Shown: in pieces, positions 1 through 64,000 of the stretch
How positions within the stretch are numbered: the first letter of the stretch is position 1
How the letters are laid out: every line of letters starts with the position of its first letter
Notes under the pieces: generated by a model
What the model saw: only the letters and a program-made list of their open reading frames with translations
Told to the model about the DNA's origin: nothing
Database searches by the model: none
Made by a program: the position numbers and the translations under genes
Assembly (NCBI GenBank): GCA_001304015.1
Contig: LJUY01000007.1
Coordinates: forward strand, 15,531-79,530
DNA from: a candidate division Zixibacteria bacterium SM23_81
GTDB taxonomy: Bacteria; SM23-81
Direction: 5' to 3'
Length of the DNA: 64,000 bases

Positions 1-1411
1 GGAAGCAGTTCACCCACCAGAAGATGTTGTATTTACGAATTGATTGGCGGAGTTTCTTCATGCGTGACCGTCTTTCCTCCTGGGGCATCCGAAATGCTTG
101 ATAGATTGCTTCAGCCATTCCCTCGATGTCGTGAGGGTTCACCAATAGCGCGCTCTTTTGTAACTGGGCCGTTGCGCCGGCAAACTCGCTCAATATCAGC
201 ACCCCATTCTCCTCCAAATTTGAAGCACAATATTCCTTGGCCACCAAGTTCATGCCGTCCTTCAGAGGAGTAAGCAGGGCTATCTCGGCAGTGCGATAGT
301 AAGCAAGGAGTTCTTTCCGCTCCAAACTTCGAAAAATATAATGGATGGGCACCCAGCCAGATCGAGTAAATTGCCCGTTAATTTCGCCCACCAGACGTTC
401 AATTTCCGTTTTGAGATCTCGGTATTTAGGGATGCCCCTGCGGCTGGGCACCAGAACCTGGATGAGCACAACTTTCTCTTGCAAATTCGGAAATCGGCTT
501 AGGGCGTTTCTGAAAGCCTTGAGCTTTTCGGGAATACCTTTGGTATAATCCAGCCGGTCCACACCGAGGATGATCTTTTGGTGTGGTAAATCCTCATGGA
601 TGTACCAAGCTCTATTGGCCACTTCTTTTTCCTTGGCTAGTTTGGCAAATTCATTAAAATCGATGCTGATGGGAAAAGCGCCAACTCTGAGCTTTCGATT
701 GCCGAACCTGAGGGTGAGCACCTGACCCCTGCCAAATATATTCGTATCTTTAACTAGGGTTCGGACACACTGCACGAAATTGCGCCGGTCGCGCAGAGTT
801 TGAAAACCTATTAGGTCGTATTCCAGAAGAGCACGCAAGATATGAAAGCGCCAGGGGAGTTTGAGAAAGATATCCAGCGAGGGGAAAGGGGTATGGAGGA
901 AAAACCCGCTTCTGGAATTGCTTCCCAGGTCCCGCAGCGCCTTGGCCACTCCCATGAGGTGATAATCATGAACCCAGATGAAATCGTCTGTTCTGCTGTT
1001 TTGGGCGATGACCTGGGCAAATTTTTTGTTGACTCTCTGGTATGCAAACAAATAGTCAGGTCTGAAGTTGCAGTATGACTGAAGATCGTGGAAGAGAGGC
1101 CAGAGCACTTCGTTCGAAAAGCCTCTGTAATATTTGCTCCTGTCCTCAGCTGTGAGCATCACTGGCTTCAGTGTATAGCCCGAATCTTTGGTTGCACTGG
1201 CCAGAAGTTTATCCATCTCGACATCATGTTTTGCCGCTGTGCCTGGCCAGCCAATCCATATTCCCCCGCGGTCGCGTAAAACTGGTGCGAGAGCTGTCAC
1301 CAGACCACCTGTACCACGCTTGAGTTGCCACTGGTCCTTCTTTCCCCTTGTGAGCACAATTGGCAGGCGATTGGAGACGATGATGAGGCGGTTTTCTGGG
1401 ATTTTATTCAT
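1..1411 (-). CDS. otsA: Trehalose-6-phosphate synthase (GT20), C-terminus cut by window edge
   Basis: Makes trehalose 6-phosphate from UDP-glucose and glucose 6-phosphate in the cytoplasm, the step before OtsB. From an ATG at 1411 the frame stays open for 470 codons down to base 1 without a stop, so the gene runs off the window. Family landmarks appear in order: SNRLP at the N-terminus, the glycine-rich RGTGGLV loop, GWPG, VHDYHLM near residue 145, HTPFPS near 172, RLDYTKG near 288, [11 protein letters not shown] near 388 and SEFAG soon after. By comparison with E. coli OtsA about 25 residues are missing. No phosphatase part is fused; that is the separate otsB upstream. It begins 10 bp after the MscS-type gene and is probably the last gene of the trehalose operon. 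Family assignment is secure. Confidence 0.95.
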
Positions 1412-1421
1412 AGACCTTTAT

Positions 1422-2513
1422 CTATTTGGGAGGTTCTTTTCTCTCTAGCGCGGGGATACTGGCTTCCTCTTCCTTCATGTAGATGGTCTGCGTGGGATAG
1501 GCGAAGCCGATTTCCTCATCCTCGAATCGTTTATAAATGGCCAAATTGATGGCCTGCTGGATGTCCATATAGACGTTGTAGTCTGGTACTTGCACGTAAT
1601 AGACCACCTCGAAATTCAGGGAGAAATCGCCATACTCCTTGAAGTGGGCACGATCAAAACGCGCCTTTTCCTGAGCCTCGACAATCTCTCGCACCAGGTC
1701 GGGGATAGCGGCCAGCTTTTCATAAGGCGTCTGATAGGTGACACCGAAATGAAAGACAATCCGCCGTTCAAACATGCGCTTGTAATTGCGTATACGGCTT
1801 TGCAGCAGATCGTTGTTGGAGAAGACAAGCTGCTCTCCGTAAAGGCTACGGACGCGAGTGGTCTTCAAACCAATCTTTTCCACCGTTCCTAGAAGATCGC
1901 CCACGATGATGAAGTCTCCGATAACAAATGGTTTGTCCAGCACGATGGAAAGGGAGGCGAATAGGTCTCCGAGAATATTCTGGACGGCCAGAGCCACGGC
2001 GATGCCGCCAACTCCCAAGCCGGCGACGAGGGTTGTGATGTCCACGCCCAGATTGTCAAGGACTAAAAGAAGAACAGCCGACCATACGATCAATTTGCTA
2101 AGAAACCGCAAAGCGCTGTAAGTGGTCGCAGTTGCAGCATCCTCCTCCAACTTCCGCTTCATTTGACGCGTCAGCCAGAAGGAGATGAATCCGCTTGCCC
2201 AGATAGCCGCCTGAATCAGGAGGGCCAGCATAGCCACTGTTGTGATCACTCGCGTTGCGGTCTGGGGTAAGCTCAGGGCGAACGTGGCAAAATATATCGA
2301 TACGATCAGCAAAAAGAATAGCTTTGTTCTGGCGATCAAATCAGCCACAAGGTCGTCCAACTCCGTCTTGGTTTTTTTGGCAAAAGCGCTCAAGCGCCGC
2401 AGGATAACACCGGTCAAAAGTTTCAACACGACCATGACGACGGCCATGAGCAGGAGAGCAAATAGCCAAGCTCGGACCGTGTTGCCGTAATACGTTGTGT
2501 CCCAGACGGTCAT
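1422..2513 (-). CDS. MscS-family mechanosensitive channel
   Basis: Small-conductance mechanosensitive channel of the inner membrane, which releases solutes when a cell meets sudden dilution. The 363-residue protein has three or four hydrophobic segments in its first 150 residues. The pore helix is recognisable as a Gly/Ala-rich stretch (GLGVGGIAVALAVQNILGD), followed by the soluble beta domain with KPFVIGD and the alpha/beta C-terminal part typical of the family. The open frame reaches back to 2582, but I chose the ATG at 2513 because it overlaps the otsB stop as ATGA and has a G-rich ribosome site just before it. Translational coupling to otsB is therefore likely. Its place between otsB and otsA ties it to osmotic adaptation. 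Confidence 0.93.
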   Translation of the reverse strand: MTVWDTTYYGNTVRAWLFALLLMAVVMVVLKLLTGVILRRLSAFAKKTKTELDDLVADLIARTKLFFLLIVSIYFATFALSLPQTATRVITTVAMLALLIQAAIWASGFISFWLTRQMKRKLEEDAATATTYSALRFLSKLIVWSAVLLLVLDNLGVDITTLVAGLGVGGIAVALAVQNILGDLFASLSIVLDKPFVIGDFIIVGDLLGTVEKIGLKTTRVRSLYGEQLVFSNNDLLQSRIRNYKRMFERRIVFHFGVTYQTPYEKLAAIPDLVREIVEAQEKARFDRAHFKEYGDFSLNFEVVYYVQVPDYNVYMDIQQAINLAIYKRFEDEEIGFAYPTQTIYMKEEEASIPALERKEPPK

Positions 2514-3310
2514 CTCCCCCCCCCACGAGTTTTGTGCCAGCGCAATAAAAACTCCAACAACTCTTCCGGCGGAGTCAGCCATAAATCGGCAGCTGTCGAG
2601 CGATACTCATCCCGAACCAGGATGCCAAGCCCTTTTCCTTTAATGGCCTTGAAAGCATCTTCGTCGGTAATGTCGTCGCCCAGATAGGCTGCCACAGAGT
2701 CGTTGCCCATCTCCGCTAAGATAGTCTTCACCGCGTAGCCCTTATTTCTGCCGGGCACACGGAGCTCTAGGCCACCGTCGAATTCACTCAGCATGAGTCC
2801 TGTTTTTTTCGCCAACAGCGTCCATTTCGTAATGGCTTTGGAGTGAATCCCACGGATCTTTTCCTGGGTTAAGCCACGCCAGTGAAGCGCGAGACAGCCA
2901 GGCTTGTGTTCACATCGGTCTGCCAATCCTTTTTCCTCCACCCATCTGTCGGCCTCGGCCAGGCCTATCAAAGCCCTCTCATCAAATTCGGCTATTTGGT
3001 GAGTTCCATCAGTCCGTAAACGCTCCCAGCCATGGGAGCCCCATATCTCGGGAAGAGGATCAAACCCCAAAAGAGGAATTAAATCCTTCGTCCATCGCCC
3101 GCTGATGAGAACCACACGAGTGCGCTGTCCTTTGAGAAGCTTGTTTAAGATGCTGCGGACGCCTGGATATGGAACTGCCTTCTCGGCTTGGACCCGAAAG
3201 GGCGCCAGGGTTCCGTCATAGTCGAGCATGAGAGCACATTGAGGTGCCGCTTTTAATGCCTGAAAAAATGACTTCAGCAATTGAGGCGAATGGGATGTTT
3301 TGGAGAGCAA
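2510..3310 (-). CDS. otsB: Trehalose-6-phosphate phosphatase
   Basis: HAD-family enzyme that removes phosphate from trehalose 6-phosphate to give trehalose. The 266-residue protein carries motif I as DYDGTLAP (nucleophile and acid/base aspartates), motif II in LISGR, the GSHGWE segment of the cap region, and motif IV as GDDITDEDAF. Length fits OtsB. The start is a TTG at 3310 with AAAGG seven bases before it; no ATG lies upstream of motif I. Its 3' end includes a run of nine G read as three glycines, then AGATGA, where the stop and the mscS start overlap. Confidence 0.95.
   Translation of the reverse strand: MLSKTSHSPQLLKSFFQALKAAPQCALMLDYDGTLAPFRVQAEKAVPYPGVRSILNKLLKGQRTRVVLISGRWTKDLIPLLGFDPLPEIWGSHGWERLRTDGTHQIAEFDERALIGLAEADRWVEEKGLADRCEHKPGCLALHWRGLTQEKIRGIHSKAITKWTLLAKKTGLMLSEFDGGLELRVPGRNKGYAVKTILAEMGNDSVAAYLGDDITDEDAFKAIKGKGLGILVRDEYRSTAADLWLTPPEELLEFLLRWHKTRGGGR
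2516..2524 (-). promoter_or_regulatory. Run of nine G forming the mscS ribosome site
   Basis: Nine G in a row on the minus strand, then AG and the mscS ATG. The run codes for three glycines at the end of OtsB and doubles as a Shine-Dalgarno-like site. Homopolymers of this length slip easily, so a gain or loss of one base would change the otsB tail and uncouple mscS. Confidence 0.5.
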
Positions 3311-3370
3311 AGTTTAGCCTTTCAATTGTATGATGAGCTACATTTGATTTGTCTTGCTATTGCCCTTATT

Positions 3371-3405
3371 CGGGAACCGGGGACCGGGATCCGGGAACCG
3401 GGAAT
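3371..3405. repeat. Five tandem 7-bp units (CGGGRAN)
   Basis: Thirty-five bases made of CGGGAAC, CGGGGAC, CGGGATC, CGGGAAC and CGGGAAT in the gap between treT and otsB (3311-3553). Nothing else is recognisable in that 243-bp gap. Confidence 0.8.
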
Positions 3406-3553
3406 CCTGCTAGGCTGCTTACTGCCTATGGCTGCTGTCAGTGCCAATTAGCATTAGGTTTTTCACGATTCTAGGGTCTCGGCTTTTCAAAGATCAATCG
3501 AATTTCACGAATAATTCGAGCTATTGAAGGCAAAAGAGGTTTCGTCAGTACCG

Positions 3554-4795
3554 TCAAGCTAACTCAATTCTCTCCTCCTTGCCGTGAAGGAGGGCTAGCA
3601 TCAGGGTGAAGTATTCTCGCAAGTGCCTGGTGATGAGAAAATTCTCCCGAACGAACTGTTTGGCCTTCCGTCCCATCTCCTCCAGCTTTTCCCTGTGATA
3701 GAGCAGATACCTGATGCGCAGGGCGGCACCTTCCGGGCTGTTCACCAAAAAGCCGGTGTGATGGTTTACAACCTGAATCCGGATGCCTCCGGTGTCGCCT
3801 CCGATAACGGGCTTGTTCTTCCACATGGCCTCAGTTACGGTGAGGCCAAAGCCTTCTTTAATAGATTTTTGCACAATGATATCTGCTGCTCGCTGGAGAG
3901 CGTTGATAGTGCGATGGTCATCGCCTGGCAAGAGGAGAATGTGTATGTCAGGATCATCGACGGCGGCTGCCCTGACCTCATTGAGCACGATTTTCCCCTC
4001 TGGGTCATCGCTGGCGCCCCCTCCAGCGAGGACAAGTTGTAATGAAGGGACGAATTCCTTAGCCAATTTATAGGTTTGAATGACTCCCAGCGGATCCTTG
4101 AATCGGTCATAGCGGGAAACCTGCACAATAACTGGTCGTTGCGTTTCAATTGCGAAGCGCTCGCAAACAGAACGCATCTCATCTTCGTTCAGCTCGATGT
4201 TTTTCTCATGTAATGGGTCTATGCTGGGGGGGATTAAATACACGGGATGGGGTAGCGATTGCGCAAAGGTCGATAGGGAGAAAATGCTGGCGTCATAGGA
4301 GGATACAAAAGTCCTGAGATACTTCCAGACCGGTCGAAATGGCTTGTTGGCATCTATGTGGCAACGCCATATCCATCGGCCCTTACGGCCTGCAATATGG
4401 TGTGCCAGGGGAGCGGGCTGAGGATCGTGAACAAAGACGAAATCTGCATCCCGCACTTTCTCAGCAAGCATTTCCGCGTTACGGGCATTTGTCTCTTCAT
4501 AGGTGCGCAACAGAGAGTCGGGAATTTCAGTCCGTTCTCCCTGTATGGCATTGTGCATGCTTTTGGTACATTGGAAGAACTTGGAGTCACCGGTTATGCT
4601 CTCCCAGCTCGCCTGGATTCCCAGCTCTACCATAAGAGGAACCATTTTGTGCAATATCTCAGCGACACCTCCACCCACCTTAGTGGAATTTATATGAACC
4701 ACCTTTAACCCTCTCAGGCGGTCTGCCAGTTGATGCAGATGGTCAACCACATCTTGGCCAGCAATTTTCGCGTACATCTGTAAGGAGTGTTTCAT
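3554..4795 (-). CDS. treT: Trehalose synthase of the TreT type (GT4)
   Basis: Glycosyltransferase that joins a nucleotide-activated glucose directly to glucose to give trehalose, a second route beside OtsAB. The 413-residue protein has the GT-B fold signs of this family: STKVGGGVAEIL near residue 37-48 (donor/acceptor loop), HDPQPAPLAHH near 150, RCHID, and the GT4 C-terminal motif KEGFGLTVTEAMW with GGDTGGIR. It starts in the ATGA overlap with the stop of the upstream DUF5752 gene, so the two are translated as a pair. The 243-bp gap to otsB may hold a second promoter. TreT is known mainly from archaea and thermophiles; direction of the reaction cannot be told from sequence. Confidence 0.88.
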   Translation of the reverse strand: MKHSLQMYAKIAGQDVVDHLHQLADRLRGLKVVHINSTKVGGGVAEILHKMVPLMVELGIQASWESITGDSKFFQCTKSMHNAIQGERTEIPDSLLRTYEETNARNAEMLAEKVRDADFVFVHDPQPAPLAHHIAGRKGRWIWRCHIDANKPFRPVWKYLRTFVSSYDASIFSLSTFAQSLPHPVYLIPPSIDPLHEKNIELNEDEMRSVCERFAIETQRPVIVQVSRYDRFKDPLGVIQTYKLAKEFVPSLQLVLAGGGASDDPEGKIVLNEVRAAAVDDPDIHILLLPGDDHRTINALQRAADIIVQKSIKEGFGLTVTEAMWKNKPVIGGDTGGIRIQVVNHHTGFLVNSPEGAALRIRYLLYHREKLEEMGRKAKQFVRENFLITRHLREYFTLMLALLHGKEERIELA

Positions 4796-5469
4796 TTTTT
4801 CGCTTCACGAAAATGTTCGCGAAACAGATTTGCAAGCTCAGTGCGTAATTCGGTTAAGGTACTAAAATACGGGTCTATTTCGCTGATTTGCTGACAGAGA
4901 TCAGCATATGCGCCGTCGAAGCCATCCAACCAATGCTGAAAGTCATCAATAGCGTCAGGTGATCGGCGGCAGGCGTCGATGAAATGGTAAAAAATGCTGC
5001 CCACTGACACAGTTGGTAAAACCGTCACAAATTCTTGAGGCTTAAGGACCTTGCGATGTGTATCGAAAATAATTATCTGTGATCGGATGAAATCAAATCG
5101 GTCGTCTCTTTTAGCCCAAGGTATAAAATCACTTTCATCCAATCTCTCCTCAATAGCCTCGATCAGTTCTTGCCGTAGATCCTCCAGTGAAGAAAACTCT
5201 GTGGGATCGATAATGCTTAAACGTTCGGCGAGCTTTTTATCGTGAAGGCTGTGCGCTGCCCAGGCGGCAAAGTCGTTGTTGTATTCGGGATCATCAAATC
5301 GCGGGCGAAGAAGGCCGCCCCAAAAATGATAGTAGATGCTGCCAGGATGAATGGTCTGCAGATCGTCCCTCAGTTCTCGAAGATTCTGGGCCTGCTTGCC
5401 GGTGGCTATTGCAATTAGGGCACAATCTTTGATGAAGAAAGGTTCATTTTGGAGTTTTCTAGAGGCCAT
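4792..5469 (-). CDS. DUF5752-type protein with two internal repeats
   Basis: Protein of unknown function, 225 residues from the ATG at 5469. I prefer this start to a TTG at 5547 because the conserved part begins right after it (PFFIKDCALIAIATG). Two similar halves can be seen: the first has PGSIYYHFWGG followed by FAAWAAHSL and a helical tail, the second has VGSIFYHFIDA followed by FQHWLDGF and a similar tail. The gene overlaps treT by four bases (ATGA), which argues that it works with trehalose synthesis, perhaps as a regulator or a partner of TreT. This function is inference from position; no catalytic motif is visible. Confidence 0.75.
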   Translation of the reverse strand: MASRKLQNEPFFIKDCALIAIATGKQAQNLRELRDDLQTIHPGSIYYHFWGGLLRPRFDDPEYNNDFAAWAAHSLHDKKLAERLSIIDPTEFSSLEDLRQELIEAIEERLDESDFIPWAKRDDRFDFIRSQIIIFDTHRKVLKPQEFVTVLPTVSVGSIFYHFIDACRRSPDAIDDFQHWLDGFDGAYADLCQQISEIDPYFSTLTELRTELANLFREHFREAKK

Positions 5470-5781
5470 TTGAATCTCGCTTAGGTGACGATGTTTCAGA
5501 TCTTCTGTCTTAATATCTGCTCTGAAAGGAAAAAAGCGTTCTCTCAATAGGGGTCATGCACTCATATTTTCCCGCTTTGAGCTGAGATTGTAACGGGCTG
5601 AAGGCAAGACAGCATTTCCATCTGGTCGGCATCGATATGCTCATATGCCCGCGTTCATCTAGGAGTCAAAACTTTGAGGACGGGCAATAGCACAGCGTCC
5701 AGGTGAAGATAAAGATCAAAGGGTTTCAGGGCCCGGATAAGAATCGGAGACGTCTTAGGATGATTTTCGTTGCAAGAGCTA

Positions 5782-7350
5782 TTATTCCTGCCTCTCCTCC
5801 TCGAACTTAAATCTCTTCTCCCGGAAAAGCTTCAGGCAAACGTCGACCACCTGGGGATCATAACTGGTCCCCTTGTGCTGAGCGATTTCCTCCAAGGCTC
5901 TCTTTAAACCAGGTGCCTGGCGGTAGGACCGGTGAGAGACCATGCCCTCTACGACGTCTGCTACAGCAAGAATTCTGGCCGGCAAAAGTGTCTCTTCTCC
6001 AACCAGCCCATTGGGATATCCCGAGCCGTCCATCCTCTCGTGATGTTGAAGCACCATTTCGGCCACCGGCCATGGGAATTCGATGGGCTTCAATATGTCG
6101 TAACCGACTTGCGGGTGAGTTTTGATCATATCGAACTCTTTCAGCGTCAGCTGGCCGGGCTTAATGAGGATATCGGCGGGCACAGTCACCTTGCCGATGT
6201 CGTGAACCAGACCCGCCATGTGAAGTCCCTCGATTTCCTCCTCGGACAGGCCTAACTCTTCGGCGATAGCGCAGGCGAGTTGGGTAACCCTCCTTTGATG
6301 ACCAATGGTATAGGGATCTCTCATCTCCACTGATGATGCCAGAGCGTCCACTGTTGACTGGAGGATCTTCAGTGATTTCTGGAAGCTATGTTTGGTTTCT
6401 TCTTGAGCTTGCTTATGTTGGATGGAAAGTCCTATCTGGGCCGACAGGAACTCCAAAATCTCCAGATCTTTTTCATCATAAGCTCTCTCGTCCGAGTAAC
6501 TCTGAACTGCCAAGACGGCGCCGATCTCTTGCCCTATTTTTATAGGAACTCCAAGCCAGACCTTTGGTGGCGTCCCAACAGCTTCCACTTCACCCAACTG
6601 AATCAGCCTGTGGATCTCCTCGCTGGTGGCAAGGAGCGCTTTTTCATTCTTTAGGACATAGGCCGTAAGGGTCTTCCCCGCCGGAAAGGTTTCCAGTTGC
6701 TCTTTTTGGTCACGGTAATAGGGAAGAGAAAAAGTCTTGCTTTCTCTGTCATAGAGGGCGATAGAAAAGTTTTTGGTGTTGACGATGGCACTCAAGTCTT
6801 GGTGGATGGTCCCTAACAAATCTTTGAGGTCCTCTGTTGTGTGAGCAGCGTTGGCGATTCGATAAAGCACTCGCTGAATGTCTCTGGCACGCCGTCGCTG
6901 GGAGATGTCTACGACGGCTCCCATCACCGCGGGCTTCCCTCCGTAGTCGATATGTTTGGCGAACATCTCCAGCCAACGTACAGAACCATCTTTTTGGACT
7001 CCACGATACTCGTGGTTGGGCGTGGTCGGCTTGCCTTGCAAGTGTTCCTGAAGGCGCTGCCAGAAGTTGTGCTGATCGTCTTGGTGGATCATCGCCGTGA
7101 CGTCCTCGGCCGAGAGAGACATCAGCTCGTCAAGGCTGTATCCGCTGATCTCGGAAAAAGCGGTGTTGGCAAAAACGATGTGAGAATCCTGGATGATGAC
7201 GACCCCTTGGGGTAAATCCTCTACCGAAGCCCGAGGCATCTCTTCGATCAGTTCAGGCTCGGCTCCGGTACCTTTCAGCTCAGCGATCCATTTACGCAAT
7301 GCTGCCAGTTCATCTAAAAGTTGCTCTTTTGTCTTATCTTCGTCCTTCAT
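5782..7350 (-). CDS. PAS-GAF-HD-GYP protein, probable c-di-GMP phosphodiesterase
   Basis: Cytoplasmic signalling protein of 522 residues. Order of domains: a short coiled coil (1-30), PAS (about 45-165), GAF (about 175-325), a linking helix, then HD-GYP (about 335-510). The HD-GYP domain keeps the metal-binding HDIGK and the signature HHERMDGSGYP, so it should hydrolyse cyclic di-GMP. The PAS and GAF domains probably sense a small ligand or redox state; GAF ligands cannot be read from sequence. There is no receiver domain or membrane segment. The start is fixed by AGGAGG eight bases upstream. It stands alone, with 234-bp or larger gaps on both sides. Confidence 0.92.
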   Translation of the reverse strand: MKDEDKTKEQLLDELAALRKWIAELKGTGAEPELIEEMPRASVEDLPQGVVIIQDSHIVFANTAFSEISGYSLDELMSLSAEDVTAMIHQDDQHNFWQRLQEHLQGKPTTPNHEYRGVQKDGSVRWLEMFAKHIDYGGKPAVMGAVVDISQRRRARDIQRVLYRIANAAHTTEDLKDLLGTIHQDLSAIVNTKNFSIALYDRESKTFSLPYYRDQKEQLETFPAGKTLTAYVLKNEKALLATSEEIHRLIQLGEVEAVGTPPKVWLGVPIKIGQEIGAVLAVQSYSDERAYDEKDLEILEFLSAQIGLSIQHKQAQEETKHSFQKSLKILQSTVDALASSVEMRDPYTIGHQRRVTQLACAIAEELGLSEEEIEGLHMAGLVHDIGKVTVPADILIKPGQLTLKEFDMIKTHPQVGYDILKPIEFPWPVAEMVLQHHERMDGSGYPNGLVGEETLLPARILAVADVVEGMVSHRSYRQAPGLKRALEEIAQHKGTSYDPQVVDVCLKLFREKRFKFEEERQE

Positions 7351-7686
7351 TTTGCCGGCCTCCTGAAACTGGGCAGCAGTTCCCTGTGGCAGTCGTGCAG
7401 GGAAAGTAACCAGAACTGGAAACTTCTTTTTAACTCTTCATTTTTAGGAAACTTAAACACATCAGCTATTTGGCGAGTAAAAGAACACTCCTTCATAACC
7501 TGAAAGAAACAGTTCATCAGCTGCAATAACCTTCGAGCTCTCTAGGGGCAGACGTAATGGCAGAAGGAACAGAAAGCGTTCATACCTCACTGATCTCGCT
7601 AGGAATCTCTTTGTTCATTCCCTCTGTCTGGGCGCCCCAATTTCTCAACAACCAAAGTCGTTCGTCGAACACTTGGCACAATCAGC
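7351..7686. other. 336-bp gap upstream of the HD-GYP gene
   Basis: No gene, RNA or strong promoter hexamers are recognisable here. It must hold the promoter of the HD-GYP gene, and the end of the ferritin-like transcript. Some short open frames cross it but have no ribosome site or family resemblance. Confidence 0.5.
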
Positions 7687-8139
7687 TTACCAGCTGGTTA
7701 GGATGTGGTCGTCGTATTCGGACTCCAGCTTGTGCTTGTGCTTGGCTTCTTCCTGAGCCAAGACCCGAAAAAGTTTTGCAAGCCCCGGGTCAGAGGTCAT
7801 ATTGGCCAAGTCGGAGTAAAGTCTATGAGCTTCCTCCTCCTTCTTCATGGCCACAATAAGGATCTGCTGGTAGTCCAGATCGGGGCCAAAGGGAACATCT
7901 TCGGTGTACTGGCTGATTTTCAGGTCCGGAACATTCTCTATAGGAAAGGACTCGATGTCTCCCTGTTTCAATGCATCCAACATCTTGAAATGCTTTCGCT
8001 CCTCAGCAGCCATCTCCTGAAACATAACCTTAGATCCAGGATTTTTAGCCACTTGACCGGCCGATTCGTAGAAGTGAATGGCAGCGTCCTCTTTCTGCTT
8101 GGCAAAACTGATGGCTTCCTCAAAGGTGTTAATCTCCAT
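7687..8139 (-). CDS. Rubrerythrin/ferritin-like di-iron protein
   Basis: Four-helix ferritin-like protein, 150 residues, without a rubredoxin domain. Two pairs of di-iron ligand helices can be seen: EDAAIHFYE with EERKH, and KEEEAHRLY with QEEAKH. Such proteins usually reduce peroxide or handle iron in the cytoplasm. The frame opens at 8178, but the ATG at 8139 has AAAAGGAG seven bases before it, so I start there. The gene lies after a DJ-1/PfpI gene and a second ferritin-like gene, all close together, which looks like an oxidative stress operon. Confidence 0.88.
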   Translation of the reverse strand: MEINTFEEAISFAKQKEDAAIHFYESAGQVAKNPGSKVMFQEMAAEERKHFKMLDALKQGDIESFPIENVPDLKISQYTEDVPFGPDLDYQQILIVAMKKEEEAHRLYSDLANMTSDPGLAKLFRVLAQEEAKHKHKLESEYDDHILTSW

Positions 8140-8196
8140 ACCTGACTCCTTTTGGGGCAAAAATATGTCGTCCGCCATGAATTACTCTTTAACGTG

Positions 8197-8718
8197 TTAC
8201 CATGATCTGCTTTTTCCGGTCTTTGTCAGTTTGATCATCTCCCGGGAAAAGGCCGGGAGATCCGAGGGCTGGCGGGAGGTGATCAGATTTCCATCTACCA
8301 CCACCTCTTGGTCTCGATAATTCGCCCCGGAGGATACCAACTCCCCTTTGGTGCTGCGGTAGCCTGTGACCTCTCGGTCCTTCAGCAGTCCAGCGGCGGC
8401 CAGGATCACTGGGCCGTGGCAGATGGCGGCCACAGGCTTTTTCTCGGCGAAGAAATGCCTGGCGATGGCCCATGCTCTCTGTTCTTTTTTCAGGCGCTCT
8501 GGGGCCTTGCCTCCGGGCAAGACCAAAAGATCATACTCCTCAGGTTTGACTTCGTCGAGGCTCAGGTCAACTGTAATGGCATACCCGTGTTTGCCGGTGA
8601 TGGTGCCCTTGGAGAAGGAGGTCACATGGACCTCGAACCCCTCCTCCTTGAGACGGTAATACGGATAGAGAAGCTCGGTGTCCTCGAAATGGTTTGCGCT
8701 GATGATCAAAACCTTCAT
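8197..8718 (-). CDS. DJ-1/PfpI family protein
   Basis: Class I glutamine-amidotransferase-like protein of 173 residues, of the PfpI/YhbO branch. The nucleophilic elbow is AICHGP with the cysteine near residue 100 and the neighbouring histidine; an acidic residue (FEDTELLYP) near residue 12-18 fits the DJ-1 active-site glutamate or aspartate. Members act as proteases, chaperones or deglycase-type stress proteins; which applies here cannot be said. AGGAGG precedes the ATG by nine bases. It sits between two ferritin-like genes. Confidence 0.9.
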   Translation of the reverse strand: MKVLIISANHFEDTELLYPYYRLKEEGFEVHVTSFSKGTITGKHGYAITVDLSLDEVKPEEYDLLVLPGGKAPERLKKEQRAWAIARHFFAEKKPVAAICHGPVILAAAGLLKDREVTGYRSTKGELVSSGANYRDQEVVVDGNLITSRQPSDLPAFSREMIKLTKTGKSRSW

Positions 8719-8741
8719 TGGAATGGCACCTCCTGCCAGGA

Positions 8742-9278
8742 TTAGCCCTCGAAGTGGGGCCGTTCCTCTCGGACGAACCAGTCCGCCGGATTTTCCAGGT
8801 AGTCGCGGGTCTCCTTCAGAAAGGCGTAATGCTCATTTTCCTGTTCCAGCATGAATTGATAGAGCTTTCTGGCCATGTCATCTGAGGTGTCCTTGATGAG
8901 CCGCTGATACATATTGTAGGCCTTCTGTTCCAGCTCCATGGCCGCCTCATAGGCCTCCAGACTTCCCGCATCGGCCTTGATCGTCTCGTCCATGTCTTGG
9001 CAAGCTTTTTTGAACACATTCTCGAGCCTTGTCTTCGCGTGAGGTTTATCCTCGAGCAAACCTCCCAGCTCCTGACACGTGCCCTTCTCTTGAAGCGCGC
9101 AGTAAAAGGCCTTAATGGTCTCGATGTGAACCAGCTCTTCGTCAGCCAGGGTTTCGAAGACCGATTTGGCCAGTGGATTCGCTGAACGCCGTGCAGCTGC
9201 CTTATAGAAAGCTCCGCCATCCTGTTCCGTCTTGATGGCGGTGCTCAGGGATTCCAATTCCTCTTGCGTCGTGCTCAT
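8742..9278 (-). CDS. Ferritin-like di-iron protein
   Basis: Second ferritin-like four-helix protein, 178 residues, only distantly like the one at 7687. Ligand-type motifs are EQDGGAFYKAA near the N-terminus, DEELVHIE, EAAMELEQKAYNMY and LEQENEHYAF. The frame opens at 9326, but GGGAGGAG six bases before the ATG at 9278 fixes the start. The protein ends in a short proline-rich tail (ENPADWFVREERPHFEG). Likely a peroxide or iron stress protein co-transcribed with the DJ-1 gene 23 bp downstream. Confidence 0.87.
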   Translation of the reverse strand: MSTTQEELESLSTAIKTEQDGGAFYKAAARRSANPLAKSVFETLADEELVHIETIKAFYCALQEKGTCQELGGLLEDKPHAKTRLENVFKKACQDMDETIKADAGSLEAYEAAMELEQKAYNMYQRLIKDTSDDMARKLYQFMLEQENEHYAFLKETRDYLENPADWFVREERPHFEG

Positions 9279-9322
9279 GTATCTCCTCCCGTCAGTGATA
9301 GTGAATGAGAAAAACGAGACCT

Positions 9323-9741
9323 TCACCTGTCCTTGATCTCGATGAGGATGCCGTCGGGATCGCGAATAAAATAGACCAGATGGGCCTTCCGCACCACCTC
9401 GATCACCTGAGCGCCCTTCTCCTTGGCCTCCTGGCAGAAAGCTCCTTTGTTCCCAACCTCCAGACCGAAATGGTTGATGCGGGGATCAGGGGAAAGGGGC
9501 CTTGATCTTGCATTTTTTGGTCGGAATGGAACAGCTCTAGCACCACCTTGTCCCGGCGATAGACCTCCGCCGTGTAGGCCGTGTCTTGACCGAAGATGTG
9601 ATGCATGATCTTGGCGGGTACATGGTAGCTGTCCTGTTTTTCAAAGCCTAAGACGCGGCGGTAGAATCGACTTAAGCGCTCTAGGTCTGTCACCCATAGG
9701 CCAATATGCTGAACCCGTAATGCAATTGATTCCTCATTCAT
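9323..9741 (-). pseudogene. Glyoxalase/VOC-fold protein interrupted by a frameshift
   Basis: Vicinal-oxygen-chelate family protein. The N-terminal half (ATG at 9741) has VQHIGLWVTDLERLSRFY and VLGFEK, a typical first beta-alpha-beta unit with a metal-ligand histidine. The second half continues in another frame with RINHFGLEV and later FIRDPDGILIEI, ending at TGA 9323-9325. The frames meet at GGGGCC 9496-9501: one missing base there (GGC for GGGC, or one C fewer) would restore about 140 residues. Either an assembly error in a short homopolymer or a real lesion. Metal ligands in both halves are otherwise intact, which hints at a recent event or an error. Confidence 0.8.
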
Positions 9742-9823
9742 ATCGATTCCAGGATGTGTCTTGAGAGCGTGTCCTCCAATATCCCCAGACTTCTCCAGCC
9801 GAGCTTTCCGATCCGATGTCAGG

Positions 9824-10942
9824 TTAGATTCCTAGCTCCGTTCGCGTCCTCAGTCGTCGCAGAATATTACCCCGTTGAAGAATTCCGATGACCCTCTCGT
9901 TCTCCACCACGGGCAGCTGCCCCACGTCCTTCTCGCTGAGACGCTGCAGGATGATGTTGCCATCGTCGTCGGGGGCGATGATCTCCAGTTCTTCGCGGGG
10001 AGTCATGGCCTGGCGAATGGTGGTGGAAGCCCACTGTTCCCGGGCCACCTTTTTGATGTCTCCCAAGCCGACCATACCCTCCAGCCGGCCGGCATCGGTC
10101 ACCACGAAGGTATGTCGATGTCGCCCCAGGATATGGTCCTCGACGAGATCCTGTAGAGAGAGGTCGCCGGCGACGGTCTCGAAATCCTTGGTCATGAGGT
10201 CTTCGGCCCTCAGGCCCCGCAGCATCTCTCGCATTAATACATGGTGGTAGCCGCGGACTGCGGCGCTGTGCAGAAACCAGCCGATAAAGATGAGCCAAAG
10301 GCCGTTGACGAAAAGTCCTGCAAAGATCTGCCGGAGACCGATGAAGATCAACAGAAATGCAACTCCCTGCCCCGTCAGGGAGGCGACACGGGTGGCCTTC
10401 TTTAAATTTCCTGTCATTCCCCAGACAATGGCTCGCAGAACTCGACCGCCGTCAAGGGGAAAGCCGGGGACCATGTTGAAGACCGCCAGGATGGCGTTGA
10501 TCATGGCCAGATAGCGCCCCAGGGCCGCCAGGGGCTGACTGGTAGTCTGAAATACAAGCCACCAGATTGCGAAAAAAGCGGCTATCATAAGGCTGGAGAG
10601 GGGCCCGGCGATGGCCATTGTGAATTCTTTAGCCGGCCTGTCGGGCTCCTCGGTGATCTGGGCCACGCCACCGAATATGAATAAGGTAATATTACGAACC
10701 TTTTCCCCCTGCCGGATGGCCACCAGGGAATGGGTTAACTCATGGGCCAAGACCGATCCGAAGAAGAGGAAGCTGGTCACCAGACCGATGAGCCAATGCA
10801 TGCCGGAGCTCCAACTGGGATATTGCCTGGGGAAATAGGAGCCCCCCAGAGTGAAGGTGATCAAGGCGAAGATGACTAGCCAGCTGGGGTCGATATTCAC
10901 CTCCACCCCCAGGATTTTTCCCAGGCGCCAGGAGCTTCTCAT
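9824..10942 (-). CDS. Site-2 protease family (M50) metalloprotease with CBS pair
   Basis: Membrane-embedded zinc protease like SpoIVFB, 372 residues from the ATG at 10942 (the frame opens earlier at 11011, but the conserved N-terminus RLGKILGVEVNIDPSW begins here). The zinc motif HELTH is at 67-71 in the second or third hydrophobic segment; the third ligand sits in FPLDGGRVLRA near residue 160. Four to six membrane segments cover residues 20-235. Two CBS motifs follow in the cytoplasm (about 250-370) and may bind adenine nucleotides. Substrate is unknown. Anti-sigma factors or signal-peptide remnants are usual for the family. Confidence 0.93.
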   Translation of the reverse strand: MRSSWRLGKILGVEVNIDPSWLVIFALITFTLGGSYFPRQYPSWSSGMHWLIGLVTSFLFFGSVLAHELTHSLVAIRQGEKVRNITLFIFGGVAQITEEPDRPAKEFTMAIAGPLSSLMIAAFFAIWWLVFQTTSQPLAALGRYLAMINAILAVFNMVPGFPLDGGRVLRAIVWGMTGNLKKATRVASLTGQGVAFLLIFIGLRQIFAGLFVNGLWLIFIGWFLHSAAVRGYHHVLMREMLRGLRAEDLMTKDFETVAGDLSLQDLVEDHILGRHRHTFVVTDAGRLEGMVGLGDIKKVAREQWASTTIRQAMTPREELEIIAPDDDGNIILQRLSEKDVGQLPVVENERVIGILQRGNILRRLRTRTELGI

Positions 10943-11079
10943 ATTTTTCTCTTTCAGTGGGATGAAATGGGGCGGCCTCGCGGGCGAGACACAAGCCAGG
11001 AGTTTCTTCAAAGGTAGGAATTTTTCAGTGGTATGTCAAGAGCTATCCAGGAGGATCGAGGAAGGCCGCAAATGAGGGA

Positions 11080-13374
11080 TCATTTTCCCATGACCAACCG
11101 AAAATCTCTCTTGATCTTCCCCTGCTTGACCACCTTAAGGGTCGTCTGGAAGACATCGTATCCGGGGCGATGAACGGTGATGATCCTGGTACCCGGCTCC
11201 ACGCAGACGAATCGGTAGGCTCCATTGGATCCCGTTTGCAGAGCAAAGGCATTATCCAGTACCACAAGGGCTCCCTCAATGGGTTTGCCCTGCTCATCGG
11301 TGATGGTGCCTGCGATGGCGCCGGTCGTCTCCAGGTCTAAGCCAAAATCCTCTAACAGGCCGCAGAAGATGGCATAGGCCTCCTGGCGCAAAGTGGCTGT
11401 GTCTTTCAGCCTCTCCTCGGCCGCAGGATCTGTGACCACTGTGGGGGTTGCCAGGGCTCGGTCCACCCAGGCCTCGATCATGAGGTAAGAGGACCACTCA
11501 TGGGCTCCCAAATTTTTTGTTCCCAAATACCAAACTAGGTGTTTCTGGATTCGCTCAGCCAGGGCTTTGCCCTCTCCGTCGGTGTAAAAATAATAGGATC
11601 GCGAGCCGTCCTCGTCTATGTAGGGGTTGCTGTGAGAGATGGAGACCAATTTGTTGGGCATGAGATTGCGGACAAAGCGGGTTCTCATCACGGGGTCTAT
11701 GGTCTCGGCGAACTGGGTCCTGGTCATATGGACGGTGGCTCCCGCAGCGATGAGGTACTCTCGGAGATATTGAGCCACCCGTAAGTTGATATCGGAGGCC
11801 TTTAGGCCTGTGGGACCCACTGCTCCGGGCTCGTCGCCACCATATTCCGCATCGATGACCACAGACTTGTCCAGAAGCAATCCACCGTATAGGGGCGTCA
11901 TGGCGATATCTTGATGTTGGCCAGCGTTCTTTCTTACCTTGATCGAGTCTTCATGGCTCAGGTAGCCGGGACATTTCACCATGAGTGGATATGAACCAGG
12001 GTCTAAGTTTTCAAACAGGTAGAAGCCACCCTGGTCTGTCTGGGCCATCTTGTCGGCCAATTTCACCCAGGCTTCCGGCACCGGGTGCTGATTTGTTCCA
12101 TCGGTGATCATGCCCGTAACCAGGGCAGGACTGGTGGAGTCGAACTGAACCTCCACGCGGTCGTAGAGATTTCCGCAAGTGGCGAAGATGAGGGCTTTTC
12201 CCTTTGGATTCTGGACCTTTAGATATGTGCTGACATGACCGCCTGCGGTGCTGTCTGTCGAGGAACTGGGCGAACCCCGGTCGGTGACAAAAGAGACCTT
12301 TGTGCCCTCTGCCACGGGATGTCCATTTCTGTCCCTCACAGAGGCCCGAGCTCCAACGACGAAGGTACCCTTCACAGGAGCCCACAGAGGTGCACAGCTC
12401 AATTGAAGATTGGCTGGTGGGAGGTCCACGGTAAACTCTTTCTGCAGCGGTTTGGTGGCATTTCCCTTGCGGTTCCGAGCTAGGAGGAAAAGTGTGTGTG
12501 TGCCGCTGGCCAGAGGTTGGAGAGATGAAGCGGTCAGCAATCCCGTTTGATGATCGAAATGGTAAAGAAGCTGTTCATCGTCTACTTTCAACTCTATAGT
12601 TGCCGGATCGATGCCCAAACCTCCCTCCTCGTCGAGAATGGTGGCTTGAACTGTAAGGAGTCCTGTATGGGCGACATCCTGGTTGATCTGAAACTCTGAA
12701 ATAATGGGGATCCCGCCATCAAAGTAATTCTTGATTCCCTCGTAATAGGCCTGGGCTTCCTCTTTTTGATGTTCTTCTGTTTTCAACTTGGCCTCTCGTT
12801 CAGGATTGCTGATGTACGAGGGCTCGCCCAGAACACAGGGCTCGTCGTTGTTGCGGGTGACATAATAGATGGCCGGGCGGACGGGAAGTTGGGATAATCC
12901 GATGTGTTTGTGGAAAGCGGCGTAGAGATGGTTGGCCACATCCCGAGAGGGGCCGTCGCTCCACCAGTAGTAGTACAACTCCGAGCGATCGACGGCTCGG
13001 TCTACCTGGGCGTTGGCATTGTGGTGCAGTGAGACGAACAAGTCGGGCTTTCGCTTTTTGGTAAAGGCCACCCGATCCTGCAAGGAGATCGTCTGATTAT
13101 CTCGTTCCCGCGTCATATAGACCTTGGCTCCGTCCTTTTCCAGCATCTCTTTCAGCCTTTTGCTGACCTTCAGGTTAGGAGTTTTCTCTTCCAACCCGTT
13201 GAGACCCACGGCTCCTAAATGCTCACCCCCATGGCCTGCATCGAGAACGATCTTTTTTCCGGCAAGACCCACACCCCGTTGCCTTCCGCCGATGATGGCG
13301 CAGGAGGTAACCAGGATGGGGACGATCAGCAGGATGAGGAAAATGGAACCTGCAGAGGGATGAGATATGCTCAT
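11080..13374 (-). CDS. Lipoprotein with active and degenerate amidase_3 domains
   Basis: N-acetylmuramoyl-L-alanine amidase, 764 residues, cutting the peptide from peptidoglycan. A lipobox LVTSC puts the mature protein on a membrane at Cys25. The first amidase domain (about 40-240) has DAGHGG with His48, EEK with Glu63 and SLHHNA with His117, the usual zinc set. Then come an Ig-like region, a carboxypeptidase-regulatory-like domain, a second amidase-like domain (about 510-705) and another regulatory-like domain at the end. The second amidase domain reads DAEYGG and SISHSN: the first histidine is tyrosine and the glutamate position is not acidic, so it cannot bind zinc normally and may be a peptidoglycan-binding domain. 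No sorting module. Confidence 0.9.
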   Translation of the reverse strand: MSISHPSAGSIFLILLIVPILVTSCAIIGGRQRGVGLAGKKIVLDAGHGGEHLGAVGLNGLEEKTPNLKVSKRLKEMLEKDGAKVYMTRERDNQTISLQDRVAFTKKRKPDLFVSLHHNANAQVDRAVDRSELYYYWWSDGPSRDVANHLYAAFHKHIGLSQLPVRPAIYYVTRNNDEPCVLGEPSYISNPEREAKLKTEEHQKEEAQAYYEGIKNYFDGGIPIISEFQINQDVAHTGLLTVQATILDEEGGLGIDPATIELKVDDEQLLYHFDHQTGLLTASSLQPLASGTHTLFLLARNRKGNATKPLQKEFTVDLPPANLQLSCAPLWAPVKGTFVVGARASVRDRNGHPVAEGTKVSFVTDRGSPSSSTDSTAGGHVSTYLKVQNPKGKALIFATCGNLYDRVEVQFDSTSPALVTGMITDGTNQHPVPEAWVKLADKMAQTDQGGFYLFENLDPGSYPLMVKCPGYLSHEDSIKVRKNAGQHQDIAMTPLYGGLLLDKSVVIDAEYGGDEPGAVGPTGLKASDINLRVAQYLREYLIAAGATVHMTRTQFAETIDPVMRTRFVRNLMPNKLVSISHSNPYIDEDGSRSYYFYTDGEGKALAERIQKHLVWYLGTKNLGAHEWSSYLMIEAWVDRALATPTVVTDPAAEERLKDTATLRQEAYAIFCGLLEDFGLDLETTGAIAGTITDEQGKPIEGALVVLDNAFALQTGSNGAYRFVCVEPGTRIITVHRPGYDVFQTTLKVVKQGKIKRDFRLVMGK

Positions 13375-13771
13375 GGCAATCTTCCTGTGGAGGGTGAGCT
13401 TTAGGGGCTAAAGGAGAGATGGGATATGAGATCGAAAATTGGTGTTGTATAAGATTATCGAAGCTCGTCCCTTGAGGGTCGAGACCCGAAACTTAAATCA
13501 AGAATTGCCATTCGGGGATTTCAGCATCAGAAGATGCCTCCTACAGAGTCTCCTCACAGGGGTAGTAGACTCTTACATTCCCGCCACTTTGTTTGCTCTA
13601 ATTCTTGATTTCATCTTGTCATTGCTGCGAATGCAGGAATCTCACAATAGAAGATCTCCCCACAGTTGCTGCTGTCCCTGAGATGCCTGTCCCCGCTCCT
13701 CGCTTTCGCGGGGAAAAGTTGAGCAGGCATGACAACTTTTAATTGCCAACATCCACAAGGAGCGAGGAGGG
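13375..13771. other. 397-bp gap with hairpins
   Basis: No gene seen. Near 13400-13414 lies CTTTAG-GGG-CTAAAG, an inverted repeat about 30 bp before the amidase start that could be an operator. CCCCGC/GCGGGG at about 13690-13713 can form a hairpin downstream of the outer-membrane protein gene, followed on the minus strand by no clear T run. CTCCTCGCT inside it is repeated in reverse as AGCGAGGAG near 13761. A short GCATTCGCAGC-type inverted repeat near 13625 resembles intergenic REP-like elements. Confidence 0.4.
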
Positions 13772-14821
13772 TTATGAACGAAGCTTGGTGCTCGTTTTCA
13801 CGCGAAGAAAGGGGATTGTTCCCAGAAGAGCATCTTTCCCGAAAAGACCCCGGGAAAATCCCGATTCTATTTTAAGATTGGCAGTAGGGATAAAGATGGC
13901 AATTCCAGGACTCACCGTAAATCTGTGCTGCCCGTCATCGGTTTTCCAACCTTCCTCGCTTTTGGAGGCAGTTATGGAATACCCATTAAATTCCAGAACG
14001 GCAGAGACGGAGGGAGAAAAAGCTCGGACCAAGGCGATATCATAAGAATACACATCCCCGAGATACAAATCCCCAAAGCCTATCTCATAAGTATAATAAT
14101 GGCGATACGCGGCTTCAGTTTTGCCGGTCGCCACATAGCCAAAGTTAGCATAGATTTTAAGGCTTTTCAAATCAGCACTATCATACGCCATATATGCTAT
14201 GAATGCGAAGTCTGTGCTGCCTGTGCCGGTGGGAAGCTCTTCATATGCGTTTAGATACCGGTGGGGTAGCCAATCGCCGGGGTAATAGATGTAATATCCT
14301 TCATTAGTATCAAATGATCGCAGGCGATGATCTCCCGTCGGCAATTTGATCCCCGCTCCTAAAGATATTCGTATCGGTCCAGCTAAAGATCCAAAAGGAT
14401 CGGCTCGTAATCTGAGCAGGAGGTCGCCGAATCTCTTGTTGTCGAGTTTGCCAACGGGCCGAGGGCCTTCTAGTTTCCTCCAGATAAAGGGAGCTCTGAG
14501 TCCAATTTCAACATTCGCCGTGAGGCCATAATTCATTTCCAGGAAGTGGACCAATCGTGAGTAATCGTATGGCTCTAAATCTCTGATTGTCCCCGACGAG
14601 TTCAAGTACCAATTGTAGTCGCAGTATCGCAGTTCGTTTGTAATCCTAAGGGTACCTTTCGCCGTCAGCGTCACATCGCCTATACCTAGGGGCTCACCAT
14701 AGGTGCCACGGATATAATCCCCGACTGGAAATAGTGACGGATTTGGGATAGGATCAGCAAGAACACTTGGAGAGAGGGTAACGCACAATAAAAACGACAG
14801 GAGGAATATCAAGTTGCGCAT
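13772..14821 (-). CDS. Predicted outer-membrane beta-barrel protein
   Basis: Protein of 349 residues with a clear signal peptide (cleavage after VLA near residue 22). The rest alternates polar and hydrophobic residues with many aromatic ones, as in beta barrels of the phenol-degradation meta-pathway/transporter-like group: GLTANVEIGLRAPF, GAGIKLPTGDHRL and repeated SLGAGI-type strands. The family is thought to form outer-membrane channels, but substrates are unknown. It starts 42 bp after the universal stress protein gene and is probably co-transcribed with it. Confidence 0.75.
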   Translation of the reverse strand: MRNLIFLLSFLLCVTLSPSVLADPIPNPSLFPVGDYIRGTYGEPLGIGDVTLTAKGTLRITNELRYCDYNWYLNSSGTIRDLEPYDYSRLVHFLEMNYGLTANVEIGLRAPFIWRKLEGPRPVGKLDNKRFGDLLLRLRADPFGSLAGPIRISLGAGIKLPTGDHRLRSFDTNEGYYIYYPGDWLPHRYLNAYEELPTGTGSTDFAFIAYMAYDSADLKSLKIYANFGYVATGKTEAAYRHYYTYEIGFGDLYLGDVYSYDIALVRAFSPSVSAVLEFNGYSITASKSEEGWKTDDGQHRFTVSPGIAIFIPTANLKIESGFSRGLFGKDALLGTIPFLRVKTSTKLRS

Positions 14822-14863
14822 GACCTTCCCCCTTTCCCTTTGGATCCACTGAACTCCCCACCC

Positions 14864-15283
14864 TCACCTCACCAACAGCACCGAACACTGGGCTCGCTGG
14901 ACCACCTCCTGGCTGACGCTGCCCAACCTTTTAACCTCTCTCTCGCTCAACCCCCGGGATCCCAGGACGATCAGGTCGTAATTTCCTGCCTTGGCTTCTT
15001 CCAAAATGGCGTCGGCGGGGTGGAGGTCCTGGACCAGTTTTGTATCGCAGGACTGCTGTTCCTCAGTAAAGACCTTCTCGGTGAAGCGGAGGGCCTGTCT
15101 GGCATCGTTTAGGAAGCTCTCGTTCAACTCAGCCCCGATGTCGTCCCGGTACATGGTGGGCACATAGGCCACGCTGATCAAGGTTGCTTTGGCGGGGAGC
15201 TTCCTGACCAACTGGATCGCCTGACGTGCTGCTCTAAGGGCGTTGTCTGAGCCATCGGTGGCCACCAGAAGTTTCGAGAACAT
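14864..15283 (-). CDS. Universal stress protein (UspA family)
   Basis: Cytoplasmic stress protein of 139 residues with one Usp domain. It begins LLVATDGSDNA (first strand and the Asp that contacts adenine) and ends with the ATP-binding pattern GSRGLSEREVKRLGSVSQ, that is G-x2-G-x9-G-S, so it probably binds ATP. I prefer the ATG at 15283 (AAAGG eight bases upstream) to a GTG three codons earlier. Confidence 0.93.
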   Translation of the reverse strand: MFSKLLVATDGSDNALRAARQAIQLVRKLPAKATLISVAYVPTMYRDDIGAELNESFLNDARQALRFTEKVFTEEQQSCDTKLVQDLHPADAILEEAKAGNYDLIVLGSRGLSEREVKRLGSVSQEVVQRAQCSVLLVR

Positions 15284-15428
15284 TGGGCGCACCTTTCTCG
15301 TGGGATGAGGATGGACAGGATCTGATCTGTGGACTCGGTGAGGTCGAGTTCACTTTTTCCGCGTCCTTGGGCCAGGTGGCAAAAGAGCGCTCTGCGAAGA
15401 CCCCTTTCGGGATTCTGGAGGGTGGTCG

Positions 15429-17876
15429 TCACCGCACCAGGATCATCTTGCGGCTCTGAGCAAGGCGGCCAACCTGCAGATGGCAGAAATACACTCCGCT
15501 GGCCACGGGCAGGCCTCGATCATCCAGTCCTTTCCATCTTACGGTATAAGTTCCGGCTGCTTGACTCTCGTCAACAAGCGTTTTCACCGTCTGTCCAAAA
15601 ACGTTGAAGATCCGCAGTCGGACATGGTCGTCCTCGGAAAGCTGGTAGCCGATATTCGTCTCGGGGTTAAAGGGATTGGGATAGTTCTGGAAGAGTTGAA
15701 ATGTGCTCGGTAACCTGTGAGTCAGCTGTCCTTGGTCGTCCACGCCGGTAACGGCCCTGGCCAAACGGAGATCATCCAGGTAAATGGTTCCTTTGCTGGC
15801 TCCCCCCTGGTCGTGGTAAGTCATCTGAAAGCTGTCCACCCGCATGGTTCCCTCCAGGATGCCATTGCCGATCCAGCTTCCCACGGGATCGGAGCCCAAG
15901 TCCCACTGGACCAGCCTCCAGCCGACCCAGTCGATGGTCACCCACTGGCTTACCTCGTGATACTCCGCAGCGGTGGAGGGGATGTGGTCGTCGACGCAGA
16001 AGCGGAATTTGTTGTTGCTGCCGTCGCCGTAGAGCCAGACCTGCAGAGTATAGCTGGTGTCGAAGTGCACGGCATCCGAGGCCGGCGGAGGAAAGTAGAC
16101 GCGTATCAACCAGCTAGGGGCTCCCGGATCCCACTCATAATCCAGACGGCCCGAGGCGGTGCTGCCCGTGGTGGGATTGACCGTAGAGGTGTCGGTGTCG
16201 AAGGTGGTGCTGTCCGCGATGGTGCCCGAGGTGCTGCCGCTGGCTTCGGGATCCCACCACGGTGATACCCCATCCTCGAAGTCGTCGATGCTGGTGAACT
16301 GATAGGATTGAGAGCTGGTGGTGAAGGACCACTCATACGTCTGGTCCATTTCATTTAAGAAGAGGTCTCGGAGGCCTGTGTTCAAAGTCACCGTGTATGT
16401 TTCATCGGGATTCAGAAGCTCGGCCGGGTAGATGAAGATGAACCCGTGGGTGCCCAGCTCCTGATAATCGAAGGTCCGAGCCACCGGAACGGAGTTGCCA
16501 TCTCTGAGGATGACGTTCTGGGGGATGATGGTGGTGGGATCTAAAAATTCGTCGAACTCCGCGGAGATGACCGCGTCAACGGACACATCATCTGCCCCAT
16601 TGGCCGGAGAAACGGCAAACACCAATGGGGAGGTGGTATCCAGACGCGCGGTCCTGAAGACGAAAGTGTATGGATCGCCTTCCAGACCATCTCCATTGCC
16701 ATCCAAAAGGTGGCCGAAGTTATCCTCAGCCGTGGCCGCGATGGTCACCTGATAATCCGTGTGTGACTGTAAATATTCGTCGGGATCAAAGGTCATTTGT
16801 GTGTGATCTATGTTCCAGCTGAAGGTTCCCATAGCAGAGGGGACGATGACGAAGGCGCTTTCGGTAGTGGCCTGGTCCATGTAGCGGCTGAAGTTTATGA
16901 CCAACTCCTCGAACACGAAAACGCCGGTATCCCCGGAATCGGGCACCGTGCTCACCACTGTGGGAGGGATGGTGTTGGCCAGGCCGAAGTCTTGGATGGT
17001 GAAGATGTCGGCGGCGACCATTACGCTGGCCGTGTCGCTCATATAGCCCTCATTCTCCACCGCCACCGAATAGGATCCTGGGGAGAGGTCGTCGAAGATG
17101 TACAGACCGTTCAGAGAATCGTCGGTGATGTACACCAGGCTGTCGGGAAAAAGGGTGCAGGTCACCCCGTTGAGGGGCTGACCCGTTTCCGCGTCGGAGA
17201 TGATGCCGGAGAGATTTCCCGTGGTCAGGGGATCGGCTCCGAAGTAATCCAGGAAGGAGGTAAACAGAGCTCGGGCCTCCATCTTCAGGTAGTCATCGTT
17301 GCGCAGCCGGTTCTTTTCCGGTGTATAGTCGAAGAAGGAGGCCTCGGTGAGCTCGCCGGGCATCTGCAGGTCGTCGAGTACGCCCAAGTTATATCCCAGA
17401 AAGCTCCGGTCTCCTCGAGCGTACCAAGTGGTGGTGCGCATTGCGTGCCAGATGTCTTCGCCCATGATCTCGCTCATGGTCACCGCCTCCGGCCATTGAG
17501 GTTGCCCATTGGAGAGCTCTTCGTAGAGCACCAGAGTGTAATTGCTCACTCCTTGCCATGCGTTGTGATGGATGGAATTGAACCAGTCCACGTTGTTGGA
17601 GTTGGCGATGAACTCCCGCTCGCTGAGGGAGGGATTTTGAATGTTGTCCGTACGGGTGAGGATCACCGTGTCCGGATTGGCCGTCTCCAGGTAATCTTTC
17701 AGGTAGAAGCCCACCTTCAGGTTGATGAGAGTCTCAAATGGTTTGATGGTCGGGTAGGCGCCGTGGCCGGGATCCAAACAGAACTTCAGGCCGCTCAGGT
17801 CGGCGCCCTGGGCTAAAGAGGGCGAGATGCCACCGAAGAGGACCATCAGCATGATCACAAGTCGCCGTTGCGACAT
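15429..17876 (-). CDS. Secreted amidase with Ig-like domains and C-terminal sorting module
   Basis: Peptidoglycan amidase of 815 residues. Signal peptide to about residue 25; amidase_3 domain with DPGHG (His38), ETL (Glu48) and SIHHNA (His103), ending near 215. Next come a carboxypeptidase-regulatory-like domain (GNLSGIISD), two SbsA-type Ig-like domains (PTVVSTVPDSGDTGV and FAVSPANGADDVSV), and a module of about 190 residues beginning DDFEDGVSPWWDPEASG that matches the whole body of the protein at 34489. The C-terminus has NYPNPFNPETNI and ends RKMILVR, the sorting module seen in eight proteins here. Likely cell-surface or secreted, acting on its own or foreign cell walls. Confidence 0.9.
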   Translation of the reverse strand: MSQRRLVIMLMVLFGGISPSLAQGADLSGLKFCLDPGHGAYPTIKPFETLINLKVGFYLKDYLETANPDTVILTRTDNIQNPSLSEREFIANSNNVDWFNSIHHNAWQGVSNYTLVLYEELSNGQPQWPEAVTMSEIMGEDIWHAMRTTTWYARGDRSFLGYNLGVLDDLQMPGELTEASFFDYTPEKNRLRNDDYLKMEARALFTSFLDYFGADPLTTGNLSGIISDAETGQPLNGVTCTLFPDSLVYITDDSLNGLYIFDDLSPGSYSVAVENEGYMSDTASVMVAADIFTIQDFGLANTIPPTVVSTVPDSGDTGVFVFEELVINFSRYMDQATTESAFVIVPSAMGTFSWNIDHTQMTFDPDEYLQSHTDYQVTIAATAEDNFGHLLDGNGDGLEGDPYTFVFRTARLDTTSPLVFAVSPANGADDVSVDAVISAEFDEFLDPTTIIPQNVILRDGNSVPVARTFDYQELGTHGFIFIYPAELLNPDETYTVTLNTGLRDLFLNEMDQTYEWSFTTSSQSYQFTSIDDFEDGVSPWWDPEASGSTSGTIADSTTFDTDTSTVNPTTGSTASGRLDYEWDPGAPSWLIRVYFPPPASDAVHFDTSYTLQVWLYGDGSNNKFRFCVDDHIPSTAAEYHEVSQWVTIDWVGWRLVQWDLGSDPVGSWIGNGILEGTMRVDSFQMTYHDQGGASKGTIYLDDLRLARAVTGVDDQGQLTHRLPSTFQLFQNYPNPFNPETNIGYQLSEDDHVRLRIFNVFGQTVKTLVDESQAAGTYTVRWKGLDDRGLPVASGVYFCHLQVGRLAQSRKMILVR

Positions 17877-17950
17877 AGAATCCTCCTTGCTGAGATGATA
17901 TTAAGACACCATGATTTGTTTGTCTGTCTTCCAGCTGCCGGCAGGGAGGA

Positions 17951-20371
17951 TCATCTCACCAGCAGCATCTTCCTGACAAGTTGCTTTTTTCCAGCGCGCA
18001 GCCGGCAGAAATAAACCCCGCTGGCCACACTCTGGCCGATTCCATCACGGCCGTCCCACCAGGCCATATGCTGTCCTGGTCTTTTCACCTCATCCACCAG
18101 GGCTCGAATCTCCTGTCCCAAGATGTTGTAGATCTTCAGGCTGACCGGCAAGGGACCGGTACCGGGGGGGACGGTGAAGCGAATGCGGGTGCTGGCGTTA
18201 AAAGGATTGGGATAATTTTGGGCCAGATCGAACTCCTCCATGGGAAGAGAACCTTTGAGAGTAAGGGTCACTGGCCCGTGCACCTCTTCCCGGTTGTTCC
18301 CATCCACAACCCCCAGCAAATAGAAGTAACTGTTTCCCGCCAGCACGGCGGAGTCCATATACTCACCGTGGATCTGTCCAGGCAGCAGTTGGTCGTTGAG
18401 CCGCTGGAAAGGGCCGTTGGGGGAAGTGCTGCGGTACAGGTTACTGCCGATAGCTCTTGCCTCAGAGGGAAGCGTCCAGCTTAGGAAGGCCAGGCCATGT
18501 ATCTCCTGGGCGTTAAACTGGACCAAAGGTACCGGGGTGAATACCTCTACGAGTCTTACGGCGTCGGCGATGATCACCCCTCCGCTGGCCTCATTGGTCA
18601 GGGTGATGTCGCCGTTCGTGCCGGCTTCAAAGGGATAGGATCCCAGCTTATTCCATTGCTCCCCGTTTAGCTGTTGGTTCATCAGGACGGTGTCGGCCCC
18701 GCCCATGTAGTGGATGATGTAAGGAGCGTCTGTAGCTCGGTTTGTCCCCTGAACCCAGTAAGCGTAAACAGAATATGTACTGGCATTGGGCAGATCCAGC
18801 GTCCAGATGGCGGCACTTCCCGTTCCCGAGGAGGTCCACCGATAATCGGTGCCGTATGGATTTCCGTATGCTCCCGTAGACCAGGAGCCCACAGTTGAGA
18901 AGCCGGGATCTGAGTTATCCACCACGATCTCGATGCCGGAATGGGCCTTGCCTACGAACTTACGGCTGGCGTTCAAGGTGGTGAGAGTTTGCCCCTGCAA
19001 GTTTTCGACCCCGGTTACCGTCAGGGTATAGACAGTAGCTTCCGTCTGGGAGGTGGTGGTCAGATGGACCAGGGCGTGGTTGAGGCTATCCAACTGAGCG
19101 CTCTCTGCCCCGGTTAGGCTAAGCCCGCCATCGAAGCTGTAGTGGAGCTCGTCTTCGGCTGTGGCTATCTGCACCTGTTGGCTGAAGAGCACGTCCACCT
19201 GGGTTCCGCTGATGGATCGAGCCACAGAGAGCGTGAAAGGTTTGAGTTCCTTCCAGGGCATAACGGGAATATCGGCCTGTTGGGCGAAAGGACCAGAACG
19301 TAAAAGGCTTACCTCTGTGAGCCCAAGTGAGGTGCTGGAGAAAAAGGTGCATCCCTCGGCTGCCAGAGAACGAGTGGAATCCACTTGGGCCAGCAGCTCT
19401 GTCGGCTCCAACAAGTAGGCCCCGATTCCTGCGTAGATGTGACGGCCATACGAGCTGACCACGTGGTTTTCCAAACGGCTATGAAAGGCCCACATGTCGT
19501 CGGTGTAGATCATGGGGGCGCTGAAGTCCAGGATCTTCGACTCCAGCCACCCATGGGAGTCTTGATAATAAAAGGTATAGCCATCATAGAAATCTCCCCA
19601 GGTGGCAGCGGATACCTTTACCCACGGTTTCAGTCCCGTGACGTCATAGTAAACGCCTGATACAAAATGTGTCACCAGGTTTCGTCGAAATTGCTTCCAC
19701 TGATCGGGTAGCTCCCCGGGCGTCCCACCGTATTCCCTCTGGAACCGGGCTAGGCTGGAGTCATCGTAGGAGTATCCAGAGCTGGGGTAACGGATGTAGT
19801 CCAGGTGAACGCCGTCCACGTCGTATTTGGTCACGATGTCTGTGATGACATCGCGGATGTGCTGAGCCGCCTGGGGGATACCTGGGCTGATGAAAGCGTA
19901 ACCGGCCGACGGATCCATGGGGATCCCGGATTGGTCTACCATGACCCATTCGGGATGGAGATTGTAGATATGCTGAGGATCTGCGGGAAGGTTAGCACCG
20001 TTCCACACGGGGAAGACGTTGATGTAAGCGTGCAGCTCCATGCCCCGCAGTTGAGCCTCTTCAATGGCCACAGCCAGTGGATCGAAACCGGGATAGCCGC
20101 CTCCTAGTAGTTCCGACCAGGGCTCCAGATCAGAGAGATAGAGAGCATCTGCCTGCCCTCTGACCTGAAATAAGATGATGTTACAGCGGCAGGAATCCGC
20201 CTTGCCGATTTCGGAGCGAATATCGGCCTCGGAATCATACTCGAAGCGACTGAACCACACCACCCGAGCCTCCTCATCGGCTGAAGAGAGGGGCGCTGAG
20301 AGCACAAACTGGGCCACGAGCAGGTATAGGAAACGCAGAACAATGCTATGCCGCTTCTTTCTCAGGCGCAT
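17951..20371 (-). CDS. GHL10/DUF187 glycoside-hydrolase-like protein with sorting module
   Basis: Exported protein of 806 residues from the ATG at 20371 (AAGGA upstream; an open frame begins at 20497 but lacks a signal peptide). After the signal peptide comes a TIM-barrel of the family-10-like glycosidase type (YngK/GHL10): RVVWFSRFEYDS, HLDYIRYPSSGYSYDD, SAATWGDFYDGY and SAPMIYTDD. Known members of the wider group act on glycans, perhaps cell-wall ones. Next is an Ig/FN3-like region, a golvesin-C-terminal-like domain (VDNSDPGF to IIADAVRLVEV), another FN3-like part, and the sorting module NYPNPFNAST ending RKMLLVR. It follows the amidase gene's partner order with a 74-bp gap, so the two are probably co-transcribed. 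Confidence 0.88.
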   Translation of the reverse strand: MRLRKKRHSIVLRFLYLLVAQFVLSAPLSSADEEARVVWFSRFEYDSEADIRSEIGKADSCRCNIILFQVRGQADALYLSDLEPWSELLGGGYPGFDPLAVAIEEAQLRGMELHAYINVFPVWNGANLPADPQHIYNLHPEWVMVDQSGIPMDPSAGYAFISPGIPQAAQHIRDVITDIVTKYDVDGVHLDYIRYPSSGYSYDDSSLARFQREYGGTPGELPDQWKQFRRNLVTHFVSGVYYDVTGLKPWVKVSAATWGDFYDGYTFYYQDSHGWLESKILDFSAPMIYTDDMWAFHSRLENHVVSSYGRHIYAGIGAYLLEPTELLAQVDSTRSLAAEGCTFFSSTSLGLTEVSLLRSGPFAQQADIPVMPWKELKPFTLSVARSISGTQVDVLFSQQVQIATAEDELHYSFDGGLSLTGAESAQLDSLNHALVHLTTTSQTEATVYTLTVTGVENLQGQTLTTLNASRKFVGKAHSGIEIVVDNSDPGFSTVGSWSTGAYGNPYGTDYRWTSSGTGSAAIWTLDLPNASTYSVYAYWVQGTNRATDAPYIIHYMGGADTVLMNQQLNGEQWNKLGSYPFEAGTNGDITLTNEASGGVIIADAVRLVEVFTPVPLVQFNAQEIHGLAFLSWTLPSEARAIGSNLYRSTSPNGPFQRLNDQLLPGQIHGEYMDSAVLAGNSYFYLLGVVDGNNREEVHGPVTLTLKGSLPMEEFDLAQNYPNPFNASTRIRFTVPPGTGPLPVSLKIYNILGQEIRALVDEVKRPGQHMAWWDGRDGIGQSVASGVYFCRLRAGKKQLVRKMLLVR

Positions 20372-20478
20372 GAGCCGTTCCTTTCTAGCCTCAAGAGGGA
20401 TGGGAGAGTTTTTGGGGTGAGATTGGGGTGACAAAATATAGTGGCGGAAGCCGTCAAGGGATTCATCTAGTTTCGGAA

Positions 20479-20530
20479 AGAGGACAGAAAAGACCATCTC
20501 GGCGAGCCTGCTTGGCCTTTCCTGTCCTCT
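20479..20530 (-). terminator. Inverted repeat after the subtilase gene
   Basis: AGAGGACAG at 20479-20487 pairs with CTGTCCTCT at 20522-20530 across about 34 bases. It lies 26 bp beyond the subtilase stop; on the minus strand a short TTTCC follows. A stem like this may end or protect the subtilase transcript, but the U run is weak. Confidence 0.4.
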
Positions 20531-20555
20531 TCGAGTGTTTGCTCCAAAAGGGCCT

Positions 20556-22262
20556 TTATCGCAGCAGGATCATCTTCTTGGTGAGTTCGCAGTGGTCTGC
20601 GCTCAGACGGTAGAAGTAGATGCCGCTGGCAACTTGTTGTTCCTCTCCATCAGATCCATCCCATCGAGCGGCATACTCGCCCGCTGGCTGCATCCCTTCC
20701 ACGAGAGTCTGGACTAACTGCCCCCTCACGTTGTAGATTTTCAGTGCCACGTTCCCTGCCACGGGGAGGCTGTAAGATATTGTGGTGCCTGCGTTAAAGG
20801 GATTGGGATGGTTCTGGGAGAGAGCATAACCGTCGGGTATTTCTCTGGAAGCGGACCAGGCCTCCTCTACGGAGACTATGTTCATCAATGCCCTATAGGC
20901 ATTGAGTCGGCCCCCTCCCAGCCAACCCACGTAGGTAGGATTCAAGTCGTAAATGTTGTCTGCGGTGGTTCGTACTCTCTCCTCGAACTCGTCGCTGTTC
21001 ATATTCGGCTCAGTGACCTTGATCAGTCCGGCTACCCCGGATACAAGGGCACAGGCGGCACTGGTGCTGGGTATGCCAGCGATGGGACGAAACTGATAGT
21101 CATCGTCCCACAGGGTGCTGTAGATGGATGCTCCCGGCGCTGAGACGTCCACCCAAGAGCCGTAGAAGGTCCAGTCTGTGGCCTTATCGGTCATATTCGT
21201 GGCTGCCACGGCCGTCACATGGGAATAAGCGGCAGGATAGGTGAGGGGACAGGTGTCCGGAGGGGCGAAGGCGTTGCCCACCTCATCATTCCCAGCAGCG
21301 GCCACCAGGATGATCCCCTTTGCGAAGGCGCTGTCGATGATCTCCTGCTCGAAGGCGCTGGCCGTGTCGCTTCGCGCCCAACTGAGGTTGATCACTTGAG
21401 CCCCGTTATCCGTTGCGTATTGGATACCCTCATAGCCATGGGTTATGGTACTGCTGTCGTCGGGACTGACTTTTACCCCCATAATCGTGCAGTTCCAAGA
21501 CATTCCGGCAACGCCCACTTCGTTGTTGGTCACCGCTGCAGCAACACCGGCGGCGTGGGTGCCGAGAAGCGCGGAGGTCTCGCTGACGTTATAGTCAGAG
21601 CCGACGAAGTCCCAGCCGTAGAAGTCATCCCTGAAACCATTGCTGTCGTCATCGACGGCGTTCCAGTCGATGCCGGTGATCCGCCCATCCCCGTTGACAT
21701 CCTCTCCGAAATTAATCCAAATGTTGTCGGATATATCTGGATGATTCCAGTCCACTCCGGTATCAACGATGCCGATGATTACCGAGCTGTCCCCATGGGT
21801 CACATCCCAAGCATCTGGGGCTTGTACGGTGGCGAAGAACCACTGGAATCCACTTGCGTAACGGGGATCGTTGGGTGCGTCACAGGTATGGTGGAGATAG
21901 CGCGGCTCAGCGTATAAGAGGTGTTTATCTTTGGCGAAATCGCGGGCCACAGCCTTGGAGTCGTATTGAGGATCGAACTCGAGCTGATAGATAAAGGCCA
22001 GCTCCGATTTTTTATGGGCAAAGATCTGACTAATCCGATGGACGCCATATCGCTCCATTCTTCCGTCTAGGGAAGCGATGCCCACGGAGATGACCTCGCC
22101 TTGTCTCTCTGCCACCACCTGTCCGACTTCCGGGGCGACCTTGGCGATGATCTGGCCCGGCTCATATGCGGGGCGGGAGGCTATTGACATGGCCGCGAAG
22201 GCCAACACTACAGCCATGGTCGTGAGGATAACCACGCCGGAAACCCTTGAAGGACTCAACAT
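20556..22262 (-). CDS. Subtilisin-like serine protease (S8) with sorting module
   Basis: Secreted protease of 568 residues. Signal peptide to about residue 28, a propeptide-like part (35-125), then the S8 catalytic domain with Asp167 in GIVDTG, His236 in GTHAAG, oxyanion Asn325 in AAAGND and Ser401 in STSAACALVSG (the usual GTS is STS here). A fervidolysin-like propeptide pattern fits KHLLYAEPRY before the domain. The C-terminus has NHPNPFNAGTTI, a variant of NYPNPFN, and ends KKMILLR. Acts outside the cell or on its surface. A good promoter with three copies of an 8-mer lies 165 bp upstream. Confidence 0.95.
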   Translation of the reverse strand: MLSPSRVSGVVILTTMAVVLAFAAMSIASRPAYEPGQIIAKVAPEVGQVVAERQGEVISVGIASLDGRMERYGVHRISQIFAHKKSELAFIYQLEFDPQYDSKAVARDFAKDKHLLYAEPRYLHHTCDAPNDPRYASGFQWFFATVQAPDAWDVTHGDSSVIIGIVDTGVDWNHPDISDNIWINFGEDVNGDGRITGIDWNAVDDDSNGFRDDFYGWDFVGSDYNVSETSALLGTHAAGVAAAVTNNEVGVAGMSWNCTIMGVKVSPDDSSTITHGYEGIQYATDNGAQVINLSWARSDTASAFEQEIIDSAFAKGIILVAAAGNDEVGNAFAPPDTCPLTYPAAYSHVTAVAATNMTDKATDWTFYGSWVDVSAPGASIYSTLWDDDYQFRPIAGIPSTSAACALVSGVAGLIKVTEPNMNSDEFEERVRTTADNIYDLNPTYVGWLGGGRLNAYRALMNIVSVEEAWSASREIPDGYALSQNHPNPFNAGTTISYSLPVAGNVALKIYNVRGQLVQTLVEGMQPAGEYAARWDGSDGEEQQVASGIYFYRLSADHCELTKKMILLR

Positions 22263-22426
22263 AACAGCTCCTCCTCGTTGGGTTATGCTTTAGGGGGCCG
22301 ATAACGGCCGCCACGAACGCAACTTTACTCGAAAGTGCCTCACCAAGAATTTCGTTTCTTAGCCCGGCCCCGTCCATGGTCACGAGGCACTGCAGTTGGA
22401 ATGTGGGATTTGAGCTTAGGTTACTT

Positions 22427-22455
22427 AATATATAAAACCAAAAACTCAAAATCAA
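22427..22455 (-). promoter_or_regulatory. Promoter of the subtilase gene with flanking 8-mers
   Basis: On the minus strand TTGATT (22450-22455) and TATATT (22427-22432) are 17 bp apart in an AT-rich stretch. The leader to the ATG at 22262 would be about 160 nt. AGTGCCTC or its complement occurs at 22334-22341, 22384-22391 and 22462-22469, the last one just upstream of the -35 box, so these may be operator sites. A small GGCCG-ATAA-CGGCC hairpin sits in the leader. Apart from this I see nothing in the 382-bp gap 22263-22644. Confidence 0.6.
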
Positions 22456-22644
22456 TTAAAAAGTGCCTCCTTGTTGAAGGAGTTTAGGAAAAAGTGGACT
22501 TTCGGCCCAGTGTATGATGTTATGGTCCCCAACCAGATTGGAAAGATGGATTGAGGAGCCGCTCAGACGGGATTGGTAAGGGGGCGAAATGGCTTCCGGG
22601 AGAGCCCCGAAGGCCACTGGCGAATCACACAGCCTGATGAAAGT

Positions 22645-23556
22645 CTATTCCTCGGGCAGGGGCGGCTGAACTCTTACGCCCAACCCTGACCGGGGGGAAT
22701 TGTCGAATTGCTCGATGATGTGGAAGGCCAGAAGACTGTATTGCTTATCAGCGCCGCCGTGAAAATAGCCGTGGGCTAAGTTGCTGAACTCCAACAGGTC
22801 TTTTTCGTCTTGGGTGATCTTCGTGTCTTGGGGATGAATGATGCGGACGATGGCCCGCAGCTCGTAGCTGGGCATGTCCGTGAACACGATGGTGGCCACA
22901 GGATTGGCCATAATATTCAGAAAGGTGTGGGTCTCAAAATCGGGCCGGGTATAGAGTTCCAAGGACAACTGTTTGGTGCGATCCCATAGCTCGGGATGGC
23001 GGTAGTTGTCCTGCAGGATTTCTAACTTCTCCTTCATATCGGCATCCATAGTGTTTTTAAACCTGTCCGTCAGCTCTCCGATCCTCTCCTTCTTGGGGGC
23101 AAAGCCCACTCCCTTGATGGCATTGTTCAGTGTGAAAACGCTGTCGCGGCGTCCTCCGCCATAGGTGGCTATGGCAGCGGCATGGGGCCCCGCTAAGCTG
23201 GGCATATTCCCATGAGAGATGGTTTGCAAGTATTCCAGCCTTGTCTTGAGGTTCCACTCCATGAATCTATCGTCCAACTCCGTGATGCTGTGCTCTCTCC
23301 AGTAGCCGTCGATCTGAGCCCTGATGATCCCCTGGTCGATCTTGCTCATATCCACATTGTTCTGGACGAAAATATCCCCTTGCCAGCGGTTGTTGTCCCC
23401 ATGCTCCCACCAACCGGCCAGGGCTTGGGGCACTTTTCCTAAAAAAGCTATCCAGGGCATCGCAAAACCAGTCGCCCTCAAAAAGGTCCGACGAGGAAGG
23501 GAAAATTTGCTGAGCATGTCCCAAGCGGGTCCGGCATGGGCGAATCTCTTTTTCAC
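22645..23556 (-). CDS. Tat-exported protein of unknown function
   Basis: Protein of 303 residues that I cannot assign. A twin-arginine signal is clear: SLPRRTFLRATGF then a hydrophobic stretch ending ALA near residue 46, so it is exported folded, perhaps with a cofactor. I start at GTG 23556 because AAGGAGG lies eight bases before it; the frame opens at 23589. The mature part is mostly helical and rich in His, Asp and aromatic residues (WWEHGDNNRW, GYWREHSI, SLAGPHAAAIATYGGG, AHGYFHGGADKQYS). It lies downstream of feoB in the same direction after a 264-bp gap. A role in iron or redox metabolism is only suggested by position and Tat export. Confidence 0.7.
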   Translation of the reverse strand: MKKRFAHAGPAWDMLSKFSLPRRTFLRATGFAMPWIAFLGKVPQALAGWWEHGDNNRWQGDIFVQNNVDMSKIDQGIIRAQIDGYWREHSITELDDRFMEWNLKTRLEYLQTISHGNMPSLAGPHAAAIATYGGGRRDSVFTLNNAIKGVGFAPKKERIGELTDRFKNTMDADMKEKLEILQDNYRHPELWDRTKQLSLELYTRPDFETHTFLNIMANPVATIVFTDMPSYELRAIVRIIHPQDTKITQDEKDLLEFSNLAHGYFHGGADKQYSLLAFHIIEQFDNSPRSGLGVRVQPPLPEE

Positions 23557-23820
23557 CTGATAACCTCCTTGATTCGATCCCCAGAACAAACAGCTCTATG
23601 TCGTATCTTTTCGTCTTTAGGACGATGGGGGACGATGGGGGATGTTAAAATAGATGCTCAAATCTTAAAGTCAGAGATCAAAGCATATCCTTCACCAGCA
23701 GAGATTCTCAGCCAGCCTCGAGCTTTTAGCTTCCAGTCTTACTGCCAGATTCCATACCTAAAAACCGGTTTCGAGTTTCCTCTTATGAGGATGTTGCCCG
23801 GATACAGGCGAAAAGCCCCC

Positions 23821-25527
23821 TCACAGCAGCCAATTTAACACTCCCCCCACCACCAGTGTCGCGGCGATCATAATCATCATGGACAGAACCATATCCCGGA
23901 GCCCCAGCTCCTTAGCCATAACCACAAAGGTGGCCACACAGGGAAAATACATGGCCAGAACAACGCTGGCCACAACAAGCTGGTTGAAGTCGAGGCCCAG
24001 GGGAGAGAGCATGCCCACCGCTACGTCCTTGCGCAGGAAGCCTACCATCAGGGCTGCCACTGCCTCGCGGGGAAGCCCCAAAATGCCGGTGATCACCGGG
24101 GCGGTGATTTTGCCCACAAAGTCGATCACCTTCAGAGTATAGAGCACGTTTACAATCAGGACGCCCAGGATCACGAAGGGGATCGCTTCCCGCAAAAATC
24201 TGCTGACTCGCATCCACATTTTCTTGGACAAACCCGCGAGATAGGGCAGGCGATAGGGGGGAATTTCGACGAAGATTTCTGGGCTTTCTCCGCGGATGAG
24301 ACGGTTCAACAGGTAACCCAGAGTGATCCAGACCAGAGCAAGGGTGCCGAAGACCTGGATGAGCCCCCGGACCCCGGCTCTGCCCACCAATCCCACGATC
24401 ATGGCCAGCTGGGCCGCGCAGGGGACACAGATGGCCATGAGAGTGGTGGAGATGAAGCGCTCCTTGCGCGTCTCAAGGATCCGGGTGGACATGGCTCCCG
24501 GCACATTACAGCCCAGCCCCAGCAACATGGGGATAATGGCCAGGCCGTGCAGCCCTATTCGGTGCATGATGTTGTCCACCAGGATGGCCAGGCGAGGCAG
24601 GTAGCCTGAATCCTCCAGGAAACTCAGTATCAGGTAGAATGCGAAGACATAGGGGAGCACCATGGCTAAAGGCACGAACAGGCCGGTAGTCAAAAGGCCC
24701 ATGGATTCCACGAAATCGATCTCTCCTGCCACCAGTTTTCCGATAAGGATGTCGTGTAAGAAGCCCCCTGATCCCAAGATGGCAGATAATTTCATCATCA
24801 AGGGAGCCCACATGTTCTCGAAGATGGGCTCGAAGATGTAGCCGATGAGCCCCTCACCGAGGAATCGAATGATGGAGAACGTAACGCCCAGAGCCACGAG
24901 GGCGATGGGGATGCCGGAGATGGGATTGATGGAGGCGTCGCCCAGCCTCTCCAAGAACGTGTGGTGGCGATGTGTTACTTGCTGCACCTGCTCGACGATG
25001 CGACCGATCTCGTGCCACCTTTCCTCATCGTCATAAGTAAGGCGTCCGGGCCTGGCCTGTGGCAATTGCTGAACCAGGTCTTTGATGCCCTCTCCGGTCA
25101 CGGCCACAGTGGGAACCACGGGGACTCCCAGGAGATGCTCAAGTTTGTTCTCATCGATAGTGACGCCGATGTGTTTGGCCTCGTCCCACATGTTCAGAGC
25201 CACAACCATGGGGACGTCCTTTTTCAACAGCTGGAGGGTGAGGTTAAGGTTGCGCTCGAGGTTAGTAGCGTCCACCACGTTGATGACCAGGTCGCCATCT
25301 CCGCACATCTCCACGGCAACCTCTTCCGCCTTACAGGTGGGGTTCAGAGAGTAGGTGCCGGGAACATCTACCACCTCTGCTTTCTCACCGCTCAGCTTCA
25401 TGGTGCCGCGGGTATATCCCACAGTGGTTCCCGGATAGTTGGAGGCGATCACTCGCACTCCCGTTAGTCGGGAGAATATCACACTTTTTCCCACGTTGGG
25501 ATTGCCCATCAACAAGATTTTCTTCAT
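23821..25527 (-). CDS. feoB: Ferrous iron transporter FeoB
   Basis: Inner-membrane Fe(II) uptake protein with a G-protein domain, 568 residues, shorter than the 770 or so of E. coli FeoB but like other compact members. G motifs: GNPNVGKS (8-15), the switch threonine in PGTTVGY (35), DVPG (54-57) and NMWD (112-115). The membrane part has two Gate repeats; GCNVPGAM and CVPCAAQ carry conserved cysteines, as does YFPCVAT near the end. ATG 25527 has GGGGAAGGG before it; the frame opens at 25563, inside the feoA stop. It follows feoA by 32 bp and fur by one more gene, an iron-controlled operon. Confidence 0.96.
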   Translation of the reverse strand: MKKILLMGNPNVGKSVIFSRLTGVRVIASNYPGTTVGYTRGTMKLSGEKAEVVDVPGTYSLNPTCKAEEVAVEMCGDGDLVINVVDATNLERNLNLTLQLLKKDVPMVVALNMWDEAKHIGVTIDENKLEHLLGVPVVPTVAVTGEGIKDLVQQLPQARPGRLTYDDEERWHEIGRIVEQVQQVTHRHHTFLERLGDASINPISGIPIALVALGVTFSIIRFLGEGLIGYIFEPIFENMWAPLMMKLSAILGSGGFLHDILIGKLVAGEIDFVESMGLLTTGLFVPLAMVLPYVFAFYLILSFLEDSGYLPRLAILVDNIMHRIGLHGLAIIPMLLGLGCNVPGAMSTRILETRKERFISTTLMAICVPCAAQLAMIVGLVGRAGVRGLIQVFGTLALVWITLGYLLNRLIRGESPEIFVEIPPYRLPYLAGLSKKMWMRVSRFLREAIPFVILGVLIVNVLYTLKVIDFVGKITAPVITGILGLPREAVAALMVGFLRKDVAVGMLSPLGLDFNQLVVASVVLAMYFPCVATFVVMAKELGLRDMVLSMMIMIAATLVVGGVLNWLL

Positions 25528-25559
25528 GTTGACCCTTCCCCTTGGGTCGGAAAGTCTTC

Positions 25560-25796
25560 TCATTGCTCCAGATCGACGATGATCTTTTTCGCCATTCCAA
25601 AGCCGATGGCCGCTTGGGTGTTACCCATGCCGATGGTAACGGGACCGCGCAACAGCTGGGAGCTCTTCTTGGTGATCTTCGCTCCAGGGCGAATTCCAAG
25701 AGCGCCCAAGCGCGCTTTCACTCTCTGGCCGCCATTGATCTCGGTGACGGTTCCTCGATCTCCCGATTTCATCATGGTCAAATTCACTCTTTCCAT
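25560..25796 (-). CDS. feoA: FeoA-type SH3-like protein
   Basis: Small cytoplasmic partner of FeoB, 78 residues from the ATG at 25796 (a start six codons earlier is possible). It has the FeoA core: GDRGTVTEINGG, ARLGALGIRPG and a final IGFGMAKKIIV strand, with the usual two-glycine turn. FeoA is thought to bind and adjust FeoB. It is the second gene of fur-feoA-feoB. Confidence 0.93.
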   Translation of the reverse strand: MERVNLTMMKSGDRGTVTEINGGQRVKARLGALGIRPGAKITKKSSQLLRGPVTIGMGNTQAAIGFGMAKKIIVDLEQ

Positions 25797-25838
25797 GTGA
25801 ACCTCACGTTTCAAAAGCCGGTGGATATGCCCCGTTTG

Positions 25839-26267
25839 TCAATGTCGGCGGCATTTTTCGCAATAACCATACAGCTCTAACTTGTGCTGCAGTACAGTGA
25901 AGTTATTATTCTCGGCCACCTCTTTCTGTAGCTCCTCGATTTTTTGGTTCTGGAACTCGATGATGGCCCCACAGTTAACGCAAATTAAGTGATCGTGGTG
26001 TCTTCCCCCAGCGACCGGCTCGTAGCGGGTAATGCCGTCTCCGAATTCCCGTTGACTGGCAAGGCCCGCTTCCACCAATAATTTTAAAGTGCGGTAGATG
26101 GTGGAGAGGCCCATCTCCGGATGGCCCTTCTGAATCAGCCGATACAGCTCCTCGGCGCTGAGGTGACGTGTGGAGTCCAGAAAAGTTTGGGCAATTTCCT
26201 CTCGCTGGTGGGTCACCTTTAGCCCTCTGTGTCGCAAATAATCACGTAATGTGCCAGCTTTACCCAT
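25839..26267 (-). CDS. Fur-family metal-dependent repressor
   Basis: Ferric-uptake-type regulator of 142 residues. Winged-helix part: KVTHQREEIAQTF and the recognition helix LSTIYRTLKLLVEAGL. The dimer and metal part has HHDHLICVNCGAIIEF (His-rich metal site and the first zinc CxxC) and CEKC at the end for the structural zinc. As first gene of an operon with feoA and feoB it probably represses iron uptake when iron is plentiful and controls itself through the box just upstream. ATG 26267 is chosen; TTG 26285 is possible but would lie inside the operator. Confidence 0.94.
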   Translation of the reverse strand: MGKAGTLRDYLRHRGLKVTHQREEIAQTFLDSTRHLSAEELYRLIQKGHPEMGLSTIYRTLKLLVEAGLASQREFGDGITRYEPVAGGRHHDHLICVNCGAIIEFQNQKIEELQKEVAENNNFTVLQHKLELYGYCEKCRRH

Positions 26268-26288
26268 GGCCCTCTCGAATGCCAATTT

Positions 26289-26338
26289 TGATTTTGATTT
26301 TCAATTTCAATCATATCGTTTTTTCTCTTCTTTGTCAA
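26289..26338 (-). promoter_or_regulatory. fur-feoAB promoter with Fur-box-like operator
   Basis: On the minus strand TTGACA (26333-26338) and TATGAT (26310-26315) are exactly 17 bp apart, a near-consensus sigma-70 promoter. Directly after the -10 box lies an AT-rich imperfect inverted repeat (26289-26313) built from TGAAATTGAAAATCAAAATCA, similar in pattern to the repeated NATWAT units of Fur boxes. Binding there would block transcription start, giving self-repression of the iron operon. Confidence 0.7.
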
Positions 26339-26390
26339 GGGGAAAATGTCAGGGCTTTGAGCCAATCTGAGAACTTCTTGCGTAGCTGTG

Positions 26391-26415
26391 AAAAAAGCGG
26401 GCAAAAAGCCCGCCT
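26391..26415 (-). terminator. Intrinsic terminator of the Kelch gene
   Basis: GGCGGGC, a loop of five T, GCCCGC and then TTTTTT on the minus strand, 29 bp past the Kelch stop codon. A textbook rho-independent terminator that separates this gene from fur. Confidence 0.9.
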
Positions 26416-26443
26416 TTAGTCTTCTCAGAAAGCCAGGCAAATT

Positions 26444-27741
26444 CTACCTGAGCAAAATCATCTTGATGGTTTCTACAGAACGGCCGCTCCTTAGTTGACA
26501 GAAGTAGATACCGCTTGCCGCCGGGCAACCATGGAGGTCCTGGCCGTTCCAGCTCACATGGTAGGCACCGGATGTTTGTTCCTCATCCACAAGAATCTTG
26601 GTTAATTGCCCATTGACGTTGTAGATTCTGATGGTCACCGGACCAGCCTGGGGCAATTGGTAGTTGATCCACGTGTCTGGGTTGAAGGGGTTGGGGTAGT
26701 TGGAGAAGAGCTGGAACGTTTTGGGCTGAGCATCGCTGAGGGGAGAGAATTCAACGGAAACAAGATAATCTCCACCACCAAAGATCCAGGTATCATCGTC
26801 GTAGCCACTGGCTTCATCTCCTCCAAATAATATCGGGAGACTCGATCCGTCCATGCTGGTCTCGGAGAGCCGGTGGTAATTTCTCGCCGAAGGCTGGGTG
26901 GTATTGGCGTCTAGGGTCCAGCTTGTCTCTCCCAGATCGAAGATCCAGGTCTCATCGCTGCGCACGGCTCCGGGGAGCCTTCCGCCGAACAGAAGCACCT
27001 GATCTCCGCCGATGTAAGCCATATCAGAGGCCTGTCGCACCGAGGGTTTGGCAGAGGGACTGAGCTGGGTCCATGTGGTGTCTCCCAGATCAAAGACCCA
27101 GGTCTCATCGTCCTCAAACGTATCGTAGCCTCCAAACAGAAGCACCTGATCCCCGCCGATGAATGCCATAGCATGCATGCTTCGCCCCGAAGGTTGGGAT
27201 GCAGGGCTGAGCTGGATCCATGTGGTGTCTCCCAGATCAAAGACCCAGGTCTCATCGTTCTTACCGGCAGCATCTTCCCCGCCAAACAGAAGCACCTGAC
27301 CCTCTCCGATGTAGGCTAAAGAATGCATGTTTCGCGGCGATGGTTTGAGTACGGGGTTAAGGTGGGTCCATGCGGTGTCGCTCAGATCGAAGATCCAGGT
27401 CTCGTCATTCTTCCCAGCAGCTGTGAGCCCGCCAAACATGAGCACCTGATCCCCTCCGATATAAGCCACGGCATGAGTCAATCGCGCTGGGGGTTGGGAT
27501 GTGGGGCTAAGCTGAACCCAGGTTGTATATCGCCCAGATCAAAAAACCAGGTATCGCCGAGGAAGGAGGTAAAGCCTCCGCCAAACAGAAGCACCTGATC
27601 CTCTCCGATGCAAGCCATATCATGCTGCGCACGTCTCGAGGGGTAAGAAGAGGGGAATACTTGAGTCCAGTCGTCAAGGGCATACGCTGCTCCAGCGAAG
27701 AGCAGGCAAGCCATGAATAGACTAAAAATGGCCATTTTCAT
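26444..27741 (-). pseudogene. Kelch-repeat surface protein broken by a 2-bp insertion
   Basis: Exported beta-propeller protein. The ATG at 27741 (AAAGGAGGT upstream) opens a signal peptide ending ALD and the first Kelch blade (DQVLLFGGGF, DTWFFDLGD). The frame then runs to a stop at 27478. The same blade continues in another frame as TTWVQLSP and on through five more Kelch units (each with QVLLFGG and DETWVFDLGDTTW) to NYPNPFNPDTWI and IKMILLR. At 27526-27530 the sequence has GATATACAACC where the other blades suggest GATACAACC, so one extra AT explains the break. Whole length would be about 430 residues. Either a recent lesion or an assembly error; the rest is intact. Confidence 0.85.
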
Positions 27742-27789
27742 CGTTGGGACCTCCTTTCGTATCGTTTTGTTCTCAATCTTTTGCCTATA

Positions 27790-27817
27790 AATCTATGGGA
27801 TGGTAATTTGATGTCAA
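27790..27817 (-). promoter_or_regulatory. Promoter of the Kelch gene
   Basis: TTGACA (27812-27817) and TAGATT (27790-27795) on the minus strand, 16 bp apart, about 50 bp before the ATG at 27741. The rest of the 316-bp gap 27742-28057 is AT-rich and holds no recognisable gene or RNA. Confidence 0.55.
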
Positions 27818-28057
27818 GGTTTTTTTCTCTGATTGTGCAGAAACCTATGGTCGCGGGGCTGTTTTTTTCTTCGGGGATAAATGAGGGAGAGATTGAAGAG
27901 GTATGAGCTGTGACTTGTTTTTATGGAAAAACTAGGGGTCAAGGATAGAGGGTTGAGGCTTTAGGATTTGGGGGAAAAGCAATACTTGACCAGATTCTCA
28001 AAAAGGCACCAGAAAATCTTCAGAGTGATTGAGCCGGGATCCCTCACCCCTGTTCAC

Positions 28058-28669
28058 TCACAGATACCCCATGATCTTCAAATGCTTGCGGATGAGCTCC
28101 TCTTCCTCAGCGCTATAGGGTGAGATACGGGCCTTAGGAATATACCCAAGAACTTCCAGGGTCATGAGGATCCGCTTTAGACCCTCTTCGGGCGATTCCT
28201 GATCCGTCTCTACGACGACCTCAGGCTTCAGGGGCGCCTCGTAGGGGTCATCGATGCCGGCCACATGTTTGATCTCACCAGCGGTGGCACGTGAGTATAG
28301 CCGGTTCTTGTCCCGCCTGCGAAGCTCCTCCAAGGAGCACTTACAGTAAACTTCGATGTAGGCGCCGAGCATTTTCCGATTGCGTTCTCGAGCCTCCCGG
28401 ATGGGCGAGATGGCCACGGCGATGGCCGCCACACCGTTTTTGGCTAAAAGACGGCACACCTCACCCATGCGGCGGATGTTTTTTTCTCTATCCTTCAGAG
28501 AAAAGCCCAAACCCTCGCTGATGATTTTGCGGATCTCTTTGCCCTGGATGATCTCCGACCGAATGTCCCGGCCAACTAACGCATGATCCAGCATCTCGGC
28601 CAGAGTGGTCTTGCCGGAACCAGAGAGGCCCGTGAACCATACCGTGAAAGCTTTCTTTTTCCCTTTCAT
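28058..28669 (-). CDS. cysC: Adenylylsulfate kinase-like protein
   Basis: P-loop kinase of the APS kinase family, 203 residues, which normally makes PAPS from APS and ATP. GLSGSGKTT is the Walker A motif; LGFSLKDREKNIRR, AVAISPIREARERNR and the substrate-binding DDPYEAPLKPEV region match the family. One difference stands out: the usual DGD after the second strand is QGK here (EIIQGKEIRKI). A C-terminal tail of about 25 residues follows the kinase core. It comes 16 bp after a sulfate-type symporter gene, so uptake and activation of sulfate may be coupled. ATG 28669 has GGGGA six bases before it; a TTG lies four codons upstream. Confidence 0.85.
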   Translation of the reverse strand: MKGKKKAFTVWFTGLSGSGKTTLAEMLDHALVGRDIRSEIIQGKEIRKIISEGLGFSLKDREKNIRRMGEVCRLLAKNGVAAIAVAISPIREARERNRKMLGAYIEVYCKCSLEELRRRDKNRLYSRATAGEIKHVAGIDDPYEAPLKPEVVVETDQESPEEGLKRILMTLEVLGYIPKARISPYSAEEEELIRKHLKIMGYL

Positions 28670-28685
28670 ATTGTTCCCCAAAGGG

Positions 28686-30089
28686 TTAATAAATCAGACC
28701 GATGAGAGGCCAATAAAGCTTCATCACCAGCATGAGCACCAATATGGCCGCCAGGTTCAGAAACATCCCTTTGCGAGCCACCTGGCTGATGCTGTAATAG
28801 CCCGCTGAAAATGAGATAGCGTTAGGAGGGCTGCCCATGGGGAGGCAGAAGGGCAGACCTGCCGGAATGGTAATGGCGAAAACCATGAGGATCGGGGAGA
28901 TGCCAAACTTGTTGGCAATTCCAAATCCCAAGGGTATTAAAACAGCAACAGCGGCTGTGTTGCTGATGGCCTCGGTGAGCAGAATGCTGATGATGGCCAG
29001 TAGGACAAGAACTGCATAGACGGGAAGCTGCCCGAATGGCAAATAATTAATAAGCAGGTCCTCGATAGCTTTTGTCTCGGTGAGGGCCTTCCCGATGGCG
29101 ATGGCTCCACCGTACATCACGACCACGCCCCAATTCACATAGTCCTCAATTTCCGCCCACCGTACGATCTTCAGGACAAAGAGCAGGACGGCGGCAAGAA
29201 CGGAGATCTCTGCCAAGCCGATGTAATTGCCCAGGGTGATCCAACACAAGATAGTGCACAGGATAAGAAGTCCCATTCTTTTTTCCTGAGCGCTCATGGT
29301 GCCGATTCGTTCCAGCTCCGTACGTAAAAACAAGCTAGCCCTCTTCACGTCGGCGATGTCGATGCGGAAAAAGATGGACAATGCCAGCCATGCCAGGGGA
29401 ACCATGAGGATCACCACAGGGATGGCCGCCTTCACCCATGTCAGGAAGCCAATGTTCAAGCCGTAGGCTTCCCGGAGCAGGCCCACGGCCAATGGCGCTC
29501 TGGCACCACCGAGAAAGGTTCCCACCCCTCCGATAATGGCGCCCCACGCCAGGCTGAGAAACAGCGCCTTGCCGTATTCGCTCTTGAGGGGGCGGAGATT
29601 CAATTGTAAGGAGACCTCGAGGACGATGGGAAACATCATGGCCGCCACGGCATGTTCCGGCATCCACAGGGCGAAGAAAGTGCATGTCAGGAGGATTCCG
29701 AAAAGCAGAAAGCGCGGGCTACGGTCGAAACGCTCTAAAAAAAGAAGGGCTATGCGTTTGCTGAGCCCTGTTCTGATCATGGCCGCCGTAAGCATAAAGA
29801 CGCCCATCAGGAAGAAGACGGCCTGGTTCCCGAAGAAGGAGAAAGCCCGACCGGGCTCCATGATGCCCAGAAGGGGAATGAGGACGATGGCCAGCAGGCT
29901 GGTGGCCGCCAGGGGTATGAGATTGGTGACCCATAGAGCCAGGCAGAGGACGAAGATGGCCAGGGCATTTCGCCCGGGCTCGGTCAGCCCTTGTGGGGGA
30001 GACTGAGAGAGAAGGAGCAGCGCCAGAATTAGGGCGAAGGAAAAGATGGCCAGTTTTGCAAAGAAACTGGTTCGTCTCCGTGAGGCCAT
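28686..30089 (-). CDS. SLC13/DASS-family sodium:sulfate or dicarboxylate symporter
   Basis: Inner-membrane transporter of 467 residues with 11 or more hydrophobic segments. Family marks: GTFLGGARAPLAVGLL and TEAISNTAAVAVLIP, the two SNT-like substrate and sodium sites (the first is less canonical), and the late PAGLPFCLPMGSPPNA segment. DASS members carry sulfate or C4-C6 dicarboxylates; the APS-kinase-like gene directly downstream favours sulfate or a related oxyanion here. GAGGG precedes the ATG by six bases. Confidence 0.88.
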   Translation of the reverse strand: MASRRRTSFFAKLAIFSFALILALLLLSQSPPQGLTEPGRNALAIFVLCLALWVTNLIPLAATSLLAIVLIPLLGIMEPGRAFSFFGNQAVFFLMGVFMLTAAMIRTGLSKRIALLFLERFDRSPRFLLFGILLTCTFFALWMPEHAVAAMMFPIVLEVSLQLNLRPLKSEYGKALFLSLAWGAIIGGVGTFLGGARAPLAVGLLREAYGLNIGFLTWVKAAIPVVILMVPLAWLALSIFFRIDIADVKRASLFLRTELERIGTMSAQEKRMGLLILCTILCWITLGNYIGLAEISVLAAVLLFVLKIVRWAEIEDYVNWGVVVMYGGAIAIGKALTETKAIEDLLINYLPFGQLPVYAVLVLLAIISILLTEAISNTAAVAVLIPLGFGIANKFGISPILMVFAITIPAGLPFCLPMGSPPNAISFSAGYYSISQVARKGMFLNLAAILVLMLVMKLYWPLIGLIY

Positions 30090-30163
30090 GGGTGCCCTCA
30101 GATGATATCAGCAACTGGAGAGTAGGGGAGATTACTTCTCCAGAACCATTCTAATAATTCCCC

Positions 30164-30192
30164 AAATTAGCATAAGGTCGTAGTAAATGCAA
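30164..30192 (-). promoter_or_regulatory. Possible promoter of the symporter-cysC operon
   Basis: TTGCAT (30187-30192) and TAATTT (30164-30169) on the minus strand, 17 bp apart, about 75 bp before the ATG at 30089. Matches to consensus are moderate. Nearby, GGGACGCGTCCC at 30224-30235 is a perfect 12-bp palindrome just after the next gene's stop. Confidence 0.4.
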
Positions 30193-30247
30193 GGGAAAAG
30201 GAATCTCGAATATCATTAGGCTCGGGACGCGTCCCCTGGATCTGGCT

Positions 30248-32476
30248 CTATTTTAAAAGGACCATCTTCCTGGTGCCGACGAAAGGGCCGACTCGAAGCA
30301 CGTAGAAGTAAATGCCACTGCTTACCCGATGGTCCTCGTCATCCTGGCCATTCCAGGTCACCCTGTGGAAGCCCGGTGCCAATGGAGCCTCAAGTAGGGT
30401 CCGGACTTGTTGTCCCAGGAGATTGTAAATCCTCAAGGTGGTCTGTTGGAGGCCCTCTCCGGGAAGGGCAAAGGTGATAGTGGTGGTGGGATTAAAGGGA
30501 TTGGGGTAATTTTGGTGCAGAGTGAATACTCGCGGTAGGGGGAGCTCATCCTGGAGCGCTGACTCCACCGGGGTGAACAGGCCGAAGTAGCCCAAGACTC
30601 TACCCATGACGGCAGTACGATCGCTCTCGGGATAGACGGTCTCAAAAGGAAAACCCAGATAGACCAGCCGACCCTCTTGGTTTGATCGACCGAAAACGCC
30701 CTGATATTGAACTCCCGCCTTATAAGAGGTGCCTGAATAGACCAAGTTCACCACGCTGGCTCCCATCTCGGCGATGGCATCAGGCTTATTTTCCTCGTAG
30801 ATCCCGTGGGTGCCGTCGTCGAAGGCGAAGTTCAGACCATCGAAGATGGTGCCGATAACGCCCTCTACGGTATTGGCCTCGGCGTCATCGGTGACATATT
30901 CGGCCTTCAAAATCTGATGGTAGAAGTCAGCGTCAGCCGTTGAGCCCAGCTCCACCAGATCGTAACCCACCTCTGATCCAGACAGAAAGAAATTCCCTCC
31001 ACCCTCTAGGTAAGTGGTCACTAAGCTCTGCTCGGTGGGGGTGAATGTGGAGTCCTCCTGGCCCTCGTCACCCAGGATCCAGATGACGGCATGGTAGTCA
31101 GCCAGGGGAATGCTGTCTAGGACAGCCGCCTCGTTGGCGCAGCAATCGAAGGCTACCCCCAAAGCGTCAAGGGCTCTGGCGTGGCTGAAAGCAAAGGGAT
31201 GAGACGGTTGCGTCCAGCTGTCGGAGGTGCGATCAAAACCGTCCACCAACAGGACCTTGGGTCCCACATCAGTGAGGCGAGTCCCATAGATGTCGGACTC
31301 AAGGCTCTCGTTGGGTATGGCCGCCGAGTCCACCGCGGTGAGCTTGAAGAAGAGAGAATGGTCGTTTTGGAAATCGGCCGTTAACTGGGTGGTAGTATCC
31401 GGTAAGTCGTCCTCATCGTAGTTGCAGTACCAATTTATACCGTCATAGCTGTGATGGAGCCGGTATCCCTTCAAATCGGGCTCCTTGTTGGCCTGCCATG
31501 AGACCGTCAGGCTATTATCCCTCGTGCCCGTGACCGATTTCAACACCGGCGTCGCGGGGCGCTCCACATCCTGCTCGGCCACCTCCACCCACACGGTGGT
31601 GGTGTCCCAGTTATCCCTGGTGTCACAGCAATACACGGCCACCAGGTAGTGACCGGGGTCCACCCAGCGGGTGTCCCAGTAGCTGTCGTGAGAGATCTGA
31701 TTGGTGACGATGTAGTAGTAGACAGAGGTGCTGGAGCCGGGGAAATACACGTTCGTGATGTAGGAGTCAGAGGGCTTGGTATCGAAGGTGAAGGGGAAAT
31801 GAGGTCCCTCCACGGAGGTAGTGTCCTCGGCCGCAAAGACCTGCCATCCGATGGAGTAGACCCCGTTGTTGCCCCCGTATGTGCTCATGTCTGTCCGATC
31901 ATAAGACCGTGACACGATGTCAACCAGGCCTGAGACCTTGGCTGTGGGAAACAGCTGGGTGGTACCATTCTCGTAGAAATTGATGGTCTGAACCGTCGGT
32001 TTATAGGGATCCTCGAAGGGGTAGAGACCACCAGGCCTGAGGGCGTTGATGATGGTGGTCCCGGAAGCACCGCCACCATCCTTGAAGTGGATGTGGTTTT
32101 GATCATTGGTGGTTCCCACCACGTCCCCTTGCTGGATGGGGTCGCCCACATGGAGGTCTGGATGGGGATTGACGTGGACGTAGCAAAAACGTCCCACGCG
32201 TATATATGCGTTGGCCCCGGAGGGATCCACGGTCAGGACGGTGCCGTCAGCAACCGACAACACAGCCCCGCCATAACCCAGGGGGATGTCCGTCCCATCG
32301 TGAAAGTGGTCTCGGTCGCCGCGGCACTCGCCGAAGGTGGCCGAGACGTTATGCTGGACGTCCATGGGAGCTAAAGGCCAGGGATACGTGGCCCCTGAGG
32401 AGGATGCCAGAACGAGGCTCCCTGCGCTGAGCGCCAGCAGGCTCAGGCAGAGGGCTGTCTTATTGATTGTGCGCAT
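30248..32476 (-). CDS. M23 (LytM-type) peptidase-like surface protein with sorting module
   Basis: Exported protein of 742 residues. Signal peptide to about residue 25; M23 domain (about 30-140) with the zinc motifs HDGTD (His59, Asp63) and HIH (His128, His130), so it may cut peptidoglycan cross-bridges. FN3-like domains follow (near 305-400: PATPVLKSVTGTRDNS), then a flavodoxin-like or ThuA-like part (KVLLVDGFDRTSDSW to RLVYLGFPFETV) and the sorting module NYPNPFNPTTTI ending RKMVLLK. It overlaps the preceding gene by 17 bp. Confidence 0.88.
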   Translation of the reverse strand: MRTINKTALCLSLLALSAGSLVLASSSGATYPWPLAPMDVQHNVSATFGECRGDRDHFHDGTDIPLGYGGAVLSVADGTVLTVDPSGANAYIRVGRFCYVHVNPHPDLHVGDPIQQGDVVGTTNDQNHIHFKDGGGASGTTIINALRPGGLYPFEDPYKPTVQTINFYENGTTQLFPTAKVSGLVDIVSRSYDRTDMSTYGGNNGVYSIGWQVFAAEDTTSVEGPHFPFTFDTKPSDSYITNVYFPGSSTSVYYYIVTNQISHDSYWDTRWVDPGHYLVAVYCCDTRDNWDTTTVWVEVAEQDVERPATPVLKSVTGTRDNSLTVSWQANKEPDLKGYRLHHSYDGINWYCNYDEDDLPDTTTQLTADFQNDHSLFFKLTAVDSAAIPNESLESDIYGTRLTDVGPKVLLVDGFDRTSDSWTQPSHPFAFSHARALDALGVAFDCCANEAAVLDSIPLADYHAVIWILGDEGQEDSTFTPTEQSLVTTYLEGGGNFFLSGSEVGYDLVELGSTADADFYHQILKAEYVTDDAEANTVEGVIGTIFDGLNFAFDDGTHGIYEENKPDAIAEMGASVVNLVYSGTSYKAGVQYQGVFGRSNQEGRLVYLGFPFETVYPESDRTAVMGRVLGYFGLFTPVESALQDELPLPRVFTLHQNYPNPFNPTTTITFALPGEGLQQTTLRIYNLLGQQVRTLLEAPLAPGFHRVTWNGQDDEDHRVSSGIYFYVLRVGPFVGTRKMVLLK

Positions 32477-33707
32477 AGATTAGATACCTTTTGTCGAAGG
32501 CTAAAAGAAACCGGGAGTTCTCATCCAGAAATTTTGCAAGAGGTTGGAGGAATCTCTCCTCAGGGAACGTCTTCTCCCAGACCTGGTGACCTTCCTCATC
32601 GAAGAGCAAGATCTGTGGCGACTGGTAGACGAACTGGGGGCCATGGTATCTTCCTGGGGCCAGCTCAACAAGAGCAAGTTGTCCGTTGGGAGACAGGTCC
32701 AAAGCTCGTATCTGGCCCGCCTTGCTGGGCAGAAGGTGTTCCCATAAGAGCTGGCCCGTTTGGGTCTCCACCAGATGAATGGAGTTCTTCTGGCCTAAAA
32801 GGAGAAACCGTCCGTCAGAGGAGAAGTCTGCGTAGCGGAAGGGAAATTCGTATGTGTGCTGTAAATTTCCATCCAGGTCGTAGAGGTGCGTGGATCGCTC
32901 TACGGCGTTCAACCCTTTGACGGAGTGGCCCCCGGCCACAATGGCTTTGCCATCTGAGGAGATCTCAACCGCCATTGAGACCTCATGGGCTAACTCACGA
33001 CGCCACATCTCTGTGCCCTGGTCGTCGAACAAAATCAGATAGCTATGTCCCCTTTCGCGTGGGGATAACTCGGTGCCCGGTCGAGCGTAATGTTTCAACG
33101 CATTGACGACAAAGTAGGTTCCATCTTCGGAAAAGGCACAGGCCACGGGGCGCTCCATCTCGGCCAAAGTTTTGGGGAAGAGAGAGGTCTTCTGGACCAG
33201 AGAGCCGGCCTGGTCGTAAAAAGAGAGAATTCCCTCCAGAGGTTCCACCATAACCAGCATCCCCAGATTGGAGAGATAGAAACTGGGCATGGGCGTGTCA
33301 ATCCCTAAGGATCGACTCAAAGACCAACGTTTCTTCCCCTGCCCATCGTAAAGGGTAAAAGTCAAAGCACTGGGAGATTCGAGCCTTTGATCGGAATCAG
33401 ATAGCTCCTGAATCCCGACGAAATTGCCCTTTTTGGAGAGGAATACTATGGTGTTCTGGCCACGCTCCAGACGCGACAGGACTTGGCCGGATGAGGTCAG
33501 AAACTGCACAGACTTCTGTGCAGCCAACATGGCCGGCCTGTCGCCGGAAAAGCTGACGGTGCTCCAAGCCCCGGGCAGAGAGCCCTCGACGACCAGTTGG
33601 TAGGTCAGCTGCGCTGGTTGATTCCCTCGTCTGCCCAAGGCCATTGCCAAAGAAAATAGACTCATGACCAGGGCCAGAGAGAACATGCAGGTGAGGATTT
33701 TTTTCAC
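32460..33707 (-). CDS. Exported WD40/quinoprotein-like beta-propeller protein
   Basis: Protein of 415 residues starting at a GTG (33707) with GGAG six bases before it; an open frame to 33821 has no ribosome site. A signal peptide ends at AMA near residue 24. The rest is made of propeller-like repeats: FSEDGTYFVVNA, ISSDGKAIVAGG, FSSDGRFLLLGQ and LSPNGQLALVEL, each a short DG turn with hydrophobic strands. Function unknown; such proteins often hold proteins together or track structural loads. Its stop overlaps the start of the M23 gene, so the two are translated together and may act as a pair. Confidence 0.75.
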   Translation of the reverse strand: MKKILTCMFSLALVMSLFSLAMALGRRGNQPAQLTYQLVVEGSLPGAWSTVSFSGDRPAMLAAQKSVQFLTSSGQVLSRLERGQNTIVFLSKKGNFVGIQELSDSDQRLESPSALTFTLYDGQGKKRWSLSRSLGIDTPMPSFYLSNLGMLVMVEPLEGILSFYDQAGSLVQKTSLFPKTLAEMERPVACAFSEDGTYFVVNALKHYARPGTELSPRERGHSYLILFDDQGTEMWRRELAHEVSMAVEISSDGKAIVAGGHSVKGLNAVERSTHLYDLDGNLQHTYEFPFRYADFSSDGRFLLLGQKNSIHLVETQTGQLLWEHLLPSKAGQIRALDLSPNGQLALVELAPGRYHGPQFVYQSPQILLFDEEGHQVWEKTFPEERFLQPLAKFLDENSRFLLAFDKRYLIYAHNQ

Positions 33708-33772
33708 GGATGACTCCTGTATAAGATGAGACCATAGAGAAGTCTTGAGGATTCGGGCATCGATCTTTTCAA

Positions 33773-34325
33773 CTAGAATTTTGATTTCCAATTTTTGGGC
33801 TTTTCTTTGCCTCGTTCCCATTTCAAGGGGTTGTTCATGATATATTCGCGGAGTTCATTCAGATCGTGTTCGTTGGGGATGACATGTTCGTGGTAGTTAC
33901 GTTGCCAAACAGCAGCACCATATGTGATTCGTAGTTCGTTGATCCGTTTGGTCACAGCAGATTTAAAGCCCCGAACGATAGCGCCTATGGTCTGCGAAGG
34001 GGATCGAAATTTATTTTGGATTGTAGGGGCGTATTGCAATACGCCCCTACAATTGATGAAAATTATTGCATGCACATGATTTGGCATAATGGCAAACCTG
34101 TCCAAGGCGATATTAATCCGTAAATTGGCCGTTTTCGTCAATTCATTTTCGACAATGCGACCGAATGAATTCAGTTGCATTTCGACATCCACGACATTGT
34201 CAATTGTCAAACAAGCATCTCTTATCAGGCGCACAAGCCGTGACGAAATAGGCGCCACTTTGGAAATAATCAAAACCTTTTAACCGTAGCGAACGCCGAT
34301 GCTGTCCGTTTGGATATTTTGGCAT
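33773..34325 (-). pseudogene. REP-associated tyrosine transposase (RAYT), frameshifted
   Basis: Y1-type HUH transposase of the RAYT group. The start is visible at ATG 34325: MPKYPNG, then RRSLRLKGFDY and SGAYFVTAC, the classic N-terminus. After CLFDN the frame closes; the protein resumes in another frame at VVDVEMQLN and runs through the HUH motif PNHVH, the catalytic-tyrosine region VWQRNYHEHVI, and YIMNNPLKWE to a stop at 33773. The break is an exact 7-bp tandem duplication, ATTGTCA twice at 34196-34209; removing one copy gives a whole gene of 181 residues. A 34-bp palindrome (34020-34053) lies in its variable loop and is read as GVLQYAPT. Inactive as it stands. Confidence 0.9.
34020..34053. 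repeat. 34-bp perfect palindrome (REP-like) inside the RAYT gene
   Basis: ATTGTAGGGGCGTATTG followed at once by its reverse complement, with no loop. It resembles the REP hairpins that RAYT proteins bind, and it lies in frame within the transposase gene. I saw no second copy in this window. Confidence 0.85.
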
Positions 34326-34442
34326 GACGCTCTGAAGTGGGCTAGAAAGCCAGGCACCTATATCTTGAATCCTTGATTGTTTGGCTGCTTTGCTCTCATT
34401 TACAAATTAACCACTCCTGTTGCCCTTGTCAAGTCTTTCCAC

Positions 34443-34474
34443 AAAAAAGGGGAGAGAGCCAATGCCCTCTCCCC
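34443..34474 (-). terminator. Intrinsic terminator
   Basis: GGGGAGAG, a 10-nt loop, CTCTCCCC and TTTTTT on the minus strand, 15 bp after the stop of the WWDP-module gene at 34489. Confidence 0.9.
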
Positions 34475-34488
34475 GTATCCTCAGGGAC

Positions 34489-35427
34489 TTAGCGCAAGAA
34501 CGTCATCTTGATGCTTTGGGCGAAGCCGTCCGCCTCCATTCGGCAGAAGTATACTCCGCTGGCCAGAATCCCGCCCTGTTGGTCGGTGCCGTTCCAGCTC
34601 ACTCGGTAGCTGCCGGTGGCCATTTCCTCCTCCACCAGCGTATTGACCAGCTGGCCGGTCGCGTTATAAACCTTTAGGCTGACGTGTCCCGCCTTTGCGA
34701 CGATGAACTGAATCTGTGTCTCCGCGTTGAACGGATTGGGATAGTTCTGGGATAGGGTGTGCTGACGCGGCAGCTCGCCGGAGCCCATTGATTGAGGCTC
34801 CACAACGGTGGCCTCTGCTTTCAGAATCTGATAGCTGTCTAGAGAGACCATAGGGCCATCTATAACTCCGTTTCCGTTCACCCAGCCAACGACTGGGTCG
34901 ACGGCTAGATCAAAGGTGACCAGCTGCCAGCCAGTCCAGTCGATGGGAATCCAAGGGCTGCCCTCCATTCCGTCAGAGTCGTCTATGCAAAAGCGAAACT
35001 GATCCAAGCTATTATTCCCGTAGATCCATACCTGCACCTTGTCGTTGCTGGACCAATTGGGGGAACCTTGCATATACTGGGGGTATTCTCTAATGAAACC
35101 CGCCGAGTCGGTATGTTCCCACTGGTATTCCAGCTTGGCAGAGGTCGTCCCAGCGTACACGGTGGTAAATTCGTCAACGAAAACTGAAGAGTTGGTGTTA
35201 TAGGCCTCGCCAGGGCCGTAATAGGTACCATAGGTGCTGCCGCTTCCATCTGGGTCCCACCAGCCGTTTGCGAGGACGCCGCCCTCGTAGTCATCCAAGA
35301 TGGTCGTGTCTCCGAAGGCCGGGACCACCCTTAAGTCGTCGAAGTAAATCTGGGTGATGTCCATCTGGCCCCAACAGATGCCGGCGGAGAGCAGAATGAC
35401 AAAGGTTGTGAGCAATGCTGTTCTCAT
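34489..35427 (-). CDS. Secreted WWDP carbohydrate-binding-like module with sorting module
   Basis: Exported protein of 312 residues: signal peptide to about residue 20 (CWGQ), a single jelly-roll-like module of about 190 residues (DDYEGG, WWDPDGSGST, IYGNNSLDQFRFCIDD, IDWTGWQLVTFDL), then NYPNPFNAETQI and IKMTFLR. The same module precedes the sorting module in the amidase at 15429, with the same key residues, so this is a free-standing version. It may bind a glycan or surface; there is no catalytic domain. AAGGAG precedes the ATG. Flanked by strong terminators on both sides, so it has its own promoter. Confidence 0.8.
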   Translation of the reverse strand: MRTALLTTFVILLSAGICWGQMDITQIYFDDLRVVPAFGDTTILDDYEGGVLANGWWDPDGSGSTYGTYYGPGEAYNTNSSVFVDEFTTVYAGTTSAKLEYQWEHTDSAGFIREYPQYMQGSPNWSSNDKVQVWIYGNNSLDQFRFCIDDSDGMEGSPWIPIDWTGWQLVTFDLAVDPVVGWVNGNGVIDGPMVSLDSYQILKAEATVVEPQSMGSGELPRQHTLSQNYPNPFNAETQIQFIVAKAGHVSLKVYNATGQLVNTLVEEEMATGSYRVSWNGTDQQGGILASGVYFCRMEADGFAQSIKMTFLR

Positions 35428-35457
35428 AACATTTGACTCCTTCAGGCGTTGGAGAAA

Positions 35458-35486
35458 GGGCTGCCGGGCGCTGGGCCCGGCAGCCC
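35458..35486 (-). terminator. Intrinsic terminator, 12-bp stem
   Basis: GGGCTGCCGGGC and GCCCGGCAGCCC around a five-base loop, followed on the minus strand by TTTCT, 20 bp after the stop of the FG-GAP gene. A strong GC-rich stem with a weak U run. Confidence 0.8.
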
Positions 35487-35506
35487 AGGTATGAAAAGGG
35501 CCAGAC

Positions 35507-37150
35507 CTACTTCAAAAAGGTCATCTTCTTGGTCTGGTTGAAATCTCCAGCCAGCAGCTGATAGAAGTACACCCCGCTGGCAACTGGTCGGCCGCCTTCG
35601 TCCGTCCCGTCCCAGGTCACGGCATAGCGATTGATGGGCTTGTAGTCGTTCACCAAGGTTTTGACCAGCTGTCCCGTGGAGTTGAAAACCCTCAGGGTAA
35701 CCTGATTCGGTCGAGAGATGGTGTACTCGATGGTGGTCTGGGCGTTGAACGGGTTGGGATAGTTCTGGGCCAGCTGGAACTCGCGTGGGACGTCGACGGC
35801 GATGGTGTACTCCTCCACTTCCGTCTCCCCGGTCCACTCGAAGACCCGGAACCACTTGCCTTCTGGCGGTACGGCCTCCAGGAAGGTGGCCACCAACTCC
35901 AGCTTATCGTCTTTGTCCAGGTCCACCGACGGCGCAGAGAGGGCGAAAGAGCCCTGATCGTTTGAGGTGCCTACGAACAGGTCGTAATGTGTCCAGGCGG
36001 CTGGGTCGGTAGGATCCGCGCCGGTGAGCTCCCAATCCTTGATGACGCCGCTGGTGTACACGGCGGTGAAGATGTCCATACCGTCGGTGCCGGTGCCGTG
36101 ATCCTGATCGCCTATGGCCATGCCGTAAGCCCCGGCCTCACCGGTGTAGGCGATATAGGTGACGTTGTTCCCAAAGGTGATGGTGCTGACGTCGGCGCCG
36201 CCGGTGATGACGGCCATCTCTCCCCCGCCGTAGATATTGAAGTAGACCTCATCGGCGCCATCGTTGTTCAGGTCGGCCACCTCGAAGTTGTCCAGGTTGA
36301 CCCCATCTCCTGTGGTGTCGATGGAGATGTAGGTCTGGTATGCGTAGGCGTTGGCCCCGGTAGCTTCTACGATGTAGAGGGCGGCGTAATCCCAGACCCC
36401 GAAGATGGCCTCCTTCAGGCCATCCCCATCCATATCGCCGATCTGAGCGTTGGTAGGGCTTCCGCCGAAGGGGTTGGCGCCACCGCGCATGAACGCTGCT
36501 TCCTCATTCCAGGTGAAGAAGCCAGATTCGAAGGTGCCACTCACCGAGAGGATATACAGGCCGTCCTGGTCGTCGGGGTTTTCGGTATTGTCCACGATAA
36601 CCATCTCGTTCTGACCATCGTCGTCCACGTCTCCTATGGCGAACCCTTCGGCGCGGAAACGCTGTTGGTGGGTGGGATTAGGCTTGTAGATGGCAACAGC
36701 TTCCGTCCCGTATCCGTTGTCGGTGCTGCCATCCCATTCGTAGACGTGCACACCCCCCTCGTAATCCACGCTCCAGGAACCATCGGAGCCCGCGAAGATG
36801 ATCTCGCCAATACCGTCGTTGTCCATGTCGCCGGTTCCCACCTGGCGGATGTTGCCTACGTTGGATCCGGCGGAGCTCCATACCCACTCCAGGGTGTTGT
36901 CACCGGTGACCTCGTAGACGTGCACCATCCCTCCGTTATCATAGTCGGTGACGATGATCTCGTACAGGCCATCCTGGTCCAGGTCCGAGCCGGCGGCCAG
37001 CCCGCGGATGAGGCTGTCGGATAGGGTATCGTCCTCGGCGTTGCCGTAGGCGTATTCGAAGATGTTGTCGCCATCGGCGGCCCAACCCACAGATACGGCC
37101 AGGAGAAGAGCCATGGCCCAAATGGCCAACGGAACTCCTCGTCTGATCAC
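35507..37150 (-). CDS. FG-GAP/VCBS-repeat surface protein with sorting module
   Basis: Exported protein of about 547 residues starting at GTG 37150 (AAAGGGGG upstream). Signal peptide ends near WAA, then repeats of the FG-GAP type with calcium-binding-like loops: SDLDQDGLYEI, GDMDNDGIGEI, GDVDDDGQNEM, GDMDGDGLKEA, ADLNNDGADEV and SVDLDKDDKLEL. It is probably a seven-bladed propeller that binds calcium. The C-terminus has NYPNPFNAQTTI and ends KKMTFLK. Role may be adhesion; no enzyme domain is visible. Confidence 0.88.
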   Translation of the reverse strand: MIRRGVPLAIWAMALLLAVSVGWAADGDNIFEYAYGNAEDDTLSDSLIRGLAAGSDLDQDGLYEIIVTDYDNGGMVHVYEVTGDNTLEWVWSSAGSNVGNIRQVGTGDMDNDGIGEIIFAGSDGSWSVDYEGGVHVYEWDGSTDNGYGTEAVAIYKPNPTHQQRFRAEGFAIGDVDDDGQNEMVIVDNTENPDDQDGLYILSVSGTFESGFFTWNEEAAFMRGGANPFGGSPTNAQIGDMDGDGLKEAIFGVWDYAALYIVEATGANAYAYQTYISIDTTGDGVNLDNFEVADLNNDGADEVYFNIYGGGEMAVITGGADVSTITFGNNVTYIAYTGEAGAYGMAIGDQDHGTGTDGMDIFTAVYTSGVIKDWELTGADPTDPAAWTHYDLFVGTSNDQGSFALSAPSVDLDKDDKLELVATFLEAVPPEGKWFRVFEWTGETEVEEYTIAVDVPREFQLAQNYPNPFNAQTTIEYTISRPNQVTLRVFNSTGQLVKTLVNDYKPINRYAVTWDGTDEGGRPVASGVYFYQLLAGDFNQTKKMTFLK

Positions 37151-37159
37151 GATCTGCAC

Positions 37160-37496
37160 CCCCTTTCAGGGAAAAAGGATGTTCCCGTTAACTTCGCTGC
37201 CGAACGAAAAAAGATCTCGTCACCACCTCCTTTCATCGTGCTGGGTCATTTCGTAGCGTGGTATGGGCTTGCAGCCCTGTTCCAAGGTTTGCTGCCATGT
37301 CTAATATTTCGTGAATCGGCGATCGTTTAGCGGTGTCGAATTTCGTATCGTCCGTCGTCAATCGGGAGTCGTGGATCGTGGCTTTTGGGACAACGGTTTT
37401 CATCGGTATGAGTGTTGAAGACGATTGACGATTTACGACCCACGAACAACGTAACGAGCTTCGACGCCGACAAACGAAAGACGAGTTTCTTTCTCA
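37160..37496. other. 337-bp gap between larA and the FG-GAP gene
   Basis: No gene seen. It holds GGGCTTGCAGCCC (37269-37281), a short hairpin, and a separated 10-bp inverted repeat TCGTCAATCG/CGATTGACGA (37355-37364 and 37422-37431) in a stretch rich in TCGT/ACGA words. The promoter of the FG-GAP gene must lie here but I could not pick hexamers with confidence. Confidence 0.45.
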
Positions 37497-38762
37497 TCAA
37501 GCAGCTACATACGGAAACGTAGAGCTCCCCACAGGCGAGATGATCACATCGGGATTTTTGTATTGACCGGACAGGGTACCGATGGCCTCCTCGATGGAAG
37601 CAGCATACATCATGTCCATGTCCTCGATCTGCTCTTTGGCGATTCCGTCGGAGACCACCACCAGTTTTTTGCTCTGCAACAGCGTTCTGAGCATGGAGGA
37701 GATGGGACCGCCCGTGGGCGAGGCTTTTCCCTCAGCGATCCATTGGATCACTGTCTCAGGATCGGGTTTTTCTTTCAGCGTTTCGTACAGCAAAGGGCCG
37801 GCTCCATCGTCGAGGGCGCTGAGCAGCACGATGGTCCCGCCCTCTTTGGTCACCTCGTTGGCCAGAAGAACCGCCTTGCCCGATTGAATTAGGTTGGTCT
37901 CCAGAGGATACCCGGCGGTGAGGGTGATGTCGGCCATCCTGGGCACCGGCAGGCCGTAGATATCCAATAGGGCCTTCACCGCTGCCTTCTGGGCCTGTTC
38001 CACCTCACCGGCGAAGATGTTGCAGACCTCTTTGCGGGTGTTCAACAGCAGATCGATCTTCATACCCAGTTTGGCGATGCGGGCCGCCTCCAGCATGTCC
38101 TCCCAGATGGGATTGCCCTCCATTTTCCCCTGGACGGCATTTTTATCCGCGATCATGGTGTGATTGCGCACGATGCTTTCCCGCCCTGAGACACCCGGGA
38201 GAATGAGCTTTGCCCCGCCTCCGTAGCCAGCAAAGTAGTGGGGATTTATGGTGCCTATGGCAATAACCAAGCCGGCTTCGGCCACCTTCCGATTGATCCA
38301 CACGGGGGTTTCCCGCGAGGTCATACCCATGAGCACCAAATTGTCGGTGTCGTCTACGTCGTGGACCGAGACCTCGAATCGATCCACGATGCGTTTGCCA
38401 AGTTTGGCCTCAATTTCCTCAGGGGTTGTCTCCCGATGCGTGCCACGTCCGATGATCACATGAATCCGCGCATCTTCAACGTCCAGCTCGCCCAGCATAT
38501 CTACCAGTGGCTCCATGACCGCTCCCGTGGGGGAGGGGCGGGTCTGGTCCTCGCTAATGATAGCCACCTTGCTTTCGGCGGGAATGACCTCTTTGAGGCC
38601 AGGCATGCCGATGGGGTTTTCCAAAGCTTTTCTCACACTTGCTTTCAGGTCCGATATCGCGCATGCCTCCCTGGGCTCGGCCTGGGCCAGCAGGTTCCAG
38701 TCTTCGGGAATGTCAAAATGTTGCTCTTGACCTTTAAAGTAGAGCTTTCCGCGAGTAGCCAT
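37497..38762 (-). CDS. larA: LarA-family nickel-dependent racemase/epimerase
   Basis: Lactate-racemase family protein (DUF2088), 421 residues from the ATG at 38762 (GGAAAGG upstream). All active-site residues known from Lactobacillus LarA are seen at nearly the same numbers: Asp72 and Arg75 (EDQTRPS), His109 (GTHR), His175 and Lys185 (PHYFAGYGGGAK), and His201 (RNHTMI). Lys185 would hold the nickel-pincer nucleotide cofactor and His201 would bind nickel. Homologs act on several 2-hydroxyacids, so the substrate is open. The cofactor genes larB, larC and larE are not in the window. It is at the end of the TonB receptor cluster, 151 bp after the TPR lipoprotein gene. Confidence 0.92.
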   Translation of the reverse strand: MATRGKLYFKGQEQHFDIPEDWNLLAQAEPREACAISDLKASVRKALENPIGMPGLKEVIPAESKVAIISEDQTRPSPTGAVMEPLVDMLGELDVEDARIHVIIGRGTHRETTPEEIEAKLGKRIVDRFEVSVHDVDDTDNLVLMGMTSRETPVWINRKVAEAGLVIAIGTINPHYFAGYGGGAKLILPGVSGRESIVRNHTMIADKNAVQGKMEGNPIWEDMLEAARIAKLGMKIDLLLNTRKEVCNIFAGEVEQAQKAAVKALLDIYGLPVPRMADITLTAGYPLETNLIQSGKAVLLANEVTKEGGTIVLLSALDDGAGPLLYETLKEKPDPETVIQWIAEGKASPTGGPISSMLRTLLQSKKLVVVSDGIAKEQIEDMDMMYAASIEEAIGTLSGQYKNPDVIISPVGSSTFPYVAA

Positions 38763-38913
38763 TGCCTTTCCTTTCGAGTTGATATATTCGCATGAACCTC
38801 TTGAATCCCGCTTGTTCAAGAGACGAGAGTTTCACCGTTTTAATAAGAATAAGAAAGAGGATTCAAAAGGTCAAGAGTCTGTACGAAAAAAAGTGGTTCA
38901 AACACCTTACCGG

Positions 38914-40383
38914 TTACATCTCATCTGCCAGCCGCTGAGCTTTGGTTCTGATGTATGCCTGGGCTAAACTGTTAAGCTGATTAAAGTTTGCAGCCTTCAA
39001 AGAAAACTCTTTAGCCTTCTCTTTGTCGCCCTTACCCCGGTAGGCCAGAGCTATTCGGTAGAAGTTATATGGATTTTGCTGGTTGGCCTGCTGGAGCTCT
39101 GAGAGGGCTGTATTGTACTCTTTTTCTTCCAGGGCAATCATTCCCGCCAGTTGATGAGCCAATCGAATTTGAAAGGGATTCTTTATGGCTTCCACTCGCT
39201 GACGATACTCTTCCGCTTGGGCCTTGGCGGTGGCAAAATCACCTTTCTTGAAAGCGACCCGGGCCGAGTTATAGAGAAAGCCTCGTCGGAAATTGTCTTT
39301 CACTTCTTCAGATCGATCAGAGGCTTCCACGATTTCCACCGCCTTTTCATGTTTTTCCAAGGCCTGGTCATATTTGCCCATCTCTCGAAGAATGTCGCCC
39401 ATGGTCACCAGGTCTCCCGCCATGGCCGTGGCGTCGTTGATTTTCTCTGCCAGAGCGTATTGCTTTTCCTGCTCCTTCAGCGCTTTGTCCATGTCTCCCT
39501 GGTCAACATAGGAAACTGTCATGGCGAAATGAGCTGCACGACGCTCTCCGTCATTGCGAGCAATATCATACAGTTTCTGGAGCTGTTTCCTGGCCTCTCC
39601 GTGCTGTCCCTTATAGTTAAGGTTCGTGGCTATGCCGATATGGGAGGCCACGAAATTTGGATTGTACTCCAGGGCGTTGCGATAGTTTTCGATGGACTCG
39701 TCGTACCTACCCATTTTCAACAGCAATTCGGCATAGGAATCGTAAGGATTGGGGTCGTCCGGAATCAACTCGATGTATTTCTGAAAGGCCTTCTCCGCCT
39801 CGGCATAATTCTCCAGAAATCTGTGAGCATAACCCAGCTGATTGTAGGGCGGCGAAAAGTTGGGGGCGATCTCCGTTGCCTTATTATATACCTCGATCGC
39901 CGATGCATATTCTTGTTGGCCAAAATAATTGGTGCCCAAAAGATTATGGGCTCGCTCGTCGTTTGGATAGAGCTCCACCAGCTGTTGGTATAGCTCTCTT
40001 TGTTTCATCGCAAAGGCGTTCGTTCCCGCCTCAACGCCCAGAATCCACAGCCGCTCTCCTTCAGAGGCGTTATCAACGAGAGCCACCGCTTTATCGAGAT
40101 TCTCGAAAAAGCCTTTATTGGTTGGTTGGGCGAATGAAAGGAAAAGATATCCCATGGCGAAGTTGGGATCCTCGGCCACGGCCTTCTCGAAGTACTGACG
40201 GGATTCCTGGGCCTGTAGTCTTTCGAAGAGGTCGCGACCCTGCAGGTAATATTCTCTGGCCGATTCAGATGTGGTGGTGATGGGGATTTTGCCCTCATCC
40301 TTCTTGGCGCAGCCGATGGCCACAACCAGAATAGCGCTGAGGATAACGACCAGTGCAGAGCGCGTCAGATGATGCTTTTTCAT
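38914..40383 (-). CDS. TPR-repeat lipoprotein
   Basis: Lipoprotein of 489 residues: VAIGC puts the lipid-bearing cysteine at 25. After a short linker come eight to ten tetratricopeptide-like repeats (for instance ARAHNLLG-type pairs, SPPYNQLGYAHRFLENYAEA, SYAELLLKMGRYDESIENY, GDILREMGKYDQALEKHEKA). It is probably a periplasmic or outer-membrane scaffold. The start has a GGAGGGA site. Position after lipoproteins, PorV and the TonB receptor suggests it helps assemble or regulate that outer-membrane complex; this is inference. Confidence 0.87.
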   Translation of the reverse strand: MKKHHLTRSALVVILSAILVVAIGCAKKDEGKIPITTTSESAREYYLQGRDLFERLQAQESRQYFEKAVAEDPNFAMGYLFLSFAQPTNKGFFENLDKAVALVDNASEGERLWILGVEAGTNAFAMKQRELYQQLVELYPNDERAHNLLGTNYFGQQEYASAIEVYNKATEIAPNFSPPYNQLGYAHRFLENYAEAEKAFQKYIELIPDDPNPYDSYAELLLKMGRYDESIENYRNALEYNPNFVASHIGIATNLNYKGQHGEARKQLQKLYDIARNDGERRAAHFAMTVSYVDQGDMDKALKEQEKQYALAEKINDATAMAGDLVTMGDILREMGKYDQALEKHEKAVEIVEASDRSEEVKDNFRRGFLYNSARVAFKKGDFATAKAQAEEYRQRVEAIKNPFQIRLAHQLAGMIALEEKEYNTALSELQQANQQNPYNFYRIALAYRGKGDKEKAKEFSLKAANFNQLNSLAQAYIRTKAQRLADEM

Positions 40384-40439
40384 CTCTCCCTCCTTGTAGA
40401 TTTTGCGAATTAATACAAGGGGTTACATCCTGAAGCTCG

Positions 40440-40688
40440 CTAAAACCCGCTTTCGGAGCGCGACCAGCGGATTTCAACATCATCGCGTTCACCAAGAGCC
40501 CTACGCAATACCTTTAATAAGCGAGCATCAGCTCCTTGGCTTTCCAACATATCCACTGTAGCTCGCTCCAGATAGTAATCCCGATCCTGTAGCGATTCTT
40601 CCTCAAGGTGATCGATGAGAAACTGGAGCTGATCATCCGTGATCTCGCCAACTTTATCACCGGTGTCATTGTAGTATAACCGGATCAT
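40440..40688 (-). CDS. Small acidic protein of unknown function
   Basis: 82 residues, with a good start (AAGGGA six bases before the ATG) and predicted all-helical body: GEITDDQLQFLIDHLEEESL, DYYLERATVDMLES and LLKVLRRALGERDDVEIRW. I recognise the general pattern as a small conserved domain found as single proteins in several phyla, but know no function. Lies between two lipoprotein genes of the outer-membrane cluster and has no signal peptide, so it is cytoplasmic. Confidence 0.7.
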   Translation of the reverse strand: MIRLYYNDTGDKVGEITDDQLQFLIDHLEEESLQDRDYYLERATVDMLESQGADARLLKVLRRALGERDDVEIRWSRSESGF

Positions 40689-40796
40689 AAATTATCCCTT
40701 GGAATATCATGCTTTTGAATCAATTTGACAGCCAGGAGCTATGCCGCAAGGTGCGGGGCTATTAGTCTAACGAAGGTCAGCTTTCTTTTGCTTCAG

Positions 40797-41267
40797 TTAG
40801 AATTCATACAGGATCCGGTGCTGTTCACGTAATCCCGGCTCGTAAATTCGCAATCGAATCGGTCCCATTCCGGTTCGGTACATGTATCTGTAAGCTTGTT
40901 TCAAGGGTGACAAGTCAAAGATCATCTCGTCGCGAACAAGGGCCTTGCACCTGTCTCCATGGGCATCATGTGAGAGGTATATCTTCGTCTGTACAGGGTA
41001 GGATTCCATGAAGGAAGTGGACCCGTATAGTTTGAAGTCATGTTTTCTGCAGCCTCCGCCGTAGGCAACCTGTAGTCTAAGGAAATCTCGCTGCAAGCTT
41101 GCTTCTTCGATGGTTGCTGCGTCGGTAGCCAGCGTAATGGCATTATGGTCATCGAAGAGGATGATCTCCTTAGCGGCTGGACTCGGACCCTTCACAGGAT
41201 TGGAGTGCTGACAACCAGCAACGGCCAGCAACAGCGTGACCAGCAAGTATGCAAGAAGCCGTCTCAT
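40797..41267 (-). CDS. Small lipoprotein of unknown function
   Basis: 156 residues from the ATG at 41267, with signal peptide and lipobox AVAGC (Cys19). The mature part is a compact beta-rich domain with two cysteines (CRKHDFKLYG, GDRCKALVRDE) that may form a disulfide, and ends HRILYEF. Looks like a NigD-type or YP-type periplasmic lipoprotein but I cannot assign it. Start of the gene is 14 bp after the previous lipoprotein's stop. Confidence 0.72.
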   Translation of the reverse strand: MRRLLAYLLVTLLLAVAGCQHSNPVKGPSPAAKEIILFDDHNAITLATDAATIEEASLQRDFLRLQVAYGGGCRKHDFKLYGSTSFMESYPVQTKIYLSHDAHGDRCKALVRDEMIFDLSPLKQAYRYMYRTGMGPIRLRIYEPGLREQHRILYEF

Positions 41268-41281
41268 ACCGTTGGTCCCAC

Positions 41282-42139
41282 CTATGGACAATCAATATCC
41301 TCAAGGTTCTCATTCCAGCAATGCCAAATCTCATCATCGAAGTGCGCGGGGTCTTTCACCTGACCATTCTTTACAGTGAGATTCCATTCGATATTCGTGA
41401 GGTTGTTCTGTCCCTTATTGTAGATGTCATAGAACGCATCATAAGGGTCGTCGTTCGTGATTCCATAGTGAATATAGCCGCCGTTTTCGGGCCCATCGGG
41501 GACGATATTGGTGTATCTGATGTCGGCGGTGCTATCCTGCACATCGCGGTGCCACAAGATACCGATATAGGGGATGGGCTCAGGGTCCTCGGGATCCTTG
41601 TTCAAAGTCCAGGTGCCCTCCGTGAGGAACAGATCGGCCTCTCCGAAATACCACAGAAAGTCCTCGTAGTAACCCTCTTTGGAGATGTACATCTCCCACT
41701 CAGTTCCGTTATTATCGATGGATCCCCAGAGCTCTGCGGTGTACTCGACATCATGAACCGTGAAAGCATAAGACCAGACCCAGGAGCTATCAGGCTGTTG
41801 CTCCGGCTGGTGTTTGAAGGACTCCACAAACGCCGCCACGGGGATGGCTGCGTGCACCGTGATGATGATATTCCAGATGCTCACATTGAGAGCCGCCCAG
41901 CCCCAGTTGTCAAATGAAAGGATGACATCCTGCGGCACATCGCCATTGGGCACGTAGGGACTTTGTCCTATGGGGGTGAAATCGTCAAAGTCCATGAGAA
42001 ATGTGGATAATGGCGGGAGCTCTGGAGGTTTTAACGGCTCCGGTTTTGTGGGCTCATCTTCGCATCCAGCGATGAAAAGCACCACAGCAGTCAGGGCAAG
42101 AAGAAGGTATGGTATGATGGTGCTGCGTATCTTTTTCAT
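41282..42139 (-). CDS. Lipoprotein of unknown function
   Basis: 285 residues from the ATG at 42139; lipobox FIAGC. A Pro- and Glu-rich linker (EPTKPEPLKPPELPP) leads to a beta-rich domain with many aromatic residues (QPDSSWVWSYAFTVHDVEYT, YISKEGYYEDFLWYF). The far end carries KNGQVKDPAHFDDEIWHCW. No known family recognised; in this position, between PorV and a second lipoprotein, it may be a surface part of the same complex. Confidence 0.72.
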   Translation of the reverse strand: MKKIRSTIIPYLLLALTAVVLFIAGCEDEPTKPEPLKPPELPPLSTFLMDFDDFTPIGQSPYVPNGDVPQDVILSFDNWGWAALNVSIWNIIITVHAAIPVAAFVESFKHQPEQQPDSSWVWSYAFTVHDVEYTAELWGSIDNNGTEWEMYISKEGYYEDFLWYFGEADLFLTEGTWTLNKDPEDPEPIPYIGILWHRDVQDSTADIRYTNIVPDGPENGGYIHYGITNDDPYDAFYDIYNKGQNNLTNIEWNLTVKNGQVKDPAHFDDEIWHCWNENLEDIDCP

Positions 42140-42210
42140 GATCCAAACCCTCCCACAGCTCTTCTGCTGGCTTAAATCGATTATTCCCTTGTCCACCCTC
42201 CCACAAGCTC

Positions 42211-43221
42211 TCAGAACTCCAGTCCCATGGAGAAGCGATGCACGTCTTCCAGGCGGCCCCAGTCAGCATAGGCGTAATCGATCTTCACGGCCGTAAATCC
42301 TGTCAGGGGGTATCTCAAACCGGCGCCGAGGGTCAAACCCTCCTCGCTGTCTTTCCTCCCCAGGGCCTTGTATCCGCCTCGCAGGGCTATGGACTCATTC
42401 CACATCACCTCGGTGCCCAGGTTAATGGCCTCGTCGTTATCGTTGGGGTGCAGGGCGTCTACGGCCACTGTCCAGCGCATTGGGCCGGTGTCCACCATAT
42501 CCATGGCCAGCCCCACCCGGAAGTTCAGGGGCAGGTCCCAGTAATCTGTCTCCATAAAGGCGGTGACGGCCTCGTTGTGGCCGGTCAGTCCGGGGTCCAC
42601 GTCATGAAATACTCGTGCGTCCTTGCCTTCCATCCTCATCTTGGTGCCGAAGTTGGCCATGGACATGCCGATGCGCATCTGGTTGAACCGGGTGATATAC
42701 AGCGTCCCCACATCAAAGGCGAAACTGGAGGCGCTCATGTGCCAGATGTTCTGCTTGATGTATTTGACATTGAAGCCGAAAGAAAATCGGTCCGTCAGGC
42801 TACGGGCATAGCTTCCCGCAAGGGCAAAATCGCCGGCTTCCATAATCTCGCCGGTCCCTTCGGGGTCATCCACGGTGGTGACCTCCCATTCTCCATAGTT
42901 CAGCGAGGTGATGGAGGCTCCCAGAACGTTGTTCCCCAGGAGGATAACCACGCCGCCGAAGTTGAAATCGGTGTCTGCCAGCCAATCGGCGTGCATCAAC
43001 AGAAGCTCGTTGCCCGCAAGACGAGCCAGGCCAGCTGGGTTCCAGTAAAGGGCTGAGGCATCGCTGGCCATGGCAGCGTATGTTCCGCCCATGGCGGCAG
43101 CACGGCAGCCCACCTCGATTTTCAGAAATTGGGCCGCGCTGGTGGCTACTTTTGTGGTGGCCGAAGCCGGGGGCACGGCCACCAGGATGATCGACACAGC
43201 TAACAGGATTACTTTTCGCAT
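42211..43221 (-). CDS. PorV/PorQ-family outer-membrane protein
   Basis: Outer-membrane beta barrel of 336 residues with signal peptide (cleavage after ASA near 21). Family marks: AAQFLKIEVGCRAAAMGG, then ASDASALYWNPAGLARL, the FadL-like DAxxxxxNPAG pattern, and a C-terminal phenylalanine (MGLEF). PorV in Bacteroidota shuttles type IX secretion cargo; PorQ/UPF0164 relatives are also common in this lineage. Its presence fits the sorting modules on other proteins here. GGAGG precedes the ATG, 21 bp after the previous gene. Confidence 0.87.
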   Translation of the reverse strand: MRKVILLAVSIILVAVPPASATTKVATSAAQFLKIEVGCRAAAMGGTYAAMASDASALYWNPAGLARLAGNELLLMHADWLADTDFNFGGVVILLGNNVLGASITSLNYGEWEVTTVDDPEGTGEIMEAGDFALAGSYARSLTDRFSFGFNVKYIKQNIWHMSASSFAFDVGTLYITRFNQMRIGMSMANFGTKMRMEGKDARVFHDVDPGLTGHNEAVTAFMETDYWDLPLNFRVGLAMDMVDTGPMRWTVAVDALHPNDNDEAINLGTEVMWNESIALRGGYKALGRKDSEEGLTLGAGLRYPLTGFTAVKIDYAYADWGRLEDVHRFSMGLEF

Positions 43222-43242
43222 GGCTTGTCCTCCGGTAAGGTC

Positions 43243-46200
43243 CTATTTGATGATGGCGAACTTGCCAATTTTCTCTCCGATGTCCGATTCGATGTGGTAG
43301 ATATATATGCCGTAGGCCACATCCATATCGTCCTTGGACAGCAGGTTCCACGATTCAGAGCCGTCCCAGAGATCTTCCTCGTGTTCGATAACCCGTACCA
43401 GGTCCCCGGAGATAGTGAAGATCCGAATGGTGCACTTGCGGGGCAGATGAATGAAGTCGATGCGACGCTCTCCGCGGCCGTGGCCGGGAGGGATGTCTGG
43501 GGGCAGCGTTTCCCATTTGGCCGCGCTGACATATGGATTGGGCACCACCTTGATCTGATCCAGCAAGTTTTCGGTGGCGCTGGCCGTGCTGGCCATTTGA
43601 GTGGTGAAGGTGAACTGATCCTCAGTCGTCAGCGGCTCGGCGATCTCCACGAAGGCCACATCCCCCGCCTGGGGGTCGATTTTGGTCACGATGGTGTCAA
43701 CGGGACCGATGATAAAGCTGTCGGGTTGGAAAATCCAGATGGTGTCTATCACCACCGAGTCCTCTGGGGCTGTGAAGGTGATTTCCCAGGTGCCCTTGGG
43801 CGTGGTGCCCTGGTAGATCACCGGCAGAACCTGATCGCGGGAGGTAACGTAGGAATCGGGGTCAAAGTCGCCGTCTTTGTCGAAGAAGATGAAGTCGCTC
43901 TGCACATCTTCGCTGACGTTCCAGACCTGGAATTTAACCGGTTGCGGTTGGACGATCTGGGAGGTGTCAACCACTGTATCGAAGAATCGGATCTCGTAGT
44001 CAGCAGGATAAGGGACACCGCCGAATGGATAGAGCTGTACCGACATATCGTAGTTACAGTCACCCACAAGCCACGCGTGCAGGCTATCGATGGCATCGAT
44101 ATTGTCTATCTCGTCTATGGTCACATCCAGCCCGTCAAAGATGACCTGCTGTCCCTCCAGGCTGGCACTATTCTCTATTATAACCGAATCTCCAAGACTT
44201 TCGTCCAGAACTGAGAAGGTCATCCAGGCGGCCGTGGTGTCGTCGAAGGTGATCCGATATGAGTGGCCGGTGATCTCCTGCGGATCTAAGACCTCGATAG
44301 ATATGGCGGCGTCGCCGTTACCCTGATGGGTCAGTTGCAGGATCTCCGGGGCCACGTAGCCCAGGGGTTTGGCGTTGGGGACCACGGAGACGACGTTGGG
44401 CTCGGTGATGAGGTCCGGATTCTTGATGGCCTTGGCGCACTCCACAGGGGGAATCCCATCGACAACACTGCCAATGTCGTAAGAACAGATGGCGTAATAG
44501 TAACGGATCCCGTTGGTTACGTTGCGATCCATCCAGGAATAGGCCAAGCCGGTATCGTCGCCCATGTAATAATGGACCCCTGAGCTTTTAGGATCGGTAG
44601 CCTGCTTTCCCAGGTGGTCCAGGGGATGTGAACCTAGGACGCTGTCCACCAGATCAAACTGGGCTATGGGCTCCCAGTAAACCTGCACCCCTCGGTTATC
44701 TGTGATGGGATTGCCCCAGGTGGCTCCCCGGTCTGTGCTGCGGTATATGGTGTAGCCCTCGAAGTCAGGTCCCAGCAGGGGGTCCACCGATTTCTCAGCA
44801 ATATTGTCCCAATATAAAGTTACCTCTCCGTCCCCGGCCACAGCGGTCAGGTGCGGCGTGAAGGGAGCCTTGGTGAATTGGTAACCCAACTCGTAGATGG
44901 TCTGAGCTATTTCGGCGTTGTTCCACAGGTCCACGCTATCGGCCCCCACGATGATGGCGATGGACATGGGCTGCGATTCCCCTGGCTGTAGGGAGAAATA
45001 GCCCGAGCCGAAGAAGAAGACGTTGTCACCTACGGGAAAGGTATCCGAGAAGCTACCCGGGGTCAGGGCGATCCAGCCCGTGGAATCGTTGCCGGCATAG
45101 TAGGGACTGTTGTAATCATAGCTCATCATGCTGGTCATGCCCAGGTAGTCACTCTCGTCGATGTCTCGGATGCCGAAGTCGGGCTCGCCTTGGGAGGGTT
45201 GTCCGTCACCTTCTCCTTCGTCCCCGGTTCCAGGAATGCCATCGGCTCCAATATCGTCTGATAGCTCGTCCACATCGTTGGTGTCCTGCTGGGCCTCCTC
45301 GTCGGTGAGGTCCCAGTCGCCGTCCTCATCTTGGTCGTTATATTGCGATTCGTCGACCAGCCCGTCGCCGTCGTTGTCGATGCCGTCATGATCGTTATAA
45401 GGGCTCTCCAGATATTTGAATCCGATCCAGCCCACATCCCCCGGGAAGTTGGGGCTGGTATTATCAGTGTCCCAGCTATACACAAAGTTGTTCTCTTTCT
45501 CGAAGTCGACCCCGTCGTCGGCGAAGTCGGGATAACCGCCCACATCCAAATCTACAAAATAGCCAGCCACCACCTTATCCAGAGTCCTATAGCCCATGTT
45601 TTTGATCTCGTAGACGAAGAAGATGATGTCCTCGGCGATGGCCGCTGCCCATTGGTAGCCCCGGGAGCTGATCTCGATGGCCAGCCCCTGGAGATCATCG
45701 TCATCGGGATAATAATCATAGATGCCGGCGGCGTTGCCGCCGCCCTCGCCGGCGTTGTTGGCCTGATCGTCCATCACGAAGTAACTCTCCTGATCGGCGG
45801 TGATAACTCCTTCGCCAAACTGACCGGGCCACACCTCCCACTCCGGTGGCCAGGTTGTGGGATCATCGCTCATGGCCGGACTCTCGTTGGGCAGCGGTGC
45901 GAAGAAGCCGGGGAGGGGCTCAAGATCATCATCGCCGCCGTCTAGTATGCCCTCAATGGAGCAGTGGACAGTGTCCCACTCGGCATTCACGCTGTCCCAG
46001 CGGACGAACTCGGCAGCGACGATGGGCCCAAACTCGTAGCCGTATTCATGGCCGCTGTAGGCCGGCCACTCGATGCGCGGCGCATAGCGACCGATGGAGC
46101 CGAAGTTGGTGAACCGAGTCCTGACCCTGTTGCCGGCGTGAATGCCCGCCTTCCGGTCGGGATTCACCTGCATGCTCTTGAGAACAGTTTCCGTCTGCTC

Positions 46201-46320
46201 TGCTGACATGTACTTCTGTCCTCGCTGACCGGCCCAAGTCTGTCCGAAGGGCAGAAATTGGAGACAGACCAGGACGGTGATCAACAGAACAGAGAAGATC
46301 AAGAGTTTAAATCTTTTCAT
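43243..46320 (-). CDS. Large exported repeat protein, paralog of the 46426 gene
   Basis: Secreted or surface protein of 1025 residues, unknown function. The first 480 residues match the neighbouring 46426 protein closely: a VNPDRKAGIH start, FTNFGSIGRYAPRIEWPAYS, HEYGYEFGP, and a run of Asp/Asn-rich loops (DNDGDGLVDES, DEDGDWDLTDEEAQQ) that look like calcium-binding thrombospondin-3-type repeats. The rest is different: an FN3-like domain (TPHLTAVAGDGEVTLYW) and a C-terminal Ig-like part with KVVPNPYVSAAKWE, IRIFTISGDLVRV and a final IGKFAIIK, another kind of sorting module without NYPNPFN. Signal peptide at the N-terminus. Confidence 0.82.
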   Translation of the reverse strand: MKRFKLLIFSVLLITVLVCLQFLPFGQTWAGQRGQKYMSAEQTETVLKSMQVNPDRKAGIHAGNRVRTRFTNFGSIGRYAPRIEWPAYSGHEYGYEFGPIVAAEFVRWDSVNAEWDTVHCSIEGILDGGDDDLEPLPGFFAPLPNESPAMSDDPTTWPPEWEVWPGQFGEGVITADQESYFVMDDQANNAGEGGGNAAGIYDYYPDDDDLQGLAIEISSRGYQWAAAIAEDIIFFVYEIKNMGYRTLDKVVAGYFVDLDVGGYPDFADDGVDFEKENNFVYSWDTDNTSPNFPGDVGWIGFKYLESPYNDHDGIDNDGDGLVDESQYNDQDEDGDWDLTDEEAQQDTNDVDELSDDIGADGIPGTGDEGEGDGQPSQGEPDFGIRDIDESDYLGMTSMMSYDYNSPYYAGNDSTGWIALTPGSFSDTFPVGDNVFFFGSGYFSLQPGESQPMSIAIIVGADSVDLWNNAEIAQTIYELGYQFTKAPFTPHLTAVAGDGEVTLYWDNIAEKSVDPLLGPDFEGYTIYRSTDRGATWGNPITDNRGVQVYWEPIAQFDLVDSVLGSHPLDHLGKQATDPKSSGVHYYMGDDTGLAYSWMDRNVTNGIRYYYAICSYDIGSVVDGIPPVECAKAIKNPDLITEPNVVSVVPNAKPLGYVAPEILQLTHQGNGDAAISIEVLDPQEITGHSYRITFDDTTAAWMTFSVLDESLGDSVIIENSASLEGQQVIFDGLDVTIDEIDNIDAIDSLHAWLVGDCNYDMSVQLYPFGGVPYPADYEIRFFDTVVDTSQIVQPQPVKFQVWNVSEDVQSDFIFFDKDGDFDPDSYVTSRDQVLPVIYQGTTPKGTWEITFTAPEDSVVIDTIWIFQPDSFIIGPVDTIVTKIDPQAGDVAFVEIAEPLTTEDQFTFTTQMASTASATENLLDQIKVVPNPYVSAAKWETLPPDIPPGHGRGERRIDFIHLPRKCTIRIFTISGDLVRVIEHEEDLWDGSESWNLLSKDDMDVAYGIYIYHIESDIGEKIGKFAIIK

Positions 46321-46425
46321 CTTCTCCCTCCCTACTAAGTTTTAGAGGTATATGAAGGTACAGTTTTTGCTTATAATTTTTCCTCTAACCTTACCGTGAG
46401 CTTGATAGGTTTTGGCAGGATTTCA

Positions 46426-48123
46426 TTACCGAAATAACAACATCTTTTTTGTGCAGTATAGATTGCCCCTTTCCAAGCAGTACAGATACAGTCCACTGGC
46501 CACTGCCCTCCCCGCGTCGTCGCAGCCGTCCCAGGTGACGAACCCCCAACCGTCCTCAACAGGTTGAATCTGCAGGTGCCGGACCACCTGCCCCAAGACA
46601 TTGTAGACCCGGAGGGAAGCGCCGGAGAGGTCCCCAGGAGGCAGCGAGAAGGGAATTTTGGTGGAGGTGTTAAAAGGGTTGGGGTAGTTTTGGCCTAACG
46701 AGAAAGCGAGTGGTACCCCTTCAGGCAGATATGCCTCAGCTATGTGCGTGACCACGCTCTGATGCTCGTAGATGGTCTGGGCCACCTCGGCGTTCTGCCA
46801 CAGATCAATGCTATCGGCTCCTACGACGATGGCGATAGACATGGGCTGGGACTGTCCCGGTTCTAGGGAGAAATATCCCGATCCGAAGAAGAAGACGTTA
46901 TCGCCTATAGGAAAGGTCTGCGAAAAACTTCCTGGAGTTAGGGCAATCCAAACCGCGGGGTCGTTGCCAGCATAGTAGGGGCTATTGTAGTCGTAGCTCA
47001 TCATGCTGGTCAATCCCAGCTGGTCGTTTTCGTCCAGATCCCGGATCTCGAAATCCGGTTCCCCTAAAGTGGGCCAGCTATCTCCTTCGCCTTCGTCGTT
47101 TGTTTCAGGAATTCCATCAGCCCCCACATCGTCGGAGAGCTGATCCCAATCATTGGGGTCCTGCTGGGCCTCCTCGTCGGTGAGATCCCAGTCGCCATCA
47201 TTATCCAGGCCGTCGCTCTGCGACTCGTCGACCATCCCGTCGCCGTCGTTGTCGATGCCGTCGTCATCGTTGTAAGGACTCTCCAGATATTTGAAGCCCA
47301 CCCAGCCCACGTCACCGGTCCAGTTGGGCGAATGGTTATCCGTATCCCAGCTGTAGACAAGATTGTTCGCCCAGTCGAAGTCAACTCCATCATCGTGGAA
47401 ATCGGGATAGCCGCCAACGTCCAGGTCCACGAAATAACCGGCCACAACTTTATCCAGAGTTTTGTACCCGATGTTTTTAATCTTGTAAACGAAGAAGATC
47501 ATATCCTCGGCGATGGCTGCAGCCCACTGGTAGCCCCGGGAGCTGATCTCAATGGCCAGGCCCTGGAGGGTGTCCGTTTCGGGATAATAGTCATACATGG
47601 GATCAGAGTTTCCTCCGCCCGGACCAGCGTTGCTAGGCTGATCGCTCATCACGAAGTAGCTCTCCTGGTCGGCAGTGATCACCCCGGGTCCGAACTGCCC
47701 CGGCCATTCTGTCCACTCCAGGGGCCAGGTGCTGGGGTCGTCGCTCATGGCCGGGCTCTCGTTCGGTAGAGAGGCGAAGTAACCAGGATAGGGCTCAAGA
47801 TCGTCATCCCCACCGTCCAGGATACCCTCGATGGTGCAATGGATAGTCTCACTATCTCTGATGAACTCAGCGGCGATGATAGGCCCAAGCTCGTATCCGT
47901 ATTCGTGACCGCTGTAAGCGGGCCACTCGATGCGCGGCGGGTAGCGCCCGATGGAGCCGAAGTTCGTGAAGCGAGTCCTGATCGAGTTTCCGTCGTGAAT
48001 GCCCGCCTTCCGGTCGGGATTGACCTGAGAAATCGCCAGATCGGGGCTAGACAAGAGCAAACCTGCCAGAACGGCCAGCAGCAGAGCAAGTGAGAACACT
48101 TGTCTGGCTCCTGTCAATTTCAT
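46426..48123 (-). CDS. Exported repeat protein with sorting module
   Basis: Surface protein of 565 residues: signal peptide to about 30, then the domain shared with the 43243 protein (VNPDRKAGIHDGN to about residue 470, with DNDGDGMVDES-type Asp-rich loops that probably bind calcium), then NYPNPFNTSTKI and a tail ending KKMLLFR. It is the shorter of two tandem paralogs, 105 bp apart. Follows the TonB receptor gene by 45 bp. Function unknown; a surface partner of the receptor is possible. Confidence 0.83.
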   Translation of the reverse strand: MKLTGARQVFSLALLLAVLAGLLLSSPDLAISQVNPDRKAGIHDGNSIRTRFTNFGSIGRYPPRIEWPAYSGHEYGYELGPIIAAEFIRDSETIHCTIEGILDGGDDDLEPYPGYFASLPNESPAMSDDPSTWPLEWTEWPGQFGPGVITADQESYFVMSDQPSNAGPGGGNSDPMYDYYPETDTLQGLAIEISSRGYQWAAAIAEDMIFFVYKIKNIGYKTLDKVVAGYFVDLDVGGYPDFHDDGVDFDWANNLVYSWDTDNHSPNWTGDVGWVGFKYLESPYNDDDGIDNDGDGMVDESQSDGLDNDGDWDLTDEEAQQDPNDWDQLSDDVGADGIPETNDEGEGDSWPTLGEPDFEIRDLDENDQLGLTSMMSYDYNSPYYAGNDPAVWIALTPGSFSQTFPIGDNVFFFGSGYFSLEPGQSQPMSIAIVVGADSIDLWQNAEVAQTIYEHQSVVTHIAEAYLPEGVPLAFSLGQNYPNPFNTSTKIPFSLPPGDLSGASLRVYNVLGQVVRHLQIQPVEDGWGFVTWDGCDDAGRAVASGLYLYCLERGNLYCTKKMLLFR

Positions 48124-48129
48124 CCACCT

Positions 48130-48170
48130 CCCTTTTTTAAAAAGGGATGAGGAGATTTATTCCATCTCCT
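48130..48170 (-). promoter_or_regulatory. Two hairpins between the TonB receptor gene and the next gene
   Basis: CCCTTTTTT/AAAAAGGG (48130-48146) and AGGAGAT/ATCTCCT (48150-48156 with 48164-48170). The first contains the GGG of the ribosome site of the 46426 gene, so it may hold back its translation; the second may stop or cut the transcript and so lower expression of the downstream genes. Confidence 0.45.
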
Positions 48171-50829
48171 AAAATTCCACCTCAAACCCCACCAGAACTT
48201 TTCGGGGTTCGCTGTAGAAGTGAGGTCTGTTGATGTAATCAAGCCGCAGCTCTTCTCCCCCTTCTTCGACCAGATTCTCGTATGGATTAAGATTGTAGGT
48301 AGACCGACCGGTGCTGTCCCATACTATGATCTCGTTCTTGGCGTCGAAGAGGTTGTATACCCTCACGAAAATGGCAGTGCGCAGGCTACGGCCGTACACG
48401 TTTTTCAATATGAAATCCTTACGAGCGTTGAGGTCGAAGTTCAACTGGGCGGGCTTTCGCTCGCTGTTCTCCTCACCGGTCCGGTGTCCTTTGGAATCCA
48501 AGGGGGTATACGGGAGGCCGCTGCCGTACTTGCCGATGATACCCATGCCCCAATTGTCCGGCTGGCTGAGAGTCACGGACATATTCACAGTGTGGGTTTG
48601 ATCCCAGTCCAAAGGCACCACCTGTTTTTCCGGCTGGCGCCTCAAGTTGGCCGCCCAGTCGTCATGCTCGGCGTCGGGATCGGAGGCATTGCCCTCGGCC
48701 ACCTGAAAGGTGTAGTTAATATCGAAGCCCACCAGCCCCCTCAGCCGCTTGGTCAACTCAACGGTTACGCCCTTGACGTTTCCATAGTCTCTGTTGACGT
48801 ATTGAAAATAGCTCTCTGCCGCGGTGAGCTTGAACCTCTTGGTGGCGATGAGGTTGGTGATGTCCTTGTAAAAACCGGTGACGCTCAGGGCCAGATCCTC
48901 GATCATCTCCTGACGGAATCCCACCTCGTAGATGACCGTCTTTTGAGGTTTCAACTCTCCGGGGGCAATCTCTTTGTCCCTGAGCTCCAGCTCAGAGTTG
49001 GTGTAGAGGTAATTGTAGGTGGGAATCTGGAAGAAGTGCCCATAGGAGAAGTACAGCACTCCCTTGTCGGAGATGGGGTGAGCCACCCCCAGGCGGGGAC
49101 TCAGCTGGCTGCTGGCTTTCAAGGTGGCGATTGAATCTTCCTCGGGGAAGTCTTCGGTTCCATCCCTTCCCAGAGCAAACGTCCAGGCATCGGGGCTAAA
49201 ATAATCGAAGCGGAGTCCAGCGTTGATAATCATGTCCTGCAGCTCGATCTTGTCCTGGATATAGGAAGCTAACTCATAAGGACTGTGCCTGTAGTGGTTG
49301 AAGAAAAAGCGGCTGTCCCCGCTGATGTAGCTTTTAAAGGTAGGATCGATTTCAAACAGAGAGAGATCGTGATCGTTGAACTCAAATCCCGTCTTCATCT
49401 GGTGGGCTTGATTCACCTGGCTGGTCAGGTCGAAATTGTAGGTCCGACTCACAGTCCTCTGCCGGAACCACCAGCTGAGGATGCTGTTCTTCCAGAAGTT
49501 CTGGCTCTGGTAATCCCTGGATTCCGCCTGGTCGTAGCGAACGTCGTTGTAATCATCCCATAGGAAATATCGGTACTGCTGCTCCATGTAAGAAAGTTTT
49601 AGCGAGTAAAAAGTGCTCGGGCTGAGAGTATGGGTCAGGGAGAAGTGGCCTCGGTCGCTCTGACGCCTGCGGTTGTAGGTGCTCTCGGGTAGATATTTCC
49701 AGCGGTGGTCGTATGTTTTGTATTCCCGACGATACCCCAGGTAGCCGGCGGTGATTTTGATGGCATCTGTAAGGCGCCAGGTCATCTTTCCGCTGAAATT
49801 TTTCCTCAGGTCTGGCTTCATAGGTACCCGTTCCATGAAATCGGCTCTGGTGGTGTCAGGCAGGATGTTCTCGAACTCATCTCGAATGGCCTTCTGGGAG
49901 TACTTCTTGAAGCCGTAAAGCCATCCATCGGTGTCCTCATATCGGCCCGATAGGAAAAAGCTGAATTGATCGCCCAAAAAGGGCAAGGGGCCGCCCAGGG
50001 TTCCCTGGACATTGAATTCGTTGAAGGGCTCGATATCGTCGATCTCCGGAAAGATGTCGGTGTGGTCGCTGACGTGGTCCCCGGTATAGGCGGCGATTCG
50101 TCCAGAGAGTTTCTGGCCTCCCTCTTTGGTGACGATGTTGACGATGCCCGACATAGCGTTCCCATATTCGGCGTTGAAGGTCCCGCTGACAGCCACCATC
50201 TCCTCGATGGCTCCGCTGTTGAGGTTCAGGTTGTCCATCTGCCCGGAGTACGGGTTCTTCACCAGGATGCCATCCACCATGTAGGCCACCTCTTCCTTAC
50301 GTCCCCCTCGCATATGGGTGTTGCCAGAGATGTCTGTGGTCACCGCGGCCTGGGTTTCCAGGATATCATCCACCTCCTCCACGGGCATCTCCTGGATCTC
50401 CAGTGCGGTGGTGATGTCAGAGCTGGAGGTGACGTCCATACGGACCAGAGGACGCTCTGCCACCACAGTGATCACCTCGGCCACGTCCAGAACAGTCTCC
50501 CTGAGGGAGAAGTTCACAGAGCTGGTCAGGTCGACGTTCACCTGGACGTCTGTCTGCTCCATGGGTGAATAGCCGATCATCTCGGCTCTGAGAGTGTAGA
50601 TCCCGGCGGGCACGTTGAGAATGAAGTAAGTGCCGTTCAGGTCGGTGGACGCACCCAGGATGGTGCCCTGGACGAGCACATTCACTCCCGGCAGCGGCCT
50701 TCCGTTGGCCGCATCGGTCACCGTTCCGGCGATCTTTCCAGTCGTGCCGGCCATCGAAATGGTTCCGCCTGCCAGGCTGATGAGGACTACCAAACCCATC
50801 AGGTTAATGAGTCTTACCACACGTCTCAT
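48169..50829 (-). CDS. TonB-dependent receptor with carboxypeptidase-regulatory-like N-terminus
   Basis: Outer-membrane receptor of 886 residues for energised uptake. Signal peptide to about 28; a carboxypeptidase-regulatory-like domain (GKIAGTVTDAANGRPLPGVN, about 30-115); a plug domain (RGGRKEEVAYMVDGI, then YGNAMSGIVNIVTKEGG); and a 22-strand barrel ending in Phe (VGFEVEF). No TonB box is certain before the plug; ITVVAER is a candidate. It starts the long outer-membrane operon and has its own strong promoter. No SusD-like gene follows, so it does not belong to a classic Sus system. Substrate unknown. Confidence 0.9.
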   Translation of the reverse strand: MRRVVRLINLMGLVVLISLAGGTISMAGTTGKIAGTVTDAANGRPLPGVNVLVQGTILGASTDLNGTYFILNVPAGIYTLRAEMIGYSPMEQTDVQVNVDLTSSVNFSLRETVLDVAEVITVVAERPLVRMDVTSSSDITTALEIQEMPVEEVDDILETQAAVTTDISGNTHMRGGRKEEVAYMVDGILVKNPYSGQMDNLNLNSGAIEEMVAVSGTFNAEYGNAMSGIVNIVTKEGGQKLSGRIAAYTGDHVSDHTDIFPEIDDIEPFNEFNVQGTLGGPLPFLGDQFSFFLSGRYEDTDGWLYGFKKYSQKAIRDEFENILPDTTRADFMERVPMKPDLRKNFSGKMTWRLTDAIKITAGYLGYRREYKTYDHRWKYLPESTYNRRRQSDRGHFSLTHTLSPSTFYSLKLSYMEQQYRYFLWDDYNDVRYDQAESRDYQSQNFWKNSILSWWFRQRTVSRTYNFDLTSQVNQAHQMKTGFEFNDHDLSLFEIDPTFKSYISGDSRFFFNHYRHSPYELASYIQDKIELQDMIINAGLRFDYFSPDAWTFALGRDGTEDFPEEDSIATLKASSQLSPRLGVAHPISDKGVLYFSYGHFFQIPTYNYLYTNSELELRDKEIAPGELKPQKTVIYEVGFRQEMIEDLALSVTGFYKDITNLIATKRFKLTAAESYFQYVNRDYGNVKGVTVELTKRLRGLVGFDINYTFQVAEGNASDPDAEHDDWAANLRRQPEKQVVPLDWDQTHTVNMSVTLSQPDNWGMGIIGKYGSGLPYTPLDSKGHRTGEENSERKPAQLNFDLNARKDFILKNVYGRSLRTAIFVRVYNLFDAKNEIIVWDSTGRSTYNLNPYENLVEEGGEELRLDYINRPHFYSEPRKVLVGFEVEF

Positions 50830-50914
50830 GGCGACTTCCCTCCCCAGTATTTATGTAGATGGTGTTCTCGATAGCCAGTGGTGTCGGTTAGAGAAATTTT
50901 ACAAAGTCAAGCAA

Positions 50915-50943
50915 ATAATAAGTTCAACAACCTCCATTGTCAA
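50915..50943 (-). promoter_or_regulatory. Strong promoter of the TonB receptor cluster
   Basis: TTGACA (50938-50943) and TATTAT (50915-50920) on the minus strand, exactly 17 bp apart; the leader to the ATG at 50829 is about 80 nt. This is the best sigma-70-like promoter of the left arm. Confidence 0.75.
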
Positions 50944-51138
50944 GTGTTTAATTTGGGGACTCAAAAGATTATCAAAGAGGTCGATCAGGCTGCCGGGGAG
51001 TTCATCGAAAAGTGCCCCAAGTTCAGGCATGGGAGGAAAGAAATTGACTTGCATTCAGGATTGGCTTGCATTATGTTATTTTTCGATTTAGAAATGCTGG
51101 AAATGTCGAAAAATCTATGTGTTGTTAAAGGAGTCGCT
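50944..51138 (+). promoter_or_regulatory. Upstream region of the purine hydroxylase operon
   Basis: Part of the 309-bp divergent gap. TTGACT at 51044-51049 may be a -35 element with CATTAT at 51069-51074 or a nearby -10. CTTGCATT occurs twice, at 51048-51055 and 51065-51072, 17 bp apart, overlapping those elements, and could be an operator. No gene is seen in the gap. Confidence 0.4.
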
Positions 51139-51993
51139 ATGTCAGCTTTGCGCGATTTCAAAAGGCCGAGTTCTGTCGCCGAGGCCGTAGCCATGGTTCG
51201 AGAGGGGCCCGGAAGGGGAGGTTTCATTGCCGGCGGCACGACCCTGGGATTGGCTCGGATGTTACCTTATGATTTTCTGGTGGACATCACCGGCGTGGGA
51301 TTAAACAAGCTTCGAAAGGTCGGCGATGGGATCCGTATCGGAGCTGCAGCTACCATCCAACAGTTGGCTACCTCCCCCCTGCTTCATAATTCCGGCCTCG
51401 AGTTCTTGATCCAGGCGGCCCTTTCTGTGGCCACACGGCAGATCAGAAACATGGCCACAGTGGGTGGCGACCTAGTTTCGGGATACCCCGTGGCCGATTT
51501 GCCGGCAGTATTTTTAGTTCTGGACGCACAACTATCCCTGACCGGCTCCGACCGCATGGAACTTTCGCTGCGTGATTTTTTCGATTCGAGAGTTTCAGGG
51601 AGCTTGAATGGCGCGCTGGTCACCGAGATCTCCTTTCCGGTCCCGCCTCAGGACAGCCGGGGCTTCTTCGTCAAGTTCGCCCGCACCGAGAATGACGTTG
51701 CCCTCATTGACCTGGCCTGCTTGGCGAGCTTGGAAGGGCGTCACTTTAAGTGGGTCCGAGTTGCCCTGGGTTCCACAGTCCTGCGGCCATCGCGCTTGCT
51801 GGCTCTCGAGGATTTTCTCAAGGGCAAGCCGGCGGAGGAGCAGGTGCTGGCTCAAGCCGCGAAGCTGGCCACTAAGGACCTGTCCATTCTAGACAATATT
51901 AGGGGCAGTCGGCCTTATCGTATGGAGATGATTCAGGTTTTGCTTCGCAGAGCTCTGCTGAACTGTGCCCAGAGGGGAGGTGGGGATAAGTGA
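51139..51993 (+). CDS. FAD-binding subunit of a xanthine-dehydrogenase-type hydroxylase
   Basis: Medium subunit (FAD) of a molybdenum hydroxylase, 284 residues from the ATG at 51139, which has AAAGGAG five bases before it; the frame opens far earlier at 50878 without a ribosome site. Family marks: FIAGGTTL (FAD pyrophosphate loop) and TVGGDLVSGYPVADLPA (second FAD loop, usually ATVGGNL). It ends in the GTGA overlap with the 2Fe-2S gene. Electrons pass from Mo to the 2Fe-2S clusters to this FAD, and then to NAD or ferredoxin. Together with the genes at 51990 and 53976 it makes a three-part enzyme. Confidence 0.93.
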   Translation: MSALRDFKRPSSVAEAVAMVREGPGRGGFIAGGTTLGLARMLPYDFLVDITGVGLNKLRKVGDGIRIGAAATIQQLATSPLLHNSGLEFLIQAALSVATRQIRNMATVGGDLVSGYPVADLPAVFLVLDAQLSLTGSDRMELSLRDFFDSRVSGSLNGALVTEISFPVPPQDSRGFFVKFARTENDVALIDLACLASLEGRHFKWVRVALGSTVLRPSRLLALEDFLKGKPAEEQVLAQAAKLATKDLSILDNIRGSRPYRMEMIQVLLRRALLNCAQRGGGDK

Positions 51994-52469
51994 AGATCCA
52001 TGTCACCATCAATGGGGTCCCAACGGATGTGAAGGTTGCCCCCAACGAAAAGCTCCTGGATATGCTCAGGCGGATGGGCTACTATGGAGTCAAATTCGGC
52101 TGCGGTCGTGGTGAGTGCGGAGTCTGCACGGTTATACTGGATGGCCAGGCGGTTATGGCCTGCCTTACCTTTGCAGCCCAGGCCCATAACAAGTCGGTAA
52201 TCACCGTGGAGGGGATCGGCCAGCCAGGCAATCTCCATCTCATTCAGGAGGCCATTCTAGACCATGGGGCCGCCCAGTGCGGCTACTGCACACCTGGCAT
52301 CGTCTGCTCGGCCAAAGCCCTCCTGGACGAAAATCCGCATCCCACCGAGGTTCAGGTTCGAGAGGCCCTGAAAGGCAATCTGTGTCGTTGCACCGGATAT
52401 CAGAAATACGTGGAAGCCATCCTAGATGCAGCTGAAAAGTTGAGGGAAACGTCAGGGCGCTTGGAGTGA
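51990..52469 (+). CDS. 2Fe-2S subunit of a xanthine-dehydrogenase-type hydroxylase
   Basis: Small iron-sulfur subunit, 159 residues, starting at GTG (51990) that overlaps the upstream stop as GTGA, with GGGGAGG before it. The plant-ferredoxin cluster is held by Cys38, 43, 46 and 58 (GCGRGECGVC), and the second by Cys97, 100, 132 and 134 (CGYCTPG and CRCTGY). Both are complete. It sits between the FAD and Mo subunits in the electron path. Confidence 0.95.
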   Translation: MKIHVTINGVPTDVKVAPNEKLLDMLRRMGYYGVKFGCGRGECGVCTVILDGQAVMACLTFAAQAHNKSVITVEGIGQPGNLHLIQEAILDHGAAQCGYCTPGIVCSAKALLDENPHPTEVQVREALKGNLCRCTGYQKYVEAILDAAEKLRETSGRLE

Positions 52470-52509
52470 AGGTTTCTGACCAGGGAAAGATATCGGGGGA
52501 TAGGGGCTA

Positions 52510-53880
52510 ATGGCTCAGGCAGGCAGAGTAGCTTTGTGGAGTTTCTTTCTCCTGTCAATTTCGATCAGCTCTCTGAGAGGGGATGAAGCTTCGCAGAAGC
52601 CCTCCGACTGGGAAAGGCGACTGGAGATGCTTCGCGCTGTACCTTATGTGGGTTTCTCGGAAGTTACCCCCAATGAGCAGGAGGATGGCGTTGTATTCTA
52701 TGATCCGAAGAAGGCTTACCTTGGTTATAACTTATACTGCCTGCAATCAACCGGCGAGATTTTTCTGATAGATATGCATGGCCAGGCAATCCACCGGTGG
52801 ACGTATTCTCCACAGACGAAGAGCTTCGGTTCTGGACACGCCATAATGTTGGAAAACGGCGATGTACTGGTCATCAAAGAGTTTCTTGAGCTGCTTCGGC
52901 TCAATTGGAATTCGAAGCTGGTCTGGAAAAAAGCCTTGGCGGCACATCATGACGTTGCACATGCGCCAGATAGTTCTTTTTACGTGATTGCGCGGTCTTT
53001 TAAAAGACATAGGGGATTGAGAGTGATATTTCCCACAATAGTGCATCTCAAAACAGACGGGAAAGAAATTGACAGGTGGTCCGCTTACGACCATATGACT
53101 GAGATGAGGAACACTCTCGACACCAGCTCCTTTCTGGATATGCACCTCGACAGTGCCCTTTCTGGCCGGTCTCAGAAATTTGGGGTATCGGAAATAATCA
53201 AGAGGATTGGGACGGGCCCTGGACAGTATTACGATTACTTTCACCTAAATGCCATCACGGTGATTCCACCCACCGTTTTAGGAGAACAAGACTTGCGGTT
53301 CCGTCGCGGTAATTTACTCATTTGTCTCCGGAATGTGAATCAGATAGCGGTGTTAGAAAAGGACACATACCGCATTCTATGGTCCTGGGGTGAGGGTGAG
53401 CTTGAATGGCCACACCATCCCACGATGTTGGAAAACGGTCACATACTTATCTTCGACAACGGAGTCCAGCGCAGATATTCTCGGGTGGTGGAGCTAGATC
53501 CCCTGACAGAGGCCATTGTTTGGGAGTACGTGGCCGAGCAGCCGGAGGATTTTTACTCTCATTTTAGAGGTTCGGCCCAACGGCTACCCAACGGCAACAC
53601 GCTCATCTGTGAAAGCGATAGGGCTCGTGTTTTTGAGGTGACAGAGCAGGGGGAAGTAGTGTGGTTTTGGCGGAATCCTGCCACCGAAGAAGTGGAAGGG
53701 AAGTGGGAAAGACTGAGTTCGATACCGAGACAGTCGTCTGGAGCTAGGCGCCGGGAAGCTGTCTATAGGATGTTACGCATTCCCACAGCACAGGTAGACA
53801 GATTGATGAATGGGTGGTGGTGGAAGTGGGGTTTTGCAGATGAAAAAGAAGTTCACATGAATGTGCTACGCGCTGAGTGA
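52510..53880 (+). CDS. Arylsulfotransferase-like beta-propeller protein
   Basis: Exported protein of 456 residues, with a signal peptide (SISISSLRGDEA near 20) and a propeller of the ASST/arylsulfotransferase type: HDVAHAPDSSFYVIAR, FHLNAITVIPP, HHPTMLENGHILIFDNG and GSAQRLPNGNTLICES contain the conserved histidines and arginines of that family, in which a histidine carries the sulfate from a phenol donor. Whether it is a sulfotransferase or only shares the fold is not certain. It splits the hydroxylase operon between the 2Fe-2S and Mo genes, looks AT-richer than its neighbours and may be an insertion. No lesion seen. Confidence 0.75.
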   Translation: MAQAGRVALWSFFLLSISISSLRGDEASQKPSDWERRLEMLRAVPYVGFSEVTPNEQEDGVVFYDPKKAYLGYNLYCLQSTGEIFLIDMHGQAIHRWTYSPQTKSFGSGHAIMLENGDVLVIKEFLELLRLNWNSKLVWKKALAAHHDVAHAPDSSFYVIARSFKRHRGLRVIFPTIVHLKTDGKEIDRWSAYDHMTEMRNTLDTSSFLDMHLDSALSGRSQKFGVSEIIKRIGTGPGQYYDYFHLNAITVIPPTVLGEQDLRFRRGNLLICLRNVNQIAVLEKDTYRILWSWGEGELEWPHHPTMLENGHILIFDNGVQRRYSRVVELDPLTEAIVWEYVAEQPEDFYSHFRGSAQRLPNGNTLICESDRARVFEVTEQGEVVWFWRNPATEEVEGKWERLSSIPRQSSGARRREAVYRMLRIPTAQVDRLMNGWWWKWGFADEKEVHMNVLRAE

Positions 53881-53975
53881 TTTGAGAATAGCGGATAGGT
53901 GAATTACGAACTTGAGGTTTTCACCCATAGCGTATGACGAATTACATGAGGCGATAATGGAGGAAGCGAGGTGAG

Positions 53976-56297
53976 ATGAAAAGACCCAAGTATCGAAGCG
54001 TGGGCCAAAATCAGCGCAAGGTGGATGGCGAGGCTCTGGTAACTGGGCAAGCGCGGTATGTGGACGACATCGAACTCAGAGGCATGCTGTACGGGAAGAT
54101 TCTGCGTAGCCCCCACGCCCATGCCAGGATCCTGGAGATCGACGCAGACGAGGCCCGAGGCCTGCCCGGGGTTCATGCTGTGCTAACGCACCACAACGTG
54201 CCGCGAATCCAGTATACCACCGCGGGTCAAGGTGCCCCGGAACCCTCGCCCAAGGACACCTTCGTGCTGGATGAAAAGGTGCGCTACGTGGGCGATAGCG
54301 TGGCTGCCGTGGCCGCCGAGACAGCTCAGATTGCCGAGGAGGCTTTAAAGAAAATCAAGGTGAGGTGGGAGGTTTTGCCTGCCGTGCTGGATATGGAACA
54401 GGCCATGACCCCGGATGCTCCCAGAATTCATGAAATGCCTTCGGCAAATGAGATCTCCAATCCGGAGAAAAATATCGCCGCTCAGGTGGAGGTAACCGAT
54501 GGGGACCCGGAGAGGGGTTTCGCCGAGGCGGATCTTGTGGTGGAGAACCACTACAGAGCTGGACGCGTTCACGCCAGCCATACCGAACCGCATATCTGCA
54601 TCACCTGCCTGGATGAGGCGGGCAGGCTTGTGGTGCGAACCTCCACACAGGTGCCCTTTCACGTCCGTCGGATTATCGCCCCCCTAGTGAACCTGCCCAT
54701 CGGCAAGATTCGGGTGATCAAGCCCCGAATCGGCGGTGGATTTGGAGCCAAGCAGGAGGTGCTCCTGGAGCCCATCTGTGCCCTGTTGACCCTGAAAACG
54801 GGTCGCCCGGTGCGCATTCGGCTTACCCGGGAGGAGGAGTTCATCTCGTCAAGGACACGACATGCTCAGATTCTGCGGAGCAAAGTTGGCGCTAAAAGCG
54901 ACGGCACCATCACTGCCACTGAGCTTGAGGTTCTGGCCGATACCGGGGCATATGGCTCTCATGCCTTAACGGTCCAGTGCAACACGGGGAGCAAATCGCT
55001 GCCCTTGTATCGTACGCATCAGTACCGGAAGGGTGTGAACAACGTCCACTTCAAGGCCACGGCAGTCTATACGAACCTTCCCGTGGCCGGAGCCATCCGT
55101 GGTTACGGAGCGCCCCAGGGATTTTTCGCCCTGGACAGCACCTTGGACGAGATGGCCCACAAGCTGAAGATGGACCCCATCGATTTTCGTTTGAAGAATC
55201 TTGTGCGCAAGGGAGATTCTCCAGCCCTCTTGGAGAAACTGGGTGAGGGGAGAGAGGGAGTCAAGCAGATTTTGAAGAGCTGTGGAGTGCGAGAGTGCAT
55301 CAAGCGGGGCATGGCCGAGATAGAATGGCAACAAAAGAGGGCTCGAAAAAACGGCGGAGTGGTGAGAAGAGGAGTGGGGATGGCTGTCCTGCAGCAGGGC
55401 TCCGGTATTCCAGGCATCGACATGGGGGCGGTGACCATTAAATTGAACGAAGATGGTTCCTTCAACCTAATGACCGGGGCTACAGATTTGGGTACCGGCT
55501 CAGACACCATCCTGGCCCAGATCGCTGCCGAGGTGCTGGGCACCGCTGCCGATAAGTGTCACGTCTTCTCTTCCGACACTGACCTGACCCCCTACGATAC
55601 CGGAGCCTACGCCTCCAGCACTACTTACATAACCGGCATGGCTGCCAAAAAAGCCGCCGAGGAGATACGCAGGAAGGTTCTAGCGCGAGCCGTTCGAATG
55701 CTCTCGGAGAAAAGGGGAGATCTGACATTGGAGAACGGCCGGGTGAAAGGCCGCAAGAAGAGCATTTCCCTGGGGGAGGTCTGCGCCGACGCGCTTTACG
55801 AACACGATCAGGAACAAATTATGGCTACTGCCTCTCACATTTCTTACGATTGCCCGCCCCCCTTCGCAGCCCACTTCGCCGACGTGGCTGTAGACACCGA
55901 GACGGGTCAGGTTAGGGTTCTCAAATATGTGGCAGCAGTAGACTGCGGCACGGCCATAAATCCCCAGTTGGCCGAGGGCCAAACCTTGGGGGGGATCCAT
56001 ATGGGGTTAGGATATGCCCTGAGCGAGGAATACCAGTTCGACGATAGGGGTCGTCTGATGAATCCCAGGTTTCTGGATTATAAAATCTTGTCCGCTTCCG
56101 ACATGCCAGAGATTAAGGTGATCTTGGTGCCCACCTTCGAGCCCACTGGACCCTTCGGTGCCAAGTCCGTCTCGGAGATTCCCACCAACGGCCCTGCTCC
56201 AGCTATCGGCAACGCAATCTTCCATGCCTTAGGAGTGCGCCTGCGCGAGGTGCCGTTTACGCCAGAAAGGGTACTCAAGGCTTTACGTAATGCGTGA
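53976..56297 (+). CDS. Molybdopterin-binding subunit of a xanthine-dehydrogenase-type hydroxylase
   Basis: Large catalytic subunit, 773 residues, molybdenum hydroxylase fold. RKVDGEALVTGQARYVDD opens the hammerhead domain; GGGFGAK near 250 and AIRGYGAPQ near 370 are the molybdopterin-binding loops; GATDLGTGSD lies in the active-site channel; and GAKSVSE at 728-734 ends in Glu734, the base that takes the proton from water. It lacks the extra loop of CO dehydrogenase (no CSFR-type active-site loop), so a purine or another N-heterocycle is the likely substrate. GGAGG before the ATG; 95 bp after the ASST-like gene. Confidence 0.94.
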   Translation: MKRPKYRSVGQNQRKVDGEALVTGQARYVDDIELRGMLYGKILRSPHAHARILEIDADEARGLPGVHAVLTHHNVPRIQYTTAGQGAPEPSPKDTFVLDEKVRYVGDSVAAVAAETAQIAEEALKKIKVRWEVLPAVLDMEQAMTPDAPRIHEMPSANEISNPEKNIAAQVEVTDGDPERGFAEADLVVENHYRAGRVHASHTEPHICITCLDEAGRLVVRTSTQVPFHVRRIIAPLVNLPIGKIRVIKPRIGGGFGAKQEVLLEPICALLTLKTGRPVRIRLTREEEFISSRTRHAQILRSKVGAKSDGTITATELEVLADTGAYGSHALTVQCNTGSKSLPLYRTHQYRKGVNNVHFKATAVYTNLPVAGAIRGYGAPQGFFALDSTLDEMAHKLKMDPIDFRLKNLVRKGDSPALLEKLGEGREGVKQILKSCGVRECIKRGMAEIEWQQKRARKNGGVVRRGVGMAVLQQGSGIPGIDMGAVTIKLNEDGSFNLMTGATDLGTGSDTILAQIAAEVLGTAADKCHVFSSDTDLTPYDTGAYASSTTYITGMAAKKAAEEIRRKVLARAVRMLSEKRGDLTLENGRVKGRKKSISLGEVCADALYEHDQEQIMATASHISYDCPPPFAAHFADVAVDTETGQVRVLKYVAAVDCGTAINPQLAEGQTLGGIHMGLGYALSEEYQFDDRGRLMNPRFLDYKILSASDMPEIKVILVPTFEPTGPFGAKSVSEIPTNGPAPAIGNAIFHALGVRLREVPFTPERVLKALRNA

Positions 56298-56307
56298 TAC
56301 GTCATTG

Positions 56308-56340
56308 GTGATGCGTCATACGTATTACGTACTGCATCAC
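56308..56340. repeat. Imperfect palindrome rich in ACGTATTACG words
   Basis: GTGATGC at 56308-56314 pairs with GCATCAC at 56334-56340; the inner part TCATACGTATTACGTA is also nearly self-complementary. It follows the Mo-subunit stop by about 10 bp and may form a stem, but no U run follows. Confidence 0.55.
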
Positions 56341-56413
56341 TTTCTGGATTCAAAATGTGGTCATACCGTTCACGATATTGAACAATGACTTTAGAACCCA
56401 AGTATAGGTTAGC

Positions 56414-57793
56414 ATGATGAACGAGCAAGGAGAAATCCTCTTTCAAAACATCTACCACTTGGTGACCATGAACGATCGAGGCGAGCGACTTTCTGGGGTG
56501 GACCTGTTGATCCAGGGCAACAAAATCGCCAAGATCGGCAAGGATATCGATGCCCCCGGGGCCAAGCTGATCAACGCCTCAACGAGCCTAGTCATCCCCG
56601 GCCTCATCAACACTCACCATCATCTCTACCAGACCCTTCAGCGTAATATTCCCGCGGTGCAAGATGCGGAGCTGTTCGACTGGCTGAAAATTCTGTATCG
56701 GGTGTGGCAACATCTCACCCCTGAGGCGGTGCGAGTCAGCACCCTGCTGGGCTGTGGCGAGCTGCTTAAAACCGGTTGCACCACCGCTCTCGACCAATAT
56801 TACGTTTTCCCCGTGGGAATAGACGAAGATCTCATCGGGATCCAGGTGGAGGCGGCCCGGGAGGTGGGCATTCGGTTTCATCCCACCCGGGGAAGCATGT
56901 CTCGGGGTGAATCCCAAGGCGGTCTGCCTCCAGACTCGGTGGTCCAGGACGAGGAGACCATCCTGAAAGATTGCCAAAGAGTTATCGAGCGGCATCACGA
57001 CCCGGCTCCCTTCGCCATGACTCAAGTGGCCATTGCCCCCTGTTCCCCTTTCTCCGTCTCCAAGGATCTGCTGAGAAGGACGGTACAGTTGGCCAGGGAG
57101 ATGGGGGTTCTCTGTCATACTCACGTCGCCGAGACGGAGGATGAGAACCAATATTGCCTGGAGGTATATGGCAAGCGCCCCCTGGCCCTCATGGAGGAGA
57201 TGGGTTGGTTGGGGGAGGACATCTCCTTTGCCCATGGGATTCACTTCCGGGATGAAGAGCTGGACCTTTTGGCCCAAACCAAAACGGCCATCGCCCACTG
57301 TCCCACCTCCAACATGCGACTTGGCTCCGGGGTAGCCAGAGTCCCGGAGATGATTCGGCGGGGCATCACCGTCGGTCTGGCCGTTGACGGCAGCGCCTCT
57401 AACGATTCCTCGGACATGCTGGGGGAGATGCGTAACTGCTTGTTGATGCATCGCCTGAATTGGGGCGCCTCCGCCATGACCGCCCAGGGAGCATTGTCCC
57501 TGGCCACACGGGGTGGGGCCAAGTTGTTGCGACGGAAGGAAATTGGCAGCCTGGAGGTTGGCAAGGCCGCCGATCTGGCCATGATCGACCTGAACCGATT
57601 GGAGTACACCGGCTCTCTCTCCGACCCTCTGGCGGCGGTTATCTTCTCGGGTATTGACCACACTGTGAACCTGACCATGGTGAACGGATGGATCGTGGTT
57701 CGCGACGGGCAACTGTTGGGTGTAGATGAGACTAAGCTTATCGAGGATGGCAATCGCCTGTCCAACGAGATGTTGGAAAAAGCGGGAATTTAG
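56414..57793 (+). CDS. 8-oxoguanine deaminase-like amidohydrolase
   Basis: Cytoplasmic metal-dependent deaminase of 459 residues in the amidohydrolase superfamily. NTHHHLYQTLQRNIPAVQDA (His68 and His70 bind zinc), HTHVAETEDEN, AHGIHF and AVDGSASNDSS supply the rest of the zinc site and catalytic Glu and Asp. The closest family I know is 8-oxoguanine deaminase/hydroxydechloroatrazine ethylaminohydrolase, which turns 8-oxoguanine into urate and ammonia; guanine deaminase is the alternative. In a run with xanthine-dehydrogenase subunits it feeds urate or xanthine into the pathway. Confidence 0.9.
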   Translation: MMNEQGEILFQNIYHLVTMNDRGERLSGVDLLIQGNKIAKIGKDIDAPGAKLINASTSLVIPGLINTHHHLYQTLQRNIPAVQDAELFDWLKILYRVWQHLTPEAVRVSTLLGCGELLKTGCTTALDQYYVFPVGIDEDLIGIQVEAAREVGIRFHPTRGSMSRGESQGGLPPDSVVQDEETILKDCQRVIERHHDPAPFAMTQVAIAPCSPFSVSKDLLRRTVQLAREMGVLCHTHVAETEDENQYCLEVYGKRPLALMEEMGWLGEDISFAHGIHFRDEELDLLAQTKTAIAHCPTSNMRLGSGVARVPEMIRRGITVGLAVDGSASNDSSDMLGEMRNCLLMHRLNWGASAMTAQGALSLATRGGAKLLRRKEIGSLEVGKAADLAMIDLNRLEYTGSLSDPLAAVIFSGIDHTVNLTMVNGWIVVRDGQLLGVDETKLIEDGNRLSNEMLEKAGI

Positions 57794-57866
57794 ATGAGAG
57801 CCTTTTGGCACCTGGAGGCGAGATCGCTTTACGCAAATCCTGACCAGCGTAGGTCATGATTTTTTC

Positions 57867-57895
57867 TTGACTTTGCTCTTTGGGCGTCATACTTT
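57867..57895 (+). promoter_or_regulatory. Possible promoter before the DUF2877 gene
   Basis: TTGACT (57867-57872) and TACTTT (57890-57895) are 17 bp apart, 36 bp upstream of the TTG start at 57931. The -10 match is weak. Confidence 0.35.
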
Positions 57896-57930
57896 GTGGT
57901 CGGTCTCCTCATCTTAAAAGGAAAAGATTC

Positions 57931-58881
57931 TTGCAGCTTATGGCCACTTCCATAGACGGATTTCTCGCCTACTGGTGTGGGCTTCACGAGGTGCGCGGTG
58001 AGATCCACAGCGTTTTTCAGAGGGCTTTGAACATAAGAACCTATGGGGGACAACTAATTTCGATCCTCTCTCGGGCCGGGCTAGATGGTCCCAACACGAT
58101 GGTGACGGAGCTTCCCCAGGATCTCAATTTCGTCACCATGGGCCTGAGTTCGGGAATGCCCGTGCGGTTGGACGGAGTGGAGGCCGACCTGGGCCAGGGA
58201 GCCCTAAATTTGAACATTGGTACGGCCCAGAAGTGGTGGCCGCGGTTGGCTGGTGGGGCCGAGCGACTGAATATGGATCGGCTCAAGCGTAACTTCAGTG
58301 CCATTCGGAGGACGATGCCCAAAGAGGAATCCAGGGAGGGATTAAGTGGACTTCTCTCGCTCGTGGGAACGCTGGCTGCTGGCCGCTGGAGGACGGTGCA
58401 GCGCATGGCCTTCACACCGCTGACCCACCAGGCCATACCCGGAATTCGGGACATTATGATGGGGGCGTTGAAGCGGAAAGAGAATCTTCTGGGGCGAGGG
58501 CTTCGTGAGCTCATAGGGTTGGGGACCGGCCAGACCCCATCGGGGGATGATCTACTTTTGGGCTTCATTGGCACCCTAAGCGTGGTCTCCAGACGGGTAG
58601 GTGGACCAGAGGTGGAGGATTTGTTGAGAATCATCAGACGTGATTTGGGGGTCATGAAGGAAAGAACCACCTTTATCAGTGGTAGGCTTTTGTCTTACGC
58701 CTGCGCGGGGCGAATATCCTCTCCTATCATATCAGTTGTTCGAGCTATGCTCTTTGGAGATGCCCCCGATGCACACTCCTCAGCCCGCGCCCTGATGCGG
58801 TTAGGGGCCGACTCTGGATCCGAGATTCTGTTAGGCGTCCTTCTGGCCCTCTCTTTGGTGCCTCGACTGAGCAAAAGTTGA
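57931..58881 (+). CDS. allH: DUF2877 protein, AllH (YlbF)-like
   Basis: Protein of 316 residues of the DUF2877 family, with the family signature GLGTGQTPSGDDLLLGF near residue 208-224. In E. coli, the ylbF product (now AllH) with FdrA (AllF) and YlbE (AllG) makes oxamate carbamoyltransferase, which splits oxalurate to oxamate and carbamoyl phosphate at the end of anaerobic allantoin use. The first copy of FdrA is at the window edge, which supports that role. Start: TTG 57931 has AAAGGA eight bases upstream and the next in-frame ATG (57940) is too far from it; I cannot exclude the ATG. Confidence 0.85.
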   Translation: MQLMATSIDGFLAYWCGLHEVRGEIHSVFQRALNIRTYGGQLISILSRAGLDGPNTMVTELPQDLNFVTMGLSSGMPVRLDGVEADLGQGALNLNIGTAQKWWPRLAGGAERLNMDRLKRNFSAIRRTMPKEESREGLSGLLSLVGTLAAGRWRTVQRMAFTPLTHQAIPGIRDIMMGALKRKENLLGRGLRELIGLGTGQTPSGDDLLLGFIGTLSVVSRRVGGPEVEDLLRIIRRDLGVMKERTTFISGRLLSYACAGRISSPIISVVRAMLFGDAPDAHSSARALMRLGADSGSEILLGVLLALSLVPRLSKS

Positions 58882-60644
58882 GATCAATGGTGGTGAGAGG
58901 CCAAAGGAGATCAAGGAAGAATCCCACTATAGCGGGTTTTGGGGGCAATTGGTGGGTCCTAGTCATCGCTATTCTTGCTCTGGCCTTACGGGTGGTTTAT
59001 CTCCTCCAGGCCAGAGAACACTTATATTTCAATGGCTTCTCCGACTCCCTTTATTATCATGAGTGGGCCCAACGGATCATCCAGGGGAAGCCCGGACTTC
59101 AGGTCTTCTACATGGGCCCACTGTATCCCTATCTGCTGGCTTTTTTCTACCGAATTTTCGGTCCTCGTCCTGAGGCGGTTTTGTGGTTTCAGGTCCTGCT
59201 GGGCTCAGCCAGCTGTATCCTGATCTACCACTTGGGTCGGATGGTCTTTGGTCGGAAAGTCGGCTTGTTAGCCGCTCTGATGGGTGCCCTTTACGCGGTG
59301 GAGATCTTTTACGAGAGCGCGCTGCTCATGGCCGTCACTTTGTATACCCTTAATCTTTTGCTGTTGACCTCAATTTTCTGGGCACTTCAACGGAAAAGAT
59401 GGTTTCTGTGGATTATTCCTGGCCTTCTCCTGGGTTTTTCGGCCCTGGGGAGGGCCAACGTTTTGAGCTTTTTGCCCTTTTTGATGCTAGGAGTTTATCT
59501 TCTAGTCAGGGCACGAGGGGAGAGGGGGGGGCGCTCGAGTCTGGCTGTTTTTCTGGGTGTGTTTCTGGTTTTGGCTCCTGTGGCTGTGCATAATGTGGCA
59601 GTGGGACACGATCTGGTGTTGATCACCAGCAACTTTGGCCTGAATTTCTTTGTGGGCAACAATCCTGATGCCCCTGGCTACTATGAGCCGCCTAAAGGAC
59701 TGGATTTGTCAAGGGACCTCTACGGTGCTAAGATCGCCGGGGTCTATATGGGCAGGAGGCTCAAGCCCTCAGAGGTCTCTCGTTTTTGGTTTCAGAAAGC
59801 CTTGGCTTTTGTGCGGGCTCAACCTGGGGCCTTTTTGAGGTTGATGGTGAACAAGTTTCTTTTTTTCTGGAATGGCTATGAGATTCCCCAGGCGGAACAT
59901 CTAAATTTCTTCAAGAAATTTGCTCCAGTTTTGAGTTGGCCGTTGCTAGGCTTCTCTGTCTTGGGACCTTTGGGATTGTTGGGGATGGCCTTGGGTCTGG
60001 GGTCTTGGAGGAAGACCTACTTTCTCCTGACCTTCGTTTTGTCTTTGATGGGCACCACGATTCTTTTCTTCGTCCTTTCTCGGTTGCGGCTTCAGGTTTG
60101 TTCTGTGCTGATGGTGTTTGCCGCTTATGCTCTGGTTTGGTTGTGGGGGAGGTTGAGGGCAGGGCAGATTCGACAGCTAGCCGTGGCAGTGTTGGCCTTG
60201 GTTTCCCTAACCTTGTTGGTTAACTGGCCCCATCCTGGTCTGAATCCGGCCAGGGACCTGGCTCAATCGCAGAGCTTCTTGGCCTTACATCTCCAGCAGA
60301 AGGGCGATCTTGAGGGAGCTTCCCGGGAATACGAAGGGGCAGTGTCTACTTACCCCCGGCTAGGAAACATCTACGTGGACTTGGCCACTCTACGCCTTGA
60401 GCAGGGCCAAGCCCATGAGGCCTTGAATCTTTATAAGAAGGCACTTCAGGTGGACCCGCAGGTCTCGGGGGTGCATCTGAATCTGGGAAGATTTTACGCC
60501 CAACAGGGTCTGTGGAATCAGGCTATCGCCGAATTTCGTGCGGAGATCAAAGCCAGCCCATACGACTTGAAGGCTTTAGAGGATCTTTACAGGGCCTTGC
60601 AGGAGAGGGAGAAACTGCGGGGCGGCCAACCCCCTGAGAAGTAA
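58878..60644 (+). CDS. ArnT/GT39-like membrane glycosyltransferase with C-terminal TPR repeats
   Basis: Integral membrane protein of 588 residues. The first 430 residues have 10 or so hydrophobic segments and a first loop with FSDSLYYHEWAQ, where an acidic pair (here SD) usually binds the lipid-phosphate sugar donor and metal. Then a loop GNNPDAPGYYEPP and a soluble C-terminal part (about 460-580) of TPR-like units (EYEGAVSTYPRLGNIYVDLA, ALNLYKKALQVDP, NQAIAEFRAEIKASPY). This pattern fits dolichyl- or undecaprenyl-phosphate-dependent transferases. The start overlaps the DUF2877 stop (TTGA). One of three tandem paralogs; the copy at 61766 is about two thirds identical. Confidence 0.87.
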   Translation: MRSMVVRGQRRSRKNPTIAGFGGNWWVLVIAILALALRVVYLLQAREHLYFNGFSDSLYYHEWAQRIIQGKPGLQVFYMGPLYPYLLAFFYRIFGPRPEAVLWFQVLLGSASCILIYHLGRMVFGRKVGLLAALMGALYAVEIFYESALLMAVTLYTLNLLLLTSIFWALQRKRWFLWIIPGLLLGFSALGRANVLSFLPFLMLGVYLLVRARGERGGRSSLAVFLGVFLVLAPVAVHNVAVGHDLVLITSNFGLNFFVGNNPDAPGYYEPPKGLDLSRDLYGAKIAGVYMGRRLKPSEVSRFWFQKALAFVRAQPGAFLRLMVNKFLFFWNGYEIPQAEHLNFFKKFAPVLSWPLLGFSVLGPLGLLGMALGLGSWRKTYFLLTFVLSLMGTTILFFVLSRLRLQVCSVLMVFAAYALVWLWGRLRAGQIRQLAVAVLALVSLTLLVNWPHPGLNPARDLAQSQSFLALHLQQKGDLEGASREYEGAVSTYPRLGNIYVDLATLRLEQGQAHEALNLYKKALQVDPQVSGVHLNLGRFYAQQGLWNQAIAEFRAEIKASPYDLKALEDLYRALQEREKLRGGQPPEK

Positions 60645-60716
60645 TCTGCAGGAATTTTATGTGGCACTCTCTTCTCTTGAGTCTGGGACACTGCCCCTAG
60701 GCAGGAGAGCTGAATT

Positions 60717-61762
60717 TTGACCAGGGACAGGAGAAAAAAACAGAGGGCGTCTGCAGAGCAGTGGCGAGATGAAAGGTGGATTCTGGCTATCCAGACCATG
60801 GCTCTGATCGTTGGGGTGGTTTATCTCCTCCGGCCACGAGCGCGCCTCCATTTCAACAACGTCTCCGATTCCTTTAATACTATCGTTGGACTCAGCATAT
60901 CATTCAGAATCAGCCCTTAGATCTTCTATATGGGTCTGCTGCATCCCTGTCTGCTGGCTTTTTTCTATCGAATTTTCGGTCCTCGTCCTGAGGTTGTTCT
61001 ATGGTTTCAGATCCCACTGGGCTCCGCCAGCTGCGGGCTCTTTTGTCTTCTGGGCCCCTCGCCAGAAAAGATGGTTTCTCTGGATTGTTACCAGCTTTCT
61101 GCTGGGTCTTTCTGCTCTGGGGTGAGCCCAAGTTTTGTCCTTTCTACCCTATATATTTCTGGGGATTTACCTTTTAAGCACAGGTTGTGGAAGTGAGATT
61201 CCGATGAGGTCCGTCAGCTATGGGCGTGTTGGGCGTCTTTGTGCTTCTTGTTCCTGTGATTTTACATAAAGTGGTGATGGGATACCATCTGGTGTTAATC
61301 GCCAGAAAACTGGGTATGACTTTCTTTGTGGCAACAAAAAATGCTCATTGTAGGACCGTTTGGGTTGCTTTGCGTAGCGCTGAGCCTTGGACCATGGCGG
61401 GAGGCTCACCGAGAACTTAAGCGGGCGTTGGGCGTCGACTACCATCTGGAGAAGACCTTTCTCCCCTTAATCAAGCTGCGCCTTGAATAGGGCAGGACCA
61501 TGAGACCTGGAAACTTTAGTAATTGGCACCTCAGACAGACCCTCGGAACTCTGCAGCCCCTATGATCCTGACCAATCTTAAGGTTCAGAAGGAAATGTGG
61601 AACGAGGACATCCCCAAATATCGAGCGGAGATCAAAGTCCACCCTTCGAGAGCAGAGGCCTATCAGGCGCTAAGGGAAATCGGCCTTCGAAGCGGTGATG
61701 GCCAAGTCTCTGCAAACCGGGACATTTTGAATATTAAAAGGTTTTGCCCAAAGGAGATCTGA
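60717..61762 (+). pseudogene. Decayed middle copy of the glycosyltransferase-TPR gene
   Basis: Relic of a paralog of the flanking genes, with many frame changes. Pieces that still match: LALIVGVVYLL-type start with a TTG and AGGAGAGCTGAAT leader (60717); IFYMGLLHPCLLAFFYRIF and VLWFQIPLGSASCG (about 60930-61035); KRWFLWIVTSFLLGLSALG in another frame (about 61067-61124); GVFVLLVPVILHKVVMGYH (61229 onward) and TFFVATKNA; then LIKLRLE*GR and YRAEIKVHPSRAEAYQAL near 61620-61680. Large pieces are deleted, including most of residues 280-500. It shows the three genes arose by tandem duplication. Confidence 0.88.
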
Positions 61763-61765
61763 ATT

Positions 61766-63532
61766 TTGGCCGGGCATCGGAGGGAAAAACGGAACATCCG
61801 AGCGCTATGGCGGCGAGAGAACAGTTGGATTCTGATCATTGTGGCCTTAGCTCTGGTACTACGGGTCGTCTATCTCCTTCAGGTCAGAGGACACCTCTTC
61901 TTCAACAACTATGGTGATTCTCTGATCTATCATTGGTGGGCCCAGAGCATTATCCAGGGATCGCCCGGTCCTCCGGTCTTCTATATGAGTCCGCTCTATC
62001 CTTATCTGCTGGCCATTTTCTATGGTATTTTTGGCCCTCATCCTGAGGTGGTTCTGTGGTTTCAGGTTCTGTTGGGTGCCTCAAGCTGCGGCCTGATTTA
62101 TCTTTTGGGCCAGATGACCTTTGGCCGATCCGTCGGCTTATTGGCCGCCCTGATGGGTGCCCTCTACGCGGTGGAGATCTTCTATGAGGGTATGTTACTG
62201 ATGGCCACGGTCCTGTATGCCATCAACCTGCTACTGTTGGTTTCTATTTATTTCGCTCAACGACGGAAAAAGTGGCTTCTATGGATCGTTCCAGGTCTTT
62301 TTCTGGGCATTTCCGCCGTGGGGAGAGCCAGTGTTTTGGCCTTTTTGCCCTTATTGATACTGGGTATTTTTCTGTTGAGCAGAGCTCGTTGGCAGAAAAG
62401 CGTTCGCCAGAGCGCCGCTGTGCTCTTAGGCGTGTTTCTGGTCCTCGCTCCCGTGGCTCTACACAATGTGGTGGTGGGCAATGATTTGGTTTTGATCACC
62501 AGCAATCTGGGTCTGAATTTTTTCGTGGGTAATAATCCAGATGCTCCCGGTCATTATGATCAGCCCAAAGGCCTGGAATCGTCCATGGACATGGATGGGT
62601 CCAAAATCGCCATGGCTTTTATGGGAAAAAGGCTTAAACACTCTGAGGTCTCCCGGTTTTGGTTTCAAAAGGGCCTGGACTTCGTGAAAACACAACCCAG
62701 GGTCTTTTTGAGGTTGACTCTGGATAAAGTTTTATTTTTCTGGAACGCTTATGAGATTCCCCAGGTGGAACATCTGGATTTTTTCAAGAGATTTGCTCCC
62801 CTGTTGAGATTACCGTTGTTGCGCTTCGCGATCTTGGGGCCTTTGGGATTGTTGGGTTTGGCCTTGAGCTTGGGGCGCTGGCGTCAGGTCTACTTTGCCC
62901 TAGGCTTTTTTGTAGCCCTGATGGTCGCGACCATCCTTTTCTTCGTCATCTCTCGGATTCGGCTTCAGGTCTGCTCAGTGCTGATGATTTTTGCCGCCTA
63001 CGCTCTCGTTTGGTTGTGGGAGCGGTTGAGGGCGCGGAGAATATGGCAGTTGGGCTTGGCGGTATTGGCCTTGGCTGGCCTGGCTCTGCTGGTTAACCGG
63101 CCCCATCCCGCTTTGAATGTGGCCAGAGACATGGCTAAATCGCGCAACTACCTGGCCAACAGCCTGGCCAGAGAAGGTAATCTCCAGCAAGCTTTTAGGG
63201 AATTTTCAGAGACAGCAGTGGCATATCCTCAGCTGGGATTAACCTACATCAACCTGGCCAACCTGTATTTTATGCAGAATAGGAATGATAAGGGTATGGA
63301 GCTTTTGAAAAAGGCGCTTCAGGCAGACCCACAAGTCTCGGCAGCGCATTTAATCATGGGCAATTTTTACGCAAAACAGGGCAAATGGGATCAGGCTATT
63401 GTCGAATATCGAGCGGAGATCAAGTCCAGCCCTTACAGCTTGATGGCCCACACAGCCTTTGCTAGGGCTATGAAGGAGAAAAAAAAGCTGGAATCGGAAA
63501 GTGGTGCGGAGTCGGATTTTTCCCAGCCCTGA
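61766..63532 (+). CDS. ArnT/GT39-like membrane glycosyltransferase with C-terminal TPR repeats (second intact copy)
   Basis: 588 residues, exactly as long as the 58878 protein and aligned along its whole length, with the same first loop GDSLIYHWWAQ (here DS), GNNPDAPGHYDQP loop and TPR tail (TAVAYPQLGLTYINLA, LLKKALQADPQVS). Start is a TTG at 61766 with AAGGAG nine bases before it; the same leader, GGAG-TCTGAATTTTG, precedes the decayed copy. The intact copies differ mostly in the membrane helices. Function is likely the same transfer of a sugar or a similar group to a surface glycan or protein. Confidence 0.87.
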   Translation: MAGHRREKRNIRALWRRENSWILIIVALALVLRVVYLLQVRGHLFFNNYGDSLIYHWWAQSIIQGSPGPPVFYMSPLYPYLLAIFYGIFGPHPEVVLWFQVLLGASSCGLIYLLGQMTFGRSVGLLAALMGALYAVEIFYEGMLLMATVLYAINLLLLVSIYFAQRRKKWLLWIVPGLFLGISAVGRASVLAFLPLLILGIFLLSRARWQKSVRQSAAVLLGVFLVLAPVALHNVVVGNDLVLITSNLGLNFFVGNNPDAPGHYDQPKGLESSMDMDGSKIAMAFMGKRLKHSEVSRFWFQKGLDFVKTQPRVFLRLTLDKVLFFWNAYEIPQVEHLDFFKRFAPLLRLPLLRFAILGPLGLLGLALSLGRWRQVYFALGFFVALMVATILFFVISRIRLQVCSVLMIFAAYALVWLWERLRARRIWQLGLAVLALAGLALLVNRPHPALNVARDMAKSRNYLANSLAREGNLQQAFREFSETAVAYPQLGLTYINLANLYFMQNRNDKGMELLKKALQADPQVSAAHLIMGNFYAKQGKWDQAIVEYRAEIKSSPYSLMAHTAFARAMKEKKKLESESGAESDFSQP

Positions 63533-63548
63533 GAAGGATAAGTTAGAC

Positions 63549-64000
63549 ATGGTTCTTAGAAATGTCGTCAAACCCTGGCCAATCGCGCTGGGAAACTGCC
63601 TGAGGTGTCTGAGGTTTCGGTCATGATGGGCACTCCACAGAATAAGGAACTCCTTCGGCGCATTGATCTCTTGACCCCTGAGGGTGAGGGGGCCCACCCC
63701 GATGACCTGCTCATCGCCCTTCGTGCTGAGAGTGAGGCCGGTGCCCAAGAGGCTTTAGACCAGATCCAGCAATGGCTGGCCCAGCAGCAGGTCCCGAAAC
63801 CGGTCGGGGAGGTAAGCCCGCCCCGCACTTTGGGGTCGGCCCTGGATCGAATGCCCGAGGCGAACCTCGTGCTTATATCCCTGCCGGGGCAGTACGTTCG
63901 GTGGGAAGCCCAGAAGGCTTTGGAAAAAGGGCGGCATGTGATGATTTTCAGTGACAACGTCTCCATCGAGGACGAGGTGGCCTTAAAGGCACAGGCTAAC
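63549..64000 (+). CDS. fdrA: FdrA (AllF)-like acyl-CoA synthetase family protein, right end cut, N-terminus lesioned
   Basis: CoA-ligase-like subunit that works with AllG and AllH in E. coli as oxamate carbamoyltransferase. The Rossmann-type region is clear: SVMMGTPQNKELL, DDLLIALRAESEAGA, LDRMPEANLVLISLPG and VMIFSDNVSIEDE, with no stop before base 64000. The beginning is broken: ATG 63549 (AAGGAT upstream) gives MVLRNVVK, the usual FdrA start, but that frame closes at 63624-63626, and the rest (TLANRAGKLPEVSEVSVMM) lies in another frame with about ten to fifteen codons missing between. An internal ATG (63623 or 63626) could restart a shorter protein. Whether it is a lesion or assembly error is open. 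Confidence 0.8.

Follow-up and report, generated by a model that had tools for sequence, protein, structure and literature searches.

The 64,000 nt window analysed here, a stretch of contig LJUY01000007.1 from the candidate division Zixibacteria bacterium SM23_81, contains a broken RAYT (TnpA-REP) gene with a palindrome inside its own reading frame, raising the question of how the protein and the repeat are related. TnpA-REP proteins bind hairpins, contact the GTAG tag and cleave DNA through their HUH motif and tyrosine, and TnpA-REP subclass 2.4 corresponds to group 4 in the RAYT grouping of Bertels et al. 2017. The gene is probably a member of this subclass in which the enzyme's cognate REP is housed in frame in a disordered loop linking strand beta3 to helix alphaC, and whose frame has been broken by a 7 bp duplication. 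The features on which this reading draws are as follows.

33773-34325, reverse strand: RAYT/TnpA-REP gene in two frames, split at a tandem ATTGTCA duplication (from translation).
34200-34325, reverse strand: RAYT N-terminal piece, 41 aa from the ATG at 34325, reading MPKYPNGQHRRSLRLKGFDYFQSGAYFVTACAPDKRCLFDN and then a stop (from translation).
34196-34209, reverse strand: two tandem copies of ATTGTCA, the site of the frame change, with the stop of the upstream frame inside them (from sequence).
33773-34210, reverse strand: rest of the RAYT frame, 145 aa, with the HUH, WQ and Tyr motifs (from translation).
34070-34087, reverse strand: HUH metal-binding motif MPNHVH (from translation).
34020-34053, forward strand: perfect palindrome, a double-foot GTAG REP in the beta3-alphaC loop, read as CRGVLQYAPT (from sequence, with the same site used in paralogues and most relatives).
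33932-33994, reverse strand: helix alphaC, QTIGAIVRGFKSAVTKRINEL, the presumed reader of the REP stem (from a paralogue model, predicted helix 112-131, and covariation with the stem).
33842-33844, reverse strand: presumed catalytic tyrosine codon, in EYIMNNP (from translation; the YIxNNP motif of subclass 2.4 in the relevant passages of PMC6006769).

The identification of the gene as a RAYT in the preliminary description is upheld by the HUH motif, by WQRNY and YIMNNP in the translation and by a match to Pfam Y1_Tnp (PF01797, E 2.5e-6). The NCBIfam model NF047646 also matches (E 3.6e-15), at 56.1 bits and so under its curated cut-off of 80 bits, as do the intact paralogues (72.3 and 67.4 bits); a RAYT belonging to a different subgroup reaches 120.6. 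The break had likewise been placed correctly at the duplication, as the gene lies in two frames and both halves align to a single intact homologue, L054, with 47% identity over 38 aa and 59% over 137 aa, residues 1-38 of L054 being the part matched by the N-terminal piece. The downstream frame is open from 34210 through to 33773, and a mechanical ORF call prolongs it to 34273, in a frame other than that of the real N-terminus. The window copy consequently has no intact reading frame, since the frame changes and a stop is met within the duplication, while the RAYTs on contigs C82 and C29 of the same assembly are intact. Exact tandem pairs of 7-mers occur at five places in the window, against about four expected, so that only the position of the ATTGTCA pair, at the frame break, is telling; the duplication was dropped as evidence in itself. 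Genes neighbouring the RAYT (30248-32476, 34489-35427 and 35507-37159) encode QNYPNPFN-type C-terminal domains, like those of sorted secreted proteins.

The duplication arose independently of the palindrome, and the pseudogene itself is either ordinary or an assembly error. The second of these, in which the 7 bp duplication was introduced by sequencing or assembly and the RAYT is intact in the organism, is unlikely but deserves some weight: the genome is a draft in 99 contigs, every catalytic motif is present with no further lesion seen, and a sister RAYT is truncated by a contig end lying inside its REP, from which it appears that repeats of this type trouble assembly. Against it, exact 7 bp tandem copies are ordinary products of slippage, as the five such places in the window illustrate.

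The palindrome is as it was originally described, a loopless 34 bp sequence read in frame within the variable loop. Its two 17 bp arms (34020-34036 and 34037-34053) are 100% complementary, making it the longest near-perfect inverted repeat of the 64 kb window, and as single-stranded DNA it is predicted to fold with an energy of -16.5 kcal/mol (z = -8.0). In the 33773-34210 frame it is translated as C R G V L Q Y A P T. The view that it is of the type on which this transposase family acts is also sustained, the sequence having the form of a GTAG REP, a palindrome of about 20-40 bp with terminal GTAG, here TGTAGGGGCG...CGCCCCTACA and double-footed. An exact search of the 3.07 Mb, 99-contig genome with the 17-mer arm finds no second copy, a result that is misleading when taken alone because the core GTAGGGGCGTATTGCAATACGCCCC recurs at other loci: exactly at C33:14668, with one change at C20:1200 and with two extra central bases at C47:23508. 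Further copies in the genome, sharing the same inner stem, are thus present, as the preliminary description had anticipated. With only four loci carrying it in all, the window's stem is barely repetitive; other stems are also present, and the tag TGTAGGGGCG occurs 30 times in the genome, compared with 6 for a reversed control. No flanking REP lies beside the window RAYT in the 2.2 kb searched (33000-35200), while one is found at the C82 paralogue (L021:718); the relevant passages of PMC6006769 do not state that flanking REPs are required of every subclass 2.4 member. A literature search with the letters of the repeat returned no paper on it.

The genome has four RAYTs of this subgroup, the window gene included, and in every one the same loop holds a palindrome, with a stem that differs from gene to gene. 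In the C82 paralogue the stem is GATTCATGAATC, read as VGAIHESPL; in C29 it is GGTTCGCGAACC, read as RGGSRTAPT; and in C58 it is GGGTTTGAAACCC, read as VGAGFKPAPT, where the contig ends. Other loci of the genome repeat the C29 and C82 stems (C94 and C96; C82:4218), and an insert of this kind is lacking from two further RAYTs of the genome, which belong to another subgroup. At the start of contig C58, which stops within the REP of its RAYT (L030:12-40), a second, degenerate copy read as GAGFKPA lies upstream of the start. Other palindromes are also dispersed in this assembly. One with stem GTATCGCGATAC (C22:8526-8550; L003:1267-1290) adjoins an other-subgroup RAYT on the window's own contig, and a family with GTAGGGGCTCAATATATTGAGCCCC (C44:10291, C82:67302 and C96:13539; L032, L033 and L035) has no corresponding RAYT found in the assembly. 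One-footed REPs starting TGTAGGGGCGAG (L009:447, L010:352, L012:1220 and L016:417) have a degenerate GCAATA/GCAATG tract and ATAATGAAAT or a similar sequence upstream, forming a composite dispersed element.

The main point of the preliminary description belongs to a kind already known, since in-frame REP insertions have been published, in the relevant passages of Quentin et al. 2018 (PMC6006769), as a predominant and unique feature of TnpA-REP subclass 2.4. As far as those passages go, the window RAYT shares with this subclass the NHVH (HUH motif NH[IFV]H), WQ and YIxNNP motifs, the variable beta3-alphaC insertion, the in-frame REP and the double-foot form of the REP, and differs in being frame-shifted and without a nearby flanking REP. 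The GTAG REPs and REPtrons of Di Nocera et al. 2013 (PMC3733652) are similarly GTAG-tagged, dispersed palindromes tied to RAYTs and sometimes intragenic, although the window's REP is double-footed, of low copy number and within the RAYT rather than beside it. Rickettsia palindromic elements (cited in PMC3733652) also form in-frame palindromes within protein-coding genes, but are spread over unrelated genes, whereas here the insert occupies one loop in the gene of the enzyme presumed to mobilise it.

Relatives from 80 loci in a one-genome-per-species collection were compared, with 82 genes analysed. A loop palindrome score of at least 8 was found in 67 of the 82, compared with 4.4% of synonymous-codon shuffles, and such scores were reached in only 4/82 N-terminal and 1/82 C-terminal segments of the same genes. 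The tag GTAGGGGC is present in 70 of the 82 loops, across many phyla, but in only 8 of the core sequences outside the loop, and it is absent in its exact form from 12 loops. The ranking of the first 80 relatives was by likeness to proteins already containing the REP peptide; in less selected sets the tag is present in 34 of 56 and 16 of 22 loops. What had been presented as a neat single case is therefore nothing of the sort, given that 4/4 paralogues and 70/82 relatives are alike and, in the relevant passages of PMC6006769, in-frame REPs are published. The comparison of relatives with and without the insert that had been suggested could be made in part: most relatives have it and some intact ones lack a recognisable REP in the loop, but the phylum itself, with 4 genomes, offered no close relative in which presence or absence of the insert or the duplication could be compared. 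Only three distant relatives were found in viral contigs.

Among the 79 genes with a clean stem, a lone double-foot REP is present in 43 and two single-foot REPs in a REPIN-like pair in 11, such pairs replacing the double-foot REP in the loops of L053, L060, L063, L066, L070, L080, L091, L123, L167, L189 and L219. The loops of L069 and L228 are lengthened by in-frame tandem copies of REP peptides (VGTGRDAAS and VGADLRVRPD). The loop REPs are held at the DNA level and not as peptide. In nine genes with stem GGTTCGCGAACC, from several phyla, the 28 bp REP is 100% identical while nearby coding DNA is 70-75% identical, and the ACGGCATGCCGT palindrome is read in two frames, as GRGTACRAPT in L062 and as VGARHAVPLQ in L117. 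The TAG of the foot closes one of the reading frames of a REP, and the remaining two are both used. REPs flanking these genes, within 600 bp and outside the loop, agree with the gene's own loop stem at no fewer than five of six bases in 51 of 59 cases, with a mean of 5.39 of 6 arm bases compared with 2.30 for random loop stems. Further afield, the gene's own stem makes up most of the copies listed in genomes G013 (AATTCATGAATT) and G016 (GGGTTTCAAACCC); in G008 other stems are common (GCAGCGCGCTGC), for which a second RAYT may be the reason.

These patterns bear on the proposal that the REP within the gene has a function in cis, either in autoregulation, with the RAYT reducing its own expression by binding this hairpin in its gene or mRNA, or in mobility, with the REP serving as an end that the gene requires in order to move. 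Use of the same loop in most members, the identity of REP DNA across phyla, the use of two frames and the strength of the hairpin would all fit such a role, which nevertheless appears doubtful, as a recognisable loop REP is missing from some intact relatives and renewal from dispersed copies would equally keep the REP identical.

A relationship between repeat and protein is apparent in the helix that follows the loop. The model of the C29 paralogue (pLDDT 88.5, with the REP-coded loop at about 56-67) has a variable loop of low model confidence between strand 81-88 and helix 112-131 that runs straight into alphaC, and the variable insertion falls at the same place in the alignment. The closest solved structure by Z is that of TnpA-REP with a REP hairpin (PDB 4er8, Z 12.7), from Escherichia coli, which has the same fold, although it belongs to another group, lacks a REP-coded insert between beta3 and the helix and has a bulged REP. 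In this protein the equivalent helix, after the HUH motif, contacts the REP stem and carries K82, which contacts the bulge (Corneloup et al. 2021, PMC8266576); when the residues around FK are aligned by hand, K82 would fall near FK+2. A role for the helix after HUH as the reader of group-3 REPs is found in that paper only as speculation.

Across the family, stem similarity tracks alphaC similarity (Mantel rho 0.384, 0/5000 permutations), whereas the corresponding values for the N-terminal and C-terminal parts of the same proteins are 0.036 and -0.002. Dereplication leaves the association in place (0.234, 0/5000), as does exclusion of the commonest stem (0.339). Within the set, the nearest neighbour predicts the stem in 72% of cases by alphaC, 46% by the N-terminal segment and 4% by the C-terminal segment. 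For 22 RAYTs fetched later, alphaC predicts 4.59 of 6 arm bases compared with 2.22 when shuffled (0/20000), with at least five bases right in 12/22, and the C-terminal segment predicts 2.39. The window's own alphaC fares less simply: over the full 21-residue helix its nearest neighbour in the training set has another stem, while L054, the best whole-gene match, has the right one; the C29 and C82 stems are predicted well, and L054 has in common with L159 and L172, two of the genes fetched later, a TIGAIVRGFK-type helix and the stem GTATTGCAATAC. An association of alphaC with the stem was not found described in the literature searched, coverage of which was partial; in the relevant passages of PMC6006769 the REP-bearing loop is considered peripheral and covariation of helix and stem is absent.

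As only some tens of bases separate the REP from alphaC downstream of it, the covariation might reflect mere linkage, with the repeat and the adjacent alphaC codons being swapped as a cassette without recognition. This is improbable. The covariation peaks from FK -6 to +5, decaying to 0.08 at FK+5 and 0.01 at FK+8, with none from there onward, and on the other side of the REP, near HUH, it is about 0.02-0.06. The signal is moreover concentrated on one helix face: the largest single-position partial correlations are at -5, -1, +4, -9, +2 and -2 around FK, and the face comprising -5, -2, -1, +2, +3 and +4, picked after these single-position results, gives 0.39 compared with 0.20 for other alphaC positions. 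Where the loop REP is missing, alphaC also tends to fit the flanking REPs, at 4.38 of 6 bases compared with 2.32, over only 8 sites. The idea that codon usage or protein constraint gave rise to the in-frame palindrome by chance, to which recurring loop peptides such as xGxxxAPT might point, can be discarded for the set as a whole, as such palindromes almost never arise in synonymous shuffles, one is used in two frames and copies are also present at loci of the genome that are not RAYT genes.

At the level of sequence, the family is thus characterised by an embedded REP in most members, varied inner stems, identity of the DNA, matching flanks and covariation with alphaC, and recognition of a cognate REP by its own RAYT would proceed as follows. 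A single-stranded REP would fold into a hairpin, with its GTAG foot bound near the active site and its upper stem read by alphaC, and the HUH/Tyr site would cut and join DNA beside the hairpin. A REPIN consists of two inverted REPs, and the double-foot REP would be a collapsed REPIN. RAYTs have been proposed to act preferentially on REPs adjoining their own gene (Nunvar et al. 2013, PMC3686654), and an enzyme active mostly near its own gene would therefore see its cognate REPs or REPINs inserted or renewed in and around that gene. Those entering the gene itself would survive where a protein loop tolerates them, and helix and REP would consequently change together. Both options of the preliminary description, REP insertion into its own gene and evolution of the two as one unit, accordingly have support, the second being strengthened by the covariation of helix and stem.

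Group 4 RAYT genes may well be self-labelled protein-DNA pairs, in which the alphaC face (about -5, -2, -1 and +2 to +4 around the invariant FK) reads the upper stem; as each gene would then carry its own substrate, the recognition code would be derivable from sequence alone. A covarying family makes the way in which RAYTs discriminate their own REPs from others testable by simple swaps. The window gene adds one broken member to the subclass, but the parallel variation of alphaC and palindrome across phyla could be used to match helices with the DNA that they recognise, and a large family with its own substrate in each gene, and a helix that predicts it, supports the view that RAYT and REP evolve as one unit.
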